Of a DNA stretch of 64,000 bases, positions 1 to 64,000 are shown in pieces; the stretch's first letter is position 1, and the number at the start of each line of letters is the position of its first letter. The notes under the pieces are model-generated. The model was not told the origin of the DNA. It was given only the letters and a program-made list of their open reading frames with translations, and ran no database searches. The DNA lies in contig NZ_KK214997.1 in assembly GCF_000633935.1 (NCBI RefSeq), forward strand, positions 261,872 to 325,871. Reading direction: 5' to 3'. Origin of the DNA: Ectothiorhodospira haloalkaliphila ATCC 51935. GTDB taxonomy: Bacteria; Pseudomonadota; Gammaproteobacteria; Ectothiorhodospirales; Ectothiorhodospiraceae. The position numbers were made by a program, and so were the translations under genes.

Positions 1-18
1 GGTCCCCAGAGACGCCAG

Positions 19-32
19 TGAAGTGGACCCCA
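19..32 (+). repeat. IS3 element terminal inverted repeat, left
   Basis: TGAAGTGGACCCCA matches the other terminus (1277-1290, minus strand) at 13 of 14 positions. It begins with TG, as usual for IS3 ends. Confidence 0.85.
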
Positions 33-89
33 TCTGCTGGACCACCTGACAGGGGGTTTAAGCTCTAACCGGGTTGTATCTCTCAGGCG

Positions 90-941
90 TCAGGCCGCCC
101 GAGTCAGAGGTTGGTTGAAGTAGACCTCATCCGGTGTTGCATCGTCCAGCCCTTGGTGGGGCCGCTCTGCGTTGTACCAGGCGAAGTACTGCTTCAGGTC
201 CTGGCGTAAGTGGGCTCCATTTTCAAAGGCCTTCAGGTAGACGCACTCGTACTTCACGCTGCGCCAGAGCCGCTCCACGAAGATGTTGTCCTGGTAACAG
301 CCCTTGCCGTCCATGCTGATCTGGATTTTATGGTCTTCGAGCACCTGGGTGAACGCCTTGCTGGTGAACTGGCAGCCCTGGTCCGTGTTGAAGATCTCGG
401 GCCGCCCATGGCGTGTCAGAGCCTCCTCAAGGGCATCAATGCAGAAGTCGGTGTCCAGGGTGTTCGACACACGCCAGGAGAGCACACGACGACTGTGCCA
501 GTCCATGATGGCCACCAGGTACATGAACCCCCGGGCCATCGGGATGAACGTCACATCGGTCGCCCAGACCTGATTGGGACGATCGATCACCAGATCCCGC
601 AACAGGTAGGGATAGATCCGGTGGCCCTCCCCCGGTCGACTGGTGCGCGGCCTCGGATACACTGCGTGCAGGCCCATCTGGCGCATCAGCCGCTGGACTC
701 GCTTGCGGTTTACCGGGTGGCCCAAGCGGTTGAGATAGGCCCTCATCCGCCGTGAACCATAGAACGGCCTTCGCAGGTATTCCTCGTCAATCAGGCGCAT
801 CAACTCCAAGTCGCTATCCTGGGCTGGCTTGGGCCGGTAGTAGACCGAGGAACGACTGATGTCGAGCAACTGACACTGTCGCCGCACGCTGACATCAACC
901 GCCCGTGGCTCCACCAAGGCCTGTCGCTGGGCCCGGCTCAA
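90..941 (-). CDS. IS3-family transposase OrfB (DDE catalytic part)
   Basis: The catalytic half of the IS3 transposase, which cuts and joins DNA during transposition. The 283 residues contain an N-terminal HTH_21-like segment (YGSRRMRAYLNRLGHPVNRKRV) and an rve integrase core with WATDVTFIP (first Asp), FNTDQGCQFTS (second Asp) and the DNIFVERLWRSVK stretch (Glu), followed by a C-terminal YNAERPHQGL. All three catalytic positions are present, so it looks active. The open frame starts at a TTG, but translation probably enters by -1 frameshifting from orfA. No frame break is seen. Confidence 0.93.
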   Translation of the reverse strand: MSRAQRQALVEPRAVDVSVRRQCQLLDISRSSVYYRPKPAQDSDLELMRLIDEEYLRRPFYGSRRMRAYLNRLGHPVNRKRVQRLMRQMGLHAVYPRPRTSRPGEGHRIYPYLLRDLVIDRPNQVWATDVTFIPMARGFMYLVAIMDWHSRRVLSWRVSNTLDTDFCIDALEEALTRHGRPEIFNTDQGCQFTSKAFTQVLEDHKIQISMDGKGCYQDNIFVERLWRSVKYECVYLKAFENGAHLRQDLKQYFAWYNAERPHQGLDDATPDEVYFNQPLTRAA

Positions 942-1225
942 CGACCGAGCCTGCGCGATAAAAAATCCCGTTCCACCGTCAGCTTGCCGATCTCACGGTA
1001 CAGGGTGTCGATCTCCTCCTGGGTCTTCTGGGCCGCTTTGCCGCCGCCCTTGCCCTCGAAGATCCCCGTCGCCTTGTCCAGCAACTCACGCCGCCACTGA
1101 CTCACCATGGTCGGATGGATCTCGAAGCGGGCTGCCAGCTCCGAGGTGGTCTGCTCCCCTTTGAGGGCCTCAAGGGCCACCTTGGCCTTGAAGTCGGCAC
1201 TGTATTGCTTGCGTTTCCTGCTCAT
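938..1225 (-). CDS. IS3-family transposase OrfA (helix-turn-helix part)
   Basis: A 95-residue protein with the HTH_Tnp_1 pattern (KQYSADFKAKVALEALKG, then SELAARFEIHPTMVSQWRREL) that binds the element ends. A C-terminal coiled region probably serves for dimerisation with the OrfAB fusion. It overlaps orfB by four bases and carries the slippery heptamer near its 3' end. ATG start with a short leader inside the element. Confidence 0.92.
   Translation of the reverse strand: MSRKRKQYSADFKAKVALEALKGEQTTSELAARFEIHPTMVSQWRRELLDKATGIFEGKGGGKAAQKTQEEIDTLYREIGKLTVERDFLSRRLGR
959..965 (-). promoter_or_regulatory. Programmed -1 frameshift site of the IS3 element
   Basis: In the orfA frame the minus strand reads GAT TTT TTA TCG. 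The heptamer T TTT TTA fits the X XXY YYZ rule for -1 slippage. After slippage the ribosome reads ATC GCG CAG and continues into orfB, giving the OrfAB transposase. Inferred from sequence only. Confidence 0.75.
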
Positions 1226-1276
1226 GATCAGATTCTCCTGTCGGAATGATCAGAGCTTAACCCCTGGTCCGAATTT

Positions 1277-1290
1277 TGGGGTCCACCTCA
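1277..1290 (-). repeat. IS3 element terminal inverted repeat, right
   Basis: Minus strand TGAGGTGGACCCCA pairs with the left terminus at 19-32. Its first three bases, TGA, act as an in-frame stop codon for the interrupted chemoreceptor-like gene. Confidence 0.85.
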
Positions 1291-1515
1291 GGTCTGCGCC
1301 AGCGTGCGCACCACCCCCATGTGTGATTCCAACCACCAACCCACGTTATCTGAGCCCGCGCTGGCCCGATTCTGAGCGGCGTCGTGCATCAACCCCACCA
1401 CGCGATGGTTCACCTGAGCAATCACGATAAGCGCCACCACAAGAAGCGCCAGCAACATGGGGATGCCGAGTAGTATCAGTAGCTTGGGCGTCAATCGGAA
1501 TCGTTGGAAAAACAC
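1288..1515 (-). pseudogene. N-terminal fragment of a methyl-accepting chemotaxis-type receptor, cut by the IS3 element
   Basis: Only 75 codons remain. They hold a basic start, one strong transmembrane segment (about residues 12-34, LLILLGIPMLLALLVVALIV) and the beginning of a periplasmic sensor (WWLESHMGVVRTLAQ), as in dCache-type chemoreceptors or related sensors. The GTG start at 1515 has a good ribosome site (GGAGGGG, five bases upstream). The last sense codon is followed directly by the TGA of the IS end. The rest of the gene is not on the other side of the IS within this window. Receptor class is inferred from the N-terminus only. Confidence 0.6.
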
Positions 1516-2025
1516 TGAACCCCTCCCAGGCCATGGCCCCCATCACCGGGGACAACGACGCACATTGCCAAACGGTCTCAACGCGGGTGACCATGACGCC
1601 CGTTCGCTTGGCGCTGACGTCCCCAGCCAGCGCGCACGACTGCCGATCGACCACCAAAGCTGCCGTGAAAAGAAGATAGCCGCAAAAGTGCTGATAGAGT
1701 GTCGGAATTCTAGACAAGGACGCGATACTACCCCTGAGATACATCAATTTCGACTGGATTACTCGCACGAAAGACGATAGAAAGTCTGTTTGAGGCCCCT
1801 CGGACGAGGGCTTTCAGGGGTAGGCAGGGGACGCACCCCATAGGACCGATGCCGGTTGAGCAGCATCACGGCATGGACGATCGGTCCGAAACTGCCCTTG
1901 CAGGTGGCCAGGTTGAACTCCCACACGCGGCGAACAGTCCGGCAGGGCAACCGGGGTATGGGGTGTCACCAGGGGCTTCCATGCCCATGGTGTCGTTGAG
2001 GTCTACAGGCGCTCGCACTTGCCGA
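1516..2025. other. 510-base stretch with no supportable gene
   Basis: This separates the truncated receptor from the peroxidase gene. The only sizeable frame (minus strand, about 1950-1759, 63 codons) has no recognisable domain and no convincing ribosome site, though part of it reads like a protein (WEFNLATCKGSFGPIVHAV). It could be a decayed gene remnant. The part next to 1515 must hold the promoter of the truncated receptor. No clear terminator was found. Confidence 0.5.
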
Positions 2026-3417
2026 TCAGGCGGCGGCCTGGGATTGGTGACTGTGCTGGGCAATGTTGACCAGATCTTCCAGCGTGAAGTGGCCTTCCTC
2101 TTTGGAGGGCAAGGTGGGCCTCCAGTGGGGGGCATGATTCACGAAACTCGCCCGGTCACCTTCCAGAAGACCAATCAGCACCTCAGCCACGATCTGACCG
2201 CCCACCTCGCCCAGGTGCTGGCCAGCCTCGCGCACCTCGGCTTCGCGCAGGATGTAGTACCACAAGGGAGCGGGTACCGGCAGGGGTGTCGGCAGGCCGG
2301 GTACCTGGCCCCAGAGTTCCTCCTGGTTCAGCACATCGGCCCCCATGCAAGCCGCCACTGACTGACCGGACGGCAGGGAGAAGGCGGCGCCCCGTTTGAG
2401 ATTACGGGTGGCCAGCGAGCGTGCTTCATCCGGAACGCCCGCGGGTACCACCGAGTCCGGCAGAAACAGCAACGACTCATTGAGCCGGGTGTTGATCAGG
2501 CGACTGGGCTGCACACCCTCGCCTTCCCCCAGAAAACCCGACCAATCCACGGTGTGCTCCCTGGCCACGGGCACCCCGCCGCGGAGATCGCTGAGCCCTC
2601 CATCCCTGGGTGCATCCGCCTCGGCCGGGAACAGTCGCGCGCCGCCCGCGGTGGCATTGATGCGGTAGCCGGCCCGCACCTGACTGTGTCCGAAACGAAA
2701 GGCGGCCACGCTGAACTCCACGGGCATGTAAGGCTCTTCGGCAAACCAGTAGTAGCGTCGTCCGTTATCCAGGATGTCGTCCACCCGCGCCTGACCACAG
2801 ATACGCGGCAGGTAGTCGTGCAGGACGATCCACTGATAGTGCCACCGCACGAGTCGCTGGGCCTCCTCGAAATCCCGGCCTGCCTCCTCGTCGAACACAT
2901 GGTTATGGAACCTGGCAAAGGCCAGGTGCAGTTGCGAGACAATCAGATTCTCGTCGTTTCGTGGGTCACCGATGACGGCGGTGCCACGATGATTTCTGAG
3001 GAGGTCATGATCGCCCTCTGCCGAGGTCAGGAACCGGCCCACGCCATCATAAAGGTAGGGCTGGGCCGCCGGGCCTGCGCCATACAGGGAGTCCAGTTCC
3101 AGCATGGGGGTGCGGAAGTTTCGCAATGCCTGGGGATCGTTCTGGGATTCCAGGCTGGAGGTGGGGTCGAAGGTAATGTCGTGGTCGACAAACTGACCGA
3201 AAAAAGTGAAACCGGCCGGTATACCGGGATTGTCGCCCTCCTCCCCAAGGTCATCTTTCATGGGGCCATCAGCGGCCCCCAGGGCATGCGGTTGCGCAGG
3301 TTGAGGAAGATGCGACTCCTTGAGGGAGCGCAGATGCGGAAACATCCGGCCGAAACGGCCGGCTTGGCCGAATACGCCCTTTTGAGGGCAATGGCCTCTG
3401 AGATATTCACCGTGCAT
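2026..3417 (-). CDS. Animal-type heme peroxidase family protein
   Basis: A 463-residue member of the peroxidase-cyclooxygenase (An_peroxidase) family, which oxidises substrates with hydrogen peroxide at a heme. The distal-histidine motif is FFGQFVDHDITF (His about residue 79). HYQWIVLHDYLP and FRFGHSQV follow, the latter holding the probable proximal His near residue 240. No signal peptide is visible. The frame is open to 3567, but ATG 3417 is preferred because AGGAG lies seven bases upstream (3425-3429). Transcribed alone, with its physiological substrate unknown. Bacterial members are scattered, which suggests transfer between lineages. Confidence 0.88.
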   Translation of the reverse strand: MHGEYLRGHCPQKGVFGQAGRFGRMFPHLRSLKESHLPQPAQPHALGAADGPMKDDLGEEGDNPGIPAGFTFFGQFVDHDITFDPTSSLESQNDPQALRNFRTPMLELDSLYGAGPAAQPYLYDGVGRFLTSAEGDHDLLRNHRGTAVIGDPRNDENLIVSQLHLAFARFHNHVFDEEAGRDFEEAQRLVRWHYQWIVLHDYLPRICGQARVDDILDNGRRYYWFAEEPYMPVEFSVAAFRFGHSQVRAGYRINATAGGARLFPAEADAPRDGGLSDLRGGVPVAREHTVDWSGFLGEGEGVQPSRLINTRLNESLLFLPDSVVPAGVPDEARSLATRNLKRGAAFSLPSGQSVAACMGADVLNQEELWGQVPGLPTPLPVPAPLWYYILREAEVREAGQHLGEVGGQIVAEVLIGLLEGDRASFVNHAPHWRPTLPSKEEGHFTLEDLVNIAQHSHQSQAAA

Positions 3418-3620
3418 GGGGGTACTCCTCATGAGACTGACATGTCGTTTCGATTTGGTTCGATTGACCTCCTTTGTGTGTGGAGAAAGGACAATCCCCA
3501 CTCCCTTACTTGGTTTATAGCTGTCGTACGCGGAATGTCCAGGGAACCCCTGTGAAAGCGAGAACAAGCCCCCCCTGACCGTCGCGGATCACCTTCCCCT
3601 CCAACAGAGGTCCGTTGGAT

Positions 3621-4232
3621 TCATGCCCCCCGATGACCATCGCTAGGAGGAGGACGTCGACCGGCCGGCCGGAATGCCTTGCACACCTTGGGGTCGGCTT
3701 CCAGATAAGGGCCACCGATCAGATCGATGCAGTAGGGCACGGCAGCAAAAATGCCATACACGGGCGGTGAGGCATCGGGAAGACCTGCCAGGGTTTCGGC
3801 AATGGCCTTGGGCTGCCCCGGGAGATTGATGATCAAGGCGCTGCCCCTGACGACCCCCACCTGGCGCGAGAGAATGGCGGTGGGGACGAAGGTCAGGCTG
3901 ATCTGGCGCATCTGCTCACCAAAACCCGGCATGACCCGGTCGGCTATCGCCAGAGTGGCCTCCGGCGTGACATCGCGCGGCGCTGGACCGGTGCCTCCGG
4001 TGGTCAGCACCAGATGGCACTCGGCCTCGTCGACCAGCTCCATCAGGGTTTCGCTGATGATCTTCTCATCGTCGGGAATCAGACGCGTCTCCCAGATCAA
4101 GGGGTTGTGCAATGCACGTCCCAGCCAGTCCTGCAGGGCAGGAATCCCCTTATCCTCGTATACACCGCTGGAGGCCCGGTCGCTGACGGAAACAACGCCG
4201 ATTCTTACCGTTTCATAGGTTGAACTAGTCAC
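3621..4232 (-). CDS. mog: Molybdopterin adenylyltransferase Mog
   Basis: Adenylylates molybdopterin before molybdate insertion in molybdenum cofactor synthesis. Visible are the N-terminal [11 protein letters not shown] strand and the [17 protein letters not shown] substrate-binding loop, plus [11 protein letters not shown], all typical of Mog/MoaB. About 203 residues, slightly longer than usual because of a basic tail. Starts at GTG 4232 or TTG 4238, inside the stop region of cysNC, so the two are translationally coupled. A molybdopterin oxidoreductase lies 6 kb away on the same strand. Confidence 0.9.
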
Positions 4233-6135
4233 AGGCAATCAACTCTCGCTCACGCAGTAGCGCAATGACAGCATCGGCGGCCTCCTCGGTACTCAGCTCT
4301 GCCGCCCGAAGATGCAATTCCGGGCTCTCCGGGACCTCATAGGCAGAGTCGATGCCGGTGAAATTCTTGAGCTCACCGCGACGGGCTTTCTTGTAAAGCC
4401 CTTTCGGGTCCCGCTCCTCGGCCACATCCAGCGGCGTATCCACGAAGATCTCGATGAACTCACCCTCCTCCATCAGATCCCGCGCCATCTGGCGCTCACT
4501 GCGAAATGGCGAAATGAAGGCCGTCAGCACGATCAGACCGGCATCCGCCATCAGCCTGGCCACTTCCGCCACCCGACGGATGTTCTCCACTCGGTCGGCA
4601 TCGGTAAAGCCCAGGTCCCGATTCAGCCCATGGCGAACGTTGTCGCCATCCAGCAGGTAAGTATGCTGGCCGGCAGCATGCAGCTTCTTCTCCACCAGGT
4701 TGGCGATGGTCGACTTGCCCGCGCCTGAAAGGCCGGTAAACCACAACACGGCCGGCTTCTGCCCCTTGGCGATCCCCCGAGCCTGCTTGTCGATATCCAC
4801 ATGCTGCATGTGAATGTTCTGGCTGCGGCGCAGGGCAAAATGCAGCATGCCAGCGCCCACGGTGTTGTTGGTCATCCGGTCGATCAGGATATAGCCACCA
4901 GTGTCAGCGTTCTCCTTGTAGGGGTCGAAGGCCACCGGCCTGCTCAGGCTCAGGGTACACACCCCAATACCGTTCAAATCAAGCTGCTTGGCCGCGGTAT
5001 GCTCCAGCGTGTTGACGTTCACCTGATACTTCACCTGGCTCACCGTCGCCGACACCGTCTGCGTACCCAGCTTCAGCAAATAGGGTCGCCCCGGCAGCAA
5101 GGGCTGATCGTGCATCCACACCAGGGTGGTCTCGAATTGATCGGCCGTCTCGGCCGGCGCGTCCACACCGGAGATCACGTCACCGCGGGAGATATCGATC
5201 TCGTCCTCCAGCAGCAACGTCACCGACTGCCCGGCAATGGCCTGCTCCAGGTCACCCTCGTAGGTGTAGATCCGCTTGATGCGGCTGGTCTTGCCGGAGG
5301 GTTGCACACGGATGGCATCCCCCGGTTTCACGCTGCCGCTGGAAATCATCCCGGTGAACCCCCGAAAATCCAGATTCGGTCGGTTCACCCACTGCACCGG
5401 CATGCGCAAGGGGGTGTGCTGCAGGCGTTCCTCGTCCACCTCCACGGTTTCCAGATAGCCCATCAGGGTGGGCCCGTGATACCAGGGCATGTGATGACCA
5501 TGCTCGATCACGTTATCGCCCTTGAGCGCCGATAGAGGGATGAAGGTCATGTCCTCCAGACCCAGTTGCTTGGCGAAGGCGCGGTATTCGTCCACGATCT
5601 CGTCAAAGCGTGCCTTCGAGTAGTCCACCAGGTCCATCTTGTTGATGGCCACCACCAGGTGCCGAATACCAATCAGCGCCATCAGGAAGCTGTGGCGGCG
5701 GGTCTGGGTGAGGATGCCATGGCGGGCATCCACCATCAGGATGGCGGCATCGGCAGTGGAAGCCCCGGTCACCATGTTGCGGGTGTACTGCTCATGCCCG
5801 GGCGTATCGGCAACGATGAACTTGCGCTTGTCGGTGGAAAAGAAGCGGTAGGCCACATCGATGGTGATGCCCTGCTCCCGCTCGGCGGCCAGGCCATCCA
5901 CCAGCAGGGCAAAGTCCATCTCTTCCCCCTGGGTGCCATACTTCTTGGAGTCCGCCTTGATGGCGGCCAGCTGATCCTCGAACAACAGCTTGGATTCGAA
6001 CAGCAGTCGCCCGATCAAGGTGCTCTTGCCGTCGTCCACGCTGCCGCAGGTGATGAAGCGCAGCAGCCCCTTGTGCTCGTGGGCCTTCAGATAGCCTTCG
6101 ATATCGCCGGCGATCATGTCGGATGCGTGTGCCAT
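4225..6135 (-). CDS. cysNC: Sulfate adenylyltransferase subunit 1 / adenylylsulfate kinase fusion
   Basis: A bifunctional 636-residue enzyme. The GTPase subunit of ATP sulfurylase drives APS formation, and the fused C-terminal APS kinase makes PAPS. The N-terminal EF-Tu-like GTPase has [15 protein letters not shown] (P-loop), ADTPGHEQY and NKMDLVDY. The APS kinase begins near residue 455 with [15 protein letters not shown]. The start ATG shares one base with the cysD stop (TGATG), indicating coupling. Assimilatory sulfate activation is the likely role. The fusion is common in proteobacteria. Confidence 0.97.
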
Positions 6136-7037
6136 CAGAAGTACCCCTCCTGCTTTTTCTTTTCCATCGAGGCGGCGCTGTCGTGGTCGATGACGCGGCC
6201 CTGGCGTTCAGATGTCCTGGTGAGAAGCATTTCCTGGATGATGGCCGGCAGGGTGTCGGCCTGCGATTCAATGGCCCCCGTGAGCGGGTAGCAGCCCAGG
6301 GTACGGAACCGCACCTTGCGCATCATCGGCACCTCGCCGGGTTTAAGCGGCATGCGATCATCATCCACCATGATCAGCGCGCCGTCGCGCTCCACCACCG
6401 GGCGCTCGGCGGCGTAGTAAAGCGGCACGATGGGAATGTCCTGGAGGTAGATGTACTGCCAGATATCCAGTTCGGTCCAGTTGGAGAGGGGAAACACGCG
6501 GATCGACTCCCCCTTGTGCTTGCGGGTGTTGTAGAGTTTCCAGAGCTCCGGGCGCTGGTTCTTCGGGTCCCAGCGGTGCTGGGCAGTGCGGAAGGAGAAC
6601 ACCCGCTCCTTGGCGCGGGACTTTTCCTCATCCCGGCGCGCCCCACCAAAGGCCGCATCGAAGCCATACTGGTTCAGGGCCTGCTTGAGGCCCTCGGTCT
6701 TCATCACATCGGTGTGGATGGCCGAGCCATGGGTGAAGGGGTTGATATCCTTCTCCACCCCTTCCGGGTTGATGTGCACCAGCAGGTCCATGCCCATCTC
6801 CCGGGCCATGTTGTCCCGAAACGTGTACATGGCGCGAAACTTCCAGCGCGTGTCCACGTGCAGCAGCGGAAAGGGGGGCGGTGCCGGGGCAAAGGCCTTG
6901 CGTGCCAGGTGCAGCATCACTGCGCTGTCCTTGCCCACCGAGTAGAGCATCACGGGGTTCTCGGTCTCGGCGACCACCTCGCGCATGATATGGATGCTCT
7001 CGGCTTCCAGCTTTTGTAGATGGGTGAGTGCTGTCAT
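6135..7037 (-). CDS. cysD: Sulfate adenylyltransferase subunit 2
   Basis: Catalytic subunit of ATP sulfurylase, joining sulfate and ATP to APS. It belongs to the PP-loop (PAPS reductase-like) family: [18 protein letters not shown] is the pyrophosphate-binding loop, and [18 protein letters not shown] follows. 300 residues from ATG 7037, the family length. The frame is open 29 codons further upstream, but that stretch overlaps the preceding gene and is not conserved in kind. The upstream IS630-like gene ends 14 bases before the start, so both are probably on one transcript. Confidence 0.97.
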
Positions 7038-7051
7038 GGCATTGGCCTGTC

Positions 7052-7852
7052 TCAAAAGGTCGATCCGGTCCCGTGACCGGGGGGGACATTGATCAGATAG
7101 AAATCCGGATGTGCCTCCAGCCACCGGCGAATTTCGGGGCTGGCCTGGAAATACGCGCCTTGGAACACCAGCGCTGTCGGCCTGTCAGGCAGCAAGTCGT
7201 GCAAGCGCTGGAAGAGCGCCATGTACTCACCCGCCGCCGGCGGCGCCCACAGGCAACGGGTGTGAAGCACCCCCCGCTTGCCGTGCAGATAGAGCTGATA
7301 ACGGGGCCAAACGGAGGCCGGCTCAGACCGCGTCCCGGTCACCCTCACGCCCCCCTGCCAGACGCCGCCGCCGGCCTTGCGCACCGCCTCCAGCACCGGC
7401 TGTACTTGCTGGCGATACCAACGGCCAGCGCTGCTGCGTTGCCGCGCCAGGGCTGTCAGTGCCAGTGGCTCGGGCTTGAGGTCACGGGCCTCCAGCCAGT
7501 GGTCGATGGCGCGAGCCGAGACCGGGTGCCCCACCTCGCTCAAGGCATCGGCGAGCCCACGACTGCTCCAGGCCGGCTCGCCGGAATCGGGGGTCATGGT
7601 GAGCCTCGCGCACAGCACCTGTTGAGCGGCGACATCGAGTGTGCCCCCCTGCCCCGTCTTGCGCCCCCGTGGGCGCACAGGCACCGCCGTCCACCCCCCT
7701 TCCCGGAAGGCCTTCCAGGCTGCGGACACGGTGGGTGCAGAAAGCCCGGCCCGGGCGGCGGTTTGGGCAACGGTGTGGCCATCCAGGCGCAGCCGCACGG
7801 CTTCCAGGCGGCGCTCATTCAGCACTTCGGGCGATAAATGTTTAGTGGACAA
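7052..7852 (-). CDS. IS630-like transposase-derived protein lacking the DDE residues; probable DNA-binding regulator
   Basis: A 266-residue protein. Residues 10-60 form a helix-turn-helix ([20 protein letters not shown]), followed by a winged-helix-like segment ([18 protein letters not shown]) and a domain that follows the IS630 core. In that core the usual 'LDNAxxH' is [18 protein letters not shown], the first Asp position is VWQGGVRV, and the protein ends at [10 protein letters not shown] before the final Glu. The catalytic triad is therefore absent. No terminal repeats surround it. It sits 14 bases before cysD and begins at TTG 7852 below an AT-rich leader. A regulatory role in sulfate activation is inference. 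Confidence 0.72.
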
Positions 7853-7950
7853 TAAACGATTAAATCTTTGTTTTATAAAAAGTTAAAAATAAAACGAGAG
7901 GCATTATCCAACCTGATCAAGCTACATCATAAAAGCACTATCACAATCTC
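7853..7950 (-). promoter_or_regulatory. AT-rich promoter region of the cysD operon
   Basis: A conspicuous run of A/T (about 7855-7895) in otherwise GC-rich DNA, directly upstream of the IS630-like gene that heads the cysDNC unit. No exact -35/-10 pair stands out. It is named as a promoter region from position and composition only. Confidence 0.35.
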
Positions 7951-7967
7951 ACAAGCCCACCGCAATA

Positions 7968-7990
7968 CCACCTCCCGGCACAGGAGGTGG
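7968..7990 (+). promoter_or_regulatory. Hairpin hiding a Shine-Dalgarno-like sequence in the leader of the diguanylate cyclase gene
   Basis: Perfect 8-bp arms CCACCTCC (7968-7975) and GGAGGTGG (7983-7990) with a 7-base loop. The right arm contains GGAGG, six bases before an ATG at 7994 that opens a 12-codon frame ending at 8032, ahead of the gene starting at 8091. It could be a leader peptide with a masked ribosome site, or simply a terminator-like stem. Confidence 0.35.
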
Positions 7991-8090
7991 CATATGACAG
8001 AGAGGCTGTGCACTGGCCGCCGGCTCGGTTAGTCTATCGAACAGTTGCGCAGTACTCCCTCGCGAGTCCCAACAAAAGGCATACCTGAAC

Positions 8091-9194
8091 ATGGAAAGAC
8101 ACCTGGCAACGGAGAAACAGTGGCTGCGGACGCGGTTGGAGTCCCTGATCGACGCGGCTCGAGAAACCGAACAAAAGCTCAACCGTCTCGCCGCTCTCGA
8201 ACTGCGACTGCTGGAAGCGCATGAGTTCCCGGCGGTCCTGGGGATTCTCCTGGAAGATCTCAAGACCGGTTTCGACCTGGACCAGGTGGCCCTGGTGCTC
8301 TGCGACGACCAGAATGACCTGCAAACGGCACTGGAAAGTCACAGTCTGCCCGAGCACTGGCCGCTGCGACTGATCGCAGACCCTGCCCCACTGCGCCCCC
8401 TGCGGGAACCCACCCTGGGCTCACCGGGGGATGACGATCCCCACGTCCTGGATTTTTGCGGCATGAAAAAACTGAGCAGTCGGGCCCTGCTGCCACTCAG
8501 GCGGGGCACGGACCCCATCGGTCTGCTGGTGCTGGGCAGCTGCCGGGCTGAACGTTACAGCACCGACCAGGATACCTACCTGCTCAAGCGACTGGCGGCG
8601 GTGGTATCGGTGTGCCTGCAGAACACCCTTTCCGCGTGGCGGCTACGGGAAATCGGTGTGACGGATCCTCTCACGGGCATGCGCAATCGCCGTTTCTTCG
8701 ACCAGCGACTGCAGGACGAGATCCTGCGCATGGAACGGGAGGGCCATGCCCTGGCCTGCCTGTTCGTGGATATCGACCATTTCAAGCGGGTCAACGACGA
8801 TCACGGGCATGCCACCGGAGACCATGTCATCACCGCCGTGGCACAGCGCCTTGCGCACCACCTGCGCAGGTTCGATTTGCTGGCCCGCTATGGCGGAGAG
8901 GAGTTCGTCATTCTGCTACCGGCTCTGGAGCCCGCTGAAATACATGCCGTGGCCGAACGGATGCGCCATCAGGTGGAAGCCACCCCCGTGCCCATGGATC
9001 AAGAGGGTGAAATCCACGTGACTGTCTCCATCGGCGCCGCCCGTCTGCCGCCAAGACTGCTGAAGGGAAAACCCCCCGAGCAACGGGCGCGGGCCCTGCT
9101 CAACGCGGCGGATCAGGCCCTGCTTCAAGCCAAGGAATCAGGCCGCAACCGACTGGTCATCTCCCAGGAATTCCGTGATGCAAGGTTGACGTGA
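8091..9194 (+). CDS. Diguanylate cyclase with N-terminal DUF484/GAF-like domain
   Basis: A 367-residue soluble protein expected to make the second messenger c-di-GMP. Residues 1-185 form a coiled start and a DUF484/GAF-like sensor region. The GGDEF domain follows (DPLTGMRNRRFF, FVDIDHFKRVND), with the active-site motif GGEEF at about 268-272. No membrane segment. The ligand is unknown. A plus-strand monocistron, convergent with the next gene. Confidence 0.92.
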   Translation: MERHLATEKQWLRTRLESLIDAARETEQKLNRLAALELRLLEAHEFPAVLGILLEDLKTGFDLDQVALVLCDDQNDLQTALESHSLPEHWPLRLIADPAPLRPLREPTLGSPGDDDPHVLDFCGMKKLSSRALLPLRRGTDPIGLLVLGSCRAERYSTDQDTYLLKRLAAVVSVCLQNTLSAWRLREIGVTDPLTGMRNRRFFDQRLQDEILRMEREGHALACLFVDIDHFKRVNDDHGHATGDHVITAVAQRLAHHLRRFDLLARYGGEEFVILLPALEPAEIHAVAERMRHQVEATPVPMDQEGEIHVTVSIGAARLPPRLLKGKPPEQRARALLNAADQALLQAKESGRNRLVISQEFRDARLT

Positions 9195-9230
9195 CAAGCC
9201 AAGGACCGGGATACCCCGCCAACCCGGCAC

Positions 9231-10088
9231 TCAGTCTCCACCATCCCGTTCCAGCGTGCCCCCTGACAACCGCTCGTACACCTGAGCGCCCGCTTCAAGA
9301 TCGTGACAGCGCAGGATGGCGGCCCGACCAGGCGTGGCGTTATCCGGCTGCACCCGCACCCCGGCGGCGTCAGCGGCCTTCAGGCTGGCCTTGCTTAAAT
9401 CAGCACTGCCAAACACGGAGATCACGAAGCCGCCCTCGGGGGCCGATGGCGGGGTGAATGGCGCCCCATCAGCCAGCGCCACCCAGGCCGGCAGAAAATC
9501 CGGGCCGTAGAAGTCAAAAAAACCATTGGACCCCCTGAGGTGGACCTCGATGGGCCGCCCACCGATCAGTTCGATATTGCACAGGCCGTTGTAACCGGAC
9601 AGATGACGCCCCACCCAGTCATGAATCCAGGGCTCCAGTTCCGGCAGGGAAGCGCCGATTTCCCAGTAAATGGGCCGCGCGGCATCTTTTTCGGCCGAGG
9701 CCCGGGTGTGGGCGAACCAGCGCACCACACCCTCCTGAACCAGACAGTCGGTGCTGGTGTGCAATCCGGTCAAGCGCTCACACCAGAAGCTTCCGGGCTC
9801 CGCAGGCACATCACCCGCCCGCATCGCCCGGGCATCCAGCCCCATGCCAGACAGATTGGTAATGGGCTTGACGAAGACTTCATCCCCCGGCGCGATACCC
9901 AGATCCATGGGCGTCACGCCGCAGGGGGCGGCGCTCAAACCTGCGTCCAGGGCCAGCCGCAACTTGTCGTAGACATCGCGGTAACGCGGGTTCAGTCGCC
10001 AGGCAGCCGCATCCGAAACGGCCACCTCTCGCCGAGGTTCAGGCTGGAACAGGTACCTGCGTTCCGGTAGCACGCCAACAAAGGGCAT
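9231..10088 (-). CDS. ATP-grasp-like protein of unknown function, paired with a molybdopterin oxidoreductase
   Basis: 285 residues. Several stretches resemble an ATP-grasp fold: EVFVKPITNLSGMGLDA (a lysine plus glycine-rich loop), DCLVQEGVVRWFAH, and NIELIGGRPIEVHLRGSNG (metal-binding acidic and Asn/Arg residues near the C-terminus). No substrate domain is recognised. It begins three bases after the stop of the molybdopterin oxidoreductase gene, so the two are almost certainly co-transcribed. Function is not known and the fold call is by eye. Confidence 0.55.
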   Translation of the reverse strand: MPFVGVLPERRYLFQPEPRREVAVSDAAAWRLNPRYRDVYDKLRLALDAGLSAAPCGVTPMDLGIAPGDEVFVKPITNLSGMGLDARAMRAGDVPAEPGSFWCERLTGLHTSTDCLVQEGVVRWFAHTRASAEKDAARPIYWEIGASLPELEPWIHDWVGRHLSGYNGLCNIELIGGRPIEVHLRGSNGFFDFYGPDFLPAWVALADGAPFTPPSAPEGGFVISVFGSADLSKASLKAADAAGVRVQPDNATPGRAAILRCHDLEAGAQVYERLSGGTLERDGGD

Positions 10089-10091
10089 GTT

Positions 10092-12203
10092 TTAACCCAC
10101 CTCCGCCAGCTGATCCCCGGAGTCCTCATGCGTCCGCGTCACCTGGCACAGCAGCGACTTGAATGCCGGGAAGCCGCTGATGGGATCCAGCCTTCGGTCG
10201 TCGGTGAGTTCGTTGACGTTGGCGTGATTCCAGCCGTGGGCGCAGTGCGCCACACCGGGCTTGATACGGTCGGTCACGCGCGCCACAAACCGGACCCGCC
10301 CGCGCGGCGAGGCCACTTCGACCGCGTCCCCATCACCGATACCGCGGGCGGCAGCATCATGAGGATGCAGTTCCACCAGAGGATCGGGCACTGCCCGACG
10401 CATGCGTTCCAGATACTGATGCTGGGAGTGGGTGGCATGCTTGTGACGGGCACCACTGGTGAGCACCAGCGGGTAATCCCGGGCCAGTTCGGGTGTGGAA
10501 ACAGGACTTTCCGCGGGCTCGCACCACACGGGCAGGCCGTCGTGCCCGGCATCGCGCAGCTCTCCGGCATCGAATTCCACCTTACCGCTCCGGGTCTTGA
10601 ATCCTTTCAGGCGATACTGGCGATCCCCCTCCAGGAAGCCATGTTCCACCAGTTCATCCAGCACTCCCGCAAACACGGTCACTCCATCCGGGTCGTTGTA
10701 CACCTGTTCACGGATGTTTTCCGGAATCCCCTCGGCGGCTTCGGCCCAGCAGGCTTCCAGATCGCCGTTCCAGAACTGATCCGCCATCCCCAGGCGCACC
10801 CCCAGATCCAGGAAGACCTCCGCATCCGGGCGCGCCTCACCACGGGGTTTGACGGCGGCGCGCCGGTAGCGCAGTTCGCCACGGAAATTGCACCCCGGAT
10901 AGGCGATCAAGGCCGTGCGTTCCAGATTGGTGGCGGCGGGCAGGACAATGTCTGCCATGCGCGTGGCGGGGTTGTGGAAGAAATCGGATGCGGCGAAAAA
11001 GTCCAGCGCCCCCAGCGCCTGCTCCATGCGCTGCGAGTGTGGCCACATCACCGTGTTGATGCCCATGGCCAATAGCGCACGAATCGGTTGAGGCCGCCCT
11101 TCCAGAATGGCATCGGGCAAGAGCATGCTTTGCGCCGCCGGCCAATGGCGGGTCCACACCGGGAAGGTCTCATCGCCGATGCGCGGTGGCAGGTTCTTGA
11201 GGCAGTGATCGAACAGATCGATGGGCTTGGGAGTGACCTTGTCATTGAAGAAGCGATTACCGCCCTCGCGGTCGATATTGGCCGTGACGGCGGCCAGCAG
11301 GATGACGGCCCGGTGATTCTGGAAGCCGTTACTGTGCTGCACCGTGGACGTGGGTGAGAGCATGATCTGCGCCGGCGAATGGGTGGCATACAACCGGGCT
11401 GCACGCTCCAGATCAGCCACCGCAATGCCACAGATGGCCGCCACCCGCTCCGGCGTGAATGCCGCCACGTAATCCCGAAACGCCTCCACACCGTTGCCCC
11501 ATTCGTCCAGGAAGGCCTGGTCTTGCCAGCCATGCGCGAAGATGAGGTGGTGCATGCCCAGTGCCAGGGCCCCGTCGGTACCGGGCCGGATCTGCAAGTG
11601 AACCTCGGCCTGCTCCGCCAGGGGCGTGACGCGCGGATCCACCACGATCATGGGCCGTCCGGGTTTGGCGCGGGCCAGGGCATGCTGATGAAAGGGCGGA
11701 ATTGACCCGCGCGGGTTGGTGGACCACACCAGCAGGCAGCGAGTGGCCTCTGAGGCCACCGTGGAGGATGTCTTGATCTTGGTGCCAAAGGTCACCTCCT
11801 CCGCCACCTTGGTGGAGGAAAAGCAGCAACCGCTCTCGGTCATGTAGTTGGGCGATCCGAAGGCGTGGGCCAGGCGCTGCAGTTGGGGGCGGGCCTCCTT
11901 GGTGTAGCCTGCGAAAAAGGCCACCGTCTCGGCGCCATGTTGCGCGCGCGTGGCACTCAGGCGCTCGGCAATGGTGTCCAGCGCCTCATCCCAGGAGATG
12001 CGTTCGAACTCGCCCCCACCTCGGGGCCCCACCCGCCGCAGCGGATGGATCAGTCGATCCGGATGGTTGCGCCGATCCAGCTGCACATAACACCGGGGGC
12101 AGTCGGGGCCCTCGATCTTCACGGGCTCGCCACCGGGATCGAGGGTCACGTCGATGGCGCAGTTGGCATCACACTCGTAGCAGGTACTTTTGACGGTGGC
12201 CAT
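10092..12203 (-). CDS. Molybdopterin-dependent oxidoreductase (DMSO reductase family), iron-sulfur type
   Basis: 703 residues from ATG 12203 (GAGGA 11 bases upstream). The frame is open to a TTG at 12239. An N-terminal [4Fe-4S] motif (TCYECDANC, then CPRC) is followed by the molybdopterin domains (WDEALDTIAERL, LLVWSTNPRGSIPPF, IVVDPRVTPLAEQA) and a C-terminal dinucleotide-binding domain (LVLTSGARHKHATHSQHQYL). A Cys in TESGCCFSSTK is a candidate Mo ligand. There is no Tat signal, so it is probably cytoplasmic. No electron-transfer or membrane subunit gene is adjacent. Substrate unknown. Confidence 0.88.
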   Translation of the reverse strand: MATVKSTCYECDANCAIDVTLDPGGEPVKIEGPDCPRCYVQLDRRNHPDRLIHPLRRVGPRGGGEFERISWDEALDTIAERLSATRAQHGAETVAFFAGYTKEARPQLQRLAHAFGSPNYMTESGCCFSSTKVAEEVTFGTKIKTSSTVASEATRCLLVWSTNPRGSIPPFHQHALARAKPGRPMIVVDPRVTPLAEQAEVHLQIRPGTDGALALGMHHLIFAHGWQDQAFLDEWGNGVEAFRDYVAAFTPERVAAICGIAVADLERAARLYATHSPAQIMLSPTSTVQHSNGFQNHRAVILLAAVTANIDREGGNRFFNDKVTPKPIDLFDHCLKNLPPRIGDETFPVWTRHWPAAQSMLLPDAILEGRPQPIRALLAMGINTVMWPHSQRMEQALGALDFFAASDFFHNPATRMADIVLPAATNLERTALIAYPGCNFRGELRYRRAAVKPRGEARPDAEVFLDLGVRLGMADQFWNGDLEACWAEAAEGIPENIREQVYNDPDGVTVFAGVLDELVEHGFLEGDRQYRLKGFKTRSGKVEFDAGELRDAGHDGLPVWCEPAESPVSTPELARDYPLVLTSGARHKHATHSQHQYLERMRRAVPDPLVELHPHDAAARGIGDGDAVEVASPRGRVRFVARVTDRIKPGVAHCAHGWNHANVNELTDDRRLDPISGFPAFKSLLCQVTRTHEDSGDQLAEVG

Positions 12204-12329
12204 GGGGTCGGTCGTCCTCGAGAAACGCCGGTGAGGCAATGGATTGGGGAGTTTCTGAACCGTGCACTTGAGTATGCGGGAGATCCGCCCGTCATTCGAA
12301 TAACCGGGCAGAAAGTGAGGTATCGGCCA

Positions 12330-12656
12330 TCAGGCCGAACCGGCATCCGGGTCTTCCGGCTCGACAATCGCGATCACCATCTGCCTCAAACCCATGACCG
12401 CGAAGATGGAGATGAAGGCGACAATAGGGTTCAGAGCGACCCACCAGACCACGAAGCCCAGGATCAAACCCGCCTGCTCCACGCGAAACATGCGCTCTGC
12501 GATGAAGAGCGTGAGCGACACGCCCAGCACACGCACCCAAAAGTCATTTCTCGATACGGCGGCGGCAGTCATATCCGCCGACCGGGCTGACAGGGAGGCC
12601 GACCACACGCCCACCAGGATCGTCACGAGCGATACGCAAACAGCTACCCAAAGCAT
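12330..12656 (-). CDS. Small hypothetical membrane protein
   Basis: 108 residues with about three hydrophobic segments (residues 2-22, 40-58 and 62-95). No family recognised. ATG start with AGGAGGG about nine bases upstream. It lies between the molybdoenzyme unit and the divergent tetR gene. Function unknown. Confidence 0.6.
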   Translation of the reverse strand: MLWVAVCVSLVTILVGVWSASLSARSADMTAAAVSRNDFWVRVLGVSLTLFIAERMFRVEQAGLILGFVVWWVALNPIVAFISIFAVMGLRQMVIAIVEPEDPDAGSA

Positions 12657-12811
12657 GGCCCTGCCCTCCTGCTGAAAAATGCGGATGATTGATGACGCCT
12701 TGATCAGTTATTCGGACCGCATCATGTTCTATAAGGTTCTAAAAACACAATCCAAAAATGGTCATAAGAAATAAAGAGCGCTTGACAACCGTGGGATGGA
12801 GGCCTCATCTT

Positions 12812-12835
12812 TATATAGACCGATCCATCTATATA
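12812..12835. promoter_or_regulatory. Palindromic operator of the TetR-family regulator
   Basis: Arms TATATAGA (12812-12819) and TCTATATA (12828-12835) are perfect inverted repeats around an 8-base centre (CCGATCCA). The site ends ten bases before the tetR ATG, where a bound repressor would block its own transcription and that of the downstream MFS gene. A TTGACA at 12782-12787 may be part of the promoter, although spacing to an obvious -10 is poor. Confidence 0.7.
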
Positions 12836-12845
12836 CGGACAGCCC

Positions 12846-13412
12846 ATGCCAGCCTCCAAACGCGACCAACTGCTCGCCACGGCCGAGCAACTCTTCTATG
12901 AGGAGGGCTTTCATGCCACGGGGATCGACCGCATCGTCGCGGCCGCCGGGGTCGTGCGCATGACGCTCTACAACCACTTTGCCTCCAAAGAGGCCCTGGT
13001 GGCCGCCGTGCTGGCGACGCGTCATGAACGCTTCATGGCCAGCCTCGATACGGCAACGGCCTCCGCGGTGCCGGGCCAGGTGACCCGGGCCCTGGTGGAT
13101 GCCCATGGTCGTTGGCTGGAAGACCACAGTCCGCATGGCTGCATCATGGTCAAGGCGATGGGCGAGTTCGCCGAGCACAGCACCGAGATTCATGCGCTGG
13201 CAGTTGCCGCCAAGGCCGACCTGCTGGCGCGCCTCGAGGCCAGCCTGGCCCGCGACGGGCTGGATCACCAGGACGGCCTGGCGCGACAGCTTTTCATGGT
13301 GCTGGAAGGCAGTAACACGGCCGTGGCCCTGCAGGGCACACAAACGGCCCTGGCGGATACGCAAGCACTGACGGACACCCTGCTCTCGGTGGCCCAAGGC
13401 AAAACTGAATGA
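12846..13412 (+). CDS. TetR/AcrR-family transcriptional regulator
   Basis: 188 residues. The N-terminal helix-turn-helix is clear (RDQLLATAEQLFYEEGFHATGIDRIVAAAG, then MTLYNHFASKEALVAAVL), and the C-terminal ligand domain resembles TetR_C_16/AefR-like repressors. It overlaps the MFS gene by four bases (ATGA), so it most likely controls that exporter and itself through the palindrome just upstream. Ligand unknown. Confidence 0.93.
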   Translation: MPASKRDQLLATAEQLFYEEGFHATGIDRIVAAAGVVRMTLYNHFASKEALVAAVLATRHERFMASLDTATASAVPGQVTRALVDAHGRWLEDHSPHGCIMVKAMGEFAEHSTEIHALAVAAKADLLARLEASLARDGLDHQDGLARQLFMVLEGSNTAVALQGTQTALADTQALTDTLLSVAQGKTE

Positions 13413-14590
13413 AACCCTTATCTCCCCTCGGCATGGCCACACTGGGCGGCGGCATCATTGCCATCACCTACGGCCTGGCTCGCTTCGTGTTCGGGCTCTT
13501 TTTGCCCGAAATGCGTCAGGAACTGACCATCACACCCACCATGGCGGGCGTGATCGGCTCCCTGCCCTTTTTAAGCTTTGCCTTCGCCATCGTCGTGGCC
13601 CCCTGGATAACGCGCCGACTCGGGGTCCGTCGCGGGGCGGTCACGGCCGCCGGGCTCGCCACGCTGGGGCTGCTGACCATTTCCCAGGCACCTTCAGCGC
13701 TATTTCTGGCTGCAGGTGTGCTGATCTGCGGTATCAGCACCGGGCTGTCCTCGCCGGTCATGGCGCAAGCGGTTCACCGCGTGGTGCCCTCCCACCTTCG
13801 CGGCAGGGTCAATGCCACCATCAACGCGGGCACCAGCCTGGGCATCGCCCTTGCCATGCCCGCCGTATTGATCTGGGCAGAGGCCTGGCGTAGCGCCTAC
13901 GTGGGCTTTGCGGCTCTGGCCGCTGTGGGCGTCCTGGCGGCCCTGGTCTATCTGCCCCGGGATGCACGTCCCGCTTCCCGGTCGAGCGATCACACCACCA
14001 CCCCGCCCATACACTGGATGCAGTGGCTTGCGATCGGCCGGTTGAGTGGCATGGCCTTCGCCATGGGGTTGGTCAGCGCGGCCTACTGGGTATTTGCCCC
14101 CGACGCAGTGATCACTTCTGGCGGACTGGTGTCCAGCCAGACCGCCTGGATGTGGCTGGCGGTGGGGCTGGGTGGAATGGCGGGATTCACCGCCGGTGAT
14201 CTCATTTCTCGCTTCGGGCCAGCGCTCAGCCATGCTGGCGGACTCACCGTGATGGCAGCCGCCATCGGGTTGCTGGCCCTGAATCCCGGAAGTTTCGCGC
14301 TGGCCCTGACATCCGCAGCCCTGTTTGGCGTCGGATACATGATCCTTACCGGTTTCTACCTGGTCCGGAGCATCCAGATCATGGACCAGGCGCCGGCCCT
14401 CGGTCCGGTCATGCCGCTGCTGGCCACGTCCCTGGGCCAGGTGGCCGGCTCCCCATTGGCCGGCTGGCTGGTGGACACCCAAGGCCATGTGACCACCTTC
14501 ATGCTCTTCGCCATCGTGGGAGTGAGTGTCGCCTGGCTGTTCTCGTGGTTATTGAATGAACGCGGCACGGCGATGGGTCAGACCCCTTGA
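13409..14590 (+). CDS. MFS transporter, YbfB/YjiJ-like
   Basis: 393 residues with about 12 hydrophobic segments and the signature loop between TM2 and TM3 (RRLGVRRGAV). Start ATG overlaps the tetR stop. Role: probable efflux of a compound sensed by the TetR partner; substrate not predictable. Near the convergent fetB with only 31 bases between stops. Confidence 0.88.
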   Translation: MKPLSPLGMATLGGGIIAITYGLARFVFGLFLPEMRQELTITPTMAGVIGSLPFLSFAFAIVVAPWITRRLGVRRGAVTAAGLATLGLLTISQAPSALFLAAGVLICGISTGLSSPVMAQAVHRVVPSHLRGRVNATINAGTSLGIALAMPAVLIWAEAWRSAYVGFAALAAVGVLAALVYLPRDARPASRSSDHTTTPPIHWMQWLAIGRLSGMAFAMGLVSAAYWVFAPDAVITSGGLVSSQTAWMWLAVGLGGMAGFTAGDLISRFGPALSHAGGLTVMAAAIGLLALNPGSFALALTSAALFGVGYMILTGFYLVRSIQIMDQAPALGPVMPLLATSLGQVAGSPLAGWLVDTQGHVTTFMLFAIVGVSVAWLFSWLLNERGTAMGQTP

Positions 14591-14621
14591 ATCGCCGCCC
14601 CCCGAAGAGGCATCGCTTCTG

Positions 14622-15413
14622 TCAGGCCAGCCGATCCAGTCGCAGCCGCTCGCGCTCATCAAACAGGCGCCGGGCCCCCAGCCAGATCGCGCCCAGGGTG
14701 CCAAAGCCCGTGCCGGCGGTGATCAGAAACATGACCAGAATCTGATATTTCACCGCCTCCATGGGCGGTGTGCCGGCAAGGATCTGGCCGGTCATCATGC
14801 CTGGCAGACTGACAATACCGGCGGCGGCCATGGCGTTGATGATGGGCATGAGGCCACTGCGGGCCGCATCGCGGCGGATATCCTGAATGGATTCCGACCA
14901 GGTCTGCCCCAGGATCAGGCGCCCCTCGATGGTGCGCCGCTGTTGCCAGGCCGTGGTGGTGAGACGGTCCAGCCCCAGGGCGATGCCCGTCATGGTGTTG
15001 CCCAGCAGCATGCCCAGCAACGGGATGGCGTACTGGGGCTCCCACCAGGGGGCCGGGCTGATGATGACCGTGAGGGCCAGGATGGTGGCCGTGAAGGCCG
15101 AGGTGAACATGGCCAGCGTGCCAATGCCGTATCCCCACCAGCCCCGAAACCGCCGGGCCTGGCGGGCCATGACCTCGCGGCCCGCCACCAGCAGCATGAT
15201 CAGCGCCATGAGGGCCACCCAGTACAGGGCTGCGTGTTCGAACAGGGTGGTGAGTACCAGACCAATGAGCAGCAACTGGATCACCGTGCGTGCCGCCGCC
15301 ACCAGCAGGCTTCGGGAAAGCCCCATGCCCACGCGGCTCGTCAGGACCGCCAGGGCAATCACCAGCAGAGCGGCAATACTCAGATCCCAGGGAGAAAGGT
15401 AGATCACATCCAT
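14622..15413 (-). CDS. fetB: ABC transporter permease FetB (YbbM), iron export
   Basis: 263 residues, UPF0014 family. About seven hydrophobic segments, with the conserved REVMARQARRFRGWW and QYAIPLLGMLLGNTMTGIALGLDR stretches. With FetA it forms a putative iron exporter that lowers iron stress, as described in E. coli. It starts two bases after the fetA stop. Confidence 0.92.
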   Translation of the reverse strand: MDVIYLSPWDLSIAALLVIALAVLTSRVGMGLSRSLLVAAARTVIQLLLIGLVLTTLFEHAALYWVALMALIMLLVAGREVMARQARRFRGWWGYGIGTLAMFTSAFTATILALTVIISPAPWWEPQYAIPLLGMLLGNTMTGIALGLDRLTTTAWQQRRTIEGRLILGQTWSESIQDIRRDAARSGLMPIINAMAAAGIVSLPGMMTGQILAGTPPMEAVKYQILVMFLITAGTGFGTLGAIWLGARRLFDERERLRLDRLA

Positions 15414-15415
15414 GC

Positions 15416-16057
15416 TCAGGACCTCGATGCCATTGCCGGGTCGGCCAGCCGCCCCTGATCCATCATCAGCAAACGGCCACCCAGCCTGTCGCGCTGCTCG
15501 TGATCATGGCTGACCCAGATGGCCCCGGCTTCCCGTTCCCTCACATACCCCATGACCAGCGCTTCCATGCGCAGGGTGTTTTCAGGATCCAGATTGGCCG
15601 TGGCCTCATCCAGGAGCAGCACCCGCGGGCCGTTGCCCAGCATCCTTGCCAGCGCCAGGCGCTGACGCTCGCCGCTGGAGAGACGTTCCACCTCCCATTG
15701 GCGCACCTCCGGGGTGAATCCCAACTGCTGCAGCCAGTCGTCCTGCACCCCCGTGAGATGCTCATCCACGGTGTCCGCCCACCACACGGGATCTGCCGGC
15801 AGATACCCTACCTGACGCCGCCATAAGGCCGGAGGGATGGTGGCCCGCGGCTGGCCGGCCAACCACACCTGACCACGATGGGGGTCCAGATCGGCAATGG
15901 CCCGAAGTAGCAGCGACTTGCCCGCGCCGGAGGGCCCGGCAATGAGCAGCAACGCCCCAGGCGCCAGTTCCAGATCGACCGGCCCTACATGATCGGATTG
16001 CAAACCCGTCAGTTTCAGCAAGGGGTCAGCGGTGACGGCGTAGGTGGGGGCATCCAT
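15416..16057 (-). CDS. fetA: ABC transporter ATP-binding protein FetA (YbbL)
   Basis: 213 residues from ATG 16057. Walker A is AGPSGAGKSLLL, the ABC signature LSSGERQRLALARML, Walker B VLLLDEATANLD, and the H-loop WVSHDHEQ. The frame stays open upstream to 16240, but that stretch enters the cobalamin riboswitch and is rejected. A -10-like TATACT lies six bases before the ATG, so the transcript may be leaderless. Partner of FetB. Confidence 0.92.
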   Translation of the reverse strand: MDAPTYAVTADPLLKLTGLQSDHVGPVDLELAPGALLLIAGPSGAGKSLLLRAIADLDPHRGQVWLAGQPRATIPPALWRRQVGYLPADPVWWADTVDEHLTGVQDDWLQQLGFTPEVRQWEVERLSSGERQRLALARMLGNGPRVLLLDEATANLDPENTLRMEALVMGYVREREAGAIWVSHDHEQRDRLGGRLLMMDQGRLADPAMASRS

Positions 16058-16060
16058 CAC

Positions 16061-16095
16061 CACAGTATACCGGACGAACGATCCGCTATACTGTG
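16061..16095. promoter_or_regulatory. Symmetrical divergent promoter between fetA and the bluB riboswitch
   Basis: CACAGTATA (16061-16069) and TATACTGTG (16087-16095) are perfect 9-bp inverted repeats with a 17-base spacer. Each arm contains a -10-like TATACT, one facing fetA and the other facing bluB. Each partner's -10 falls where the opposite promoter's -35 would be. This could be two back-to-back promoters, an operator, or both. Confidence 0.55.
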
Positions 16096-16115
16096 CCCGA
16101 AAATTCATCAACCCG

Positions 16116-16292
16116 CTGTCGGGTGCCCGTTCGTCCACGGGAGAATCGGGAATGCGGTGGGGTGATCGATCAAGGATCACCGAGTCCGCAACGCGCCCAG
16201 CGCTGTGAGGGGGATCGCGCAGACATCGAGCCACTGCCATGGGCGGGAAGGCGTCCGCGCGGGACGAACCCGAGTCAGAAGACCGGCCCGAC
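16116..16292 (+). ncRNA. Cobalamin (adenosylcobalamin) riboswitch
   Basis: The leader of bluB shows the ordered elements of the B12 riboswitch: GGGTGCC near 16121, GAATCGGGAATGCGGTG at 16143-16159, TCCGCAACGCGCCCAGCGCTGTGAG around 16184, GCCACTGCC near 16229, GGGCGGGAAGGCG near 16241, and the B12 box AGTCAGAAGACCGGCC at 16273-16288. Cobalamin binding is expected to lower expression of bluB, whose product makes the lower ligand of B12. Edges are approximate. Confidence 0.9.
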
Positions 16293-16303
16293 AGTTTCTT
16301 TGC

Positions 16304-16327
16304 ACGGCAGCAAGGCCGGGCTGCCGT
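16304..16327 (+). promoter_or_regulatory. Stem-loop after the riboswitch, possible expression platform
   Basis: ACGGCAG (16304-16310) pairs with CTGCCGT (16321-16327) around a 10-base loop, 16 bases before the bluB Shine-Dalgarno. No T-run follows, which favours translational control over termination. Inference only. Confidence 0.4.
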
Positions 16328-16354
16328 CCCACCTGCTTGAACAAGGGGAACAAC

Positions 16355-17107
16355 ATGCAGGCTGGTGATTCAACACCTGATCAACACCGCTTCAACGAGG
16401 CCGAACGCAAGGCCATCTATCGCAACATGCTCTGCCGGAGGGACGTGCGGGGGCAATTCCTGCCCGACCCGGTGCCCGATGACATGCTGGCCCGCATCCT
16501 GACCGCGGCCCATTTTGCACCCTCGGTGGGCTACATGCAGCCCTGGAGCTTTGTGGTCGTCAAGGACCCAAAGATCAAGCATCGGGCCCATCAGGCCTTC
16601 ACCCGCGCCAATGAGGAGGCAGCAGGGATGTTCGAAGGCGAAAAGCAGGAGACGTATCGCAGCCTGCGCCTGGAAGGCATCCTGGATGCGCCCATCAATC
16701 TGTGCATCACCTGCGACCGGGACCGCGCCGGCCCGGTGGTGATCGGTCGCACCCACGACCATCGGATGGACCTGTACAGCGTGGTCTGCGCCGTGCAGAA
16801 CCTGTGGCTGGCGGCACGCAGCGAGGGGCTGGGCGTGGGCTGGGTGAGCATCTTCCGGCCCGAAGACATCCGACAGGTACTGAATCTGCCCGATGAGATC
16901 GTCCCCGTGGCCTATTTATGCATTGGCCGGGTCAGCCACTTCCATGACAAGCCCGAACTGGAAGCCGCCGGCTGGCGTCCCCGGTTACCGCTGGAGCAAT
17001 TGATCCATGTGGATGGCTGGGGGCATGCCCCTGCCGAGGACGACGAACTGGTCAAGGCCGTCCAGGCATGCCAGGCCAGGGCAAGCCGCTCCGAAGTCCC
17101 GCTTTAG
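16355..17107 (+). CDS. bluB: 5,6-dimethylbenzimidazole synthase BluB
   Basis: 250 residues from ATG 16355 (AGGGGAA just upstream). A nitroreductase-fold enzyme that uses oxygen and FMNH2 to cut flavin into dimethylbenzimidazole, the lower ligand of cobalamin. Typical segments are MLCRRDVRGQFLPDPV, AAHFAPSVGYMQPWSFVVV, GRTHDHRMDLYSVVCAVQNL and GLGVGWVSIFRPEDI. The cobalamin riboswitch in its leader strongly supports the call. The oxygen requirement is notable in a phototroph that grows without air. Confidence 0.95.
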   Translation: MQAGDSTPDQHRFNEAERKAIYRNMLCRRDVRGQFLPDPVPDDMLARILTAAHFAPSVGYMQPWSFVVVKDPKIKHRAHQAFTRANEEAAGMFEGEKQETYRSLRLEGILDAPINLCITCDRDRAGPVVIGRTHDHRMDLYSVVCAVQNLWLAARSEGLGVGWVSIFRPEDIRQVLNLPDEIVPVAYLCIGRVSHFHDKPELEAAGWRPRLPLEQLIHVDGWGHAPAEDDELVKAVQACQARASRSEVPL

Positions 17108-17139
17108 GGCCTGCGCTCCCGCTCACCCTGTGCTCGCCT

Positions 17140-17167
17140 CCGTCGGCGCCCCTGCGGGTGCCGACGG
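17140..17167 (+). terminator. Strong hairpin downstream of bluB
   Basis: CCGTCGGC (17140-17147) pairs with GCCGACGG (17160-17167), and the stem continues inward for up to about 12 bp. No run of T follows, so intrinsic termination is uncertain. It may act as an mRNA-end stabiliser or a Rho-assisted terminator. Confidence 0.4.
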
Positions 17168-17258
17168 CATTCGGCCCGTGCAAGACCTCACCGTTCGTGA
17201 ATCCCCTGCTACGCTCATGGTAGGGCCGCTCGGGCCGACTGCGTGGGGATGAACCAAG

Positions 17259-18404
17259 ATGACAAGAAAACGCCTTGTGGTCTGTTGCGACGGCACCTGG
17301 GCCAAGGAAGAAAACGAGACCCATATCTTCCGCCTGTTCAGGATGATTTCCGAGGCGCCCGCCAACGATGCCTATCAACTCAAGGAATACGTACCCGGCG
17401 TGGGCTCCTCGCGATGGACCCGTTTTCGCGGTGGGGCCTTTGGTTTCGGACTCAATGAAAACCTGCAACGGGCCTACAACTGGTTGGTGGAGCATTACGA
17501 ACCCGGTGATGAGATCTTCTGTTTCGGTTTTTCGCGAGGTGCCTACACGGCGCGGTCTCTTTGCGGGATGATCGGCACATCCGGCCTCTTCTGCAGGCAA
17601 CATCGGGACGACACGGATCTGGCCATGGATTACTACCGGGCACCCCCCGAACGAAGGCTGCAAAGCCGCCAACACCGTCGACTCCAGCGCATCACGCGTC
17701 ATCCGGAAGAGACCCTGAGCGTGCGCATGCTGGGGGTTTTCGACACGGTCGGTGCCCTGGGTGTACCTATCCCTACGCTGGCCTCGTTTGCCCAGGGGGG
17801 ACGACGGGTCAACTTCCATGACACCACGCTGGGCCCCCTGGTGGAGAACGCATTTCACGCCCTGGCCATCGACGAGCAACGTGGCCCTTTCAAGCCCACC
17901 CTCTGGACGATGCCGGATGGAACCCCGCCCCAGGCACGGCGATTTGATGGCAGCACAGTGGAACAGCAAGTGGTGCAGGCCTGGTTCCCTGGCGTTCATT
18001 CCGATGTGGGCGGCGGCTACGACAACAAGGCCCTGGCCGATGTGCCTTTCCTGTGGATGTTGCGCGAAGCCCAGGCGCTGGGGCTGCACATGGAGGATGA
18101 TGTGATGGATGAATGGCTGTCTCCCAACCCCTTTGCCCCGGCCCATGATTCCCTGAATCTCCAATACAAGCTCACCGCCTACTGGCCATGGATCGACGAC
18201 AACCGCCCACGCCTCATCGGTGCTCAGGCCCGGCATCGGGCTGGTCTGGGCATGGCACGGAACGCCATGGTCCACCAGGCCACCCTGGATCGCATCCAGC
18301 AGAGCGCGCAACTACCCCCGGAGCAGTCCCCCTATCGGCCCGCGAACCTGGTGAACGACCAGGGAGAGCTGCTGGAACCGATGGATGCCGTGAACACCCG
18401 TTAG
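17259..18404 (+). CDS. DUF2235 alpha/beta-hydrolase-like protein
   Basis: 381 residues. [11 protein letters not shown] opens the domain, [18 protein letters not shown] is the nucleophile elbow (GxSxG), and [12 protein letters not shown] and [13 protein letters not shown] are typical DUF2235 stretches holding the likely Asp and His. The family includes Tle1-type phospholipase effectors of type VI secretion, but no secretion genes, immunity gene or signal peptide are nearby, so an intracellular lipase or esterase role is as likely. Confidence 0.85.
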
Positions 18405-18460
18405 GGCCCTCGCGGCCTGACCGGGGGCAGAGAAGTGATTCATGTGGTTATACTGGGGCA

Positions 18461-18949
18461 ATGACTTCTGCCAAACCCACCTCACATGACCCCGGCCCCC
18501 GCATCTGGGTGGACGCGGATGCCTGCCCCGTGGTGATCAAGGAGATCCTGTTTCGTGCGGCACAGCGCACACGGATCCCTGTCACACTGGTGGCCAACCA
18601 GTTCATCCAGGTGCCGCGTTCACCCTTCATCAAGACGATGCAGGTGGGTGCCGGCTATGACGTGGCCGATGATGAAATCGTTCGTCTGGTGTCACCGGGA
18701 GATCTGGTCATCACCGCCGACATCCCCCTGGCCTCACAGGTACTGGACAAACAGGGCCAGGCGCTCAACCCGCGCGGTGAGTCATACACCCAGGACACCA
18801 TCCGCCAACGCTTGCAAATGAGGGACTTCATGGACACCCTGCGGGCAAGCGGCGTCGATACCGGCGGCCCTCCAGCCCTCAGCCAGAGCGACCGGCAGGC
18901 CTTTGCCAATCAACTGGATCGTTGGCTGCAGCGAAACACCCGTGCCTGA
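18461..18949 (+). CDS. YaiI/YqxD (DUF188) family protein
   Basis: 162 residues with [32 protein letters not shown] and ITADIPLA, all hallmarks of UPF0178, a PIN-like fold with conserved acidic residues. Biochemical function not established. The frame is open upstream into the previous gene, but ATG 18461 fits the family start. Confidence 0.92.
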
Positions 18950-18991
18950 CCCGATGCCGTACCACGGCATTCCCCATGCAAAGGAGTTCTG

Positions 18992-19336
18992 ATGAAATTT
19001 GCCCGTACCCTGACAATGATCGCCGCCGCCGCCACCTGGGTGATGCTGTCCGCCTGCGGCGGCGAGGAAACCGCCTCGGAAGTGCCGCTGATGGTGCTGG
19101 CCTCCCAACCCGCCAGTCATGACGGCCAGTTGATCACCACCCAGGGGGTGGTGCGCCATCTGGAGGAACCCTCGCACTACTGGATCGAGGATGAGCAACT
19201 GCGCCGTGTGGCCGTGGAACCCGACGACTTGATTGCCCCCCACCTGGGGGAAACCGTCAAGGTAACCGGCCGTTTCCATTACGCCCCCGAGGAAGGGCGC
19301 AGTCTGCGCCTGCAGCAGGTAGAACCCTTGGAGTGA
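18992..19336 (+). CDS. Small predicted lipoprotein with OB-fold-like C-terminus
   Basis: 114 residues. A signal peptide ends in the lipobox LSAC, putting Cys at about residue 22. The remainder (HDGQLITTQGVVRHLEEPSHYWIEDEQ, ETVKVTGRFHYAPEEG) resembles a small beta-barrel such as an OB fold. AAAGGAG lies just upstream of the ATG. Function unknown. Confidence 0.75.
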   Translation: MKFARTLTMIAAAATWVMLSACGGEETASEVPLMVLASQPASHDGQLITTQGVVRHLEEPSHYWIEDEQLRRVAVEPDDLIAPHLGETVKVTGRFHYAPEEGRSLRLQQVEPLE

Positions 19337-19368
19337 ACCGATCTGCTCCCTTCAAATCAAGGGGCAGC

Positions 19369-20166
19369 TCAAGGGATCAGGCCATCAATCTCTTCAACAG
19401 ACACATCCATGCGCGAGGGAATCACCAGTGGACCAAACTGGTTGAACACAGGCACATCCGAGGCATCCCGACCGTAGCCCAGCCGCACCCGCCCCGCCTC
19501 AGACTCGGACTGGGTGGGGTCGAAGGTGAACCACTGGCCACCCACGTACGCCTCGAACCAGGCATGCAGGTCCATGGGCACCAACCGGTACCGATAGCCC
19601 ACCACATAGCGCGCCGGGATACTCAGGCTTCGACATAGGGCGACCCCGATGTGGGCGAAGTCGCGGCATACCCCGTTGCCCCGGTCGATGGCCTCCTGGG
19701 CCGAGATGGGAGTGGGATCGGAGTCGGTGAGATACGTCATGTGCTCATGAGTCCAGCGGGCAATGGCCTCCACCTGGTCGTAACCGGGAATCTTGCCACG
19801 CACGATTTGCGCAGCCTGCTGCCCCAGGCGATCGGAGTCGCAATAGCGGCTGGGCGTCAGATACATGAGCGTGTGATCCGGCAAGTCCTGCACCAGCACA
19901 AAGGGCGCTCCCGGCACCCGATCCAGTCTGGGGGGCACGCGCACATCTGACTGCACCTGCACCTGGAAGTGCCCGGGCGGCGCCGTCAAACGTTGCCAAA
20001 GATTGCCGTACATATCGGTATATTCGATGATCGGCATGCCGGGCGACACAGTGTAGCGGTCCTGGGCCACCCACTGGTGTGCATCGCTACGCGGTCGCAT
20101 GAGCAACAACATGGGACTCTCCACCTGAAAGTCCATCTCAAGGGTACAACCCACCCGCAACCACAT
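19369..20166 (-). CDS. Transglutaminase-like family protein
   Basis: 265 residues from ATG 20166 (GGGAGG seven bases upstream). The N-terminal half is a transglutaminase N-like beta domain. The C-terminal papain-like domain carries the catalytic Cys (NGVCRDFAHIGVAL), His (DLHAWFEAYV) and Asp (WFTFDPTQ). Such proteins act as cysteine proteases or amide transferases, target unknown. No signal peptide. Confidence 0.88.
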   Translation of the reverse strand: MWLRVGCTLEMDFQVESPMLLLMRPRSDAHQWVAQDRYTVSPGMPIIEYTDMYGNLWQRLTAPPGHFQVQVQSDVRVPPRLDRVPGAPFVLVQDLPDHTLMYLTPSRYCDSDRLGQQAAQIVRGKIPGYDQVEAIARWTHEHMTYLTDSDPTPISAQEAIDRGNGVCRDFAHIGVALCRSLSIPARYVVGYRYRLVPMDLHAWFEAYVGGQWFTFDPTQSESEAGRVRLGYGRDASDVPVFNQFGPLVIPSRMDVSVEEIDGLIP

Positions 20167-20206
20167 AGATCGACCTCCCAGGGTCGTTGCCAAAAATATT
20201 CAAGCC

Positions 20207-20223
20207 TCCCCCTGACAGGGGGA
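20207..20223. promoter_or_regulatory. Perfect 17-bp palindrome upstream of the transglutaminase-like gene
   Basis: TCCCCCTG, a central A, then CAGGGGGA. It lies 40 bases upstream of the transglutaminase-like start and could be an operator or a small hairpin. No recognised regulator matches it. Confidence 0.3.
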
Positions 20224-20386
20224 CGCCGTGACGCCGCGCACCTATCCGGTTTACCGCCCTCTCGTCGCAGTTTACGCCGCCACGAGGGCGAAATCTCGTT
20301 AACATGCTACATTCTTGCCCTCACCCCTTGAGCGTCCACTGGCGCGTCCTGATCACGCCCCAGAATCTCGAATACCGGCAGGCGCC

Positions 20387-22192
20387 ATGACCGAATCGCT
20401 CCCCCCTCAAAACGATGCCAAGACGTCATCCCCGGAGCCTCCCCGAGGGGATGAGGAGCGGTTTCGTGCCCTGGCCGACGCCGGCCAGGCGCTGATCTGG
20501 ACCTCTGGCCTGGATATGCAGTGTGACTGGTTCAACCGCGTCTGGCTGGCATTTACGGGTCGCACCATGGATCAGGAACGGGGCGCAGGCTGGACCGAGG
20601 GGGTCCACCCGGCGGATCTGGATGACTGTATCGCGATCTACACCGAAGCCTTCGAGCGGCGACAACCCTTCAGCATGGACTATCGACTGCGTCACCACAG
20701 CGGTGAGTTCCGCTGGATTCAGGACGATGGCCAGCCTCGCTACGGGGCGGATGGCGCCTTCCTGGGGTATATCGGCCATTGTCTGGATGTGACCCGTCGA
20801 AAGGAGGCGGAGCTCACCAACCGGGTGCACAGTCAGGTACTTGAGCAAGTGCTGGAGCATGCCCCCCTGCGCGATATCCTGCGCACCATCGCCGAGGGTA
20901 TCGAGAGACTGCTGTCCAACCGGCGGGCAGCCATTCAGCTGGTGGACGAGGAAAACCAGCTCCTGCTGCTGGGCGCCGCACCCAGCCTACCCATGGAATA
21001 CAACATCACCTGCGATGGACTGGCCATCGCCGAGGGGGTCGGGTCCTGCGGCACGGCCGCAGCCACCCTGCAACGAGTGATCATTGATGATGTGACCACC
21101 CACCCCTTTTGGGAAACACTGGCCAATGCCGTGCGGGAAGCAGGGATTGGGGCTTGCTGGTCCGAGCCGATCCTGGACTCCCAGGGCCAGGTCATCGCTA
21201 CCTTCGCCACCTACCGGGATGATCCCGGCAGCCCCGATGAACATGAGATCCAGACCGTACAAGCCTTCTCAAACCTGACCCGCCTGGCTATCGAGCAGAC
21301 ACGCCAACAGGGCCGCCTGGTGCTGAGTGACACTGTCTTCAGGGCCGCGGGGGATGCCATTTTCGTGACTGATGCCGATGGCATCATCCTGGAAACCAAC
21401 CCGGCCTTCACCCTGCTCACCGGATACACCGCCGGGGAAGCTGTCGGCCAGAACCCAGGACTGCTCAGGTCGGATCAGCATGATCAGCCGTTCTTTACCC
21501 AGCTTTGGGAAATGCTGCTCGCCACCGGCCAATGGGAAGGCGAACTCTGGAACCGCCGCAAGGATGGCTCCCTGTTCGCAGCCCAGACCACCATCCGTGC
21601 GGTTCCGGACACTTCCGGGCAGACCCGGCACTTCGTGGTCGTTTTTTCGGACATCACTGAACGCAAGGCCCTGCAGGCCCAACTGGAGCACAATGCCAGT
21701 CACGACCTGCTCACGGGACTTCCCAACCGGGCGGTGTTTCAGGACCGCCTGCACCAGGCCATGGCCATGACCGATCGCTCAGACGGTCTGCTGGCAGTGA
21801 TCTATCTGGACCTGGACGGCTTCAAGCAGGTCAACGACCTACTCGGCCATTCCGCCGGGGACGCCCTGCTGGTACAGGCAGGGACGCGGTTCAACGCCTG
21901 CCTGCGCCAGCAAGACACCCTGGCGCGTATCGGCGGGGACGAGTTCGCCGGTATCCTGCTGGACCTGAAAACCCCGGCGGATGCCCAGCCCGTGCTGGAA
22001 CGCATCCTCGGGGCCTGCAAGGGCCTGTGCGATTCAAACCTCCATGGCGAAGCATCCATTTCGGTAAGCATCGGCGTGAGCTTCTACCCCCAGTCAACGC
22101 CCGTGGAACCGGATGGTCTACTGCGACAAGCCGACCACGCCATGTATCAGGCCAAGCAGGCAGGACGCAACCGGTATTGCTTCCATCGCTGA
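20387..22192 (+). CDS. PAS-GAF-PAS diguanylate cyclase
   Basis: 601 residues from ATG 20387. A first PAS with PAC (about 35-150, CDWFNRVWLAFTGR), a GAF domain (about 165-315, GSCGTAA), a second PAS (about 325-435, NPAFTLLTGYTAGEAVGQNP) and a GGDEF domain with intact RIGGDEFA. No membrane span. Expected to make c-di-GMP in response to signals bound by PAS or GAF. The frame is open to a TTG at 20315. Confidence 0.92.
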   Translation: MTESLPPQNDAKTSSPEPPRGDEERFRALADAGQALIWTSGLDMQCDWFNRVWLAFTGRTMDQERGAGWTEGVHPADLDDCIAIYTEAFERRQPFSMDYRLRHHSGEFRWIQDDGQPRYGADGAFLGYIGHCLDVTRRKEAELTNRVHSQVLEQVLEHAPLRDILRTIAEGIERLLSNRRAAIQLVDEENQLLLLGAAPSLPMEYNITCDGLAIAEGVGSCGTAAATLQRVIIDDVTTHPFWETLANAVREAGIGACWSEPILDSQGQVIATFATYRDDPGSPDEHEIQTVQAFSNLTRLAIEQTRQQGRLVLSDTVFRAAGDAIFVTDADGIILETNPAFTLLTGYTAGEAVGQNPGLLRSDQHDQPFFTQLWEMLLATGQWEGELWNRRKDGSLFAAQTTIRAVPDTSGQTRHFVVVFSDITERKALQAQLEHNASHDLLTGLPNRAVFQDRLHQAMAMTDRSDGLLAVIYLDLDGFKQVNDLLGHSAGDALLVQAGTRFNACLRQQDTLARIGGDEFAGILLDLKTPADAQPVLERILGACKGLCDSNLHGEASISVSIGVSFYPQSTPVEPDGLLRQADHAMYQAKQAGRNRYCFHR

Positions 22193-22233
22193 AGCCTGCG
22201 CCACGCAAGGCCTTTCTCATGGCCAGACACCGC

Positions 22234-22935
22234 CTACGACAGCATGTTGCGCAGCATTGAGCGCACCTCCTCGCGGACGATTTCCCGGATGCGCTCCTCC
22301 GAGATGGGCGACTCCGGCGGCGGCAACGCCTCCAGACGATCGCTGATCATGGATGCCACCATTGCGTCCAGGCTTCCGGTGGGTGCTCGAGCCTCGGCGA
22401 GGCTCTCGGATGGCGGTGTGTTCTCCGGCTCTGCGGCCATATGGGCCTCCTCCTGTGGGTCCTGCTGTGTCATGGTCGGCTCTGGCTCCGGGGTCGGTTC
22501 CGGGTTGGGCGTCGGTTCTGGCTCCGGGACAGGCTCTGGATCAGGCGTCGGCTCCGGCTCGGGCTCGGGTGCCGCTTCAGGGATCATCCCGGGGTGCAGC
22601 GGGGTGGGTGCCGAGCGGCGCTCGGGCTCGGAACCCACCATGTCCAGCAGGGCTTCTTCAGGGTCCTGAAAGGGCTGGCTGTCATCGGCATCGTCGTTGC
22701 CCTCGGGAGGCTCATCAATGACGAATCGATCCAGCTCACCATTCTCGATCCACTGCGCCCACTGCTCATACAGGGCTTCCTTGTCGTCAACGCCCTCCAC
22801 ATCGCCGGAGATGAAGGAGGATATATCCTTGACGTGGTACTTTCGCTGCACATAATCCGCCAGCAGCGGACCCACCTCCTCGCTGCCGCGGGTCAGGGCC
22901 ACCAGCCTCATCAAGCTCTCGGATTTGGCACTCAT
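22234..22935 (-). CDS. Acidic hypothetical protein with Pro-Glu repeat region
   Basis: 233 residues in three parts: a helical N-terminus (1-75) with an acidic patch, a low-complexity middle with many Pro-Glu-Pro repeats (about 120-155), and a C-terminal charged helix (SEERIREIVREEVRSML) that looks like an assembly coil. No family recognised. AAGGA sits eight bases before the ATG. Function unknown, though the pattern suggests a spacer between two interaction ends. Confidence 0.7.
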   Translation of the reverse strand: MSAKSESLMRLVALTRGSEEVGPLLADYVQRKYHVKDISSFISGDVEGVDDKEALYEQWAQWIENGELDRFVIDEPPEGNDDADDSQPFQDPEEALLDMVGSEPERRSAPTPLHPGMIPEAAPEPEPEPTPDPEPVPEPEPTPNPEPTPEPEPTMTQQDPQEEAHMAAEPENTPPSESLAEARAPTGSLDAMVASMISDRLEALPPPESPISEERIREIVREEVRSMLRNMLS

Positions 22936-23014
22936 CTTGTTTTTCCTTGATCAGTCATGAAGGACACTCACTTCAGGATAGCGGCATCGGAGGCCCCGGC
23001 TTAAGCCCATTGCT

Positions 23015-23042
23015 TTGACCGCTCTGGCGGGGCCGTTATACT
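23015..23042 (+). promoter_or_regulatory. Promoter of tRNA-Leu
   Basis: TTGACC (23015-23020), a 16-base spacer and TATACT (23037-23042), followed by a GC-rich discriminator as expected for stringently controlled stable-RNA genes. Confidence 0.75.
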
Positions 23043-23093
23043 GCCACCTGCCGGCGCACCAGTAGAACATGGCACAGCGCCCGCAATCATCCC

Positions 23094-23179
23094 GCCCGGG
23101 TGGCGAAATTGGTAGACGCAAGGGATTTAAAATCCCTCGGCCCCAGGCCGTGCCGGTTCGAGTCCGGCTCCGGGCACCA
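23094..23179 (+). tRNA. tRNA-Leu (anticodon UAA)
   Basis: An 86-base cloverleaf. Acceptor GCCCGGG pairs with TCCGGGC; the D arm holds GGTAGACGC; anticodon TAA sits at 23128-23130 in the loop TTTAAAA; there is a long class II variable arm (CGGCCCCAGGCCG) and the T loop GGTTCGAGTCC. The 3' CCA is encoded. The long variable arm and anticodon identify leucine. Confidence 0.97.
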
Positions 23180-23266
23180 TATTCCATCGGATCAGTCCAA
23201 ATGGATATCACGGCGGCAGGCACCTGTCCCGCCCGCCGCCGACCGATGTGCTGGAGGTGATCCCAG

Positions 23267-24118
23267 ATGAACAACGTCATTGCCTGTGTCGACGGATCCC
23301 GTGCTTCTCCGTCCGTCTGTGATTACGCGGCCTGGGCGAGCCGACGCATGGACCTCCCTGTCATGCTGCTACATGTGAGCACACCGCCGGAGACCGCCAC
23401 AACCCAACAGGTCCGCGAGGAGTTGACCCTGGGACACCGCGAGGCACTCCACGGTGAGTTGGAGCAGACAGAACAGACAAGACGACAACTGCTGCATAAA
23501 CAGGGGCAGGCCATTTTGAATGATGCCGCGGACCGCCTGATGCGCCAGGGTGTCCTGGAGCCCGGCAACCTGCTGCGCCAGGGTGACATCGCGCAGGTGC
23601 TCAGGGAACTGCAGGGCGAGGCCCGCCTGGTGGTGGTGGGGCGCAGGGGAAATGACTCCGGGGAGGACATGCGGCATGTGGGTGGCCACCTGGAGACCAT
23701 CATCCGTACCCTGGGTCCCAAGCTACTGATCGCCCCAGAACACTACGCCCCCACGGAGCGCTTCCTGATTGCCTACGATGGCAGTGAAACTGCCAACAAA
23801 GTGGTGGCCCGTGTGGCGCAAAGCCGTCTGCTCAGCGGACTGTCCGGGCACCTGCTCATGGTGGGCAAGGATACCGGCGACAACCGCGCCATGCTCCACG
23901 CAGCGCAGAGCATGCTTGAGCGCAAGGGCTTTTCCATGCAGGCAGCGTTGCGCCCTGGCCCGGTGGAAGCGTCCGTGATCAGCTACCTGGAGGAGCATGA
24001 CATCCAGTTATTGGTCATGGGCGCGTTCGGACATTCCAAGGTCCGACAATTCTTCGTGGGCAGCACGACCACGCGAATGCTCAAGACATGCCGCATACCG
24101 CTGCTGATCCTGCGCTGA
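23267..24118 (+). CDS. Tandem universal stress protein (two UspA domains)
   Basis: 283 residues made of two Usp units (1-155 and 160-283). The first has IACVDGS, the second FLIAYDGSETA and the ATP-binding pattern GAFGHSKVRQFFVGSTTT. GGAGG lies before ATG 23267. Expected cytosolic stress and starvation role; the nucleotide-binding state of the first unit is less certain. Confidence 0.93.
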   Translation: MNNVIACVDGSRASPSVCDYAAWASRRMDLPVMLLHVSTPPETATTQQVREELTLGHREALHGELEQTEQTRRQLLHKQGQAILNDAADRLMRQGVLEPGNLLRQGDIAQVLRELQGEARLVVVGRRGNDSGEDMRHVGGHLETIIRTLGPKLLIAPEHYAPTERFLIAYDGSETANKVVARVAQSRLLSGLSGHLLMVGKDTGDNRAMLHAAQSMLERKGFSMQAALRPGPVEASVISYLEEHDIQLLVMGAFGHSKVRQFFVGSTTTRMLKTCRIPLLILR

Positions 24119-24183
24119 CACCCGACACCCATCCCCAAGCCCCCCTTGGACCGGGATCAGAAGCCTGTCCCGGCAGGAATCCA

Positions 24184-24603
24184 ATGCCACCCGTCAAGAA
24201 ACCATCTTCCAGCGATTATCCACGGCCAGCCAGACGTCCCTGGCTGCGTTCCCGTCAGCCCACCTACCGGATTGCTGCCGTGGGTGTGGGCCTGCTGATG
24301 GTGGCCGGGCTGGGCATCTACATCGGCGTGGGCTACCTGGGGGGCGTGCCCCGGCAACTCGTACTGCTGTTTTCTGCGCCAGGCATCCCCATGGGCTGGT
24401 GGTTCCTGACCATGTCCACCTGGAACGCCGGCCCCATCAACAGCCTCATCATCCAGGGCGCCACCGGCGCCTGCCTGATGACCCTGGGGATTCTGATGCT
24501 GTTCGGGGCGTATGGCGGGATCTTCCTCGTCAGTCTGGGCCTGATGTTGCTGGCCTGTTTTCACTTTTACCTGGCCGTGCGCAGCTTCCGACGCCGGCTC
24601 TGA
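24184..24603 (+). CDS. Hypothetical membrane protein
   Basis: 139 residues with a basic Pro-rich N-terminus and three or four hydrophobic segments (about 30-48, 58-75, 84-105, 108-128). AGGAA precedes ATG 24184. Family not recognised. Followed closely by the amidohydrolase gene. Confidence 0.7.
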   Translation: MPPVKKPSSSDYPRPARRPWLRSRQPTYRIAAVGVGLLMVAGLGIYIGVGYLGGVPRQLVLLFSAPGIPMGWWFLTMSTWNAGPINSLIIQGATGACLMTLGILMLFGAYGGIFLVSLGLMLLACFHFYLAVRSFRRRL

Positions 24604-24632
24604 TCTCTCCTGAAACCCGCAGACCCCACATC

Positions 24633-25511
24633 ATGCGTATTGCACTCATTCAACAATCCAATACCGATGACATCCAGGCCAACCTGGACAAGAGCCTGGC
24701 GGGCATCCGCCGGGCAGCCGAGCAGGGGGCCCGATTGGTCATCCTGCAGGAATTGCATACGGGCCCCTATTTCTGCCAGACGGAGGACACCGGAATCTTC
24801 GATCTGGCCGAACCCATCCCCGGCCCCACCACGCAGACCCTCTCGGAACTGGCGGCGGAACTGGGCGTGGTGATCGTCGGCTCGCTGTTCGAGCGTCGTG
24901 CTGCCGGTCTCTATCACAACACCGCCGTGGTGCTCGACAGCGATGGCCGCCTGGTCGGACGCTACCGCAAGATGCACATCCCAGATGATCCGGGGTATTA
25001 CGAGAAGTTCTACTTCACCCCTGGCGACCTGGGCTTTCATCCCGTGGACACCTCCGTGGGCCGGCTGGGGGTGCTGGTCTGCTGGGATCAGTGGTTCCCG
25101 GAAGCCGCTCGGCTCATGGCACTGGCAGGCGCCGAGTTGTTGATCTATCCCACAGCCATTGGCTGGGATCCGGACGACAACGCCGAGGAACAGGCGCGCC
25201 AACGGGAGGCATGGATCACCGTGCAGCGGGCCCATGCGGTGGCCAATGGTGTGCCTGTGGCCGCCTGCAACCGGGTGGGTTTCGAGGCCGATCCCTCCGG
25301 CGTCGGCGCCGGGAGCCGGTTCTGGGGCAGCAGTTTCGTCTGCGGCCCGCAGGGGGAATTTCTGGACCAGGCCTCCACCGATGAGGAGGCCTGCCTGCTG
25401 GTGGATGTGGATCTGGCCCGGGGCGAGGCTGTGCGGCGTATCTGGCCCTTCCTCCGGGATCGACGCATCGATGCCTATGAGGACCTGCTCAAACGCTACC
25501 GGGATGACTGA
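24633..25511 (+). CDS. aguB: N-carbamoylputrescine amidohydrolase-like carbon-nitrogen hydrolase
   Basis: 292 residues of the nitrilase superfamily, with the Glu-Lys-Cys triad in ILQELHTGPYFCQTE, YRKMHIPDDPGYYEKFYF and VCWDQWFPEAARL. The fit to AguB, which frees putrescine from N-carbamoylputrescine, is close in length and motifs. The usual partner, agmatine deiminase AguA, is not in the window. The frame is open upstream into the previous gene; ATG 24633 matches the family start. Confidence 0.9.
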   Translation: MRIALIQQSNTDDIQANLDKSLAGIRRAAEQGARLVILQELHTGPYFCQTEDTGIFDLAEPIPGPTTQTLSELAAELGVVIVGSLFERRAAGLYHNTAVVLDSDGRLVGRYRKMHIPDDPGYYEKFYFTPGDLGFHPVDTSVGRLGVLVCWDQWFPEAARLMALAGAELLIYPTAIGWDPDDNAEEQARQREAWITVQRAHAVANGVPVAACNRVGFEADPSGVGAGSRFWGSSFVCGPQGEFLDQASTDEEACLLVDVDLARGEAVRRIWPFLRDRRIDAYEDLLKRYRDD

Positions 25512-25620
25512 GCCGATCCCGGACGGAATTTCGGGCGATGATTCCAATCTTATCAACGACACGGCCCCCATTTCCCGGTAGAGTGAGGGGTTGCTGTACC
25601 AAACCGAGGAGGTTTTAAAG

Positions 25621-25827
25621 ATGAATTTTGAAGAAATGAAGAACATGGGTTCCAACGACCGCATGATTCGTGTCGTCGTGGGCCTGGTGCTGCTGGCCCT
25701 GGTTTTTGTCGGCCCGCAAACCCCTTGGGGCTGGCTGGGACTGATCCCTCTGGCCACCGCCACCATTGGTTGGTGCCCGGCTTATAACCTGTTGGGTATG
25801 AACACCGATCCCGACAAAGAAGCCTGA
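25621..25827 (+). CDS. DUF2892 family small inner-membrane protein
   Basis: 68 residues from ATG 25621 with a strong AGGAGG nine bases upstream. The fold is two hydrophobic helices with a short amphipathic N-terminus, as in the YgaP-like DUF2892 family (GLIPLATATIGWCPAYNLLGMNT). Role unknown; relatives are often linked to sulfur transfer domains. Confidence 0.88.
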   Translation: MNFEEMKNMGSNDRMIRVVVGLVLLALVFVGPQTPWGWLGLIPLATATIGWCPAYNLLGMNTDPDKEA

Positions 25828-25852
25828 TTCGCCTTCAGGCTGACCGGGGGAC

Positions 25853-25879
25853 CCCGATCCGCTGATTACGGGGATCGGG
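25853..25879 (+). terminator. Possible terminator hairpin after the DUF2892 gene
   Basis: CCCGATCC (25853-25860) pairs with GGATCGGG (25872-25879) around an 11-base loop, followed by A-rich rather than T-rich sequence. Weak as an intrinsic terminator in this direction. Confidence 0.35.
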
Positions 25880-25901
25880 CGCGTAAATAAAAAGGGCACG
25901 G

Positions 25902-25907
25902 TATAAT
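25902..25907 (+). promoter_or_regulatory. -10 element of mfd
   Basis: A consensus TATAAT, 41 bases before the mfd ATG. No good -35 is visible at the expected spacing. Confidence 0.5.
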
Positions 25908-25948
25908 CGGCGGCCTAGTGAAACACACCCCGGCCACACGCATACCGA

Positions 25949-28900
25949 ATGCCACAAAACAGCAAGTCCAACCCGCTTGAAGCACTTGAACTCCCCACCG
26001 CCGGCCACTTGGCCCGGTGGGGAGGTCTTTCTGGTTCCGCCCTGTGGCTCGCCGTCGCGGAAGCCGCTCGTCGACACCGTGGCGTTTCTCTGCTCATCAC
26101 GCCAGACACGCAGACTGCCGAGCGTCTTGAACAGGAGATGAATTTCTTCCTGGCCGGCGAGGATCTTCCGACCCTGTCCCTGCCCGATTGGGAAACCCTG
26201 CCTTACGACGTGTTTTCTCCCCACGAGGACATCGTCTCCCGGCGACTGGAAACGCTCTACCACCTGCCCGCCCTGAGACGGGGCGCCCTGATCATTCCCG
26301 TCACCACGCTCATGCAGCGCCTGCCCCCTCGAGCCTGGCTGCAATCGGAGTGTCTGATGCTGCAACAGGGTGAGCGAATCGACCGGGACAAACTCAGGGA
26401 AGGTTTCGAGCAGGCCGGCTATCAGCATGTGAGTCAGGTGATGGAGCACGGGGAATACGCCGTGCGTGGTGCCCTGATGGATGTTTACCCCATGGGCAGC
26501 GACGCCCCCTATCGCATCGATCTGCTGGACGACGAGATCGAGACCATCCGCACCTTTGATCCGGAAACCCAGCGCTCACGTGAAACCATCCAGGAAGTGC
26601 GCCTGCTGCCCGCCCATGAGTTCCCTCTCAATGAGGCCGGCATCAAGGCCTTCCGCCAGCATTACCGCACCGTGATCGAGGGAGACCCCCAGGCCAGCCA
26701 CATCTATCGGGAGGTGAGCCAGGGTTCTGCTCCGGCGGGCATCGAGTACTATCTACCGCTGTTCTTCAAGCAGATGGAAACCCTGTTCGACTACCTGCCC
26801 GACAATACCCTGGCGGTTCACGTCGGGGATACCCTGGCTGCCGCACAGGCCTTTGCCGATCAAGTGGCCCATCGTTACGAACAGCGCCGTCACGACCGCG
26901 AACGCCCCCTGCTCCCCCCCGATAGCCTCTTCCTCGGTGTTGAGGACGTAGCGAACGGCACGCGCGACTGGCCCACGCTGGAACTGACCAGCGAGCCCTT
27001 GGAGGACAACGGCCCGGCCAGCACCCACAACGCCAACGCCCATGCCCACGGCGACCTGCGCCTGCAGACTCGCCAGGCCGAGCCTGCCAGGGCACTCAAC
27101 GACTTTTTCAAGGATTTCCCGGGCCGGGTGCTGCTCATGGCGGAATCCCCCGGGCGTCGAGAGGTACTGCTGGATACCCTGCGACCCTTCGGCATCATTC
27201 CGCACCACGTGGAATCCTGGGCCGAATTTCTGGCGTCAGATGCCTCACCGGCCATCACCATCGGCCCCTTGCAATCAGGCCTTTGCCTGCCCGGCGAGGG
27301 GATTGCGGTACTTACCGAATCCGAGCTGTTCGGGGAGAAGGCCCGCCAGGAACGTCGTCGGCGCAAACCCACCCGGGATGCAGACGCGGTGGTTCGCAAC
27401 CTCACCGACCTGCACGCAGGCGCCCCCGTGGTCCATGAGGATCATGGCGTGGGGCGTTACCTTGGCCTGCAGAAGATCACCGCCGGTGGTCAGGAAACGG
27501 AATTTCTCACCCTGGAATACGCGGGCGGCGACAAACTCTATGTGCCGGTGGCCTCGCTGCATCTGGTGAGCCGTTACACCGGGGCCGACCCCGAACACGC
27601 CCCGCTGCACAAGCTGGGAACCGAAACCTGGTCGAAGGCCCGGCGCAAGGCAGCCGAAAAGGCCCGCGACGTGGCCGCAGAGCTCCTGGACATCTATGCC
27701 CGCCGGGCGGCGCGCCAGGGCCATGCCTACCAGGCAAGAGGCGCGGAATATACTGCATTTGCCGCCGCCTTCCCGTTCGAGGAAACCCCGGACCAGCTCA
27801 GTGCCATCGACGCCGTGCTTGACGACATGGCCTCCGAGCGTCCCATGGACCGGGTGGTCTGCGGGGATGTGGGCTTCGGCAAGACCGAAGTGGCCATGCG
27901 GGCGGCCTTTGTGGCCATCCAGGGCGGCAAGCAGGTGGCGGTGCTCGTGCCCACCACCCTGCTGGCCCAGCAGCATGACCAGAACTTCCGCGACCGCTTC
28001 GCCGATTGGCCTGTACGCATCGAATCCCTGTCCCGCTTCGGTTCCCAGAAACAGCACCAGGAAGTGATGAAGGGCCTTGAAGATGGTCGGGTGGACATCG
28101 TCATCGGCACTCACAAGCTGATCCAGGGCAACCTGCGCTTCAAGAACCTGGGGCTGGTGATCATTGATGAAGAACAGCGCTTCGGGGTCCGCCACAAGGA
28201 GCGTTTGAAGTCCCTGCGAGCCGAGGTGGACATGCTCACCCTCACCGCCACGCCCATTCCCCGGACCCTGAACATGGCCCTGTCGGGCCTGCGTGATCTG
28301 TCGATCATCGCCACGCCGCCGGAGGAGCGTCTGACCATCAAGACCTTCGTCAGCCAGTGGAACAGTGCCCTGATCCAGGAGGCCTGTCTGCGAGAGATTC
28401 GCCGGGGTGGGCAGGTGTACTACCTGCACAACGAGGTTCAGACCATCGAAAAGGCTGCAAGGGAGCTTCAGGAACAGGTCCCGTCAGCCACCATTGGCAT
28501 TGCCCATGGCCAGATGCGTGAGCGGGAACTGGAACAGGTGATGCTGGATTTCTATCACCGGCGCTACAACGTTCTGGTGTGCACCACCATCATCGAAACC
28601 GGCATCGACGTGCCCACCGCCAATACCATCATCATCAACCGGGCCGACAAGATGGGCCTGTCCCAGCTGCACCAGTTGCGGGGGCGAGTGGGACGTAGCC
28701 ACCATCGCGCCTATGCCTATCTGATCACCCCGCATCCGTCGGGCATGACCAAGGATGCCGTCAAACGACTGGAGGCCATCGAGTCCCTGGAGGACCTGGG
28801 GGTCGGCTTCACCCTGGCCAGCCACGATCTGGAGATCCGGGGTGCCGGCGAATTGCTGGGGGACGAGCAGAGTGGACAAATCCAGGAGATCGGCTTCACC

Positions 28901-29434
28901 CTTTACAATGAACTGCTGGACCGGGCTGTCAAGGCCCTCAAGGAAGGCAAGGTCCCCGACCTGGATCACACCACATCCGATACCACGGAGGTGGACCTGG
29001 GTCTGCCGGCACTGCTACCCGATGACTATGTACCCGACATCCACACGCGCCTGATCCTCTACAAGCGCCTGTCTGCCTGCCAGGACACGGACCAACTCAG
29101 GGAGATGGAAGTGGAGATGGTGGACCGTTTCGGACTGCTGCCGGCGCAGGCCAAGAACCTGGTGGAGGCCACGCGGCTGAAGCTGCGATTGCAGCCCCTG
29201 GGGGCGCGCAAACTGGAAGTCGGGCCCAAGGGTGGCAGGCTGATCTTCCACACCAACCCATCGGTGGACCCGATGAGCGTGATCCAGCTGGTGCAATCCC
29301 AGCCCGAAAGCTTCCGTCTTGATGGCCAGGATACGTTGCGCTTCACCGCCGAAATGGAGAGTCTGGATCAGCGCGTCGAGAGCGTAAACCAGTTGCTGGG
29401 GCGGCTGCAGATCAAGCAGGATGCCGCGGCCTGA
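25949..29434 (+). CDS. mfd: Transcription-repair coupling factor Mfd
   Basis: 1161 residues, the family length. It removes stalled RNA polymerase and recruits UvrA. Visible in order are a UvrB-like N-terminal module (SLPDWETLPYDVFSPHEDIVSRR), the RNA polymerase interaction domain (EDHGVGRYLGL), helicase motor motifs (VCGDVGFGKTEVAMRAAF as Walker A, IIDEEQRFGV as DEEQ box, TLTATPIPRTL, INRADKMGLSQLHQLRGRVGRS), and the C-terminal UvrA-contacting TRCF domain. Monocistronic, downstream of a consensus -10. Confidence 0.98.
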   Translation: MPQNSKSNPLEALELPTAGHLARWGGLSGSALWLAVAEAARRHRGVSLLITPDTQTAERLEQEMNFFLAGEDLPTLSLPDWETLPYDVFSPHEDIVSRRLETLYHLPALRRGALIIPVTTLMQRLPPRAWLQSECLMLQQGERIDRDKLREGFEQAGYQHVSQVMEHGEYAVRGALMDVYPMGSDAPYRIDLLDDEIETIRTFDPETQRSRETIQEVRLLPAHEFPLNEAGIKAFRQHYRTVIEGDPQASHIYREVSQGSAPAGIEYYLPLFFKQMETLFDYLPDNTLAVHVGDTLAAAQAFADQVAHRYEQRRHDRERPLLPPDSLFLGVEDVANGTRDWPTLELTSEPLEDNGPASTHNANAHAHGDLRLQTRQAEPARALNDFFKDFPGRVLLMAESPGRREVLLDTLRPFGIIPHHVESWAEFLASDASPAITIGPLQSGLCLPGEGIAVLTESELFGEKARQERRRRKPTRDADAVVRNLTDLHAGAPVVHEDHGVGRYLGLQKITAGGQETEFLTLEYAGGDKLYVPVASLHLVSRYTGADPEHAPLHKLGTETWSKARRKAAEKARDVAAELLDIYARRAARQGHAYQARGAEYTAFAAAFPFEETPDQLSAIDAVLDDMASERPMDRVVCGDVGFGKTEVAMRAAFVAIQGGKQVAVLVPTTLLAQQHDQNFRDRFADWPVRIESLSRFGSQKQHQEVMKGLEDGRVDIVIGTHKLIQGNLRFKNLGLVIIDEEQRFGVRHKERLKSLRAEVDMLTLTATPIPRTLNMALSGLRDLSIIATPPEERLTIKTFVSQWNSALIQEACLREIRRGGQVYYLHNEVQTIEKAARELQEQVPSATIGIAHGQMRERELEQVMLDFYHRRYNVLVCTTIIETGIDVPTANTIIINRADKMGLSQLHQLRGRVGRSHHRAYAYLITPHPSGMTKDAVKRLEAIESLEDLGVGFTLASHDLEIRGAGELLGDEQSGQIQEIGFTLYNELLDRAVKALKEGKVPDLDHTTSDTTEVDLGLPALLPDDYVPDIHTRLILYKRLSACQDTDQLREMEVEMVDRFGLLPAQAKNLVEATRLKLRLQPLGARKLEVGPKGGRLIFHTNPSVDPMSVIQLVQSQPESFRLDGQDTLRFTAEMESLDQRVESVNQLLGRLQIKQDAAA

Positions 29435-29453
29435 GGCCGGCCCTCACCTCAAA

Positions 29454-30881
29454 TCATGCCCGCCCGTAGGTATCCTCAAACCGGACAATATCATCCTCCC
29501 CCAGGTAACTCCCCGACTGCACCTCGATGAGTTCCAGGGGGATCTTGCCCGGGTTCTCCAGCCGATGCGTCACCCCCAACGGGATGAAGGTGGACTGATT
29601 CTCCGTGAGCACGAACTGCTCTTCGCCCCGGGTGATGCGTGCAGTGCCCCTCACCACCACCCAGTGTTCGGCCCGGTGATAATGCATTTGCAGTGACAAG
29701 GTCTCACCCGGCTTCACCGTGATCCGCTTCACCTGAAAACGCGAGGCCATGTCGATCTGTTCGTAGGTTCCCCAGGGACGTGCCACACAGCGGTGATTCT
29801 CCGATTCCTGTCGACCATCGGCCTTCAGGCGGGCCACCACCTCTTTCACATCCTGACTGCGGTCCTTGTGCATCACGAGCACCGCATCGGAGGTCTCCAC
29901 CACGATCAGATCCTCCACACCCACGGCCGCCACCAGGCGATGACTGCCGTGCACATAGCAATTGCGGGCACCCACCGTCATCACATCGCCCACAGCCACG
30001 TTGCCATCCCCGTTCTGCTTGCCCACCGACCATAGCGACTCCCAGGAGCCCACATCGCTCCAGCCGGCATCCAGGGGTACCATGACCGCACGGCGTGTTT
30101 TCTCCATCACCGCATAGTCGATGGACTCGGAACGACAGGCGGCGAAGGCCTCCCGGTCCACCCGCAAAAAGTCCAGATCTGCCTGCGTGCCCTCCATGGC
30201 ACGACGACAGGCCTCCAGGATATCCGGTGCATGCTGCTCAAGCTCCTCCAGATACGCCGAGGCGCGAAACACGAACATGCCACTGTTCCAGTAATAATCT
30301 CCGGAGGCCAGATAGTCCTCGGCAGTGGACCGATCAGGTTTTTCCACGAACGCCTTCACCGGCGCGCCAGAGCGATCCTTGACGTGATCCGCAAGGATAT
30401 ACCCGTAACCTGTATGGGGCTCGGTGGGCACCACGCCAAAGGTCACCAGATCACCGTCCTCGGCCAGGGATACGGCCTCATCCAGGGCCTTTTGAAAGGC
30501 CTCCACATCGGCAACCAGATGGTCCGCAGGCATCACCACCATGACCGGATCGCCCCCGGACGCCGTCTGCTCCAGTGCCGCCAATGCCACCGCAGGGGCG
30601 GTATTGCGGCCCACCGGCTCCAGGATGATCTGGCATGGATCCACACCCGTCTGCCGCAATTGCTCGGCCACCAGGAAGCGGTGCGCTTCGTTGCACACGA
30701 CAACGGGGGCTACCAGAGCAGTGTCCTTGGGCAGTCGCTCCAGTGTCGCCTGAAGCATGGTCTGACCCTGACCCGTCAGGGGTAAGAACTGCTTGGGGTA
30801 GTGCTGGCGCGACATGGGCCACAGCCGCGTACCGGCGCCACCGGAAAGGATCACAGGAACAATACCCACGGAGATCTCCAT
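29454..30881 (-). CDS. manC: Mannose-1-phosphate guanylyltransferase / mannose-6-phosphate isomerase
   Basis: 475 residues. The N-terminal nucleotidyltransferase opens with VILSGGAGTRLWPMSR and contains VMPADHLV and FVEKPDR. The C-terminal type II isomerase cupin has RPWGTYEQID, GETLSLQMHYHRAEHWVVV and IPLGVTHRLENPG. It supplies GDP-mannose for surface polysaccharides. No other polysaccharide genes are adjacent. Confidence 0.96.
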   Translation of the reverse strand: MEISVGIVPVILSGGAGTRLWPMSRQHYPKQFLPLTGQGQTMLQATLERLPKDTALVAPVVVCNEAHRFLVAEQLRQTGVDPCQIILEPVGRNTAPAVALAALEQTASGGDPVMVVMPADHLVADVEAFQKALDEAVSLAEDGDLVTFGVVPTEPHTGYGYILADHVKDRSGAPVKAFVEKPDRSTAEDYLASGDYYWNSGMFVFRASAYLEELEQHAPDILEACRRAMEGTQADLDFLRVDREAFAACRSESIDYAVMEKTRRAVMVPLDAGWSDVGSWESLWSVGKQNGDGNVAVGDVMTVGARNCYVHGSHRLVAAVGVEDLIVVETSDAVLVMHKDRSQDVKEVVARLKADGRQESENHRCVARPWGTYEQIDMASRFQVKRITVKPGETLSLQMHYHRAEHWVVVRGTARITRGEEQFVLTENQSTFIPLGVTHRLENPGKIPLELIEVQSGSYLGEDDIVRFEDTYGRA

Positions 30882-30935
30882 ATTGATTCATCCAATTATG
30901 AGCTTTACTCGCCAGACCCGTTATGGGGACGCCCG

Positions 30936-32009
30936 TCAGTCACCGCGTCTCACCCGGTCACTCATCATGATGCCAATCCACCGGGTATCCCGCTGCGCCT
31001 CCAAGGCCAACTTGGCGATCATGGTCAGCGGAATGGACAATATCATCCCCACCGGGCCGAACACCCAACCCCACACCAGCAATGACACCAGCACGATCAC
31101 CGGCGACAACCCCAGCGTGCGCCCCATGAAACGCGGCTCCAGAACACTGCCAATGGTGACGTTCACGGCTACATAGAGGCCAAGCACCATCAGCGCCTCG
31201 GGGATACCCATCCCCAGCAACGCGATCAAAAGCGCGGGCGCCGCCGCGATGATGGACCCCACATTGGGGATGAAATTCAGCAAGCCGGCCAGAATGCCCC
31301 AGAGCACGGCGAAGTCGACCCCAATCAAGGCGAGGCCCGCCCAGATGACGATGCCCGTCGTGAAGCTGGCCGCACTCTTGATCAGCAGGTAGCGATACAC
31401 AGACCGCAGGAAACGGCGCATGCGAACGCGGGCCCGAGGGCGCCCCGGGAACGCCGCATTGAGTTTGGCAGCCAGCGTACGTTCCTCCAGCAACAGAAAC
31501 ATGTAAGCCAGCAGGACCAGGAAAGTACTCGCGGTGAACGCCCCCAAGCCCCCCGCAATCCCTCGAGCCGCACTGGTCAAGGTAGCCGCTCCCGGTAAGG
31601 AGACCTCCTCCGGTAACGCCTCCACCGGCAAGCCCCTCGCCTCGAAAGCCTCCCGCAGATCCACCAACCACTGCTCCAGGCGCTCCTGGTAAAGCGGCGC
31701 CTGACTGGCCATGTTTTCAGCCGCCCCCCTCAAGGCCAGAAACAGCAGGAAGAACGTGAATCCCACACAAAGAAAGAGAATGAGCACAGCCAGGGCACCA
31801 GGTACTCCGCGGCGTTCCATCCAGGTGAGCGGCGGTGCTGAGATGATGGCCAGGAATGCCGCTAGCAGGAAAGGCGTGAGTATGTGGCTCACCTCCCTGA
31901 GCCCGGCGAGGATGACCACGACCGCAGCGGCGCCCAGCAACCAGTGCCAGGTGCCGAGGTTTTCGCTTGAGGAGAAGGGTATGGATTTACTGAACCGCTC
32001 GGGTATCAC
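30936..32009 (-). CDS. AI-2E/PerM family permease
   Basis: 357 residues with about eight hydrophobic segments and the family signatures FIPNVGSIIAAAPALLIAL, EPRFMGRTLGLSPVIVLVSLLVWG and GMILSIPLTMIAKL. Members move diverse small molecules or ions; the substrate is not predictable. The first available start is GTG 32009, and no strong ribosome site is seen, so a later start is possible. Confidence 0.88.
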   Translation of the reverse strand: MIPERFSKSIPFSSSENLGTWHWLLGAAAVVVILAGLREVSHILTPFLLAAFLAIISAPPLTWMERRGVPGALAVLILFLCVGFTFFLLFLALRGAAENMASQAPLYQERLEQWLVDLREAFEARGLPVEALPEEVSLPGAATLTSAARGIAGGLGAFTASTFLVLLAYMFLLLEERTLAAKLNAAFPGRPRARVRMRRFLRSVYRYLLIKSAASFTTGIVIWAGLALIGVDFAVLWGILAGLLNFIPNVGSIIAAAPALLIALLGMGIPEALMVLGLYVAVNVTIGSVLEPRFMGRTLGLSPVIVLVSLLVWGWVFGPVGMILSIPLTMIAKLALEAQRDTRWIGIMMSDRVRRGD

Positions 32010-32163
32010 GATCGTATGGCCGCCTGGAAGGCTTGAGAAGTGGAGATTTTATCTGTTGAACGATACACAAACCCAGGAAGCACTGCATCCGGAAAATCCC
32101 TTCATTCACCCACCCAGGTCCACCACCTGAGTTGAACACGAACCGGGCTGTCCAAAACGCACA

Positions 32164-32184
32164 AGGGACCCTTGCGGGTCCCCT
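32164..32184 (-). terminator. Terminator of the photosynthesis superoperon
   Basis: On the minus strand AGGGGACCC and GGGTCCCT form a stem capped by the stable tetraloop GCAA, followed by TTGTGCGTTTT. It lies about 45 bases after the pufC stop and matches an intrinsic terminator. Confidence 0.8.
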
Positions 32185-32229
32185 GTGATACTGCTTCAGG
32201 TTTTCAGCAGGCCTGAGCCCGTTCCAACC

Positions 32230-33369
32230 TTAGATACCAGCCGCTTCCTCGGCTGCGTCATCATCGAAGTCATCCGCAGAGATGTCGGGATCCACTTGGG
32301 TCTCGCTCAACTCGGCATCGGCTTCTGTAGGTGCCCAGCCCTCACGCCGCTGCACGCGGTTGAGTTCGGGGTAGTCTGCCAACATGTTGGCCCCATCCAG
32401 AGGCAGTTGCAGGCCGTTGTGGCAGGTGGCGCAGTTGGTCTTGGGTGCATCACCCAGGGGGCCCAACTGGGTGTCCGGATACACCGGCTGCAGCGGATCC
32501 AGATAGTCCACGTTCAGCGCCCGAACCATCTCGAGGCCGTGCCATGCCGTCACACGCTCCGGCGGGCTGGTTTGCCAGTCCGGGAAGTTGTTCGTGTTGT
32601 GGCAGGTCGTGCAGTTGGCACCCAGCGCCTTGGACATGTGGATCATCAGACCAAAACCCCACTCGGCGTCCATCAGGTTATGGGGATTGTCACCCATGGG
32701 CAGCGTGGTACGCGGGGTCACACGCAGATCCTTGGGATCATCCGCCAGGAACGCACTGAACACGTCGTTGGGCAGCGATGTGGAAGCCACATTCGGACCA
32801 GCCAGGTTCTGGCCCATCCGGCTCGCGGCCACACCAGCGGCCTGTCTCGGACCCGGGTCCTCGAACCAGATCTCCGCAGGCACGGGCTGACCCATGTGGC
32901 AGGTGTAGCACGTCACACCCGTTTCACCCACGTGAGCATCCCACTCGGTGTTGATGGTCTTGGTCATCTCGAGCATGTTGCGGGAGACAATCTTGGTGTA
33001 GATGTTCTCATCCGCGAAGTCACCCGGCACGTGGCAGTAGTTACAACCCTGTTCCGGCGACACCCAGGCGGTGATCGCGTTCATCAGGCGGTTGAACTCC
33101 GCAATGCTGAGATCGCCCAGCACTTCCACACTGGAGTAGATATCTCCGGCCTTCGGGCCGGCACTGCTGGCCGGTCTTTCGGCCTCAGGGATCACCAGGT
33201 CAACCCGCTTTCTGGCTTCCAGATGACGCTTGGTCACCTGCTCCATACCCAGTCCGCGATAACCCTTCTGATCGGTTTCGATTCCAACTGGCAGTTCACA
33301 GCCAGTCACCAGGAGTGCAGCACCTGTCAGTGCCGCCACTGTCACAGTTTTGCGCGTAATGGTATTCAT
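32230..33369 (-). CDS. pufC: Photosynthetic reaction centre tetraheme cytochrome c subunit
   Basis: 379 residues. A lipoprotein signal ends at LVTGC (Cys 24), so the protein is anchored to the periplasmic side of the membrane. Four heme sites are visible: CNYCH, CYTCH, CTTCH and CATCH. It re-reduces the photo-oxidised special pair. The start overlaps the pufM stop by four bases. Last gene of the puf operon. Confidence 0.98.
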
Positions 33370-34340
33370 TGCGACATCCCTTGAAGCATGGCCGGATCTT
33401 CGACGGGCGGATAGATGTTCGGATACGACGGTGCGACGCCGTGATCAATCGCCCACATGTACCAGTTATCAACCACCGTGCCCGTGAGCAGAATGCCGAT
33501 ACCGCCGGTAATCACGGTCAGGACGGCGAACCACCAGGCCCAGCGGTGGATGGATTCCATGGTGGCATTGAAGCCCATGGTCCAGCGCCAGAACAGAGCG
33601 GCACGATCGGAAGCTGTACCGCGGTCAGTGATTTGCTCGATTTCGCGCTCACCGCCGTACCGGCCCACTGCCAGAACCGTTGCACCATGCATGGCAAACA
33701 GCAGCGCCGAGCCATACAGGAAGGCAATGGATAGCATGTGGAACGGGTTGTAGTACAGGTTGCCGTACTTCAGGGAGAAGGCCGTCGTCCAGTCCAGGTG
33801 AGGGAAGATGCCGAACGGAACCGCTTCGGACCAGTCACCCATCAACAGCGGACGGAAGAAGCCCAGGGACAGATACAGGAAGATCGCCGCCGCGAACGCC
33901 CAGGCCACATGCGTGCCCAGGTTCAGCGCCCGTGCCCGACGATAGACACGTACCCACCACAGCAGGATCGAAGCCGTGAGGAAGAATCCTGCCATCTGCC
34001 ACCAGCCACCTTCAGCCAGCGGCGCAATGCCCAGACCATACTCCGCCTGCGGCGGCTCCAGACCCAGATAGAACAGTTGACGTACAAACTGCGCGGGATC
34101 CCAGTTCACCTGGGCCCAAAAGTTGAAACCAATGATCAGGATTGCGATCAAACCAAAGAGGATCGAGAACAGGCCCGTATAACCCAGATAGATGGGGCCA
34201 ATTTGGGCGTTTCCGAACCGGCCGGCTAGATGCATCAGCATCGGCTTGCCGATTCGCTCCCGTTCATTTTCCAGCGGGACGCCGGCCTCAGGCTCCGCCT
34301 GGACCTGCACTCGATTGAATATATTTTGATATTCGGCCAT
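33366..34340 (-). CDS. pufM: Photosynthetic reaction centre M subunit
   Basis: 324 residues with five membrane helices. Key stretches are [40 protein letters not shown] (holding the special-pair histidine) and [27 protein letters not shown], with an iron-ligand histidine and the quinone pocket. It pairs with PufL around the bacteriochlorophyll special pair and non-heme iron. It begins 15 bases after the pufL stop. Confidence 0.98.
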
Positions 34341-34355
34341 TGTGGTCCCCTTACA

Positions 34356-35180
34356 TTAAGCCCAGATCGGAAGGTTAAGCCACCAGTTCCACCATTCCGG
34401 CCAGCTGCGGGTCCAGAAGGGACCACTCAGAATGATGCACACGGCGCTCCAGAAAGCGGCATTCAAGGCCAGGAAGAGACCCAGACGATGCACACCAAGG
34501 GCGCCAATGGAGTAGCCGACGGTGTCACGGAAGAAGGTATCTTCGTATTCGGGAGTCTTGACGGCCTCGCCCTTCTTCGGGTTGGTCACGGACAGGATCA
34601 AGCCGCCATGCAGCGACAAGGCCAGGGCCGTGGTGAAGAAGAAGGTGATGGCCAGCATGTGTGCCGGGTTATAGTGGAAGTGCAGGAACTGGTAACCGAC
34701 GTTGGACACCCAGTCCAGGTGGCTCATGATCCCGTAGGGGAAACCATGACCCCAGGCACCCAGCAGAACCGGGCGGATGACCACCAACGCGACATAGGCA
34801 AAGATCGCAACACCGAACGCGATCGGCACATGGTAGCCCATGCCCAGTTTGTTACAGATTTCTACCTGGCGAAGTGCCCAGGAGACAAATGCACCGATGG
34901 CGCAGATGGTAATGAATTGCCACAGGCCGCCCTCAGCAAGAGGAGCCATACCCAGGCCATAACTCAAGTCAGGTGGGGCGATACTAATCTGCCAGATATT
35001 CCAGGTTGGGCCCATCGCCGCGCCCCAGACGATCAGCAGCGTTCCCAGCGCTGCGAAGATGGCCGTTAGCACCCCAAAAAAACCAACGTAGAATGGGCCT
35101 ACCCAGAAGTCAAATAGATTGCCCCCAATCAACGTCCCCCCGCGTACGCGGTATCTCTTCTCAAAGCTCAGCATGGACAT
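34356..35180 (-). CDS. pufL: Photosynthetic reaction centre L subunit
   Basis: 274 residues with five helices. It opens with [29 protein letters not shown] and contains [24 protein letters not shown], with the bacteriochlorophyll-ligating histidines, and the [19 protein letters not shown] quinone-side segment. Forms the reaction-centre core with PufM. A stable hairpin precedes it in the mRNA. Confidence 0.98.
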
Positions 35181-35270
35181 TCCTAGAACCTCCGGTCAGA
35201 AGGCACCGGCCGGAGATTCCGGCCGCTGCCCTATACTCTCAACACTCTGGTCAACGTATTGGCCCAGATA

Positions 35271-35310
35271 CCGGGCGGGATGAATATTTCACAGCCATTA
35301 TCCCGCCCGG
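35271..35310 (-). promoter_or_regulatory. pufA-pufL intercistronic hairpin
   Basis: CCGGGCGGGAT (35271-35281) and ATCCCGCCCGG (35300-35310) give an 11-bp perfect stem, 13 bp with a G-U and an A-U pair. In purple bacteria a stem here protects the pufBA message from 3' decay, so antenna protein is made in excess of reaction centre. The same role is inferred. Confidence 0.75.
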
Positions 35311-35331
35311 GAGCGTGGGCATCAGACGTCT

Positions 35332-35529
35332 TCAGCCCAGGGTTGACTTGCCTGTCTGAGCCTGCACCGCAACCTGCTCGGTCGTATCGACCAGAGAGGC
35401 GCTGTGCATCCAGTTGAAGCGCTCGGTGCTCAACAGGATGAAGTGGATCAGAAGAGCCAGCACGGCCAGGAACGCAAACAGGGCAACCAGCGCTCTGCGC
35501 GGATCGAACAGCAGCCAAACACGCCACAT
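35332..35529 (-). CDS. pufA: LH1 antenna alpha subunit
   Basis: 65 residues with a single membrane helix. [19 protein letters not shown] leads to the bacteriochlorophyll ligand His 29 ([10 protein letters not shown]), and Trp 40 sits 11 residues after it, as in LH1 alpha chains. Forms the core antenna ring with PufB. Confidence 0.96.
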
Positions 35530-35588
35530 ATTGAAATCTCCTATATTGGAAAGAAACTGCTTTTAATGCTTCGCTAAAGGTACGGCTT

Positions 35589-35621
35589 AAGACTCGATTC
35601 GCCTTTCAGGCGAAGCGTCTT
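35589..35621 (-). promoter_or_regulatory. Hairpin at the end of pufB
   Basis: Inner arms TTCGCC (35598-35603) and GGCGAA (35609-35614), with outer arms AAGAC (35589-35593) and GTCTT (35617-35621). The outer arm covers the pufB stop codon. Likely modulates pufB/pufA translation or message stability. Confidence 0.5.
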
Positions 35622-35778
35622 ACCAAGCCACACCCCAGGGACGCCACATCCAGGCCAGAACGTGGGCCACAGCGGCAACCGCCAGGAAGCCCATCATGCT
35701 GGTCATGAAGACGCCATGAAACTCCATGGCCTCCTCTTCATTCAGCCCCGAGAGCGAACCTTTCGTTTCATCAACCAT
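35620..35778 (-). CDS. pufB: LH1 antenna beta subunit
   Basis: 52 residues: an acidic N-terminus (MVDETKGSLSGLNEEEAMEF), His 21, the bacteriochlorophyll ligand His 39 (AVAHVLAWMWRPW), and Trp 48. All are standard spacing for LH1 beta. GGAGGG sits eight bases before ATG 35778. First gene of pufBALMC. Confidence 0.96.
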   Translation of the reverse strand: MVDETKGSLSGLNEEEAMEFHGVFMTSMMGFLAVAAVAHVLAWMWRPWGVAW

Positions 35779-36052
35779 TTAAATACCCTCCAAATGAGCC
35801 TAATTGGCAAATACCGCGTTGACTCAACGCGATCACTTACGTCGCAGTAAACCTTACACTACGACAGGTTCAACGATCGTGATCCAGAACAGGTAAATCC
35901 CCGAATCTGGTCGAAGCCATCCGAGAACGGAGGTTCCTCCATCTCTGCAGCCCCCACCACGATCGACCCATAACCTCCCCGCTGGGAGGTCATGATCGCC
36001 GCCGCCAGGCCCTTGACACAGCCCACTCGGCAACAATCAAGAAAAACCGCGT
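35779..36052 (-). other. Leader between bchZ and pufB, with possible small frame
   Basis: 274 bases that should hold the puf promoter and leader. A frame from ATG 36056 (overlapping the bchZ stop) to 35859, 65 codons, occupies the place where alphaproteobacteria carry pufQ. Its sequence has no membrane helix and does not look like PufQ, so it is not called a gene. A hairpin with arms ACCTCCC (35973-35979) and GGGAGGT (35984-35990) lies inside it. TGTAAGG, similar to the other operators, occurs on the minus strand near 35858. Confidence 0.45.
35815..35831. promoter_or_regulatory. 17-bp perfect palindrome upstream of pufB
   Basis: CGCGTTGACTCAACGCG with a central C, 36 bases before the pufB start. 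Position and perfection suggest an operator for the puf promoter, or a 5' mRNA stem. It does not match TGT-N12-ACA or the GCGNC-type RegA/PrrA pattern. Confidence 0.5.
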
Positions 36053-37504
36053 TCATGCCACGCTCCCAGCCGACACACCAGCCGCGCTCTGCGTGACTCG
36101 TTCCAACGTCACACGCTCCTCTCCTGCCTTGCGGGCGGCGCCTTCAATGGCATCCCGCAATCTCTTGGCCGCAGAAATACGGGTGAGCACAGGATAGGAA
36201 TCCACCAGCTTGTCCAGCGCCGCCTTCGCGTCGTCATCCCAGGAGAGTTCACGGTGCATCCGCGTGGGCGTGGCATCCACTCGATCCAGATCCGTCCCAA
36301 GAGGCAGAATGTGGAACAAGGCATCAAACAATGAGTTGCACACCTCCTGCACGAGGTAGGTGGCACCGGCGTAGCCCATGAACGGGGTCCCCGTGTGACG
36401 CCGCACGATGGCGCCCGGGAAAGAGACCGGGATGTACATGGCCCGACCACCGATCTCCGACAAGTACATGCGTTCGTTGTAGCTTCCGAATAACACCAGG
36501 GGGGTCTTTTCGTGCACCGCCTTGCGCACGGCCGCGTTATCCGGCTTGACACCCGCGCTACGCGAGAAGGAGAAGTGACAGGGCATGCCCATCTCGTCTT
36601 CCAGGAAATGCCGTATCCCCCGGGCGTAGGTTTCAGTTGCCACGATGCCGAAGCTGGCCGTACCGAAGAAGTCCTGCGTCACCGACCGCCACAGATCCCA
36701 CACAGGCTTGATGGTGGTGTGCTTTTCCTTCTCGATGAATGGCTCCGGGTCCAGATCCAGCAACTCGCCCAGCTTGTGCAGAAACTTTGTGGTGCTGTGC
36801 AGGCCCACGGGTGCCTGCAGATAGGGACGCTCCAGGGTCTCGCAAAGCTGGCGCCCGAATTCCCGGTACAGACAGACATTCACTTCGGCGTCCGCAAGCC
36901 GCGGCACTTCTGCCAGGTGGCTACCCAGGGGGAACACCATGTTCACCTCGGCGCCAATCCCTTCGATCAGGCGACGAATCTCAGCCAGATCCGATGGCAT
37001 GTTGAAGTTGCCATAGCTGGGGCCGATGATATTGACCTTGGGCTTTTCGCCCGCCTTGCGCGCCTTCAACTCAGGGACCTTTTTCAATCCGTACTGGGTC
37101 CAGAGCCAGTTCAAGGCACGGTCGGAGCACTGCCACTGATCTTCATCGATGGTGCGAGGCAGGAAACGCTGGATGTTCGTTCCTTCCGGCGTGACACCCC
37201 CACCAATCATCTCTGCAATCGATCCTGTCACCACCACTGCCGGCAACTCGGGATCAAGCGTGCTGTGGGCCCGCTTCATGGCCTCTTCAGTTCCGCTCTG
37301 ACCCAGCTCTTCTTCGCCCAGACCGGTCACCGCAATGGGCAACTCATGGGGCGGCAGGGCATCGGTGTAATGAAGCACCGAGGTGACGGGCAGGTTCTCG
37401 CAGCCTACGGGACCATCAATGATGACCTGCAGGCCCTTGATGGCACTGAACACATAGACTGCGCCCCAGTAACCACCCGCGCGATCCAGATCCTGTACCA
37501 GCAT
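36053..37504 (-). CDS. bchZ: Chlorophyllide a reductase subunit Z
   Basis: 483 residues, the nitrogenase MoFe-like beta subunit of chlorophyllide a oxidoreductase, which reduces ring B to the bacteriochlorin. It opens with [30 protein letters not shown] and includes [10 protein letters not shown] and [19 protein letters not shown]. The start shares a base with the bchY stop (TGATG). Works with BchX and BchY. Confidence 0.97.
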
Positions 37505-39057
37505 CAGACTGCCCCCCCTTTTCTGGAGGCCTTGCGCTGCCTGGCCAAACGGTCACGGTATTCAGACTCATCCTGGGGTACGTGATCCCAGACACCTGCA
37601 TTGGCACCCTTGCCCACATCACCGAAGAAGCCCTTCATCCGATCGAAACGCGCCTGGTTGCCCAGCGCTGAATTGATCACCTGGGCCAGGGAGCCGGCCC
37701 CGGCAGGTCCCATCAAGGGACGAGCTGAAATCAGGTTGGTGAAGTACAGGGCAGGAATGGCGCGCTCCTTGGCGTGCTGCACCACCGGTGTTGTACCGAT
37801 AGCCAGATCCGGACCAAATTCCTCAATGGCGGCAATATCCTGCTCCAGAGTGGCGCGATACTGAACACGTACACCCTTGGCCTCCAGCCACTCCCGATCC
37901 GATGCGGACCAAGGCGTTTTGGGGCAGGCCGTGCCCACATAAGGGACATCCGCACCGCTTTCGATCAGCAGACGGGCCACGAGGAGTTCCGAACCCTCGT
38001 AACCGGAAACCGTGATCCGGCCCTTGATGGGTGCACTGCTCAAGGCACCCTTGATCGCTGGCAGGAAGCGGTTCTTGGCCGCGTCCACCGCGGCCTGCTT
38101 CACACCGCAGGCCTGACCAATGGCGTCCAGCCATGCCGCTGTCCCGTCGTACCCCACCGGGGCAGAGCCAACCACCTCACGGCCCGCAGCATTCAGTTCG
38201 CGAACGGACTCGGTATAAAACGGGTGAATGGCAGCGCCCACAGCGCAATCGAGAGCTGCATAGAGCTCGCGCCACTCGCGGGTCGGCACCACCGGCCCGG
38301 TCGCCAGACCCAAAGGCTCGAGCATGGCGCCCAAACCCATGGGATCGGCCGGGAACATTTCACCCAGCAGCGTCACGGTGGGTTTATCCTTGCGGCCCTC
38401 GCGCGGAGCCTGCACCGGGCCTTGCTCTGCCTCGCCCCGGGCATAGCGCAACATGGTGCCCGCCAAAAGATCCTTCGCCTCGGCATGGGTGCCGACCCCA
38501 AAGCCCGGAACATCCAGTCCGATGATGCGAACTCCATTGATCTCCTTGGGCAGCAGCCGGAGCGGCACACCGGAAGCTGAGGGCACACACAGATTGATGA
38601 TCACCACAGCATCGTTTACTGCGGGGTCGGCCAACTGGTGCACGGCCTCGCGGATATCCTCGAACAGCTTGCCGGTGACCAGGGTTTCGGAGTCGAAGGG
38701 GACGTAATTGACGGTGCGACGCGCACCATAGAAATGCGACGTAAAGCTCAGCCCATAGACACAACACGCGGAGCCGGAAAGCACTGTGGCGGTGCGACGC
38801 ATGCGCAGACCCACACGCAGGGATCCGAACGCCGGGCACATGCTCTGAGGCTGATCATGAGGGCCCTTGGCCGACTTACCCGAGTGTGAACCTTGGGCAC
38901 TTTGCGCGGTCTCTACAGTCACGGGGACGGTTTCAACCGATGTTCTCGCCGAGGCGTTGTAAACACCGGAAGCAGATACACCCTCTCCCGCGCCGGAGGC
39001 GGTCTCAACGAGACTGGCGTCGCCCGGGTGACCGCGATGTCCTTCAGACATCGTCAT
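37504..39057 (-). CDS. bchY: Chlorophyllide a reductase subunit Y
   Basis: 517 residues. After a low-complexity N-terminal extension of about 70 residues, the core begins with [31 protein letters not shown], carrying Fe-S cluster cysteines. Nitrogenase NifD-like partner of BchZ. Overlaps bchX by 14 bases. Confidence 0.97.
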
Positions 39058-40072
39058 AGATCACCTCGAGGGATGGCTTCTTGACGATGGTGCCACCATG
39101 CATGTCTTCCTGGGTGGCCGGTTCGAGCACCACATCACGACCAACCTCTTCGCTGGTGAACAGACCCAGAAGCTCGTCCTGGCTCAGCGGATGAGGCTGC
39201 CTGGGTGGCGCTTCGGCCACCTGCGTGGCCAGTTCGGCGAACAGCGGACCCCATTCCCCATCGGGATGGGCCACGATCTGGTAGTTGGCGCTCTTGCGGC
39301 GGATGTCTTCATTGGCTGGGATTGCCGCGAGAATCGGGATGTCGGCTGCCTTGGCGAAGGCCTGAGCCTCGCCGGTACCGTCATCCTTGTTGATCACGAT
39401 GCCTGCAACCCCCACGTTGCCACCCAAACGGCGGAAGTATTCCACTGCAGAGCAGACGTTATTCACCACATACAGGGACTGCAGGTCATTGGAGCCGACC
39501 ACGATGACCTTCTGACACAGGTCACGGGCAATGGGCAGGCCAAAGCCGCCACAGACCACATCACCCAGGAAGTCCAGAAGAACGTAGTCGAAACCCCACT
39601 CATGGAAACCCAGCTTCTCGAGGATCTCGAAGCCGTGGATAATGCCACGCCCCCCGCAGCCGCGCCCTACTTCGGGCCCGCCCAGTTCCATCGCAAACAC
39701 GCCACCCCGCTTGAAGCAGACGTCACCGATCTCCACCTGCTCGCCCGCCTGTTTCTTGCGGGCCGCGGTATCAATGATGGTCGGGCAGGCACGCCCGCCG
39801 AACAGCAGCGAAGTGGTATCGCTCTTGGGGTCGCAACCGATGAGCAGCACGCGCTTGCCCTGCTGCGCCATCATGTAGGAAAGATTGGAGAGGGTGAAGC
39901 TCTTGCCAATCCCGCCCTTACCGTAGATGGCGATAATCTGGGTTTCTTTGGCGGAAGAGCTCTGCACGCTAACGTCCCCTTCAGGCTGACTGGAGTCCAT
40001 GCCGGCCCCGGAACGGAGCTGGCCACGGAGGCTTTCAAGTGATACGGAGGATTGGCCGTCTGCCTTCTTCAC
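39044..40072 (-). CDS. bchX: Chlorophyllide a reductase iron protein subunit X
   Basis: 342 residues of NifH-like ATPase, which feeds electrons to BchYZ. P-loop YGKGGIGKSFTLSNLSYMM; Fe-S cysteines in GGRACPTI and GDVVCGGFGLP. The frame is open to 40108, but GTG 40072 is preferred: it overlaps the bchC stop as GTGA and has GGAGGAG six bases upstream (40079-40085). Confidence 0.96.
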   Translation of the reverse strand: MKKADGQSSVSLESLRGQLRSGAGMDSSQPEGDVSVQSSSAKETQIIAIYGKGGIGKSFTLSNLSYMMAQQGKRVLLIGCDPKSDTTSLLFGGRACPTIIDTAARKKQAGEQVEIGDVCFKRGGVFAMELGGPEVGRGCGGRGIIHGFEILEKLGFHEWGFDYVLLDFLGDVVCGGFGLPIARDLCQKVIVVGSNDLQSLYVVNNVCSAVEYFRRLGGNVGVAGIVINKDDGTGEAQAFAKAADIPILAAIPANEDIRRKSANYQIVAHPDGEWGPLFAELATQVAEAPPRQPHPLSQDELLGLFTSEEVGRDVVLEPATQEDMHGGTIVKKPSLEVIYDDV

Positions 40073-41028
40073 TGGCCACTCCTCCAGTCGAGGATCATCT
40101 TCAGACACTGGGGGTCACCAAAGGCGATGCGGTAAGCCTCATTTGCCTGGGCCGCCTGATACCGATGGGTAATCAAGCCTTTCAAGGATAACCCACCCGA
40201 CTCAATGAGCTTCTTGACCTCAATCAGATCCGATGCATGCCACTCAGCCGCACATCGGATCCTGGCCTCGCGCATGAAGGCAGGGGGGAACTCGAAACTC
40301 AGCGGCTGGCTGTAGAAGCCAGCCAGGATGACTTCCCCACCGCGCGCCAAGCGAGCGACCAGGGTATCCAGGATCTTTGAATCACCACTGACATCCACGA
40401 TACAGCGATAATCCCGGCGCTCATCCTTATCCGGGTGGACCACCGTGTAGCCCTCGGCACCGAGGGCCCGTTCGGTATCCAGCTCCCAGACCACCGGCTG
40501 CCCACCGGCCGCCACGACGACGCGGGCCAGCAAGCGACCCAGCACACCGTGACCAACGATCAACTCAGGCAGAGCCGCCTTATCCAGCCCATCCACCGGC
40601 TTACCCTGAAAGATTGCGTGATAGGCCGTGGCCGCCAGCGCCAGGAGGACACCTTCCTCACCCAGATCATCCGGCAGCGGCACCACCTTTGCGCCCGGCA
40701 CCACCACGCGGGAGGCGGCACCGCCGAAAAGACCGCGAACCTCGCCATAACAGGCTGCGCCCGGCACAAAGACCTCTTCACCCACCTGCCGACCCGACTC
40801 AGGACCGGCAGCAGCGATGCGCCCCACCGATTCGTAACCGGGCACCAGGGGATAGCCCATGCCGGGAAAGCTGGGCATGCGTCCGGTCCACAGCAGGCGC
40901 TCCGTGCCGGTACTGATACCACTGAAGGTAATATCAACGACCACGTCAGCATCGCCTGGAACGGACAGGTCCAGCTCACTGATCACAAGATGCTCAGGCT
41001 TTTCGATGACGACGGCTGTCGCTTTCAT
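40069..41028 (-). CDS. bchC: Bacteriochlorophyllide a dehydrogenase (3-hydroxyethyl group)
   Basis: 319 residues, alcohol dehydrogenase-like (MDR) fold. It oxidises the 3-hydroxyethyl group to the acetyl of bacteriochlorophyllide a. Visible are GISTGTERLLWTGRMPSFPGMGYPLVPGYESVG and the NAD(P)-binding region VGHGVLGRLLARVVVAAGGQPVVWE. Its own promoter, with two CrtJ/PpsR-type sites, lies just upstream. Confidence 0.97.
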   Translation of the reverse strand: MKATAVVIEKPEHLVISELDLSVPGDADVVVDITFSGISTGTERLLWTGRMPSFPGMGYPLVPGYESVGRIAAAGPESGRQVGEEVFVPGAACYGEVRGLFGGAASRVVVPGAKVVPLPDDLGEEGVLLALAATAYHAIFQGKPVDGLDKAALPELIVGHGVLGRLLARVVVAAGGQPVVWELDTERALGAEGYTVVHPDKDERRDYRCIVDVSGDSKILDTLVARLARGGEVILAGFYSQPLSFEFPPAFMREARIRCAAEWHASDLIEVKKLIESGGLSLKGLITHRYQAAQANEAYRIAFGDPQCLKMILDWRSGQ

Positions 41029-41070
41029 GGCAATTTGACCCGGGGCGTTCTTGCCCCTACGAGATATGCG

Positions 41071-41088
41071 TGTAAGTCTAGCGTGACC
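41071..41088. promoter_or_regulatory. CrtJ/PpsR-type operator over the bchC -10
   Basis: TGTAAGTCTAGCGTGACC, one base off TGT-N12-ACA. It covers the putative -10 (minus-strand TAGACT, 41080-41075) and is separated by exactly 8 bp from the second site. Confidence 0.65.
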
Positions 41089-41102
41089 CTAGAGGTTGTC
41101 AA
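41075..41102 (-). promoter_or_regulatory. bchC promoter
   Basis: On the minus strand TTGACA (41102-41097), a 16-base spacer and TAGACT (41080-41075), about 50 bases upstream of the bchC ATG. Both boxes are covered by CrtJ/PpsR-type sites. Confidence 0.7.
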
Positions 41103-41114
41103 CCCAAACTAACA
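41097..41114. promoter_or_regulatory. CrtJ/PpsR-type operator over the bchC -35
   Basis: TGTCAACCCAAACTAACA fits TGT-N12-ACA exactly and includes the -35 hexamer TTGACA on the other strand. Expected to mediate aerobic repression. The regulator gene is not in this window. Confidence 0.75.
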
Positions 41115-41125
41115 CGCACCCGAGG

Positions 41126-42283
41126 TCACGGCTGGGCCAACATGACACGGGTCAATAAGGGGTTTCTGGTATTCAGCAAGCGCACCCGGCTAAACCCTGA
41201 TTCTCTTAGCAAAATTTCGATTTCGACAGGGGTTCTGGGCCGCCCGCGCCCCATGGCGAAGAGGTAAATGCCAAAATAGGCGTCGCCTATGGGTTCGGCA
41301 CCCCGGGTGCCGGACATGGGTTCTGCCAACAGCAAGGCACCGTCCTCAGGCAAGGCTTCGCGGACGGCGCGAAGCAGGCCCAGAATATGGTCGTCATTGT
41401 GATCATGAACGACACGCACCAGGGAGATGAGATCCGCGCCCCTGGGCAACTCATCCTGGAAGAAGTCTCCGCCCATGGCAGTGGCTCGATGGGCCAACCC
41501 CTGAGCCTGGAAATTTGCCCGAGCCTGCTCCGCCACCGCCGGCAGGTCGTAGAGCACAAGCTCGATGTCCGGGGCGCGCCGGGCTACCGCAGACAGAAAC
41601 GTGGCATTGCCACCCCCCAGATCCATCAGCCGCTTGTAGCCCTTGGGATTGAAGGCATCAAGGATCTCCTCCGCCACCAATTGCTGAGAGATCGACATGA
41701 GTCGGGTGTAGGGCGTGATCTGCTCACCCGCCAGCGTCGTTGGCGGACCATCTCCCGCGTAGGCCCAGTAACCCCCAAGACGGGTCTGCGGGTAATGCCC
41801 GCGCAGCAGGCCTACCGGATCCACCAGGTCTTCGTAGAGCATGGCGTGGTGATCCACCATGGCAGCGATACCGGGATTGGCCATCATGGCGGCCCCCTGC
41901 GCGCCCAGCCCGTAACAGCCACGACCGTAATATTCGGTCAGCTTGAGCGAAGCCGCCGCCTTGAGCAGCAGCAGGCAGTTTTCCTCAGGCAGATCCAGAT
42001 ACCGGGCCAACTCCGGTACGGTTTGCGGGCCCTGAGCATGCAGATGTTCCAGCAGTTTAAGCCGCACGCAGGTGTAGAGCACCTGCGAATAGACGAAGCC
42101 CGCGACCACATCGAACAAGTGGCGGGCACGCCGACGGGCAATGGGCCGGGTGAGAGGGAATGCAGCCGCCCAGCGCTGGAAGGCAGGGTTGGAGAGGATG
42201 CGATTACGCAGCGACAGGAAGCCGCCGCGCCACAGGGCTCCGGATGACGAACCTGTCGCCATCCGCTTCCAGTATCTTGTCAT
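41126..42283 (-). CDS. crtF: Hydroxyneurosporene O-methyltransferase
   Basis: 385 residues. N-terminal dimerisation domain and C-terminal SAM-methyltransferase fold with MDLGGGNATFLSAVARRAPDIELVLYDLP and GGDFFQDELPRGADLISLVRVVHDHND. It methylates the 1-hydroxy group of carotenoids toward spirilloxanthin. Begins 17 bases after the crtE stop. Confidence 0.95.
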   Translation of the reverse strand: MTRYWKRMATGSSSGALWRGGFLSLRNRILSNPAFQRWAAAFPLTRPIARRRARHLFDVVAGFVYSQVLYTCVRLKLLEHLHAQGPQTVPELARYLDLPEENCLLLLKAAASLKLTEYYGRGCYGLGAQGAAMMANPGIAAMVDHHAMLYEDLVDPVGLLRGHYPQTRLGGYWAYAGDGPPTTLAGEQITPYTRLMSISQQLVAEEILDAFNPKGYKRLMDLGGGNATFLSAVARRAPDIELVLYDLPAVAEQARANFQAQGLAHRATAMGGDFFQDELPRGADLISLVRVVHDHNDDHILGLLRAVREALPEDGALLLAEPMSGTRGAEPIGDAYFGIYLFAMGRGRPRTPVEIEILLRESGFSRVRLLNTRNPLLTRVMLAQP

Positions 42284-42300
42284 GGGAGAGTTGCCTGGGT

Positions 42301-43170
42301 TCAGGCGGCCTGCTGGGCCAGCTCTTTGGGCAGGAACTTGGCGGCCTGCTTCATGAGGAGCACACGCAACTCGGCCTCACCCGGGCAGGTCGGGATGGAA
42401 CCCATGGCTTCTTCCAGCAAACGCTTGAGGCGTTCGGTCGCGCCCTTGACGCCCAGTTGGCGAACCGCATTCGGCCGATCCAGGGCCTCGTCTTGACCCA
42501 CCGGCTTGCCCAGTTCCTCGGGATTGGACACCGCGTCGCGCAGATCATCCGCCACCTGGAAGGCTTCTCCGAGTTTCTCGCCCAGGGCACGCCAGGGCGC
42601 GGGGTCATGACCCGCCGCCGCAGCCCCTACCATGGTGGCCGCCGCAAACAGGGCGCCTGTCTTGGCACGCTGGTACTCGGCCAGATCCACCTTGGGCTCG
42701 CACTCCCAGGCCTGACCGGCGATGATGCCCGAGGGCACGCTCACGCCCTGCCCCACCGTCAGCAGCAGGGGTGCAAGCCGTTCCGGTGACTTGGCCGTAC
42801 CCCGGGCCAGCACTTCCATGGCCAGGACAATCAGGGCGTCTCCACCCAGCACCGCCAGACGCTCACCATAAGCAGCGTGAACCGAGGGCTTGCCGCGACG
42901 CATGTCGGCGCTGTCGAAACAGGGCAGATCATCGTGGACCAGAGAGGCACAGTGCATCAGTTCGATGGAGGCCAGGGCGGCATCGGTGACTTCCGGGGCA
43001 TCATCACCGCAGGCCTGGGCAACGGCCAGCACCAATTGGGGGCGGATCCGGGCACCGCCCGGGAAGACTGCGTAGCGAATCGCTTCAAGCAATAAGGGCG
43101 GCCCGGCCGGCGACTCGCCATCAGCCAGAGCCTGTTCAAGTGCCTGCTCGATTCGCGTCGTGGCTTCCAT
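42301..43170 (-). CDS. crtE: Geranylgeranyl diphosphate synthase
   Basis: 289 residues, trans-prenyltransferase fold. First Asp-rich motif DDLPCFDSADMRRGKPS, second FQVADDLRD. It makes C20 precursors for phytoene and the phytyl tail of bacteriochlorophyll. Heads the crtEF-bchCXYZ-puf unit and is divergent from crtD. Confidence 0.95.
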   Translation of the reverse strand: MEATTRIEQALEQALADGESPAGPPLLLEAIRYAVFPGGARIRPQLVLAVAQACGDDAPEVTDAALASIELMHCASLVHDDLPCFDSADMRRGKPSVHAAYGERLAVLGGDALIVLAMEVLARGTAKSPERLAPLLLTVGQGVSVPSGIIAGQAWECEPKVDLAEYQRAKTGALFAAATMVGAAAAGHDPAPWRALGEKLGEAFQVADDLRDAVSNPEELGKPVGQDEALDRPNAVRQLGVKGATERLKRLLEEAMGSIPTCPGEAELRVLLMKQAAKFLPKELAQQAA

Positions 43171-43190
43171 GGTATGCCTCCGCCCCGTAG

Positions 43191-43208
43191 TGTAAGGTTA
43201 GGTTGTCA
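43191..43208. promoter_or_regulatory. CrtJ/PpsR-like operator between crtE and crtD
   Basis: TGTAAGGTTAGGTTGTCA, one base from TGT-N12-ACA and similar over its length to the sites before bchC and crtI. In the short divergent region it could control crtE and crtD together. A TTGTCA at its edge may be the crtD -35. Confidence 0.6.
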
Positions 43209-43281
43209 TTGGTACGTTTCGCTCAGCATAGACACAAGCCAGGGCCGAGTCAAAGGCGTTGGCCGAACGACAAGGAATCAC

Positions 43282-44784
43282 ATGGGCACACCCAATATCG
43301 CCATCATTGGGGCGGGCATCGCAGGCCTCTCCGCCGCCCTGGAACTGGCTCACGCCGGCATGAATGTGACGGTTCTCGAGCAGGCCGCCCGCCCCGGCGG
43401 CAAAATCCGGGAAGTGGGTGTCGGCGACGCCCGAATCGATGCGGGACCCACCGTGTTCACCATGCGCTGGGTGTTCGAGGAACTGTTCGATTCGGTTGAC
43501 ACTTCCCTGACCGATCATCTGAATCTGCAACCCATGTCAATCCTGGCTCGCCACGCCTGGAGCGAGGATGAGCGCTTTGACCTGCACGCGGATCATGATG
43601 CCTCGGTGGATGCGGTGGGCCGCTTCGCAGGCGCCGCTGAAGCCAGGCGATTTCAGGAGTTTTGCGAGCGGGCACGACGCACCTACCAGGCCCTGGAAGG
43701 CCCCTTCATCCGCGATACCCGTCCCACACCACTGAGCCTGGTGGGGCGCGCCGGTATCCGGGGCCTGGGCGGACTCATGCGGATTTCGCCCTACGACACC
43801 CTATGGAGCGCCCTGGGCCGGCATTTCCAGGACCCGCGGCTACGGCAACTGTTCGGGCGCTATTCCACTTACTGCGGCTCATCCCCCTTCCTGGCGCCGG
43901 CCACCCTGATGCTGGTGGCCCATGTGGAGCAGGAAGGAGTGTGGATGGTGGAAGGTGGCATGGCCCGCATTCCCGAGGCCCTCGCCTCCCTCGCCCAGGA
44001 ACGTGGTGCCACGGTGCGCTATCGCACCCGTGTGGAGTCCATCGAAACCCGCGGCGGCCGAGTGACCGGGGTGCGTCTGAGCGACGGCGACACCCTTAAC
44101 GCCGATGCGGTCATCTCCAACACGGACATCTCGGCCCTGAGCCAGGGCCTTTTGGGCACGGAGGCCTGTCGTGCCGTGGCGCCGGTGGCCCGCGAAGGGC
44201 GCTCCCTGTCGGCCATGACCTGGAACCTGGTGGCACCCACTGACGGATTCCCTCTGCTACGCCATAATGTGTTTTTCTGCCGGGATTACCCAGCCGAATT
44301 TGACCATATCTTCAAGCAAGGGCGAGTGCCGGCTGAACCCACGGTGTACATCTGCGCTCAGGACCGTGGCGATCGGGACGGCAACGGGGTATCCGGTCCC
44401 GAACGCATGCTGTGCCTGATCAATGCCCCGCCCATCGGCGACCGCCATACCTTCGATGAACAGGAGATCGCTCAATGTCAGGACAATGCCTTCCGGGTGC
44501 TGGAACGCTGTGGATTGCAGGTGAAAACGGGTCCGGACCAACCCGTGGTCACCACGCCGACCCAGTTCGAGGGATTGTTTCCGGGAACGGGCGGGGGCCT
44601 CTACGGCCAGGCCACGCATGGATGGAGGGCTACGTTCAATCGTCCGGGGGCCCGCAGCCGGATACCGGGGCTGTACCTGACCGGGGGGAGCGTGCATCCG
44701 GGCGCGGGCGTGCCGATGGCGAGCCTCTCGGGACGTCTGGCAGCATCGGCCCTGCGTCAGGACCTGACTTCACGGAGACGGTAA
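43282..44784 (+). CDS. crtD: 1-Hydroxycarotenoid 3,4-desaturase (methoxyneurosporene dehydrogenase)
   Basis: 500 residues from ATG 43282 (AAGGA upstream). FAD-dinucleotide fold IAIIGAGIAGLSAALELAHAG at the N-terminus and a carotenoid-desaturase C-terminus (LYLTGGSVHPGAGVPMASLSG). CrtD rather than CrtI because it is paired with crtC and a separate crtI is present. Adds the 3,4 double bond in spirilloxanthin synthesis. Confidence 0.93.
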   Translation: MGTPNIAIIGAGIAGLSAALELAHAGMNVTVLEQAARPGGKIREVGVGDARIDAGPTVFTMRWVFEELFDSVDTSLTDHLNLQPMSILARHAWSEDERFDLHADHDASVDAVGRFAGAAEARRFQEFCERARRTYQALEGPFIRDTRPTPLSLVGRAGIRGLGGLMRISPYDTLWSALGRHFQDPRLRQLFGRYSTYCGSSPFLAPATLMLVAHVEQEGVWMVEGGMARIPEALASLAQERGATVRYRTRVESIETRGGRVTGVRLSDGDTLNADAVISNTDISALSQGLLGTEACRAVAPVAREGRSLSAMTWNLVAPTDGFPLLRHNVFFCRDYPAEFDHIFKQGRVPAEPTVYICAQDRGDRDGNGVSGPERMLCLINAPPIGDRHTFDEQEIAQCQDNAFRVLERCGLQVKTGPDQPVVTTPTQFEGLFPGTGGGLYGQATHGWRATFNRPGARSRIPGLYLTGGSVHPGAGVPMASLSGRLAASALRQDLTSRRR

Positions 44785-45692
44785 CCCCCGGAGGTTATCT
44801 GTGGTGGTACCTGGACGCCCTGAGCGATGACGGCCGCTACGGGATCACCCTGATCGGCTTCGTGGGCAGTGTCTTCTCCCCCTACTACGCCTGGGCCCGC
44901 CGCCGCGGCAATCCCGATCCGAATCACCACTGCGCCATCAATGTCGCCCTGTACGGTGACGTGAAGCGCTGGGCCATGACGGAACGGGGCCGGGGCGATC
45001 TGGCGCGGGACAGCCACAACCTGATCATCGGCCCCAGCGCCATGTCCTGGGATGGCAAGGCACTCACCGTGACCATCGATGAGACCACCGCACCCATCCC
45101 CTCCAGACTGCGAGGACAGGTGCGTCTGACACCCCACTGCCTCACCGGATACAGCTTCGCCCTGGACGGCAAGGGCCTGCACCAGTGGCGCCCTATCGCG
45201 CCCTCGGCGCGGGTGGAAGTGGATCTGGAGCAACCCGGCCTGCAATGGGAGGGACGCGGCTACCTGGACAGCAACCGGGGTGAGGAGCCCGTGGAGAAAG
45301 GTTTCCGCTACTGGGACTGGTCACGGGCCGTGATGGAAGATCAGGAGACCGTGGTGCTCTACGAGGCGGACCGCCGGGACGGTGGTCACAGCCTGCTTTC
45401 ACTGCGCTTCGATGCAGACGGAAAGGCGCGGGAGGTGGAAGCACCGCCAGCGCACGGCCTCCCCACGGCACGCATCTGGCGCGCCCCCAGGGCCACCCGC
45501 GCCGACGCCGGCAGCGCAACCATCCGGCACACCCTGGAAGACACCCCGTTCTACGCGCGCTCCCTGGTGGATGCCCGCATCCACGGGGAGAAGGCCGTGG
45601 CTTTCCACGAGAGCCTCTCGCTGAATCGCTTCGAGAGTCCGGTGGTGCAGCTGATGCTGCCCTTCAGGATGCCCCGCCGGGCCCGGGGCTAG
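44622..45692 (+). CDS. crtC: Acyclic carotenoid 1,2-hydratase
   Basis: Hydrates the 1,2 double bond of neurosporene or lycopene. The conserved part starts near 44780 (GGYLWWYLDALSDDGRYG, then IGFVGSVFSPYYAWARRRG). The start is uncertain: there is no ATG or GTG between that region and ATG 44622, which lies deep inside crtD in another frame. A rare start codon near 44750-44780 is possible. Stops four bases into the convergent crtB tail. Confidence 0.9.
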   Translation: MEGYVQSSGGPQPDTGAVPDRGERASGRGRADGEPLGTSGSIGPASGPDFTETVTPGGYLWWYLDALSDDGRYGITLIGFVGSVFSPYYAWARRRGNPDPNHHCAINVALYGDVKRWAMTERGRGDLARDSHNLIIGPSAMSWDGKALTVTIDETTAPIPSRLRGQVRLTPHCLTGYSFALDGKGLHQWRPIAPSARVEVDLEQPGLQWEGRGYLDSNRGEEPVEKGFRYWDWSRAVMEDQETVVLYEADRRDGGHSLLSLRFDADGKAREVEAPPAHGLPTARIWRAPRATRADAGSATIRHTLEDTPFYARSLVDARIHGEKAVAFHESLSLNRFESPVVQLMLPFRMPRRARG

Positions 45693-46825
45693 CCCAGGGC
45701 CACGTCCCCGCGATCCCGATTGCGGGCCAGCGCGCTGGTCTTGCGTGCCATGCGCATGGAACGATCCCGCTCCTCCAGACGGTGGAACAGGTTGTGCAGC
45801 CACATCAGGCGGTGCTCCACCCGTCCCATGGCCATGGCCGTGGGACGGATACTCTCGCGACCAAAGGGATGCTCGCGCACCGCGTCCACCAGAAAACGAT
45901 TGGCCTCCAGCGGCTCTTCCACGAGGATACGGTTCATCACCGTCAGTTGTTTGTCGCTGAAGCGACGGAACATTTGGGTCAAGGCCCAGATCTTCCGGGA
46001 TGGCGACACCACAGCGCGCTGATTGATGGAGTCCAGGCCATTGCGTTCCACTTCCCGGCCGATCTCGGAATACAGCGCCATCGCCGCCTGAATCCCCGGC
46101 CGGCATGAGGGCGGCAGGGTCTGAACGCCCACAGCGCCACGCTCATACAGCCTGTCAGCCGCCTCCAGCAGACGCTGGACCACCTGCCCTATTTCCGGGG
46201 TGAATTTCGGATCGGCCAGGAAGGCCTCGACATCAATGCCGTGTTCCTCCATCCAGTTCAGCGGCAAGTAGATGCGACCATTCCGGGCGTCCTCGCCCAC
46301 GTCGCGGGCGATGTTGGTCAATTGCATGGCCACGCCCATGTCGCAGGCCCGTGCCAGGGCATCGGGGGAGCGTACTCCCATGACCAGGGTCATCATGGCG
46401 CCCACCGTGCCCGCCACCCGGGCCCCATAGGCTTCCAGCGACGCCAGGTCGGGGTAGGTACGCCCGCCCGTATCCCACTCAAAGCCTTCCAGCAGGGCCT
46501 GGGGGAGCGCCTTGGGGATGGAGAAACGCTGTACCACCCGGGCAAAGGCCCGATCCGCGGAGAAATCGCGGGGCTTTCCCTCGTAGATGCGATCCAGGCG
46601 ATCCTGCATGCGCTCCAGGCCATCCCCTCGGCCATCGTCCAGATCAATGGCATCATCAGCGAGCCGGCAGAAGGCATACATGGCCGTGGCAGGCTCGCGG
46701 ATCTGTCGGGGCAGGAACAGGGAGGCCGCATAGAAGGACCGGGAGCCATCACACAACAGGGATCGGCAGGCCGCCATGTCTGCAGCCCGGGTGGGCCGCT
46801 TGGTCTTGGGGGTTGCTTGCATCAT
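45689..46825 (-). CDS. crtB: Phytoene synthase
   Basis: 378 residues, head-to-head prenyl synthase. Asp-rich motifs YAFCRLADDAIDLDD and LTNIARDVGEDARNGRIYLP, with PPSCRPGIQAAMALYSEIG. Joins two geranylgeranyl diphosphates to phytoene. Overlaps the crtI stop by four bases. Its tail overlaps crtC on the other strand. Confidence 0.97.
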   Translation of the reverse strand: MMQATPKTKRPTRAADMAACRSLLCDGSRSFYAASLFLPRQIREPATAMYAFCRLADDAIDLDDGRGDGLERMQDRLDRIYEGKPRDFSADRAFARVVQRFSIPKALPQALLEGFEWDTGGRTYPDLASLEAYGARVAGTVGAMMTLVMGVRSPDALARACDMGVAMQLTNIARDVGEDARNGRIYLPLNWMEEHGIDVEAFLADPKFTPEIGQVVQRLLEAADRLYERGAVGVQTLPPSCRPGIQAAMALYSEIGREVERNGLDSINQRAVVSPSRKIWALTQMFRRFSDKQLTVMNRILVEEPLEANRFLVDAVREHPFGRESIRPTAMAMGRVEHRLMWLHNLFHRLEERDRSMRMARKTSALARNRDRGDVALG

Positions 46826-48363
46826 CGGGCACCTTTCGCTTGGGCTGCATCCGGAACCACGCTATCCAGTACTCGCGCCGAGGAGATCACACCCGGCAAA
46901 CCGGCGCCGGGATGTGTTCCCGCGCCCACCAGGTAGAGCCCCTTCACGTCCTCGCTCTTGTTGTGGGGCCGGAATCCTGCACTTTGCAGCATGATCGGCT
47001 CCAGACCGAAGGCGGCTCCGTGGAAGGAGTTCAGGTCGTCCTGGAAGTACTGGGGGGTGATCATGTGGGAACTGATCACCTGCTGCTCCAGATCGGGCAG
47101 TATGCTGGAAGAGAGGAATTCGGAGATCTTGCGCCGATAGGGCTCGGCCTTTTCGGCCCAGTCCACACCGCTTTGCATGTGCGGGACCGGAGAGAGGACA
47201 TAGAAGGTGTCGCATCCCTCCGGCGCCAGGGAGGGATCGGTCTTGGTGGGCCGATGAAGATACAGGCTGAAGTCTTCTGCAAGGATCTTGCGCTGGAAGA
47301 TGTCCTCGATGAGTTCCTTGTAGCGCGGTCCGAGGATGATGGAATGATGCGGTACATCTTCATAGCGCTTTTTCGTGCCGAAATACCATACGAAAAGGCT
47401 CATGGAGTAACGGGCCCGCTCAATGCGGTTGTTGGTCCAGCGCTGGCGGGCCGGCGGTGGCACCAGGCTCCGATAGGTGAAGGCGGAATCGGCATTGGAG
47501 ACGACGATGTCGGCGGCTATGGATTCACCCGACTTCATGCGCACCCCGGTCACCCGCCCGGACTGCACATTGATGTTGGCCACCTCCTGGCCGCAGCGCA
47601 CTTCGTTGCCCTGCCCCCGGATGAGATCCACCAGCCCTTCCACCAGGCGGCCCGTGCCGCCCATGGCGAAGTGCACGCCGTAGCGTCGCTCCAGGTAGGA
47701 GATCAGGCAGTAGACGGAGGTGGTGCGGAAGGGATTCCCCCCCACCAGCAGAGGGTGGAAGCTCAGCACCTCGCGGAGCCGGGGATTCTTGACGTATTTG
47801 GCCACCATCCCGTACACGCTGCGATAACTCTGCAGCTTCACCAGGTCCGGAACCACCTTGACCATGTCCAGCATGGAATTGAAGGGGACATGAGCCAGAT
47901 CCTCGAAGCCCACCTTGTAGTTGGCCTCGCTGGCCTTCATGTAGGCGTCGTAACCCTCCAGGTCATCGGGAGCGAAGCGTTTGACCTCCTCGCGCACCTT
48001 TTCCACGTCGGCCCAGTAGTTGAAGACCTCGCCATCATGAAAACGGATCTGGTAGAAGGGGTCCATGGGGCGCAGGTCAATGTCGTCCTCCATGCGCCGA
48101 CCGCAGAGTTGCCAGAGCTCCTCCAGCACAAAGGGGGCGGTGACGATGGTCGGCCCGGCATCGAACGTGAAACCGTCCTGACGAAACACATAGGCGCGCC
48201 CACCGGGGGCATCCAGCTTTTCAAGTACGGTCACCCGATAGCCGCGGGCACCGAGCCGGACGGCTGCCGCCAGACCTCCAAAACCGCTGCCAATCACCAC
48301 GGCATGCGGGCGGGCATCATCAACAGAAGGGGACGAGGTGGCAGGCTCGGCAACTGTGGTCAC
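46822..48363 (-). CDS. crtI: Phytoene desaturase
   Basis: 513 residues from GTG 48363 (AGGG six bases upstream; the frame is open to TTG 48369). FAD-binding AVVIGSGFGGLAAAVRLGARGYRVTVLEK and the C-terminal GLYLVGAGTHPGAGLPGVISSARV signature. Converts phytoene to neurosporene or lycopene. Transcribed with crtB from a promoter holding a CrtJ/PpsR-like site. Confidence 0.97.
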   Translation of the reverse strand: MTTVAEPATSSPSVDDARPHAVVIGSGFGGLAAAVRLGARGYRVTVLEKLDAPGGRAYVFRQDGFTFDAGPTIVTAPFVLEELWQLCGRRMEDDIDLRPMDPFYQIRFHDGEVFNYWADVEKVREEVKRFAPDDLEGYDAYMKASEANYKVGFEDLAHVPFNSMLDMVKVVPDLVKLQSYRSVYGMVAKYVKNPRLREVLSFHPLLVGGNPFRTTSVYCLISYLERRYGVHFAMGGTGRLVEGLVDLIRGQGNEVRCGQEVANINVQSGRVTGVRMKSGESIAADIVVSNADSAFTYRSLVPPPARQRWTNNRIERARYSMSLFVWYFGTKKRYEDVPHHSIILGPRYKELIEDIFQRKILAEDFSLYLHRPTKTDPSLAPEGCDTFYVLSPVPHMQSGVDWAEKAEPYRRKISEFLSSSILPDLEQQVISSHMITPQYFQDDLNSFHGAAFGLEPIMLQSAGFRPHNKSEDVKGLYLVGAGTHPGAGLPGVISSARVLDSVVPDAAQAKGAR

Positions 48364-48379
48364 GGGCAACCCTATGAAG

Positions 48380-48397
48380 TGTAAGTCTCGGTTGGCA
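48380..48397. promoter_or_regulatory. CrtJ/PpsR-like operator upstream of crtI
   Basis: TGTAAGTCTCGGTTGGCA, one base from TGT-N12-ACA and nearly the same as the bchC and crtE/crtD sites. About 17 bases before the crtI start, so it would repress crtIB. Confidence 0.6.
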
Positions 48398-48480
48398 GTC
48401 TAGCAGGGGTCCCCACCCCTGACCAGACAGGATGCAGGCGTAAAATCCCCGAGTAATTGACTTCGATTACACAAGACGAA

Positions 48481-49383
48481 TCAAGACACCCCGACCGGGT
48501 CACTGACGCCGTGACGCCCCACTTGCTGCGCCAGCAGCGAGGGTCGCTCCTCATGAGCCAGATGTCCCAGCCCTGGCAGCCGCAACAGGCTCGATCCGAG
48601 CACACGGGTCTGCACACGCAAGGCCTCGGAGAGGGGTACCATGCGATCCCGGTCACCGACAATCTGTGCCAGCTCGACCGGCAATTGCGGCAGGTCCTCC
48701 GCCAGGGGTTGCAGATCCCAGTGATTCATCATCTTCAGCACTCCCGACACATGTCCCGGGTGGCGGATCAGGCGTCCGTAAAACTCGGTGCCTCGCGGAT
48801 CCACCGTGGAACCGGTACTGCGTAGCAAATCCTCAACCGCGCGCCGATCCGTGGCACGCCAGGCCACCATCTGGGGCAGCATCGGCATCATGGACAGCAG
48901 TCGTGCAACGTTGGAAAACATCAAGGTCACGGCCCCTGGAAAAGGCAACATCACGCCATTGAGACTGACCAGGGTGCCCGGCCGGGCCCAGCCGTCGATA
49001 CACAGGCGCGCGCCCACGGCCGCCCCCGCAGAATGTCCCACAACCAGAGCAGGCCATTCATCCAGTGCCTCCAGCAACCGACCCAGGGCGCAGGCCATGC
49101 CGGGCAACGTGAAGGGGGTCGGATCATCATCCAGGGGGCGGGAGAAAGCATGACCAGGCAGGTCCACGGCGATCACGGTGTGATCGCGGGCCAGCAGGGG
49201 CATCACATCCCGCCAACTATGGGTGCCGGCACCGGTGCCGTGAATCAAAAGCACGCAGGGTCCCTCGCCCATGCGCTGCACATGCCAGCGCACGCCGCCA
49301 GCTGTCACGAAGCGACTGGACTGGTGGTTGGGCCAGCCCTTGCCCTCCCGTTCCCAGTCCGGCCACCGGGTCATTCCGATCAT
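48481..49383 (-). CDS. bchO: Alpha/beta-hydrolase fold protein BchO, magnesium chelatase-associated
   Basis: 300 residues from ATG 49383. Alpha/beta-hydrolase with VLLIHGTGAGTHSWRDVMPLL, the nucleophile elbow VVGHSAGAAVGARL and IVGDRDRMVP, with His in LPGLGHLAHEE. BchO accompanies bchID in many phototrophs and is thought to act in magnesium chelation. Reaction not settled. Begins 16 bases after the bchD stop. Confidence 0.93.
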   Translation of the reverse strand: MIGMTRWPDWEREGKGWPNHQSSRFVTAGGVRWHVQRMGEGPCVLLIHGTGAGTHSWRDVMPLLARDHTVIAVDLPGHAFSRPLDDDPTPFTLPGMACALGRLLEALDEWPALVVGHSAGAAVGARLCIDGWARPGTLVSLNGVMLPFPGAVTLMFSNVARLLSMMPMLPQMVAWRATDRRAVEDLLRSTGSTVDPRGTEFYGRLIRHPGHVSGVLKMMNHWDLQPLAEDLPQLPVELAQIVGDRDRMVPLSEALRVQTRVLGSSLLRLPGLGHLAHEERPSLLAQQVGRHGVSDPVGVS

Positions 49384-49399
49384 GGTTTGCCCACAGCGA

Positions 49400-51193
49400 T
49401 CAACTGCTGGCCGTCTGGACTGCGCTGGACAGGGTCGCCGCATCGGCGTGCGGCAATGGCAGGTATTGCGCCTGCATCGCCATGGCCAGTTCCTGGGCAC
49501 TGCGCTGGGGCCTTGGTGAGGTATCCACCAGGATGATCTTGAATTGCTCCGCCGCCAACTCCTTGGCCGCCCCCAGGGCATCCTCCGTCGCCTTGGTGCG
49601 CCCCTGACTGCCGTCGCGGGCGATATTGGCCCGACCGTCGGTCAGGAACACAGCCACGGGGGTTTCACCTCGCCGCTTGACCGACTCGGCCAGTTCCCGC
49701 ACCGCATCGATGGCAGACGCCAGTGGCGTGCCTCCGCCGCCAGGCAGGCCCGCCAGGCTGCGCTTGGCACGCACCAGTGAACGCGTGGGCGGCAGGAGCA
49801 GATCAGCCTCCGTGCCCCTGAAGGCAATCAGGCCCACCCGGTCACGACGGATATAGCAGTCCGCCAGCAGCAATTCCACGGCACCCTTGGCCTCGGCGAG
49901 TCGGTGCAGCGCGGCAGAACCCGAAGCGTCCACCGCAAAGATGGTGGTGGTCTCGGTGCGCTGCTTGAAACGGGTGATGCGGAAATCATCCCGGCGTACA
50001 TGCACCCGCAGGCTCTTGGTAGAACTGCCATCGGCCAGGGCCTGTGCCCGCCGCAGCGGCTGCCAGGGGGCAGCGGCACGCAGGGTTTCAATCACATTCA
50101 ATCGGGCGCCGGCCCGCAATTCCCCGCGGCGGGTGCCGATGGGACGACCACGGCGGTTACCCTGCTGCAGTGCACCGGCCTTGCCGGCGGCAGAAGAGCG
50201 GGAGCGGGCGCCCAGCCCGGCTTGCAACTGTGCCAGCAAGCCCGCCGGCAATGAGGCCTTGGCGGCCTCCAGCACCCGATCTTCCAGTGGCTTGTCCAGT
50301 TCTGCCGGGTCCTGATCTTCCTGATCCTCCTGGTTCTGCTCCTCCTCCGGTGGCTCCTCCGGCGGTGGCGGCTCCTGCTCCTCGGGCATGTCGTCCTCGG
50401 AAGGGGGCAACATGGTGGCACGAGGGGCCAGCACCAGGCGCGCGGCCAGGGCTGCATCCTCTTCCGATACCTGATCCCGACCATCCAGTGCCGCAGCCGC
50501 GCGGGCTGCGCGCAGGGCCAGGAACGGCACCCGCAGGGAGGCGATACCCAGAGCCCGGGCGGTGCCACACAAGGCCTCCAGAATATTGTCGCTCACCTCC
50601 ACATTGGGCAGGAATTCCCGGGCCCGGCCAACATCTTCGCTGGTCCACAGGGGCTCGTCCATGTCGCGCACGGCAATGGGGATCAGGTCCATATGGAAGG
50701 CCAGCCGGTCCATCAGGACATCGGGCACCTGCTCTTCCTCGGACATGCCCTCATCCAGGGCCACCACCCCGAACCGGGTGGGCACGCGCATTCCCAGCCC
50801 ATCCCGTTCCAGGACCACCTCGTGGGCATCCATCACTGCCGCCACCCGGCCGGCCGTGGACGAGGTCAGCCGCTCCGCCATGGCCATGACGGCCACTCCG
50901 CCATCACATTCAGCGAGCAGACCTCGTTCAGCAATGGGTTTTCCCGCCTTGAGTGTGGCGGCCAGATCCAGCCCGCCCAGCAGGCGACCATCGGCGATAT
51001 GCAGGGGCAGGCGCCGCATGGGTGCCTTGTCGGGCAACAACTGTCGCAGTTGTTCCAGCCAGCGGTCACGCACCGGGCCGGCATGGGCACGCACCGCCAC
51101 GCCGCCGCAACCCGAGGGATCCACGGCAAACAGGCCGCCGGCGATGCTGGCCAATGCCCACGGCGTGAGTTCGGGGGCCATGGTTTCGGTCAT
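49400..51193 (-). CDS. bchD: Magnesium chelatase subunit D
   Basis: 597 residues: an AAA+-like N-terminal domain without a full P-loop, an acidic Pro/Glu-rich linker (about residues 265-300), and a C-terminal integrin I domain with the MIDAS motif FAVDASGSA. With BchI and BchH it inserts Mg into protoporphyrin IX. Start overlaps the bchI stop (ATGA). bchH is not in the window. Confidence 0.97.
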   Translation of the reverse strand: MTETMAPELTPWALASIAGGLFAVDPSGCGGVAVRAHAGPVRDRWLEQLRQLLPDKAPMRRLPLHIADGRLLGGLDLAATLKAGKPIAERGLLAECDGGVAVMAMAERLTSSTAGRVAAVMDAHEVVLERDGLGMRVPTRFGVVALDEGMSEEEQVPDVLMDRLAFHMDLIPIAVRDMDEPLWTSEDVGRAREFLPNVEVSDNILEALCGTARALGIASLRVPFLALRAARAAAALDGRDQVSEEDAALAARLVLAPRATMLPPSEDDMPEEQEPPPPEEPPEEEQNQEDQEDQDPAELDKPLEDRVLEAAKASLPAGLLAQLQAGLGARSRSSAAGKAGALQQGNRRGRPIGTRRGELRAGARLNVIETLRAAAPWQPLRRAQALADGSSTKSLRVHVRRDDFRITRFKQRTETTTIFAVDASGSAALHRLAEAKGAVELLLADCYIRRDRVGLIAFRGTEADLLLPPTRSLVRAKRSLAGLPGGGGTPLASAIDAVRELAESVKRRGETPVAVFLTDGRANIARDGSQGRTKATEDALGAAKELAAEQFKIILVDTSPRPQRSAQELAMAMQAQYLPLPHADAATLSSAVQTASS

Positions 51194-52215
51194 GCGCCGA
51201 ACAGCTCCTCAATGGCACGCCCCACACGCACGGAGGAACCGGCGTCGTCCAGCGGGTTACGGCGCAGGCGATGGCGCAGGGCCGGCGGTGCCACGCGCTT
51301 GAGATGCTCATCGGTCACTTCCTTGTCACCCTCGAAGGCCGCCAGGCCGCGAGCGGCACGAATCAGGGTGAGTTCGCCGCGCAGGCCGTCGGTACCCAGG
51401 GCCAGGCAAAGCTGGGCAGCCCGCTCCAGGGCGGCATCGGGCACCACCACCTCCGGCAGGAGGTCACGGCCGGCCGTGATTCTTTTACGCAGCTCTGCAT
51501 CTTCCTTCTCGAAGCGCTTGGTGAAGCCCTCCGGATCCTTTTCAAAGGCATCACGACGCCGCACCACCTCGATTCGGGTAGGCAGATCCTCGGGGGTGCC
51601 GATCTCCACGGAGAGCCCGAAGCGATCCAGCAACTGCGGACGCAGTTCGCCCTCTTCCGGGTTACCACTACCGATGAGCACGAACTTGGCGGGATGGCGC
51701 ACACTCAGGCCCTCACGCTCCACCACGTTCTCACCGGAGGCGGCCACATCCAGCAGCAGGTCCACCAGATGATCTTCCAGCAGGTTGACCTCATCAATGT
51801 ACAGAAAGCCCCGGTGGGCACGGGCCAGCAGGCCCGGCTCGAAGGCCTTCTCCCCCTGCGTGAGGGCTCGCTCAAGATCCAGGGCACCCACAACACGGTC
51901 TTCGGTCACACCCAGCGGCATGTCCACCACCGGCACCGGCACCTGGCGGGTCTTGGGTGGATCCTTGGCCTCGGGCCCATCGCAGACCTTGCACAGGCCT
52001 GCCTGCTTGCCGGGGGCGCAACCATAGGGACAGTTGACCACCGCTTCCATGGGCGGCAACAGGGCTGCCAGGGCGCGTACCGTGGTGGATTTGCCGGTAC
52101 CCCGATCCCCGAACACCAGCACCCCGCCGATACTCGGATCAATGGCGGAGATAAGGATGGCGAGCTTCATCTCGTCCTGCGCGACAATCGCCGAAAACGG
52201 AAACGTCAAAGCCAT
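51190..52215 (-). CDS. bchI: Magnesium chelatase ATPase subunit I
   Basis: 341 residues from ATG 52215, where the conserved FPFSAIVAQDEMKLAILI region begins. AAA+ ATPase: Walker A FGDRGTGKSTTVRAL, Walker B FLYIDEVNLL, and the Cys-containing insert CPYGCAPG. The frame is open to 52383, but upstream residues are unlike the family. First gene of bchIDO. No CrtJ/PpsR-type site was found upstream. Confidence 0.97.
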   Translation of the reverse strand: MALTFPFSAIVAQDEMKLAILISAIDPSIGGVLVFGDRGTGKSTTVRALAALLPPMEAVVNCPYGCAPGKQAGLCKVCDGPEAKDPPKTRQVPVPVVDMPLGVTEDRVVGALDLERALTQGEKAFEPGLLARAHRGFLYIDEVNLLEDHLVDLLLDVAASGENVVEREGLSVRHPAKFVLIGSGNPEEGELRPQLLDRFGLSVEIGTPEDLPTRIEVVRRRDAFEKDPEGFTKRFEKEDAELRKRITAGRDLLPEVVVPDAALERAAQLCLALGTDGLRGELTLIRAARGLAAFEGDKEVTDEHLKRVAPPALRHRLRRNPLDDAGSSVRVGRAIEELFGA

Positions 52216-52457
52216 AGTCTGTTTGTTCTGCCTTAGGTAGCGGCCGTGCACGGAAAAATCCATGCCTCTGCCGGTTTTGAGGTGCGATGCGGAGGCGATC
52301 TTAACAGACCCTCCCGGCGGTGCGTACCGAGCATGCCCCTGCGCCGCAGCGTAAAGCCGGCTATGTTCCCCCAAACGACGCAAAAAAACAAAGGCAACCC
52401 CCGCCGCGCCGCTGGCAAATCCCAGCCAACTTGACGGGGGTCAGGGGCTTCCCTCTC

Positions 52458-52964
52458 CTATTCCTCCTCCAGGTCGCCCCACCGCAGCCGCAGCCGCATC
52501 AAGCCACCTCCGTAAGGGTCGGCTTCACCGGACAAAATCCCATAAGGCAAAAAGCCCAACTCGTAGAAGAACAGGGTGGCCGGTATGTTGCGGGAGGAAA
52601 TCCGAAGATGCATCTCCCGGGAGCGATGATGCTCGAAGGCCCTTTGGGTCAGATGACGCAGCACCCTGGTGCCCACGCCGCGCCCGCGATAGTCGGGGTG
52701 CACGATCAGGTGGCGCAAGAAAGCGTATCCCCCCGGCTGAATCCTGCCCAGACCACCAAAGGCAATCACCCGTCCCCGGTAGACCCCGACGACGGTTTCC
52801 GTACAACGGGTGATGCAGTCCTTCAAACCCGCATCATGCAGGGGCCTGGGAGCATCGGGGAAGGCCCAAGCCACTTCCTCAATGCTGCGCGGCAAGCGCC
52901 GCAAGGCCGTAATGTCCTCGACCGACGCGGCCCGCAAGTCAAGATATACCGGGTGATACCACAT
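52458..52964 (-). CDS. GNAT-family N-acetyltransferase
   Basis: 168 residues. The acetyl-CoA pyrophosphate-binding motif is YRGRGVGTRVLRHL, preceded by FLRHLIVHPD and followed by NIPATLFFYELGF. Substrate unknown. Divergent from hpnC. An additional short leader to bchI lies between. Confidence 0.88.
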   Translation of the reverse strand: MWYHPVYLDLRAASVEDITALRRLPRSIEEVAWAFPDAPRPLHDAGLKDCITRCTETVVGVYRGRVIAFGGLGRIQPGGYAFLRHLIVHPDYRGRGVGTRVLRHLTQRAFEHHRSREMHLRISSRNIPATLFFYELGFLPYGILSGEADPYGGGLMRLRLRWGDLEEE

Positions 52965-53047
52965 CAGCAGTGCTTCATCTCTTCGTCCAGGAAACCCATT
53001 GATCTCTTCGCGCCATTGGCCATGGTAAACTCCAGACCCTTTGAACC

Positions 53048-53938
53048 ATGCCCGGTGGGAGCATGCACGCCGTCAGCCAGAATGTGGAACAGGCCTACCG
53101 CGAATGCCTGCGTCAGGCCCATGGCCATTACGAAAACTTCCCGGTGGCCTCGCGCCTGCTTCCAGCCCATCTGCGCAGGCCGGTCGCCGCGATCTACAGT
53201 TTTGCTCGCCGCGGAGACGATCTGGCGGACGAAGGTGAGCGCCCTGCCGAAGACCGCCTGCGGGCATTGGATCACCTGGCAAAACAGCTTGATGCCGCCG
53301 CCGCGGGTGAGCCGGATGAGGACCCCACCTTCATCGCCCTGGCCCATGCCATCCGGAGCTTCAACCTCCCCGTGGGGCTGTTCCATGACCTGCTTACCGC
53401 ATTTCGTCAGGATGTGACCACCCGCCGTTACGCCACCTTCGGCGATGTGATCCAGTACTGCCGGTGCTCTGCCAACCCGGTGGGGCGACTGCTCCTGCAC
53501 CTGAGCGACCAGGCAGACCCCAGGCGCCTGGCCTTGTCCGACGCGGTCTGCACCAGCTTGCAACTCATCAACTTCTACCAGGACCTGGCCCAGGATTATC
53601 ACGAAATGGGGCGCATCTACATCCCGACGGAGGAAATGCAGGCCTTCGGTGTCACCGAAGCCCATTTCCGCGATCGGATCACGGACGCCCCCTTCCGACA
53701 GCTCATGAGCAAACAGTTTCAGCGCGCAGATCAACTACTGCGCAGCGGCGCGCCCCTGGGGGCGATGCTGCCCGGTCGCGTGGGGCTGGAGATCCGCTTG
53801 ATCATCGTGGCCGGCGCCCGCGTGGTCTGGCATCTCAAGCGCCAGCAGGAGGACCTGTTCTCCCGTCCACGCCTGGGCAGCCGGGATTACCTGGTCATCC
53901 TCCGGGACGGACTGCTGCCCGGGCGCCTGCCCGTATGA
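53048..53938 (+). CDS. hpnC: Hydroxysqualene synthase HpnC
   Basis: 296 residues of the squalene/phytoene synthase superfamily. Motif one YSFARRGDDLADEGE; motif two LINFYQDLAQDYHEMGRIYIP. In the bacterial HpnCDE route it converts presqualene diphosphate to hydroxysqualene. ATG 53063 is an alternative start. Squalene made here would feed hopanoid formation; the cyclase gene is not in the window. Confidence 0.92.
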   Translation: MPGGSMHAVSQNVEQAYRECLRQAHGHYENFPVASRLLPAHLRRPVAAIYSFARRGDDLADEGERPAEDRLRALDHLAKQLDAAAAGEPDEDPTFIALAHAIRSFNLPVGLFHDLLTAFRQDVTTRRYATFGDVIQYCRCSANPVGRLLLHLSDQADPRRLALSDAVCTSLQLINFYQDLAQDYHEMGRIYIPTEEMQAFGVTEAHFRDRITDAPFRQLMSKQFQRADQLLRSGAPLGAMLPGRVGLEIRLIIVAGARVVWHLKRQQEDLFSRPRLGSRDYLVILRDGLLPGRLPV

Positions 53939-53983
53939 CAGGTATGGTAGTTTACGCATTCACCGCCCAAGCGAACCAGATCC

Positions 53984-54847
53984 ATGACTCCCGATCAGTA
54001 TTGCCAGGAAAAGGCCGCCGCTAGCGGATCCAGCTTCTATTACAGCTTTATGTTCCTGCCGCCGGAACGCCGCCGGGCCATCACCGCCCTCTACGCCTTC
54101 TGCCGCGAGGTGGATGACGTGGTGGACGAATGTACGGATCCGGCCGTGGCCCGGGCCAAGCTGGACTGGTGGCGAGGCCAGATATCGGAAACTTTCGGCG
54201 GCCAGCCGACCCATCCGGTGTGCCAGGCCCTGCAACCATGCATTGAACGCTTCAACCTCCCGGAGGAGCACTTCCGGGAGATCATTGACGGCATGCAGAT
54301 GGACCTGGAATTCGACGCCTACCCCACCTTCACCGAACTGTCACTTTATTGCTACCGCGTCGCCTCGGTGGTGGGGCTCATGTCTGCCGAGATCTTCGGC
54401 TACGAGGACCGCAAGACCGCCCGCTATGCCCACGATCTGGGCATGGCCTTCCAGCTGACCAACATCCTGCGTGATGTACTGGAGGATGCCCGCCGCGGCC
54501 GCATCTACATCCCGCTGGACGAACTGGAGCGCTTTGGGGTTCAGCCCGCGGACCTGCAACGCCCCCAGACCTCGGAGCGGCTGCGCAGCCTGTTTGCCTT
54601 CCAGGCCGACCGGGCACGTGACTATTACCGGCGCGCCTTCGAGCACCTGCCCGAGACCGACCGTCATGCCCAGCGCAGCGGCATCATCATGGCCGCCATC
54701 TACCGCACCCTGCTGGACGAGATCGCCGCCGATGGTTACCGGGTACTGGAACAGCGTGTCCGGCTCACGCCCGTGCGCAAGCTCTGGATTGCCTGGCGGA
54801 CCGCGCGGCGCGAAAAACGTCTTCACCGCAAGGCCATGAAAGGATGA
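53984..54847 (+). CDS. hpnD: Presqualene diphosphate synthase HpnD
   Basis: 287 residues, same superfamily. Motif one YAFCREVDDVVDE; motif two LTNILRDVLEDARRGRIYIP. Joins two farnesyl diphosphates to presqualene diphosphate. Follows hpnC by 45 bases and overlaps hpnE by four. Confidence 0.95.
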   Translation: MTPDQYCQEKAAASGSSFYYSFMFLPPERRRAITALYAFCREVDDVVDECTDPAVARAKLDWWRGQISETFGGQPTHPVCQALQPCIERFNLPEEHFREIIDGMQMDLEFDAYPTFTELSLYCYRVASVVGLMSAEIFGYEDRKTARYAHDLGMAFQLTNILRDVLEDARRGRIYIPLDELERFGVQPADLQRPQTSERLRSLFAFQADRARDYYRRAFEHLPETDRHAQRSGIIMAAIYRTLLDEIAADGYRVLEQRVRLTPVRKLWIAWRTARREKRLHRKAMKG

Positions 54848-56172
54848 CGCAGCACGACATCTGCATCGTCGGTGGCGGCTGGGCCGGGCTCTCCGCTGCC
54901 GTGCGCCTTGCCGAGGCGGGGCACCAGGTCACGGTACTGGAGGCCGCCCGACACCTGGGTGGACGCGCGCGTCGCGTGGATGTGGACGGCATACCCCTGG
55001 ACAATGGCCAGCATTTGCTGCTGGGAGCCTACGAGCACACCCTCCGGCTGATGAAGACGCTGGGTATGGAAGAGTCCCGTGCATTTGTGCGCCTGCCTCT
55101 GGACCTGAACATGCGCGAGGCCGGCTCCCCGGGAATCGGCCTGGCCAGTTTCTATCTGCCCGCACCCCTGCACCTTCTGGCCGGCCTGCTCAGCGCCCGT
55201 GGCATGCAGGGGCGTGACCGGCTGCGCGCCCTCCCCGGCCTGGCCCGACTGATGCGCTGGCAGCAAGCCGAGGACATCTCGGTCAGCCGCCTGCTGCACG
55301 AACACGGACAACCGGAGGTCCTGGTACGCGGCCTTTGGGAACCCCTCTGCCTGGCCACCCTTAACACCCCGCCCACGGAGGCCTCGGCCCGGCTGTTCTG
55401 CGCGGTGCTGCGCGGCGCGTTCTCGGGTCACCGCAGTCATGCGGACCTGCTGATCCCGAGAGTGAGCCTGGGGGATTGCCTGCCGGAGCCGGCCCGCCAG
55501 TGGATCGAGGAACATGGTGGAACAGTCCGCACGGGCGCGCATGTGCGTGGCATCGCCGCAACGAACACGGGTTTCACTCTGACCCTGCGTGATGGCCAGA
55601 CGCTGGACGCCCGGCAGGTGATCCTGGCCACAGCGCACCCTGCCGCCGTCCGCCTGCTCAAGCCCCTGTCTGACCTGACGGACATGACCCAGGGTCTCGA
55701 GGGCCTGGGCACCGAACCCATCTGCACGGTTTACCTGCAGTATCCCGAATCGGTGCGCCTGCAGACGCCGTTTTTCGGCATGCTGGGCACCACTGGCCAA
55801 TGGACCTTCGACCGCCGCATCACGGGCCAGCCCGGGCTGATGGCCGTGGTCATCTCGGCTTCGGGGCCGCACATGCGAATGGACAACCAGGAACTGGCGG
55901 CCCAGGTGCGGGCAGAACTGCACATGCTGTTCCCGGACTGGCCTTTCCCAGAGAAAAGCTGGGTGATCCGTGAAAAGCAGGCCACGTTTCGCGCCAGCGT
56001 GGACTGCGACCGACTGCGGCCGGGCAACGCCACGCCACAACCGGGCCTGTGGCTGGCCGGTGACTATACCGATACCGGCCTGCCCGCAACACTCGAGGGG
56101 GCCGTGATCAGTGGTTTACAATGCGCCCAGGCCATCCTTCAACAGACCCCAGCCACAACGGAAGCGCAATGA
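54844..56172 (+). CDS. hpnE: Hydroxysqualene dehydroxylase HpnE
   Basis: 442 residues of a flavin amine-oxidase-like enzyme that removes the hydroxyl of hydroxysqualene to give squalene. FAD fold CIVGGGWAGLSAAVRLAEAG, then GGRARRV and the C-terminal LWLAGDYTDTGLPATLEGAVISG. The start overlaps hpnD, and its stop overlaps the next gene (ATGA). Confidence 0.95.
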   Translation: MTQHDICIVGGGWAGLSAAVRLAEAGHQVTVLEAARHLGGRARRVDVDGIPLDNGQHLLLGAYEHTLRLMKTLGMEESRAFVRLPLDLNMREAGSPGIGLASFYLPAPLHLLAGLLSARGMQGRDRLRALPGLARLMRWQQAEDISVSRLLHEHGQPEVLVRGLWEPLCLATLNTPPTEASARLFCAVLRGAFSGHRSHADLLIPRVSLGDCLPEPARQWIEEHGGTVRTGAHVRGIAATNTGFTLTLRDGQTLDARQVILATAHPAAVRLLKPLSDLTDMTQGLEGLGTEPICTVYLQYPESVRLQTPFFGMLGTTGQWTFDRRITGQPGLMAVVISASGPHMRMDNQELAAQVRAELHMLFPDWPFPEKSWVIREKQATFRASVDCDRLRPGNATPQPGLWLAGDYTDTGLPATLEGAVISGLQCAQAILQQTPATTEAQ

Positions 56173-56915
56173 TCCCGCAACAACTCCTGCACTACACCCC
56201 CGCACCCGACCTGTTCAAGGACCGGGTGATCCTGGTCACCGGCGCCACCGGGGGTATCGGTCGTGCCCTGTCCCTGGCACTGGCCAAACATGGTGCCACC
56301 GTGGTGCTGCTGGACAAGGTGATCAAGACCCTGGAAAAGGTGTATGACGAAATCGAGGCCGAGGGCGGCCCGCAGCCGGGCATTTACCCCATGAACCTGG
56401 AGGGCGCCACCGCCAAGGACTACCAGGACCTGGCCGAGAACCTGGGGAACGAGTTCGGGCGACTCGACGGCCTGGTGCACAACGCCGGCTGGGTGGGCGC
56501 CCTCACCCCAGTGAAGCTGTATGATCTGGAAATGTGGGCCCGCGTCATCACGGTGAACCTGCACGCCACCTTCCTGCTGACCCAGGCCACGCTCCCACTG
56601 CTGGAAAAGGCAGCAGACCCGGCCATTGTCTTTTCCACTCAGGACTGCCAACGCGCCTACTGGGGCGCCTTCGGCGTGGCCAAGGCGGGCCAGCGCGGAT
56701 TACTGGACATCCTGGCAGCCGAGTACCAGGGCGCCCGACGCATCCGGGTGAACGGCGTGGATACCGGCCCGGTGCAGAGCCAGTTGCGGGCCGATCATTA
56801 CCCCGGAGAGGATCCCACTCAACACCCTGAACCGGCAGAGGTGATCGGACCCTATCTCTATCTCCTGGGTCCGGATGCAGGGGAGACGACCGGGCAGAAT
56901 CTCAAGCTGGCCTGA
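56169..56915 (+). CDS. YciK-like short-chain dehydrogenase/reductase without the catalytic tyrosine
   Basis: 248 residues. The NAD(P) motif TGATGGIGRALSLAL and the NAG motif HNAGWVG are intact, and the general form is YciK. At the active site YxxxK reads FGVAK (in AYWGAFGVAKAG), so Tyr is Phe. A nearby Tyr is three residues earlier. Coupled to hpnE by ATGA. It may be a binding or scaffold protein, or use the shifted Tyr. A link to hopanoid synthesis is inferred from position. Confidence 0.82.
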   Translation: MIPQQLLHYTPAPDLFKDRVILVTGATGGIGRALSLALAKHGATVVLLDKVIKTLEKVYDEIEAEGGPQPGIYPMNLEGATAKDYQDLAENLGNEFGRLDGLVHNAGWVGALTPVKLYDLEMWARVITVNLHATFLLTQATLPLLEKAADPAIVFSTQDCQRAYWGAFGVAKAGQRGLLDILAAEYQGARRIRVNGVDTGPVQSQLRADHYPGEDPTQHPEPAEVIGPYLYLLGPDAGETTGQNLKLA

Positions 56916-57124
56916 CAGGGGGTGCGCCGGGATCTCCGGTCACTGATGCCCACGCCTTCCGGCGGCCCGGAGGCAAGAGGCAGCCGGGAGAAGACAGCGA
57001 TCCGGGCTTGTCCTAAACTCCCTGTAAAGATCCCGCCCTGACGCAAGATCCTGGCGGCATCGCTCTTCGTAATGCGTATCGGAACAGGATTCGAAGATAT
57101 GGAACGCGATCGCGGGCGGGTGAG

Positions 57125-57648
57125 ATGCCGCGAATGAGAAGGGCCGCACAGGCTTTGGTTCTTTGTCTGCTTGTTTGCCTGCCCGCCCACATGGCCGCGG
57201 GCGCCCCTTCCGAGTACCAGCTCAAGGCCGCCTTTCTCTATAACTTTGCTCTGTTCACCGAGTGGCCGGAACACGTTGGTGATACCCTGAACCTGTGTGT
57301 GTACGGCAGTGACCCGTTCGGCGCCGACCTCCTCAAGCTTGAGGAGCGATCGGTGGGTACCCGCCGACTGAGCGTCCATTTGACACCCACCCTGAACGAG
57401 TTGAGCAACTGCGAGTTGGTCTTCATCAGCCGCTCCGCCATCGGTCAGCTGCCGCAGATCCTCGGGACAGTGGATGGCTCACCCGTGTTGACCGTGGCCG
57501 ACTCGCCCAGCGCCATGCGTCGGGGAGTGGCGATCAACATGATCACGCAGCAAAATCGTATCGCCTTTGAAGCGAACCTGACCGCGGCCCGCGCCCAGGG
57601 TCTGAATCTCAGTTCCAGATTGCTTCGCCTGGCAGAAGAGGTGGAGCA

Positions 57649-57652
<4 letters not shown>
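57125..57652 (+). CDS. YfiR-like (DUF4154) periplasmic protein
   Basis: 175 residues with a signal peptide (residues 1-26, [18 protein letters not shown]) and the YfiR signature [21 protein letters not shown]. In Pseudomonas YfiR holds the diguanylate cyclase YfiN inactive in the periplasm. Here the next gene has a YfiN-like sensor, so a similar control is likely. Stop and next start overlap (ATGA). Confidence 0.9.
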
Positions 57653-60005
<2,353 letters not shown>

Positions 60006-60009
<4 letters not shown>

Positions 60010-62090
60010 ACGAGCCTGTAAGGATTCTGCTGGCCGACGACGATGTCACCGCACTCATGCTCATGACCGCTGCTCTGGAGGCGGCGGACTTCCTGACGAT
60101 CAGAGCCGAGGATGGTGAACAGACACTGGCATCTTTCGCACAAACGCCTTGCGACATGGTGCTGCTGGATGTGGACATGCCCGGCATGGATGGTTTCGAG
60201 ACCTGCCGACGCCTGCGTCACCTGGCTGGTGATGAACTCCCCATCGTCATGGTCACTGGCATGGATGACGTGGACTCCATTGCCCGAGCCTTCGAGGCCG
60301 GCGCCACCGACTTCATCTCCAAACCCATCCACTGGAACCTCATCGGACATCGGATCAAGTACCTGTGGCGCACGCACCTGACCCGACTTGATCTGCAACG
60401 GGCCAATGCTCGCAACGCCGCCATCCTGAGTGCGCTACCGGACACCCTCCTGCGGCTCAGTGATGAAGGGATCGTGCTGGATCGGCTGGCGGGGCACCAT
60501 GACCAGGCTCATCCCGGACCCGGGGCCAGTGTGCAGGGCAGCCTGCCCGAGGAGGTTTCCCGGGCCTATACGGAGGCCATACGAAAGGCGCGTGCAGCCG
60601 GCGAGTTGCAGGATATTGAATACTCGCTTCAGGAGGTGGACGGGCCCGTTCGCTACTTCGAGACCCGTATCGTGATCATCGACGATCAGGAAACACTCTG
60701 CCTCATTCGAGACATCACACGACGCAAGGAAGCAGACGATGAGATACACCGACTGGCCTATTACGACACGCTGACAGGGTTGGCGAATCGCCAGCATCTC
60801 GTGGATCGCCTGGCGGGTGAAATCCATCGTGCCCAGGGCAGTGGCAGCCAGCTGGGCGTGCTGTTCCTGGACCTGGATGGTTTCAAACAGATCAACGACA
60901 CGCTGGGCCACGCCACCGGTGATATCTTGCTAAAGCATGCCTCCCACCGCCTGCGACTGGGTGTGCGTCCCACGGATACGGTATCCCGCCCTTCGACCCA
61001 GCATCAGAACATCAGCCTGGCCCGTCTTGGTGGGGACGAATTCACCGTCATCATCCCGGACATGAACCATCCCGAGGATGCCCTGGTGGCAGCCCACCGG
61101 ATACAGGAACTCATGCAACAGCCATTCTTCATTGCCGGTCGGGAGATGGTCGTCACCGCCAGCATCGGCATTGCCGTATTTCCGGATGATGGGGAAGATG
61201 CCGACACACTGCTCAAACATGCCGATACGGCCATGTACCATGCCAAATTTCTGGGGCGGAACAATGCTCAGTTTTACAGCCCCTCGCTCACCCATGAGGC
61301 CATGCGGCGTCTGAACATGGAGAGCGACCTGCGCCGTGCCCTGGAAGCACAGGAGTTTTTCCTCGTCTATCAACCCCAGGTGGATCTGCAGACGGGGAAA
61401 ATCCACTCCGTCGAAGCCCTGATCCGCTGGCGGCACCCACAGCAGGGGCTGATATCACCCGCGGAGTTCATCCCCCTGGCCGAGGGCAATGGGCTGATCG
61501 TCCCCATTGGCGAATGGGTCTTGCGCATGGCCTGCCAGGACGCCGCTCGCTGGCAGGCCATGGGCCTGCCACTGGCGATGGCGGTCAACCTCTCGCCCGT
61601 GCAATTCCGAAACGGAAGCCTGACGCGCAAGGTGCGGGACATTCTCGAGGACACCGGGCTGGGCGCAGAATTCCTTGAACTGGAGATCACGGAAACCACA
61701 CTCATGGACGAGAGCATGACCACACTGCAAACCCTGCATGAACTGCAGGAACTGGGGGTCAAATTTTCTCTGGATGATTTCGGTACCGGCTACTCATCCA
61801 TGAGCTACCTGACGCGGCTGCCTTTGCACAACCTCAAGGTGGACCGCAGCTTCGTCCATGGACTCCCCCATGATGCCGGAAGCCTGGCGATCATAAGAGC
61901 CATTATTTCCTTGAGTGAAAGCATGGGCTTCACGGTGACCGCCGAGGGTGTGGAAAACCTGGAGCAGGTGAAGATCCTGATGCAGCAGTGCTGCCACACT
62001 CTTCAGGGGTATTATTTCAGTAAGCCCGTTGCAGCAGAACAGATCCCGGACTTGCTCGGACAGAACTGGGATTTTGATCGTCTTTCATAA
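60006..62090 (+). CDS. REC-PAS-GGDEF-EAL response regulator
   Basis: 694 residues. REC with Asp 55 ([12 protein letters not shown]), a PAS-like region ending in [18 protein letters not shown] with [10 protein letters not shown], and EAL with [31 protein letters not shown] and [10 protein letters not shown]. Both domains keep their catalytic motifs, so it could make or break c-di-GMP. It is the likely phospho-acceptor from the HPt of the upstream kinase. Confidence 0.94.
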
Positions 62091-62095
62091 CATCA

Positions 62096-64000
62096 TGAGC
62101 GCGCATGTCATGGACAGGTCAGCCACCCGCAGATGCATCCCCGTCATTTCCTGTCTTCTGATCATCTTCTGTGGTGCCAGCGCCGCTGCCAACGCACAGA
62201 ACTCGGGCATTGAGCGCTTTCTTGATCTGTCTCTGGAAGATCTGCTCCAGCAGGAGGTGATCTCCGCCAGCCGTCGTGCCCAGCCTCTCTCCGATGTGGC
62301 CGCCGCCGCACACGTCATCACCGCTGAGGATATACGGCGGTCGGGCGCCCGCTCCCTGCCGGAGGCGCTGCGTCTGGCCCCTGGTGTGGATGTGGCCCGT
62401 ATCAGCGCCGACCGATGGGCCGTTTCCATTCGCAGCCATACGGAATACCTCTCCAACAAGCTCATGGTACTGGTGGATGGGCGCAGTGCCTACAGCCCCA
62501 GCTTTTCCGGGGTGCTCTGGAATACGCTGCAGATTCCCCTGGAGAACATCGAGCGTATCGAAGTCATCCGGGGCCCGGGTGGAGCCGTCTGGGGGGTGAA
62601 TGCGGTCAATGGGGTCATCAACATCATCACCCGTTCGTCACACAGCACCCATGGCACGCTGGTCAGTGCCGGGTATGGTGATGTGACCGGGCCGTTCACC
62701 CTGCTGAGACAGGGAGGAAGCCTTGGAGAAGACAGCAGCTTCAGCGTGTATCTGCGAAACAGTGGCCACCGTGATTCCTTGAAGGAATCCGGCGACGATC
62801 ACCGTGATCAAGCCAATCATCTATCAGCAGGATTTCGTATGGATGGAGACGAGATGGCGGGCCAATGGATGGTTTCCGGCAATCTCTATCGAACGGACTC
62901 GGATGGGATCGGTGTTGTCAGGGATCCCTTCCAGCCTCCCCCCACGTACCGACGGGTGGAAAACATCACCGACCGTTTCTCTGGCGTTGATCTGCAAACC
63001 AGCATGACCCGAAAGACTTCGGAGCGCTCTGAAATCAGAGTCAATGCCTCCTGGAGTTACTCCGACCTGGAGGCCACCATGCTGGCGGATCAACAGCAGC
63101 ATATCGTTGATCTTGAATTACAGCAGCGCATCGGTTTTTCGAGCCAGCATACGCTCACCTGGGGTGCCGGTTATCGCTGGTATCGGGACACCCTCTCCGA
63201 CGGCCTGACCACGCGCATTGCACAGTCCAGGGAAACCCTGCACCTTGCCAGCCTGTTTGCTCAAGACGAGATTGAACTCACCGACGGTCTGAGACTGACG
63301 CTGGGGGGAAGACTGGATTACAACAGCTACACCAGCACCGAAATCCAGCCCACCATCCGCATGCTGTGGAACATGACCCCCCAACACAGTCTGTGGAGTT
63401 CGCTATCCCAGGCCAAACGCATTCCTTCACGGGGGGAACGCACAGCAGACTATATCCTGACAGTGGCACCCCCCGGCGTGGTCTCGTTTGACTCTCCGCT
63501 GGACGACTCAGTGGCCGACTTGCCCATACAAGGCGAAGTGCGCGGTAACGATCGTTTTGGGTCAGAACGCCTGACGGCGTTCGAGGCAGGTTACCGGGGG
63601 CAGCTCTCCCCCGAAGTCTACCTGGACGTGACGGCCTTCATGCATCGTTACGACAATCTCAGAACAGCTGCGTTGATCACGGATCCCGACGACCTCCTGA
63701 TCAGCGAAGATCAGCAATACCTGATCGCCCCCAATGATTTCATCAATACCGGCGAACTCACCGTAACGGGTGTGGAGCTTTCAGGGGACTGGAGACCCAC
63801 GGAGAGGCTGCGTTTCCAACTTGCCTACAGCTTCAATGACACGGGTGAGTTCACGGGGGGGGATCAACTGTTTTCCAGCTTCATCCCCAGACACATCACC
63901 TCATTGCGCAGTTCATGGAGCCTCAATCACCAAACGGATCTGGACATGTGGGTCCGGCACGTGGACCAGCGCGACCGACCCTTTCTGCCCCCGTTGGATG
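62096..64000 (+). CDS. TonB-dependent outer membrane receptor (3' end outside the window)
   Basis: 635 codons are visible, open to the window edge. Signal peptide (residues 1-35, ending ASAAANA), plug domain opening with QQEVISASRRAQPLSD and containing VDGRSAYSPSFSGVLW and EVIRGPGGAVWGVNAVNGVINIITR, then a beta-barrel. It starts five bases after the response regulator stop, so it belongs to the same unit. Ligand unknown; the context suggests signalling or regulated uptake. Confidence 0.92.

Follow-up and report, generated by a model that had tools for sequence, protein, structure and literature searches.

The window, a stretch of 64,000 nucleotides from Ectothiorhodospira haloalkaliphila ATCC 51935, contains a sulfate activation operon on the minus strand headed by a transposase-derived gene, here named tnpR (7052..7852; 266 aa, TTG start). 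As a previous sequence-only reading had pointed out, the tnpR frame ends 14 nt ahead of the ATG at 7037 of cysD (6135..7037, minus strand), which encodes the small subunit of ATP sulfurylase and is followed by cysNC (4225..6135, minus strand), encoding the large subunit fused to APS kinase. An AT-rich leader (7853..7900, minus strand) runs from the promoter to the TTG start, and the divergent neighbour of the operon is a GGDEF gene. The nearest named match to the tnpR protein is from E. marina (90% identity), and the source genome has one copy of it (one strong match, the next at E 0.016). Directly 3′ of cysNC, on the same strand, lies a MogA/MoaB-like gene (3621-4238), named by eye from its translation.

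Transposase ancestry and fold of the tnpR protein

The NCBIfam IS630 model NF033545 matched residues 14-135 of the tnpR protein but scored 47.6 bits, below its cut-off of 100; the protein is thus IS630-derived, yet not scored as a transposase. When a profile of 42 sequences was aligned with four IS630 transposases by hhalign, the homology to IS630/Tc1-mariner transposases extended over residues 3-258 (E 7.8e-20), which confirms the IS630-like character read from the window, and a profile of the fused relatives described below gave E 7.3e-28. The 42 sequences (alignment A1) comprise the window protein and 41 relatives; L048 (contig end), L050 (frameshift), and L007 (remnant) were dropped, as were L001, L003, L005, and L006, which appear to duplicate the window or named loci.

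The catalytic residues are missing from the whole alignment. The column of the first catalytic Asp is occupied by Gly in 42/42 sequences and that of the second by His (33), Arg (7), or Gln (2), so that neither Asp is retained in any sequence. The column of the catalytic Glu is a gap in 30 sequences, and in the other 12, one of which has Glu, it holds scattered residues from the protein end; the C-terminal Glu block as such is missing from the family, and it is linker or end letters that fall in its column. In five reference IS630 proteins both Asp residues are present in all and the Glu in four. The fused forms (27 aligned) have Asp at the first catalytic position in one case and at the second in none. 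The loss of the DDE residues reported from the sequence alone is accordingly a feature of the family, and profile-profile alignment did not restore the active site. Element ends, whose absence that reading had likewise noted, were not found: 25 of the 27 inverted repeats detected were inspected and none brackets 7052-7852, although very short or diverged ends could escape such a scan. An active transposase is excluded by the missing triad together with the lack of detected ends, and the tnpR protein, judged by its residues, should be unable to cut DNA. Relative to the IS630 family (Tc1/mariner superfamily; NF033545), tnpR shows near full-length homology, both helix-turn-helix subdomains, and the RNase-H-like fold, but differs in that no catalytic D/D/E, third-acid block, or terminal repeats were found, and in being a single copy at a fixed genomic position.

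The N-terminal half of the protein begins with a helix-turn-helix, HTH1 (residues 8-54; 7691..7831, minus strand), supported by Pfam HTH_28 and the AlphaFold helices (residues 8-23, 28-35, and 39-52) and, by dN, the best conserved part. HTH_28 scored 36.2 bits against a cut-off of 25, in line with the good helix-turn-helix noted before. Between the two DNA-binding subdomains lies an RPRGR stretch (residues 60-64; 7661..7675, minus strand) with R62, G63, and R64 invariant, which we take to recall the GRPR-type AT hook of Tc1/mariner transposases. It is followed by a second, paired-like helix-turn-helix subdomain (residues about 74-122; 7487..7633, minus strand), identified from AlphaFold and structure matches, and by an RNase-H-like domain without catalytic residues (residues about 160-256; 7085..7375, minus strand), which stops before the third acidic block. 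The AlphaFold model (mean pLDDT 88.8) accordingly shows two helical DNA-binding subdomains and then an RNase-H-like sheet. No match to a solved structure was found by sequence for the tnpR protein. By structure, the paired domains of Pax5 and Pax6 and the DNA-binding domains of Tc3 and SETMAR align over residues 1-124. The best Foldseek match was Mos1 transposase (E 5.6e-6), but with a TM-score of only 0.27, the Foldseek TM-scores being low; the best VIA matches were Pax5 (Z 8.3) and Pax6 (Z 8.1), over residues 1-123 or 1-175 at an rmsd of about 9 A, followed by integrase cores (Z about 6) and the SETMAR DNA-binding domain (Z 5.6). Since middling VIA Z values are common, these matches are support rather than proof. 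Based on the HTH_28 score and the high-confidence fold, the DNA-binding module is predicted to be intact.

Linkage to cysD and retention of tnpR

A scan of named genomes gave 41 tnpR loci, from Halomonadaceae, Ectothiorhodospira, and Thiorhodospira. In 40 of them cysD lies downstream on the same strand, and the remaining locus (L048) stops at a contig edge; the adjoining CysD counterparts are 90-98% identical. Family f171, which represents Halomonadaceae by the CysD tree, has tnpR in 18 of 161 genomes, with one family member per matching genome and cysD following in 18/18, in one case (G554) after a gap of about 630 nt. In the class sample, six of 369 genomes (source genome included) match at E<=1e-12, all six beside or in frame with cysD, and the genomes with tnpR also have CysD; a profile search of this sample added only an IS630 transposase, in G067. 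Thirteen of 398 genomes match in the phylum sample, four of which (G000, G408, G430, and G443) were counted as tnpR family, two of them belonging to families f1 and f171. The distribution is thus patchy, both within f171 and in the class sample. Among the 42 aligned sequences the distance from the tnpR stop to the cysD start ranges from -4 to 304 nt, with a 4-nt overlap in six, and the start codon is TTG in 30 and ATG in 12. The sequence-only reading had named the position next to cysD in other genomes as the point to check; relatives counted as tnpR family precede cysD wherever the contig reaches it, and random insertion is excluded by the counts in the named loci and in f171.

The G067 match and the second match of G007 were discarded as IS630 transposases, whether intact or broken, and the matches of the nine other phylum-sample genomes and the second match of G443 as IS630-type proteins outside the tnpR family. 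Among the phylum-sample loci, L192, L194, L195, L197, L198, and L201 are IS630-type with a recognisable active site; L193, L196, L199, L200, L202, and L203 are closer to IS630 proteins than to the window protein, several having stops or decayed sites. No cysD was found near the IS630-type loci L192-L203. Four plasmid records have a weaker N-terminal match to the tnpR protein, and the one inspected is not beside cysD. The N-terminal part of tnpR shares about 40-46% identity with the IS630 genes L192 (G945) and L193 (G866, broken) and with stretches of Cupriavidus plasmids in which no gene is listed; the stretch inspected (L204 3001-3375) lies near copK. These genes and stretches possibly represent a sister lineage of the progenitor element.

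The dN/dS of the whole tnpR protein is 0.08-0.42 in the 40 lowest-dS pairs, which share sequences and are not independent, and this indicates that tnpR is being maintained under purifying selection. Of three parts of the protein, HTH1 has the lowest dN in 38 of these pairs; by dN/dS the middle part falls below HTH1 in several. A length of about 250 residues is preserved down to about 50% identity. Broken copies also occur: L050 is frameshifted, G548 has two in-frame TGA codons, and G004 has a 52-aa remnant, with cysD present and the promoter block and most of tnpR gone. In the second cysD operon of G007 (L093), whose cysD is 98% identical to that of the window, tnpR has been lost near-exactly, leaving the promoter block and the first codons. 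With the catalytic residues gone, purifying selection, and a fixed locus beside cysD, the proposal that retention after catalytic loss reflects domestication has held up, and on this comparative evidence tnpR is well supported as a domesticated transposase.

In the CysD tree, the tnpR-linked sequences of Ectothiorhodospiraceae nest among those of Halomonadaceae (support of the enclosing clade 98/92). The CysD of the window is represented in this tree by that of E. marina (L010, 97% identical); the members include L066 (tnpR-linked), L007 (remnant), and L103 (fused). The nesting suggests operon transfer, and the tree makes horizontal transfer of the tnpR-linked operon between halophiles likely. 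A second CysD type of the same genus, without tnpR, shares 88-90% identity with the CysD of the window. A moved operon could have carried tnpR along as a decaying transposase remnant, as the broken copies L050, G548, and G004 might also suggest. However, this explanation, already disfavoured, is scarcely tenable given the purifying selection, the preserved length, and the lack of detected element ends, and the lineage of family f145 also retains the module in frame with CysD.

The promoter block and the proposed role of tnpR

A conserved promoter block is located upstream of tnpR (7925..7955, minus strand), with a -35 hexamer TTGTGA (7949-7954), a conserved spacer of 17 nt, and a -10 hexamer TATGAT (7926-7931), and a consensus promoter scan of the window found the same site. 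The arrangement TTG...TATGAT with the 17-nt spacer occurs in 43/43 tnpR loci, some 70-110 nt ahead of the start codon. Conservation of the spacer roughly equals that of the -35 hexamer and is exceeded by that of the -10 hexamer, and the flanks are hardly conserved; kinship of the sequences alone inflates these values, and the contrast is solely with the poorly conserved flanks. Allowing up to three mismatches, we searched 23 genomes, 22 with tnpR and G004 with only the remnant, leaving out G548 with its in-frame stops. The block was present in 22/22 genomes with tnpR, as a single match in the source genome, and absent from G004; a reversed control gave no matches. Beyond the operon site there was one exact copy, before the second cysD operon of G007, and one weak site with three mismatches each in G013 and G472. 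Of 32 loci with cysD but no separate intact tnpR, including two duplicates and three that show the divergent fusions of G048 and G106 (see below), only the second operon of G007 had a site with 0 mismatches, the next best having five. The block was not found in nine fused or f158 loci tested. That the G007 operon kept the block and lost tnpR indicates that the promoter need not depend on tnpR in cis. As the divergent neighbour in the window is the GGDEF gene and not the permease of other loci, the block seems to belong to the tnpR-cysD operon. The permease, of SLC13 type by eye from the translation, is divergent from the operon at L051, L093, L095-L097, and L160, and also occurs near cysD without tnpR in family f158.

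Inverted-repeat scores upstream of fused or f158 genes exceeded those of all 20 shuffles in 10 of the 31 regions examined, the fused group having AT-rich inverted motifs of its own; upstream of tnpR this was the case in three of the 20 regions scored (of 43). No clean operator palindrome was found in these 31 and 20 regions, and a candidate inverted repeat that flanks the promoter (GATTCTAC / GTCGAATC) was weak, with no counterpart seen in the window. Between the promoter block, which it closely precedes, and the GGDEF gene, the window has an 11-nt inverted repeat with a 7-nt loop at 7965-7993 (ATACCACCTCC / GGAGGTGGCAT).

We consider it reasonably probable that tnpR, as a domesticated transposase, regulates cysDNC autogenously and is dedicated to this operon. 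The protein keeps the bipartite, paired-like DNA-binding module and the RNase-H-like fold, the latter probably as a surface for dimerisation or contact. Since tnpR is the first gene of the operon, the conserved block at the promoter of its own operon is the most likely binding site of its protein, which would repress or tune tnpR-cysD-cysNC, with sulfate activation possibly sensed through contact with CysD. DNA binding, the block as its site, the direction of regulation, and the contact with CysD are what we infer from the sequence comparisons. An autogenous regulator is the simplest account of a first gene with a TTG start in 30 of 42 sequences, a putatively intact DNA-binding module, a dedicated block, and a dead catalytic fold.

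The sequence-only reading had left a choice between a regulator and a nucleoid factor. The bipartite DNA-binding fold and the RGR stretch would fit AT-rich DNA, as expected of a nucleoid-type or broadly acting DNA-binding factor that is in the operon by chance. Such a factor is nevertheless very improbable: f171 genomes with a match have one family member, beside cysD; the class-sample carriers also have CysD; only four of the 398 phylum-sample genomes carry tnpR; and the block is unrepeated except at the second operon of G007 and the sites in G013 and G472. A regulator is favoured over a nucleoid factor because the conserved cis block is the promoter of the operon and recurs at few other sites; the first half of the proposal is thus retained, as a predicted function, and the second is disfavoured.

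The block might instead be the site of another regulator, with the tnpR protein acting otherwise on DNA or on CysD. The enteric cysteine regulon is run by CysB, and the survival of the block in the G007 operon without tnpR would agree with such an arrangement. However, a regulon-wide regulator should have more sites than the one extra cysD operon and two 3-mismatch sites found in 23 genomes, and G004, the sole genome of the 23 without an intact tnpR, is also without the block. We therefore regard another regulator as unlikely and autogenous regulation by tnpR as the better candidate.

Fusions with CysD

In the window tnpR and cysD are two genes without a fused frame. In family f145, where 42/48 genomes match, a single open frame holds both the helix-turn-helix part and the CysD core in 41/42, the contig of G600 ending before CysD; in G587 the shared frame is open and the contig ends inside CysD. 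G302 and G397, the f145 genomes in the class sample, have no CysD at E<=1e-90 besides the fusion. IS630 or helix-turn-helix models and CysD models match the same chain, and by hhalign the free proteins are homologous to the fused ones (E 6e-45). In the CysD tree the f145 fusions make up a clade of their own (99/97). An AlphaFold model of one fusion (mean pLDDT 74.4) has the N-terminal elements of the tnpR protein, predicted with high confidence, and then CysD after a 58-residue linker (251-308) of low confidence. In G302 and G604 (f145; L133 (=L054) and L205), HTH1 alone is in frame with CysD, the open frames being 432 and 415 aa long; the fused N-terminal alignment A3 leaves out L128 and L133. 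Family f158 has matches in 4/27 genomes, with frames open into CysD and a start codon at the usual CysD position. In two further genomes, G048 and G106 (one each, from families f3 and f61), CysD carries at its N-terminus a divergent domain some 190-200 aa long (L144 967-1572, minus strand, and L145 1007-1567, plus strand); of the fused profile, it matches only the RNase-H-like part (E 9.6e-7, probability 91).

The shared frame in f145 suggests that contact with CysD matters and that CysD may be the sensor. In f145 the module fused to the N-terminus of CysD would make DNA-binding module and enzyme one predicted polypeptide. A tentative, wider reading is that recruitment of a transposase module made ATP sulfurylase a regulator of its own genes, the module being in one lineage a separate partner encoded by the same operon and in another fused to CysD, where the enzyme at the entry to sulfate assimilation would read sulfate activation and act on its own promoter; where an internal CysD start is kept, free and DNA-binding forms might then come from one gene. 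The tnpR protein could also be a structural or allosteric partner of CysD-CysN, an assembly factor or activity modulator in which DNA binding is a leftover. Physical contact is suggested by the f145 frame and by the neighbouring position of the gene in other lineages; selection has preserved the RNase-H-like domain, and two class-sample CysD fusions have only this part recognisable. We nonetheless consider a purely structural or allosteric partner rather unlikely, as HTH1 is the best conserved part, G302 and G604 keep HTH1 alone on CysD with the rest missing, and a dedicated conserved promoter block goes with the free gene.

To our knowledge, none of TldR, the Ner-like SfsB, Pax, or the trigger enzymes is a DDE transposase tied to ATP sulfurylase, and no transposase-derived cysD regulator or HTH-CysD fusion was found, by title or start of the abstract, among the top-ranked hits in the open-licence PMC literature. 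The Pax paired-domain transcription factors are derived from Tc1-like transposases, and the paired-type bipartite DNA-binding half of Pax and SETMAR gives the best VIA matches to the tnpR protein (rmsd about 9 A); these proteins are, however, eukaryotic, whereas tnpR keeps a dead catalytic fold and is linked to a single metabolic enzyme. Trigger enzymes, PutA among them, are enzymes with a DNA-binding domain of their own. The f145 proteins resemble them in having an enzyme and a predicted DNA-binding domain in one open frame, but the window has two genes, the enzyme is ATP sulfurylase, and DNA binding is here a prediction. TldR proteins are derived from TnpB nucleases. They are described as RNA-guided transcription factors (PMC13418256), and like TldR, tnpR would be a transposon protein turned bacterial transcription regulator. 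They differ in that TldR is RNA-guided and controls flagellin, whereas tnpR is a DDE transposase with protein helix-turn-helices, next to or on CysD. SfsB is a Mu Ner-like regulator, a mobile-element protein recruited by the host (PMC8987985), as tnpR would be; on that account Ner was already a regulator in the phage, unlike tnpR, a transposase that lost catalysis. If the proposed role is true, tnpR would be the equivalent in bacteria of those animal transcription factors that descend from transposases, with the adjacent and fused states of recruitment both visible and tied to one core metabolic enzyme. It poses the testable question of whether a DDE transposase became an operon-specific regulator with CysD as sensor. 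For annotators it is a warning, as genes and fusions of this kind might be labelled as fragments of IS630 or as plain CysD.

The start codons of the fused genes were compared at 29 loci. In five there is no ATG or GTG in the 40 codons ahead of the CysD core (TTG not counted), and these look like obligate fusions; in 10 an ATG lies 4-5 codons ahead of the core; and the other 14 have other starts, mostly 17-38 codons upstream, one with GTG at 5. Chance open frames as the source of the fusions are ruled out by the 41/42 shared frames in one family and the five loci without a near ATG or GTG, and are also countered by the transposase or helix-turn-helix models and CysD models found on one chain. 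Judged by these starts, obligate fusions and possible dual products may both exist in f145. At L118, L124, L131, L136, and L137 the fused frames retain an ATG where CysD usually starts, with an AGGA stretch ahead of it, and these loci possibly give dual products, the fused protein and free CysD.
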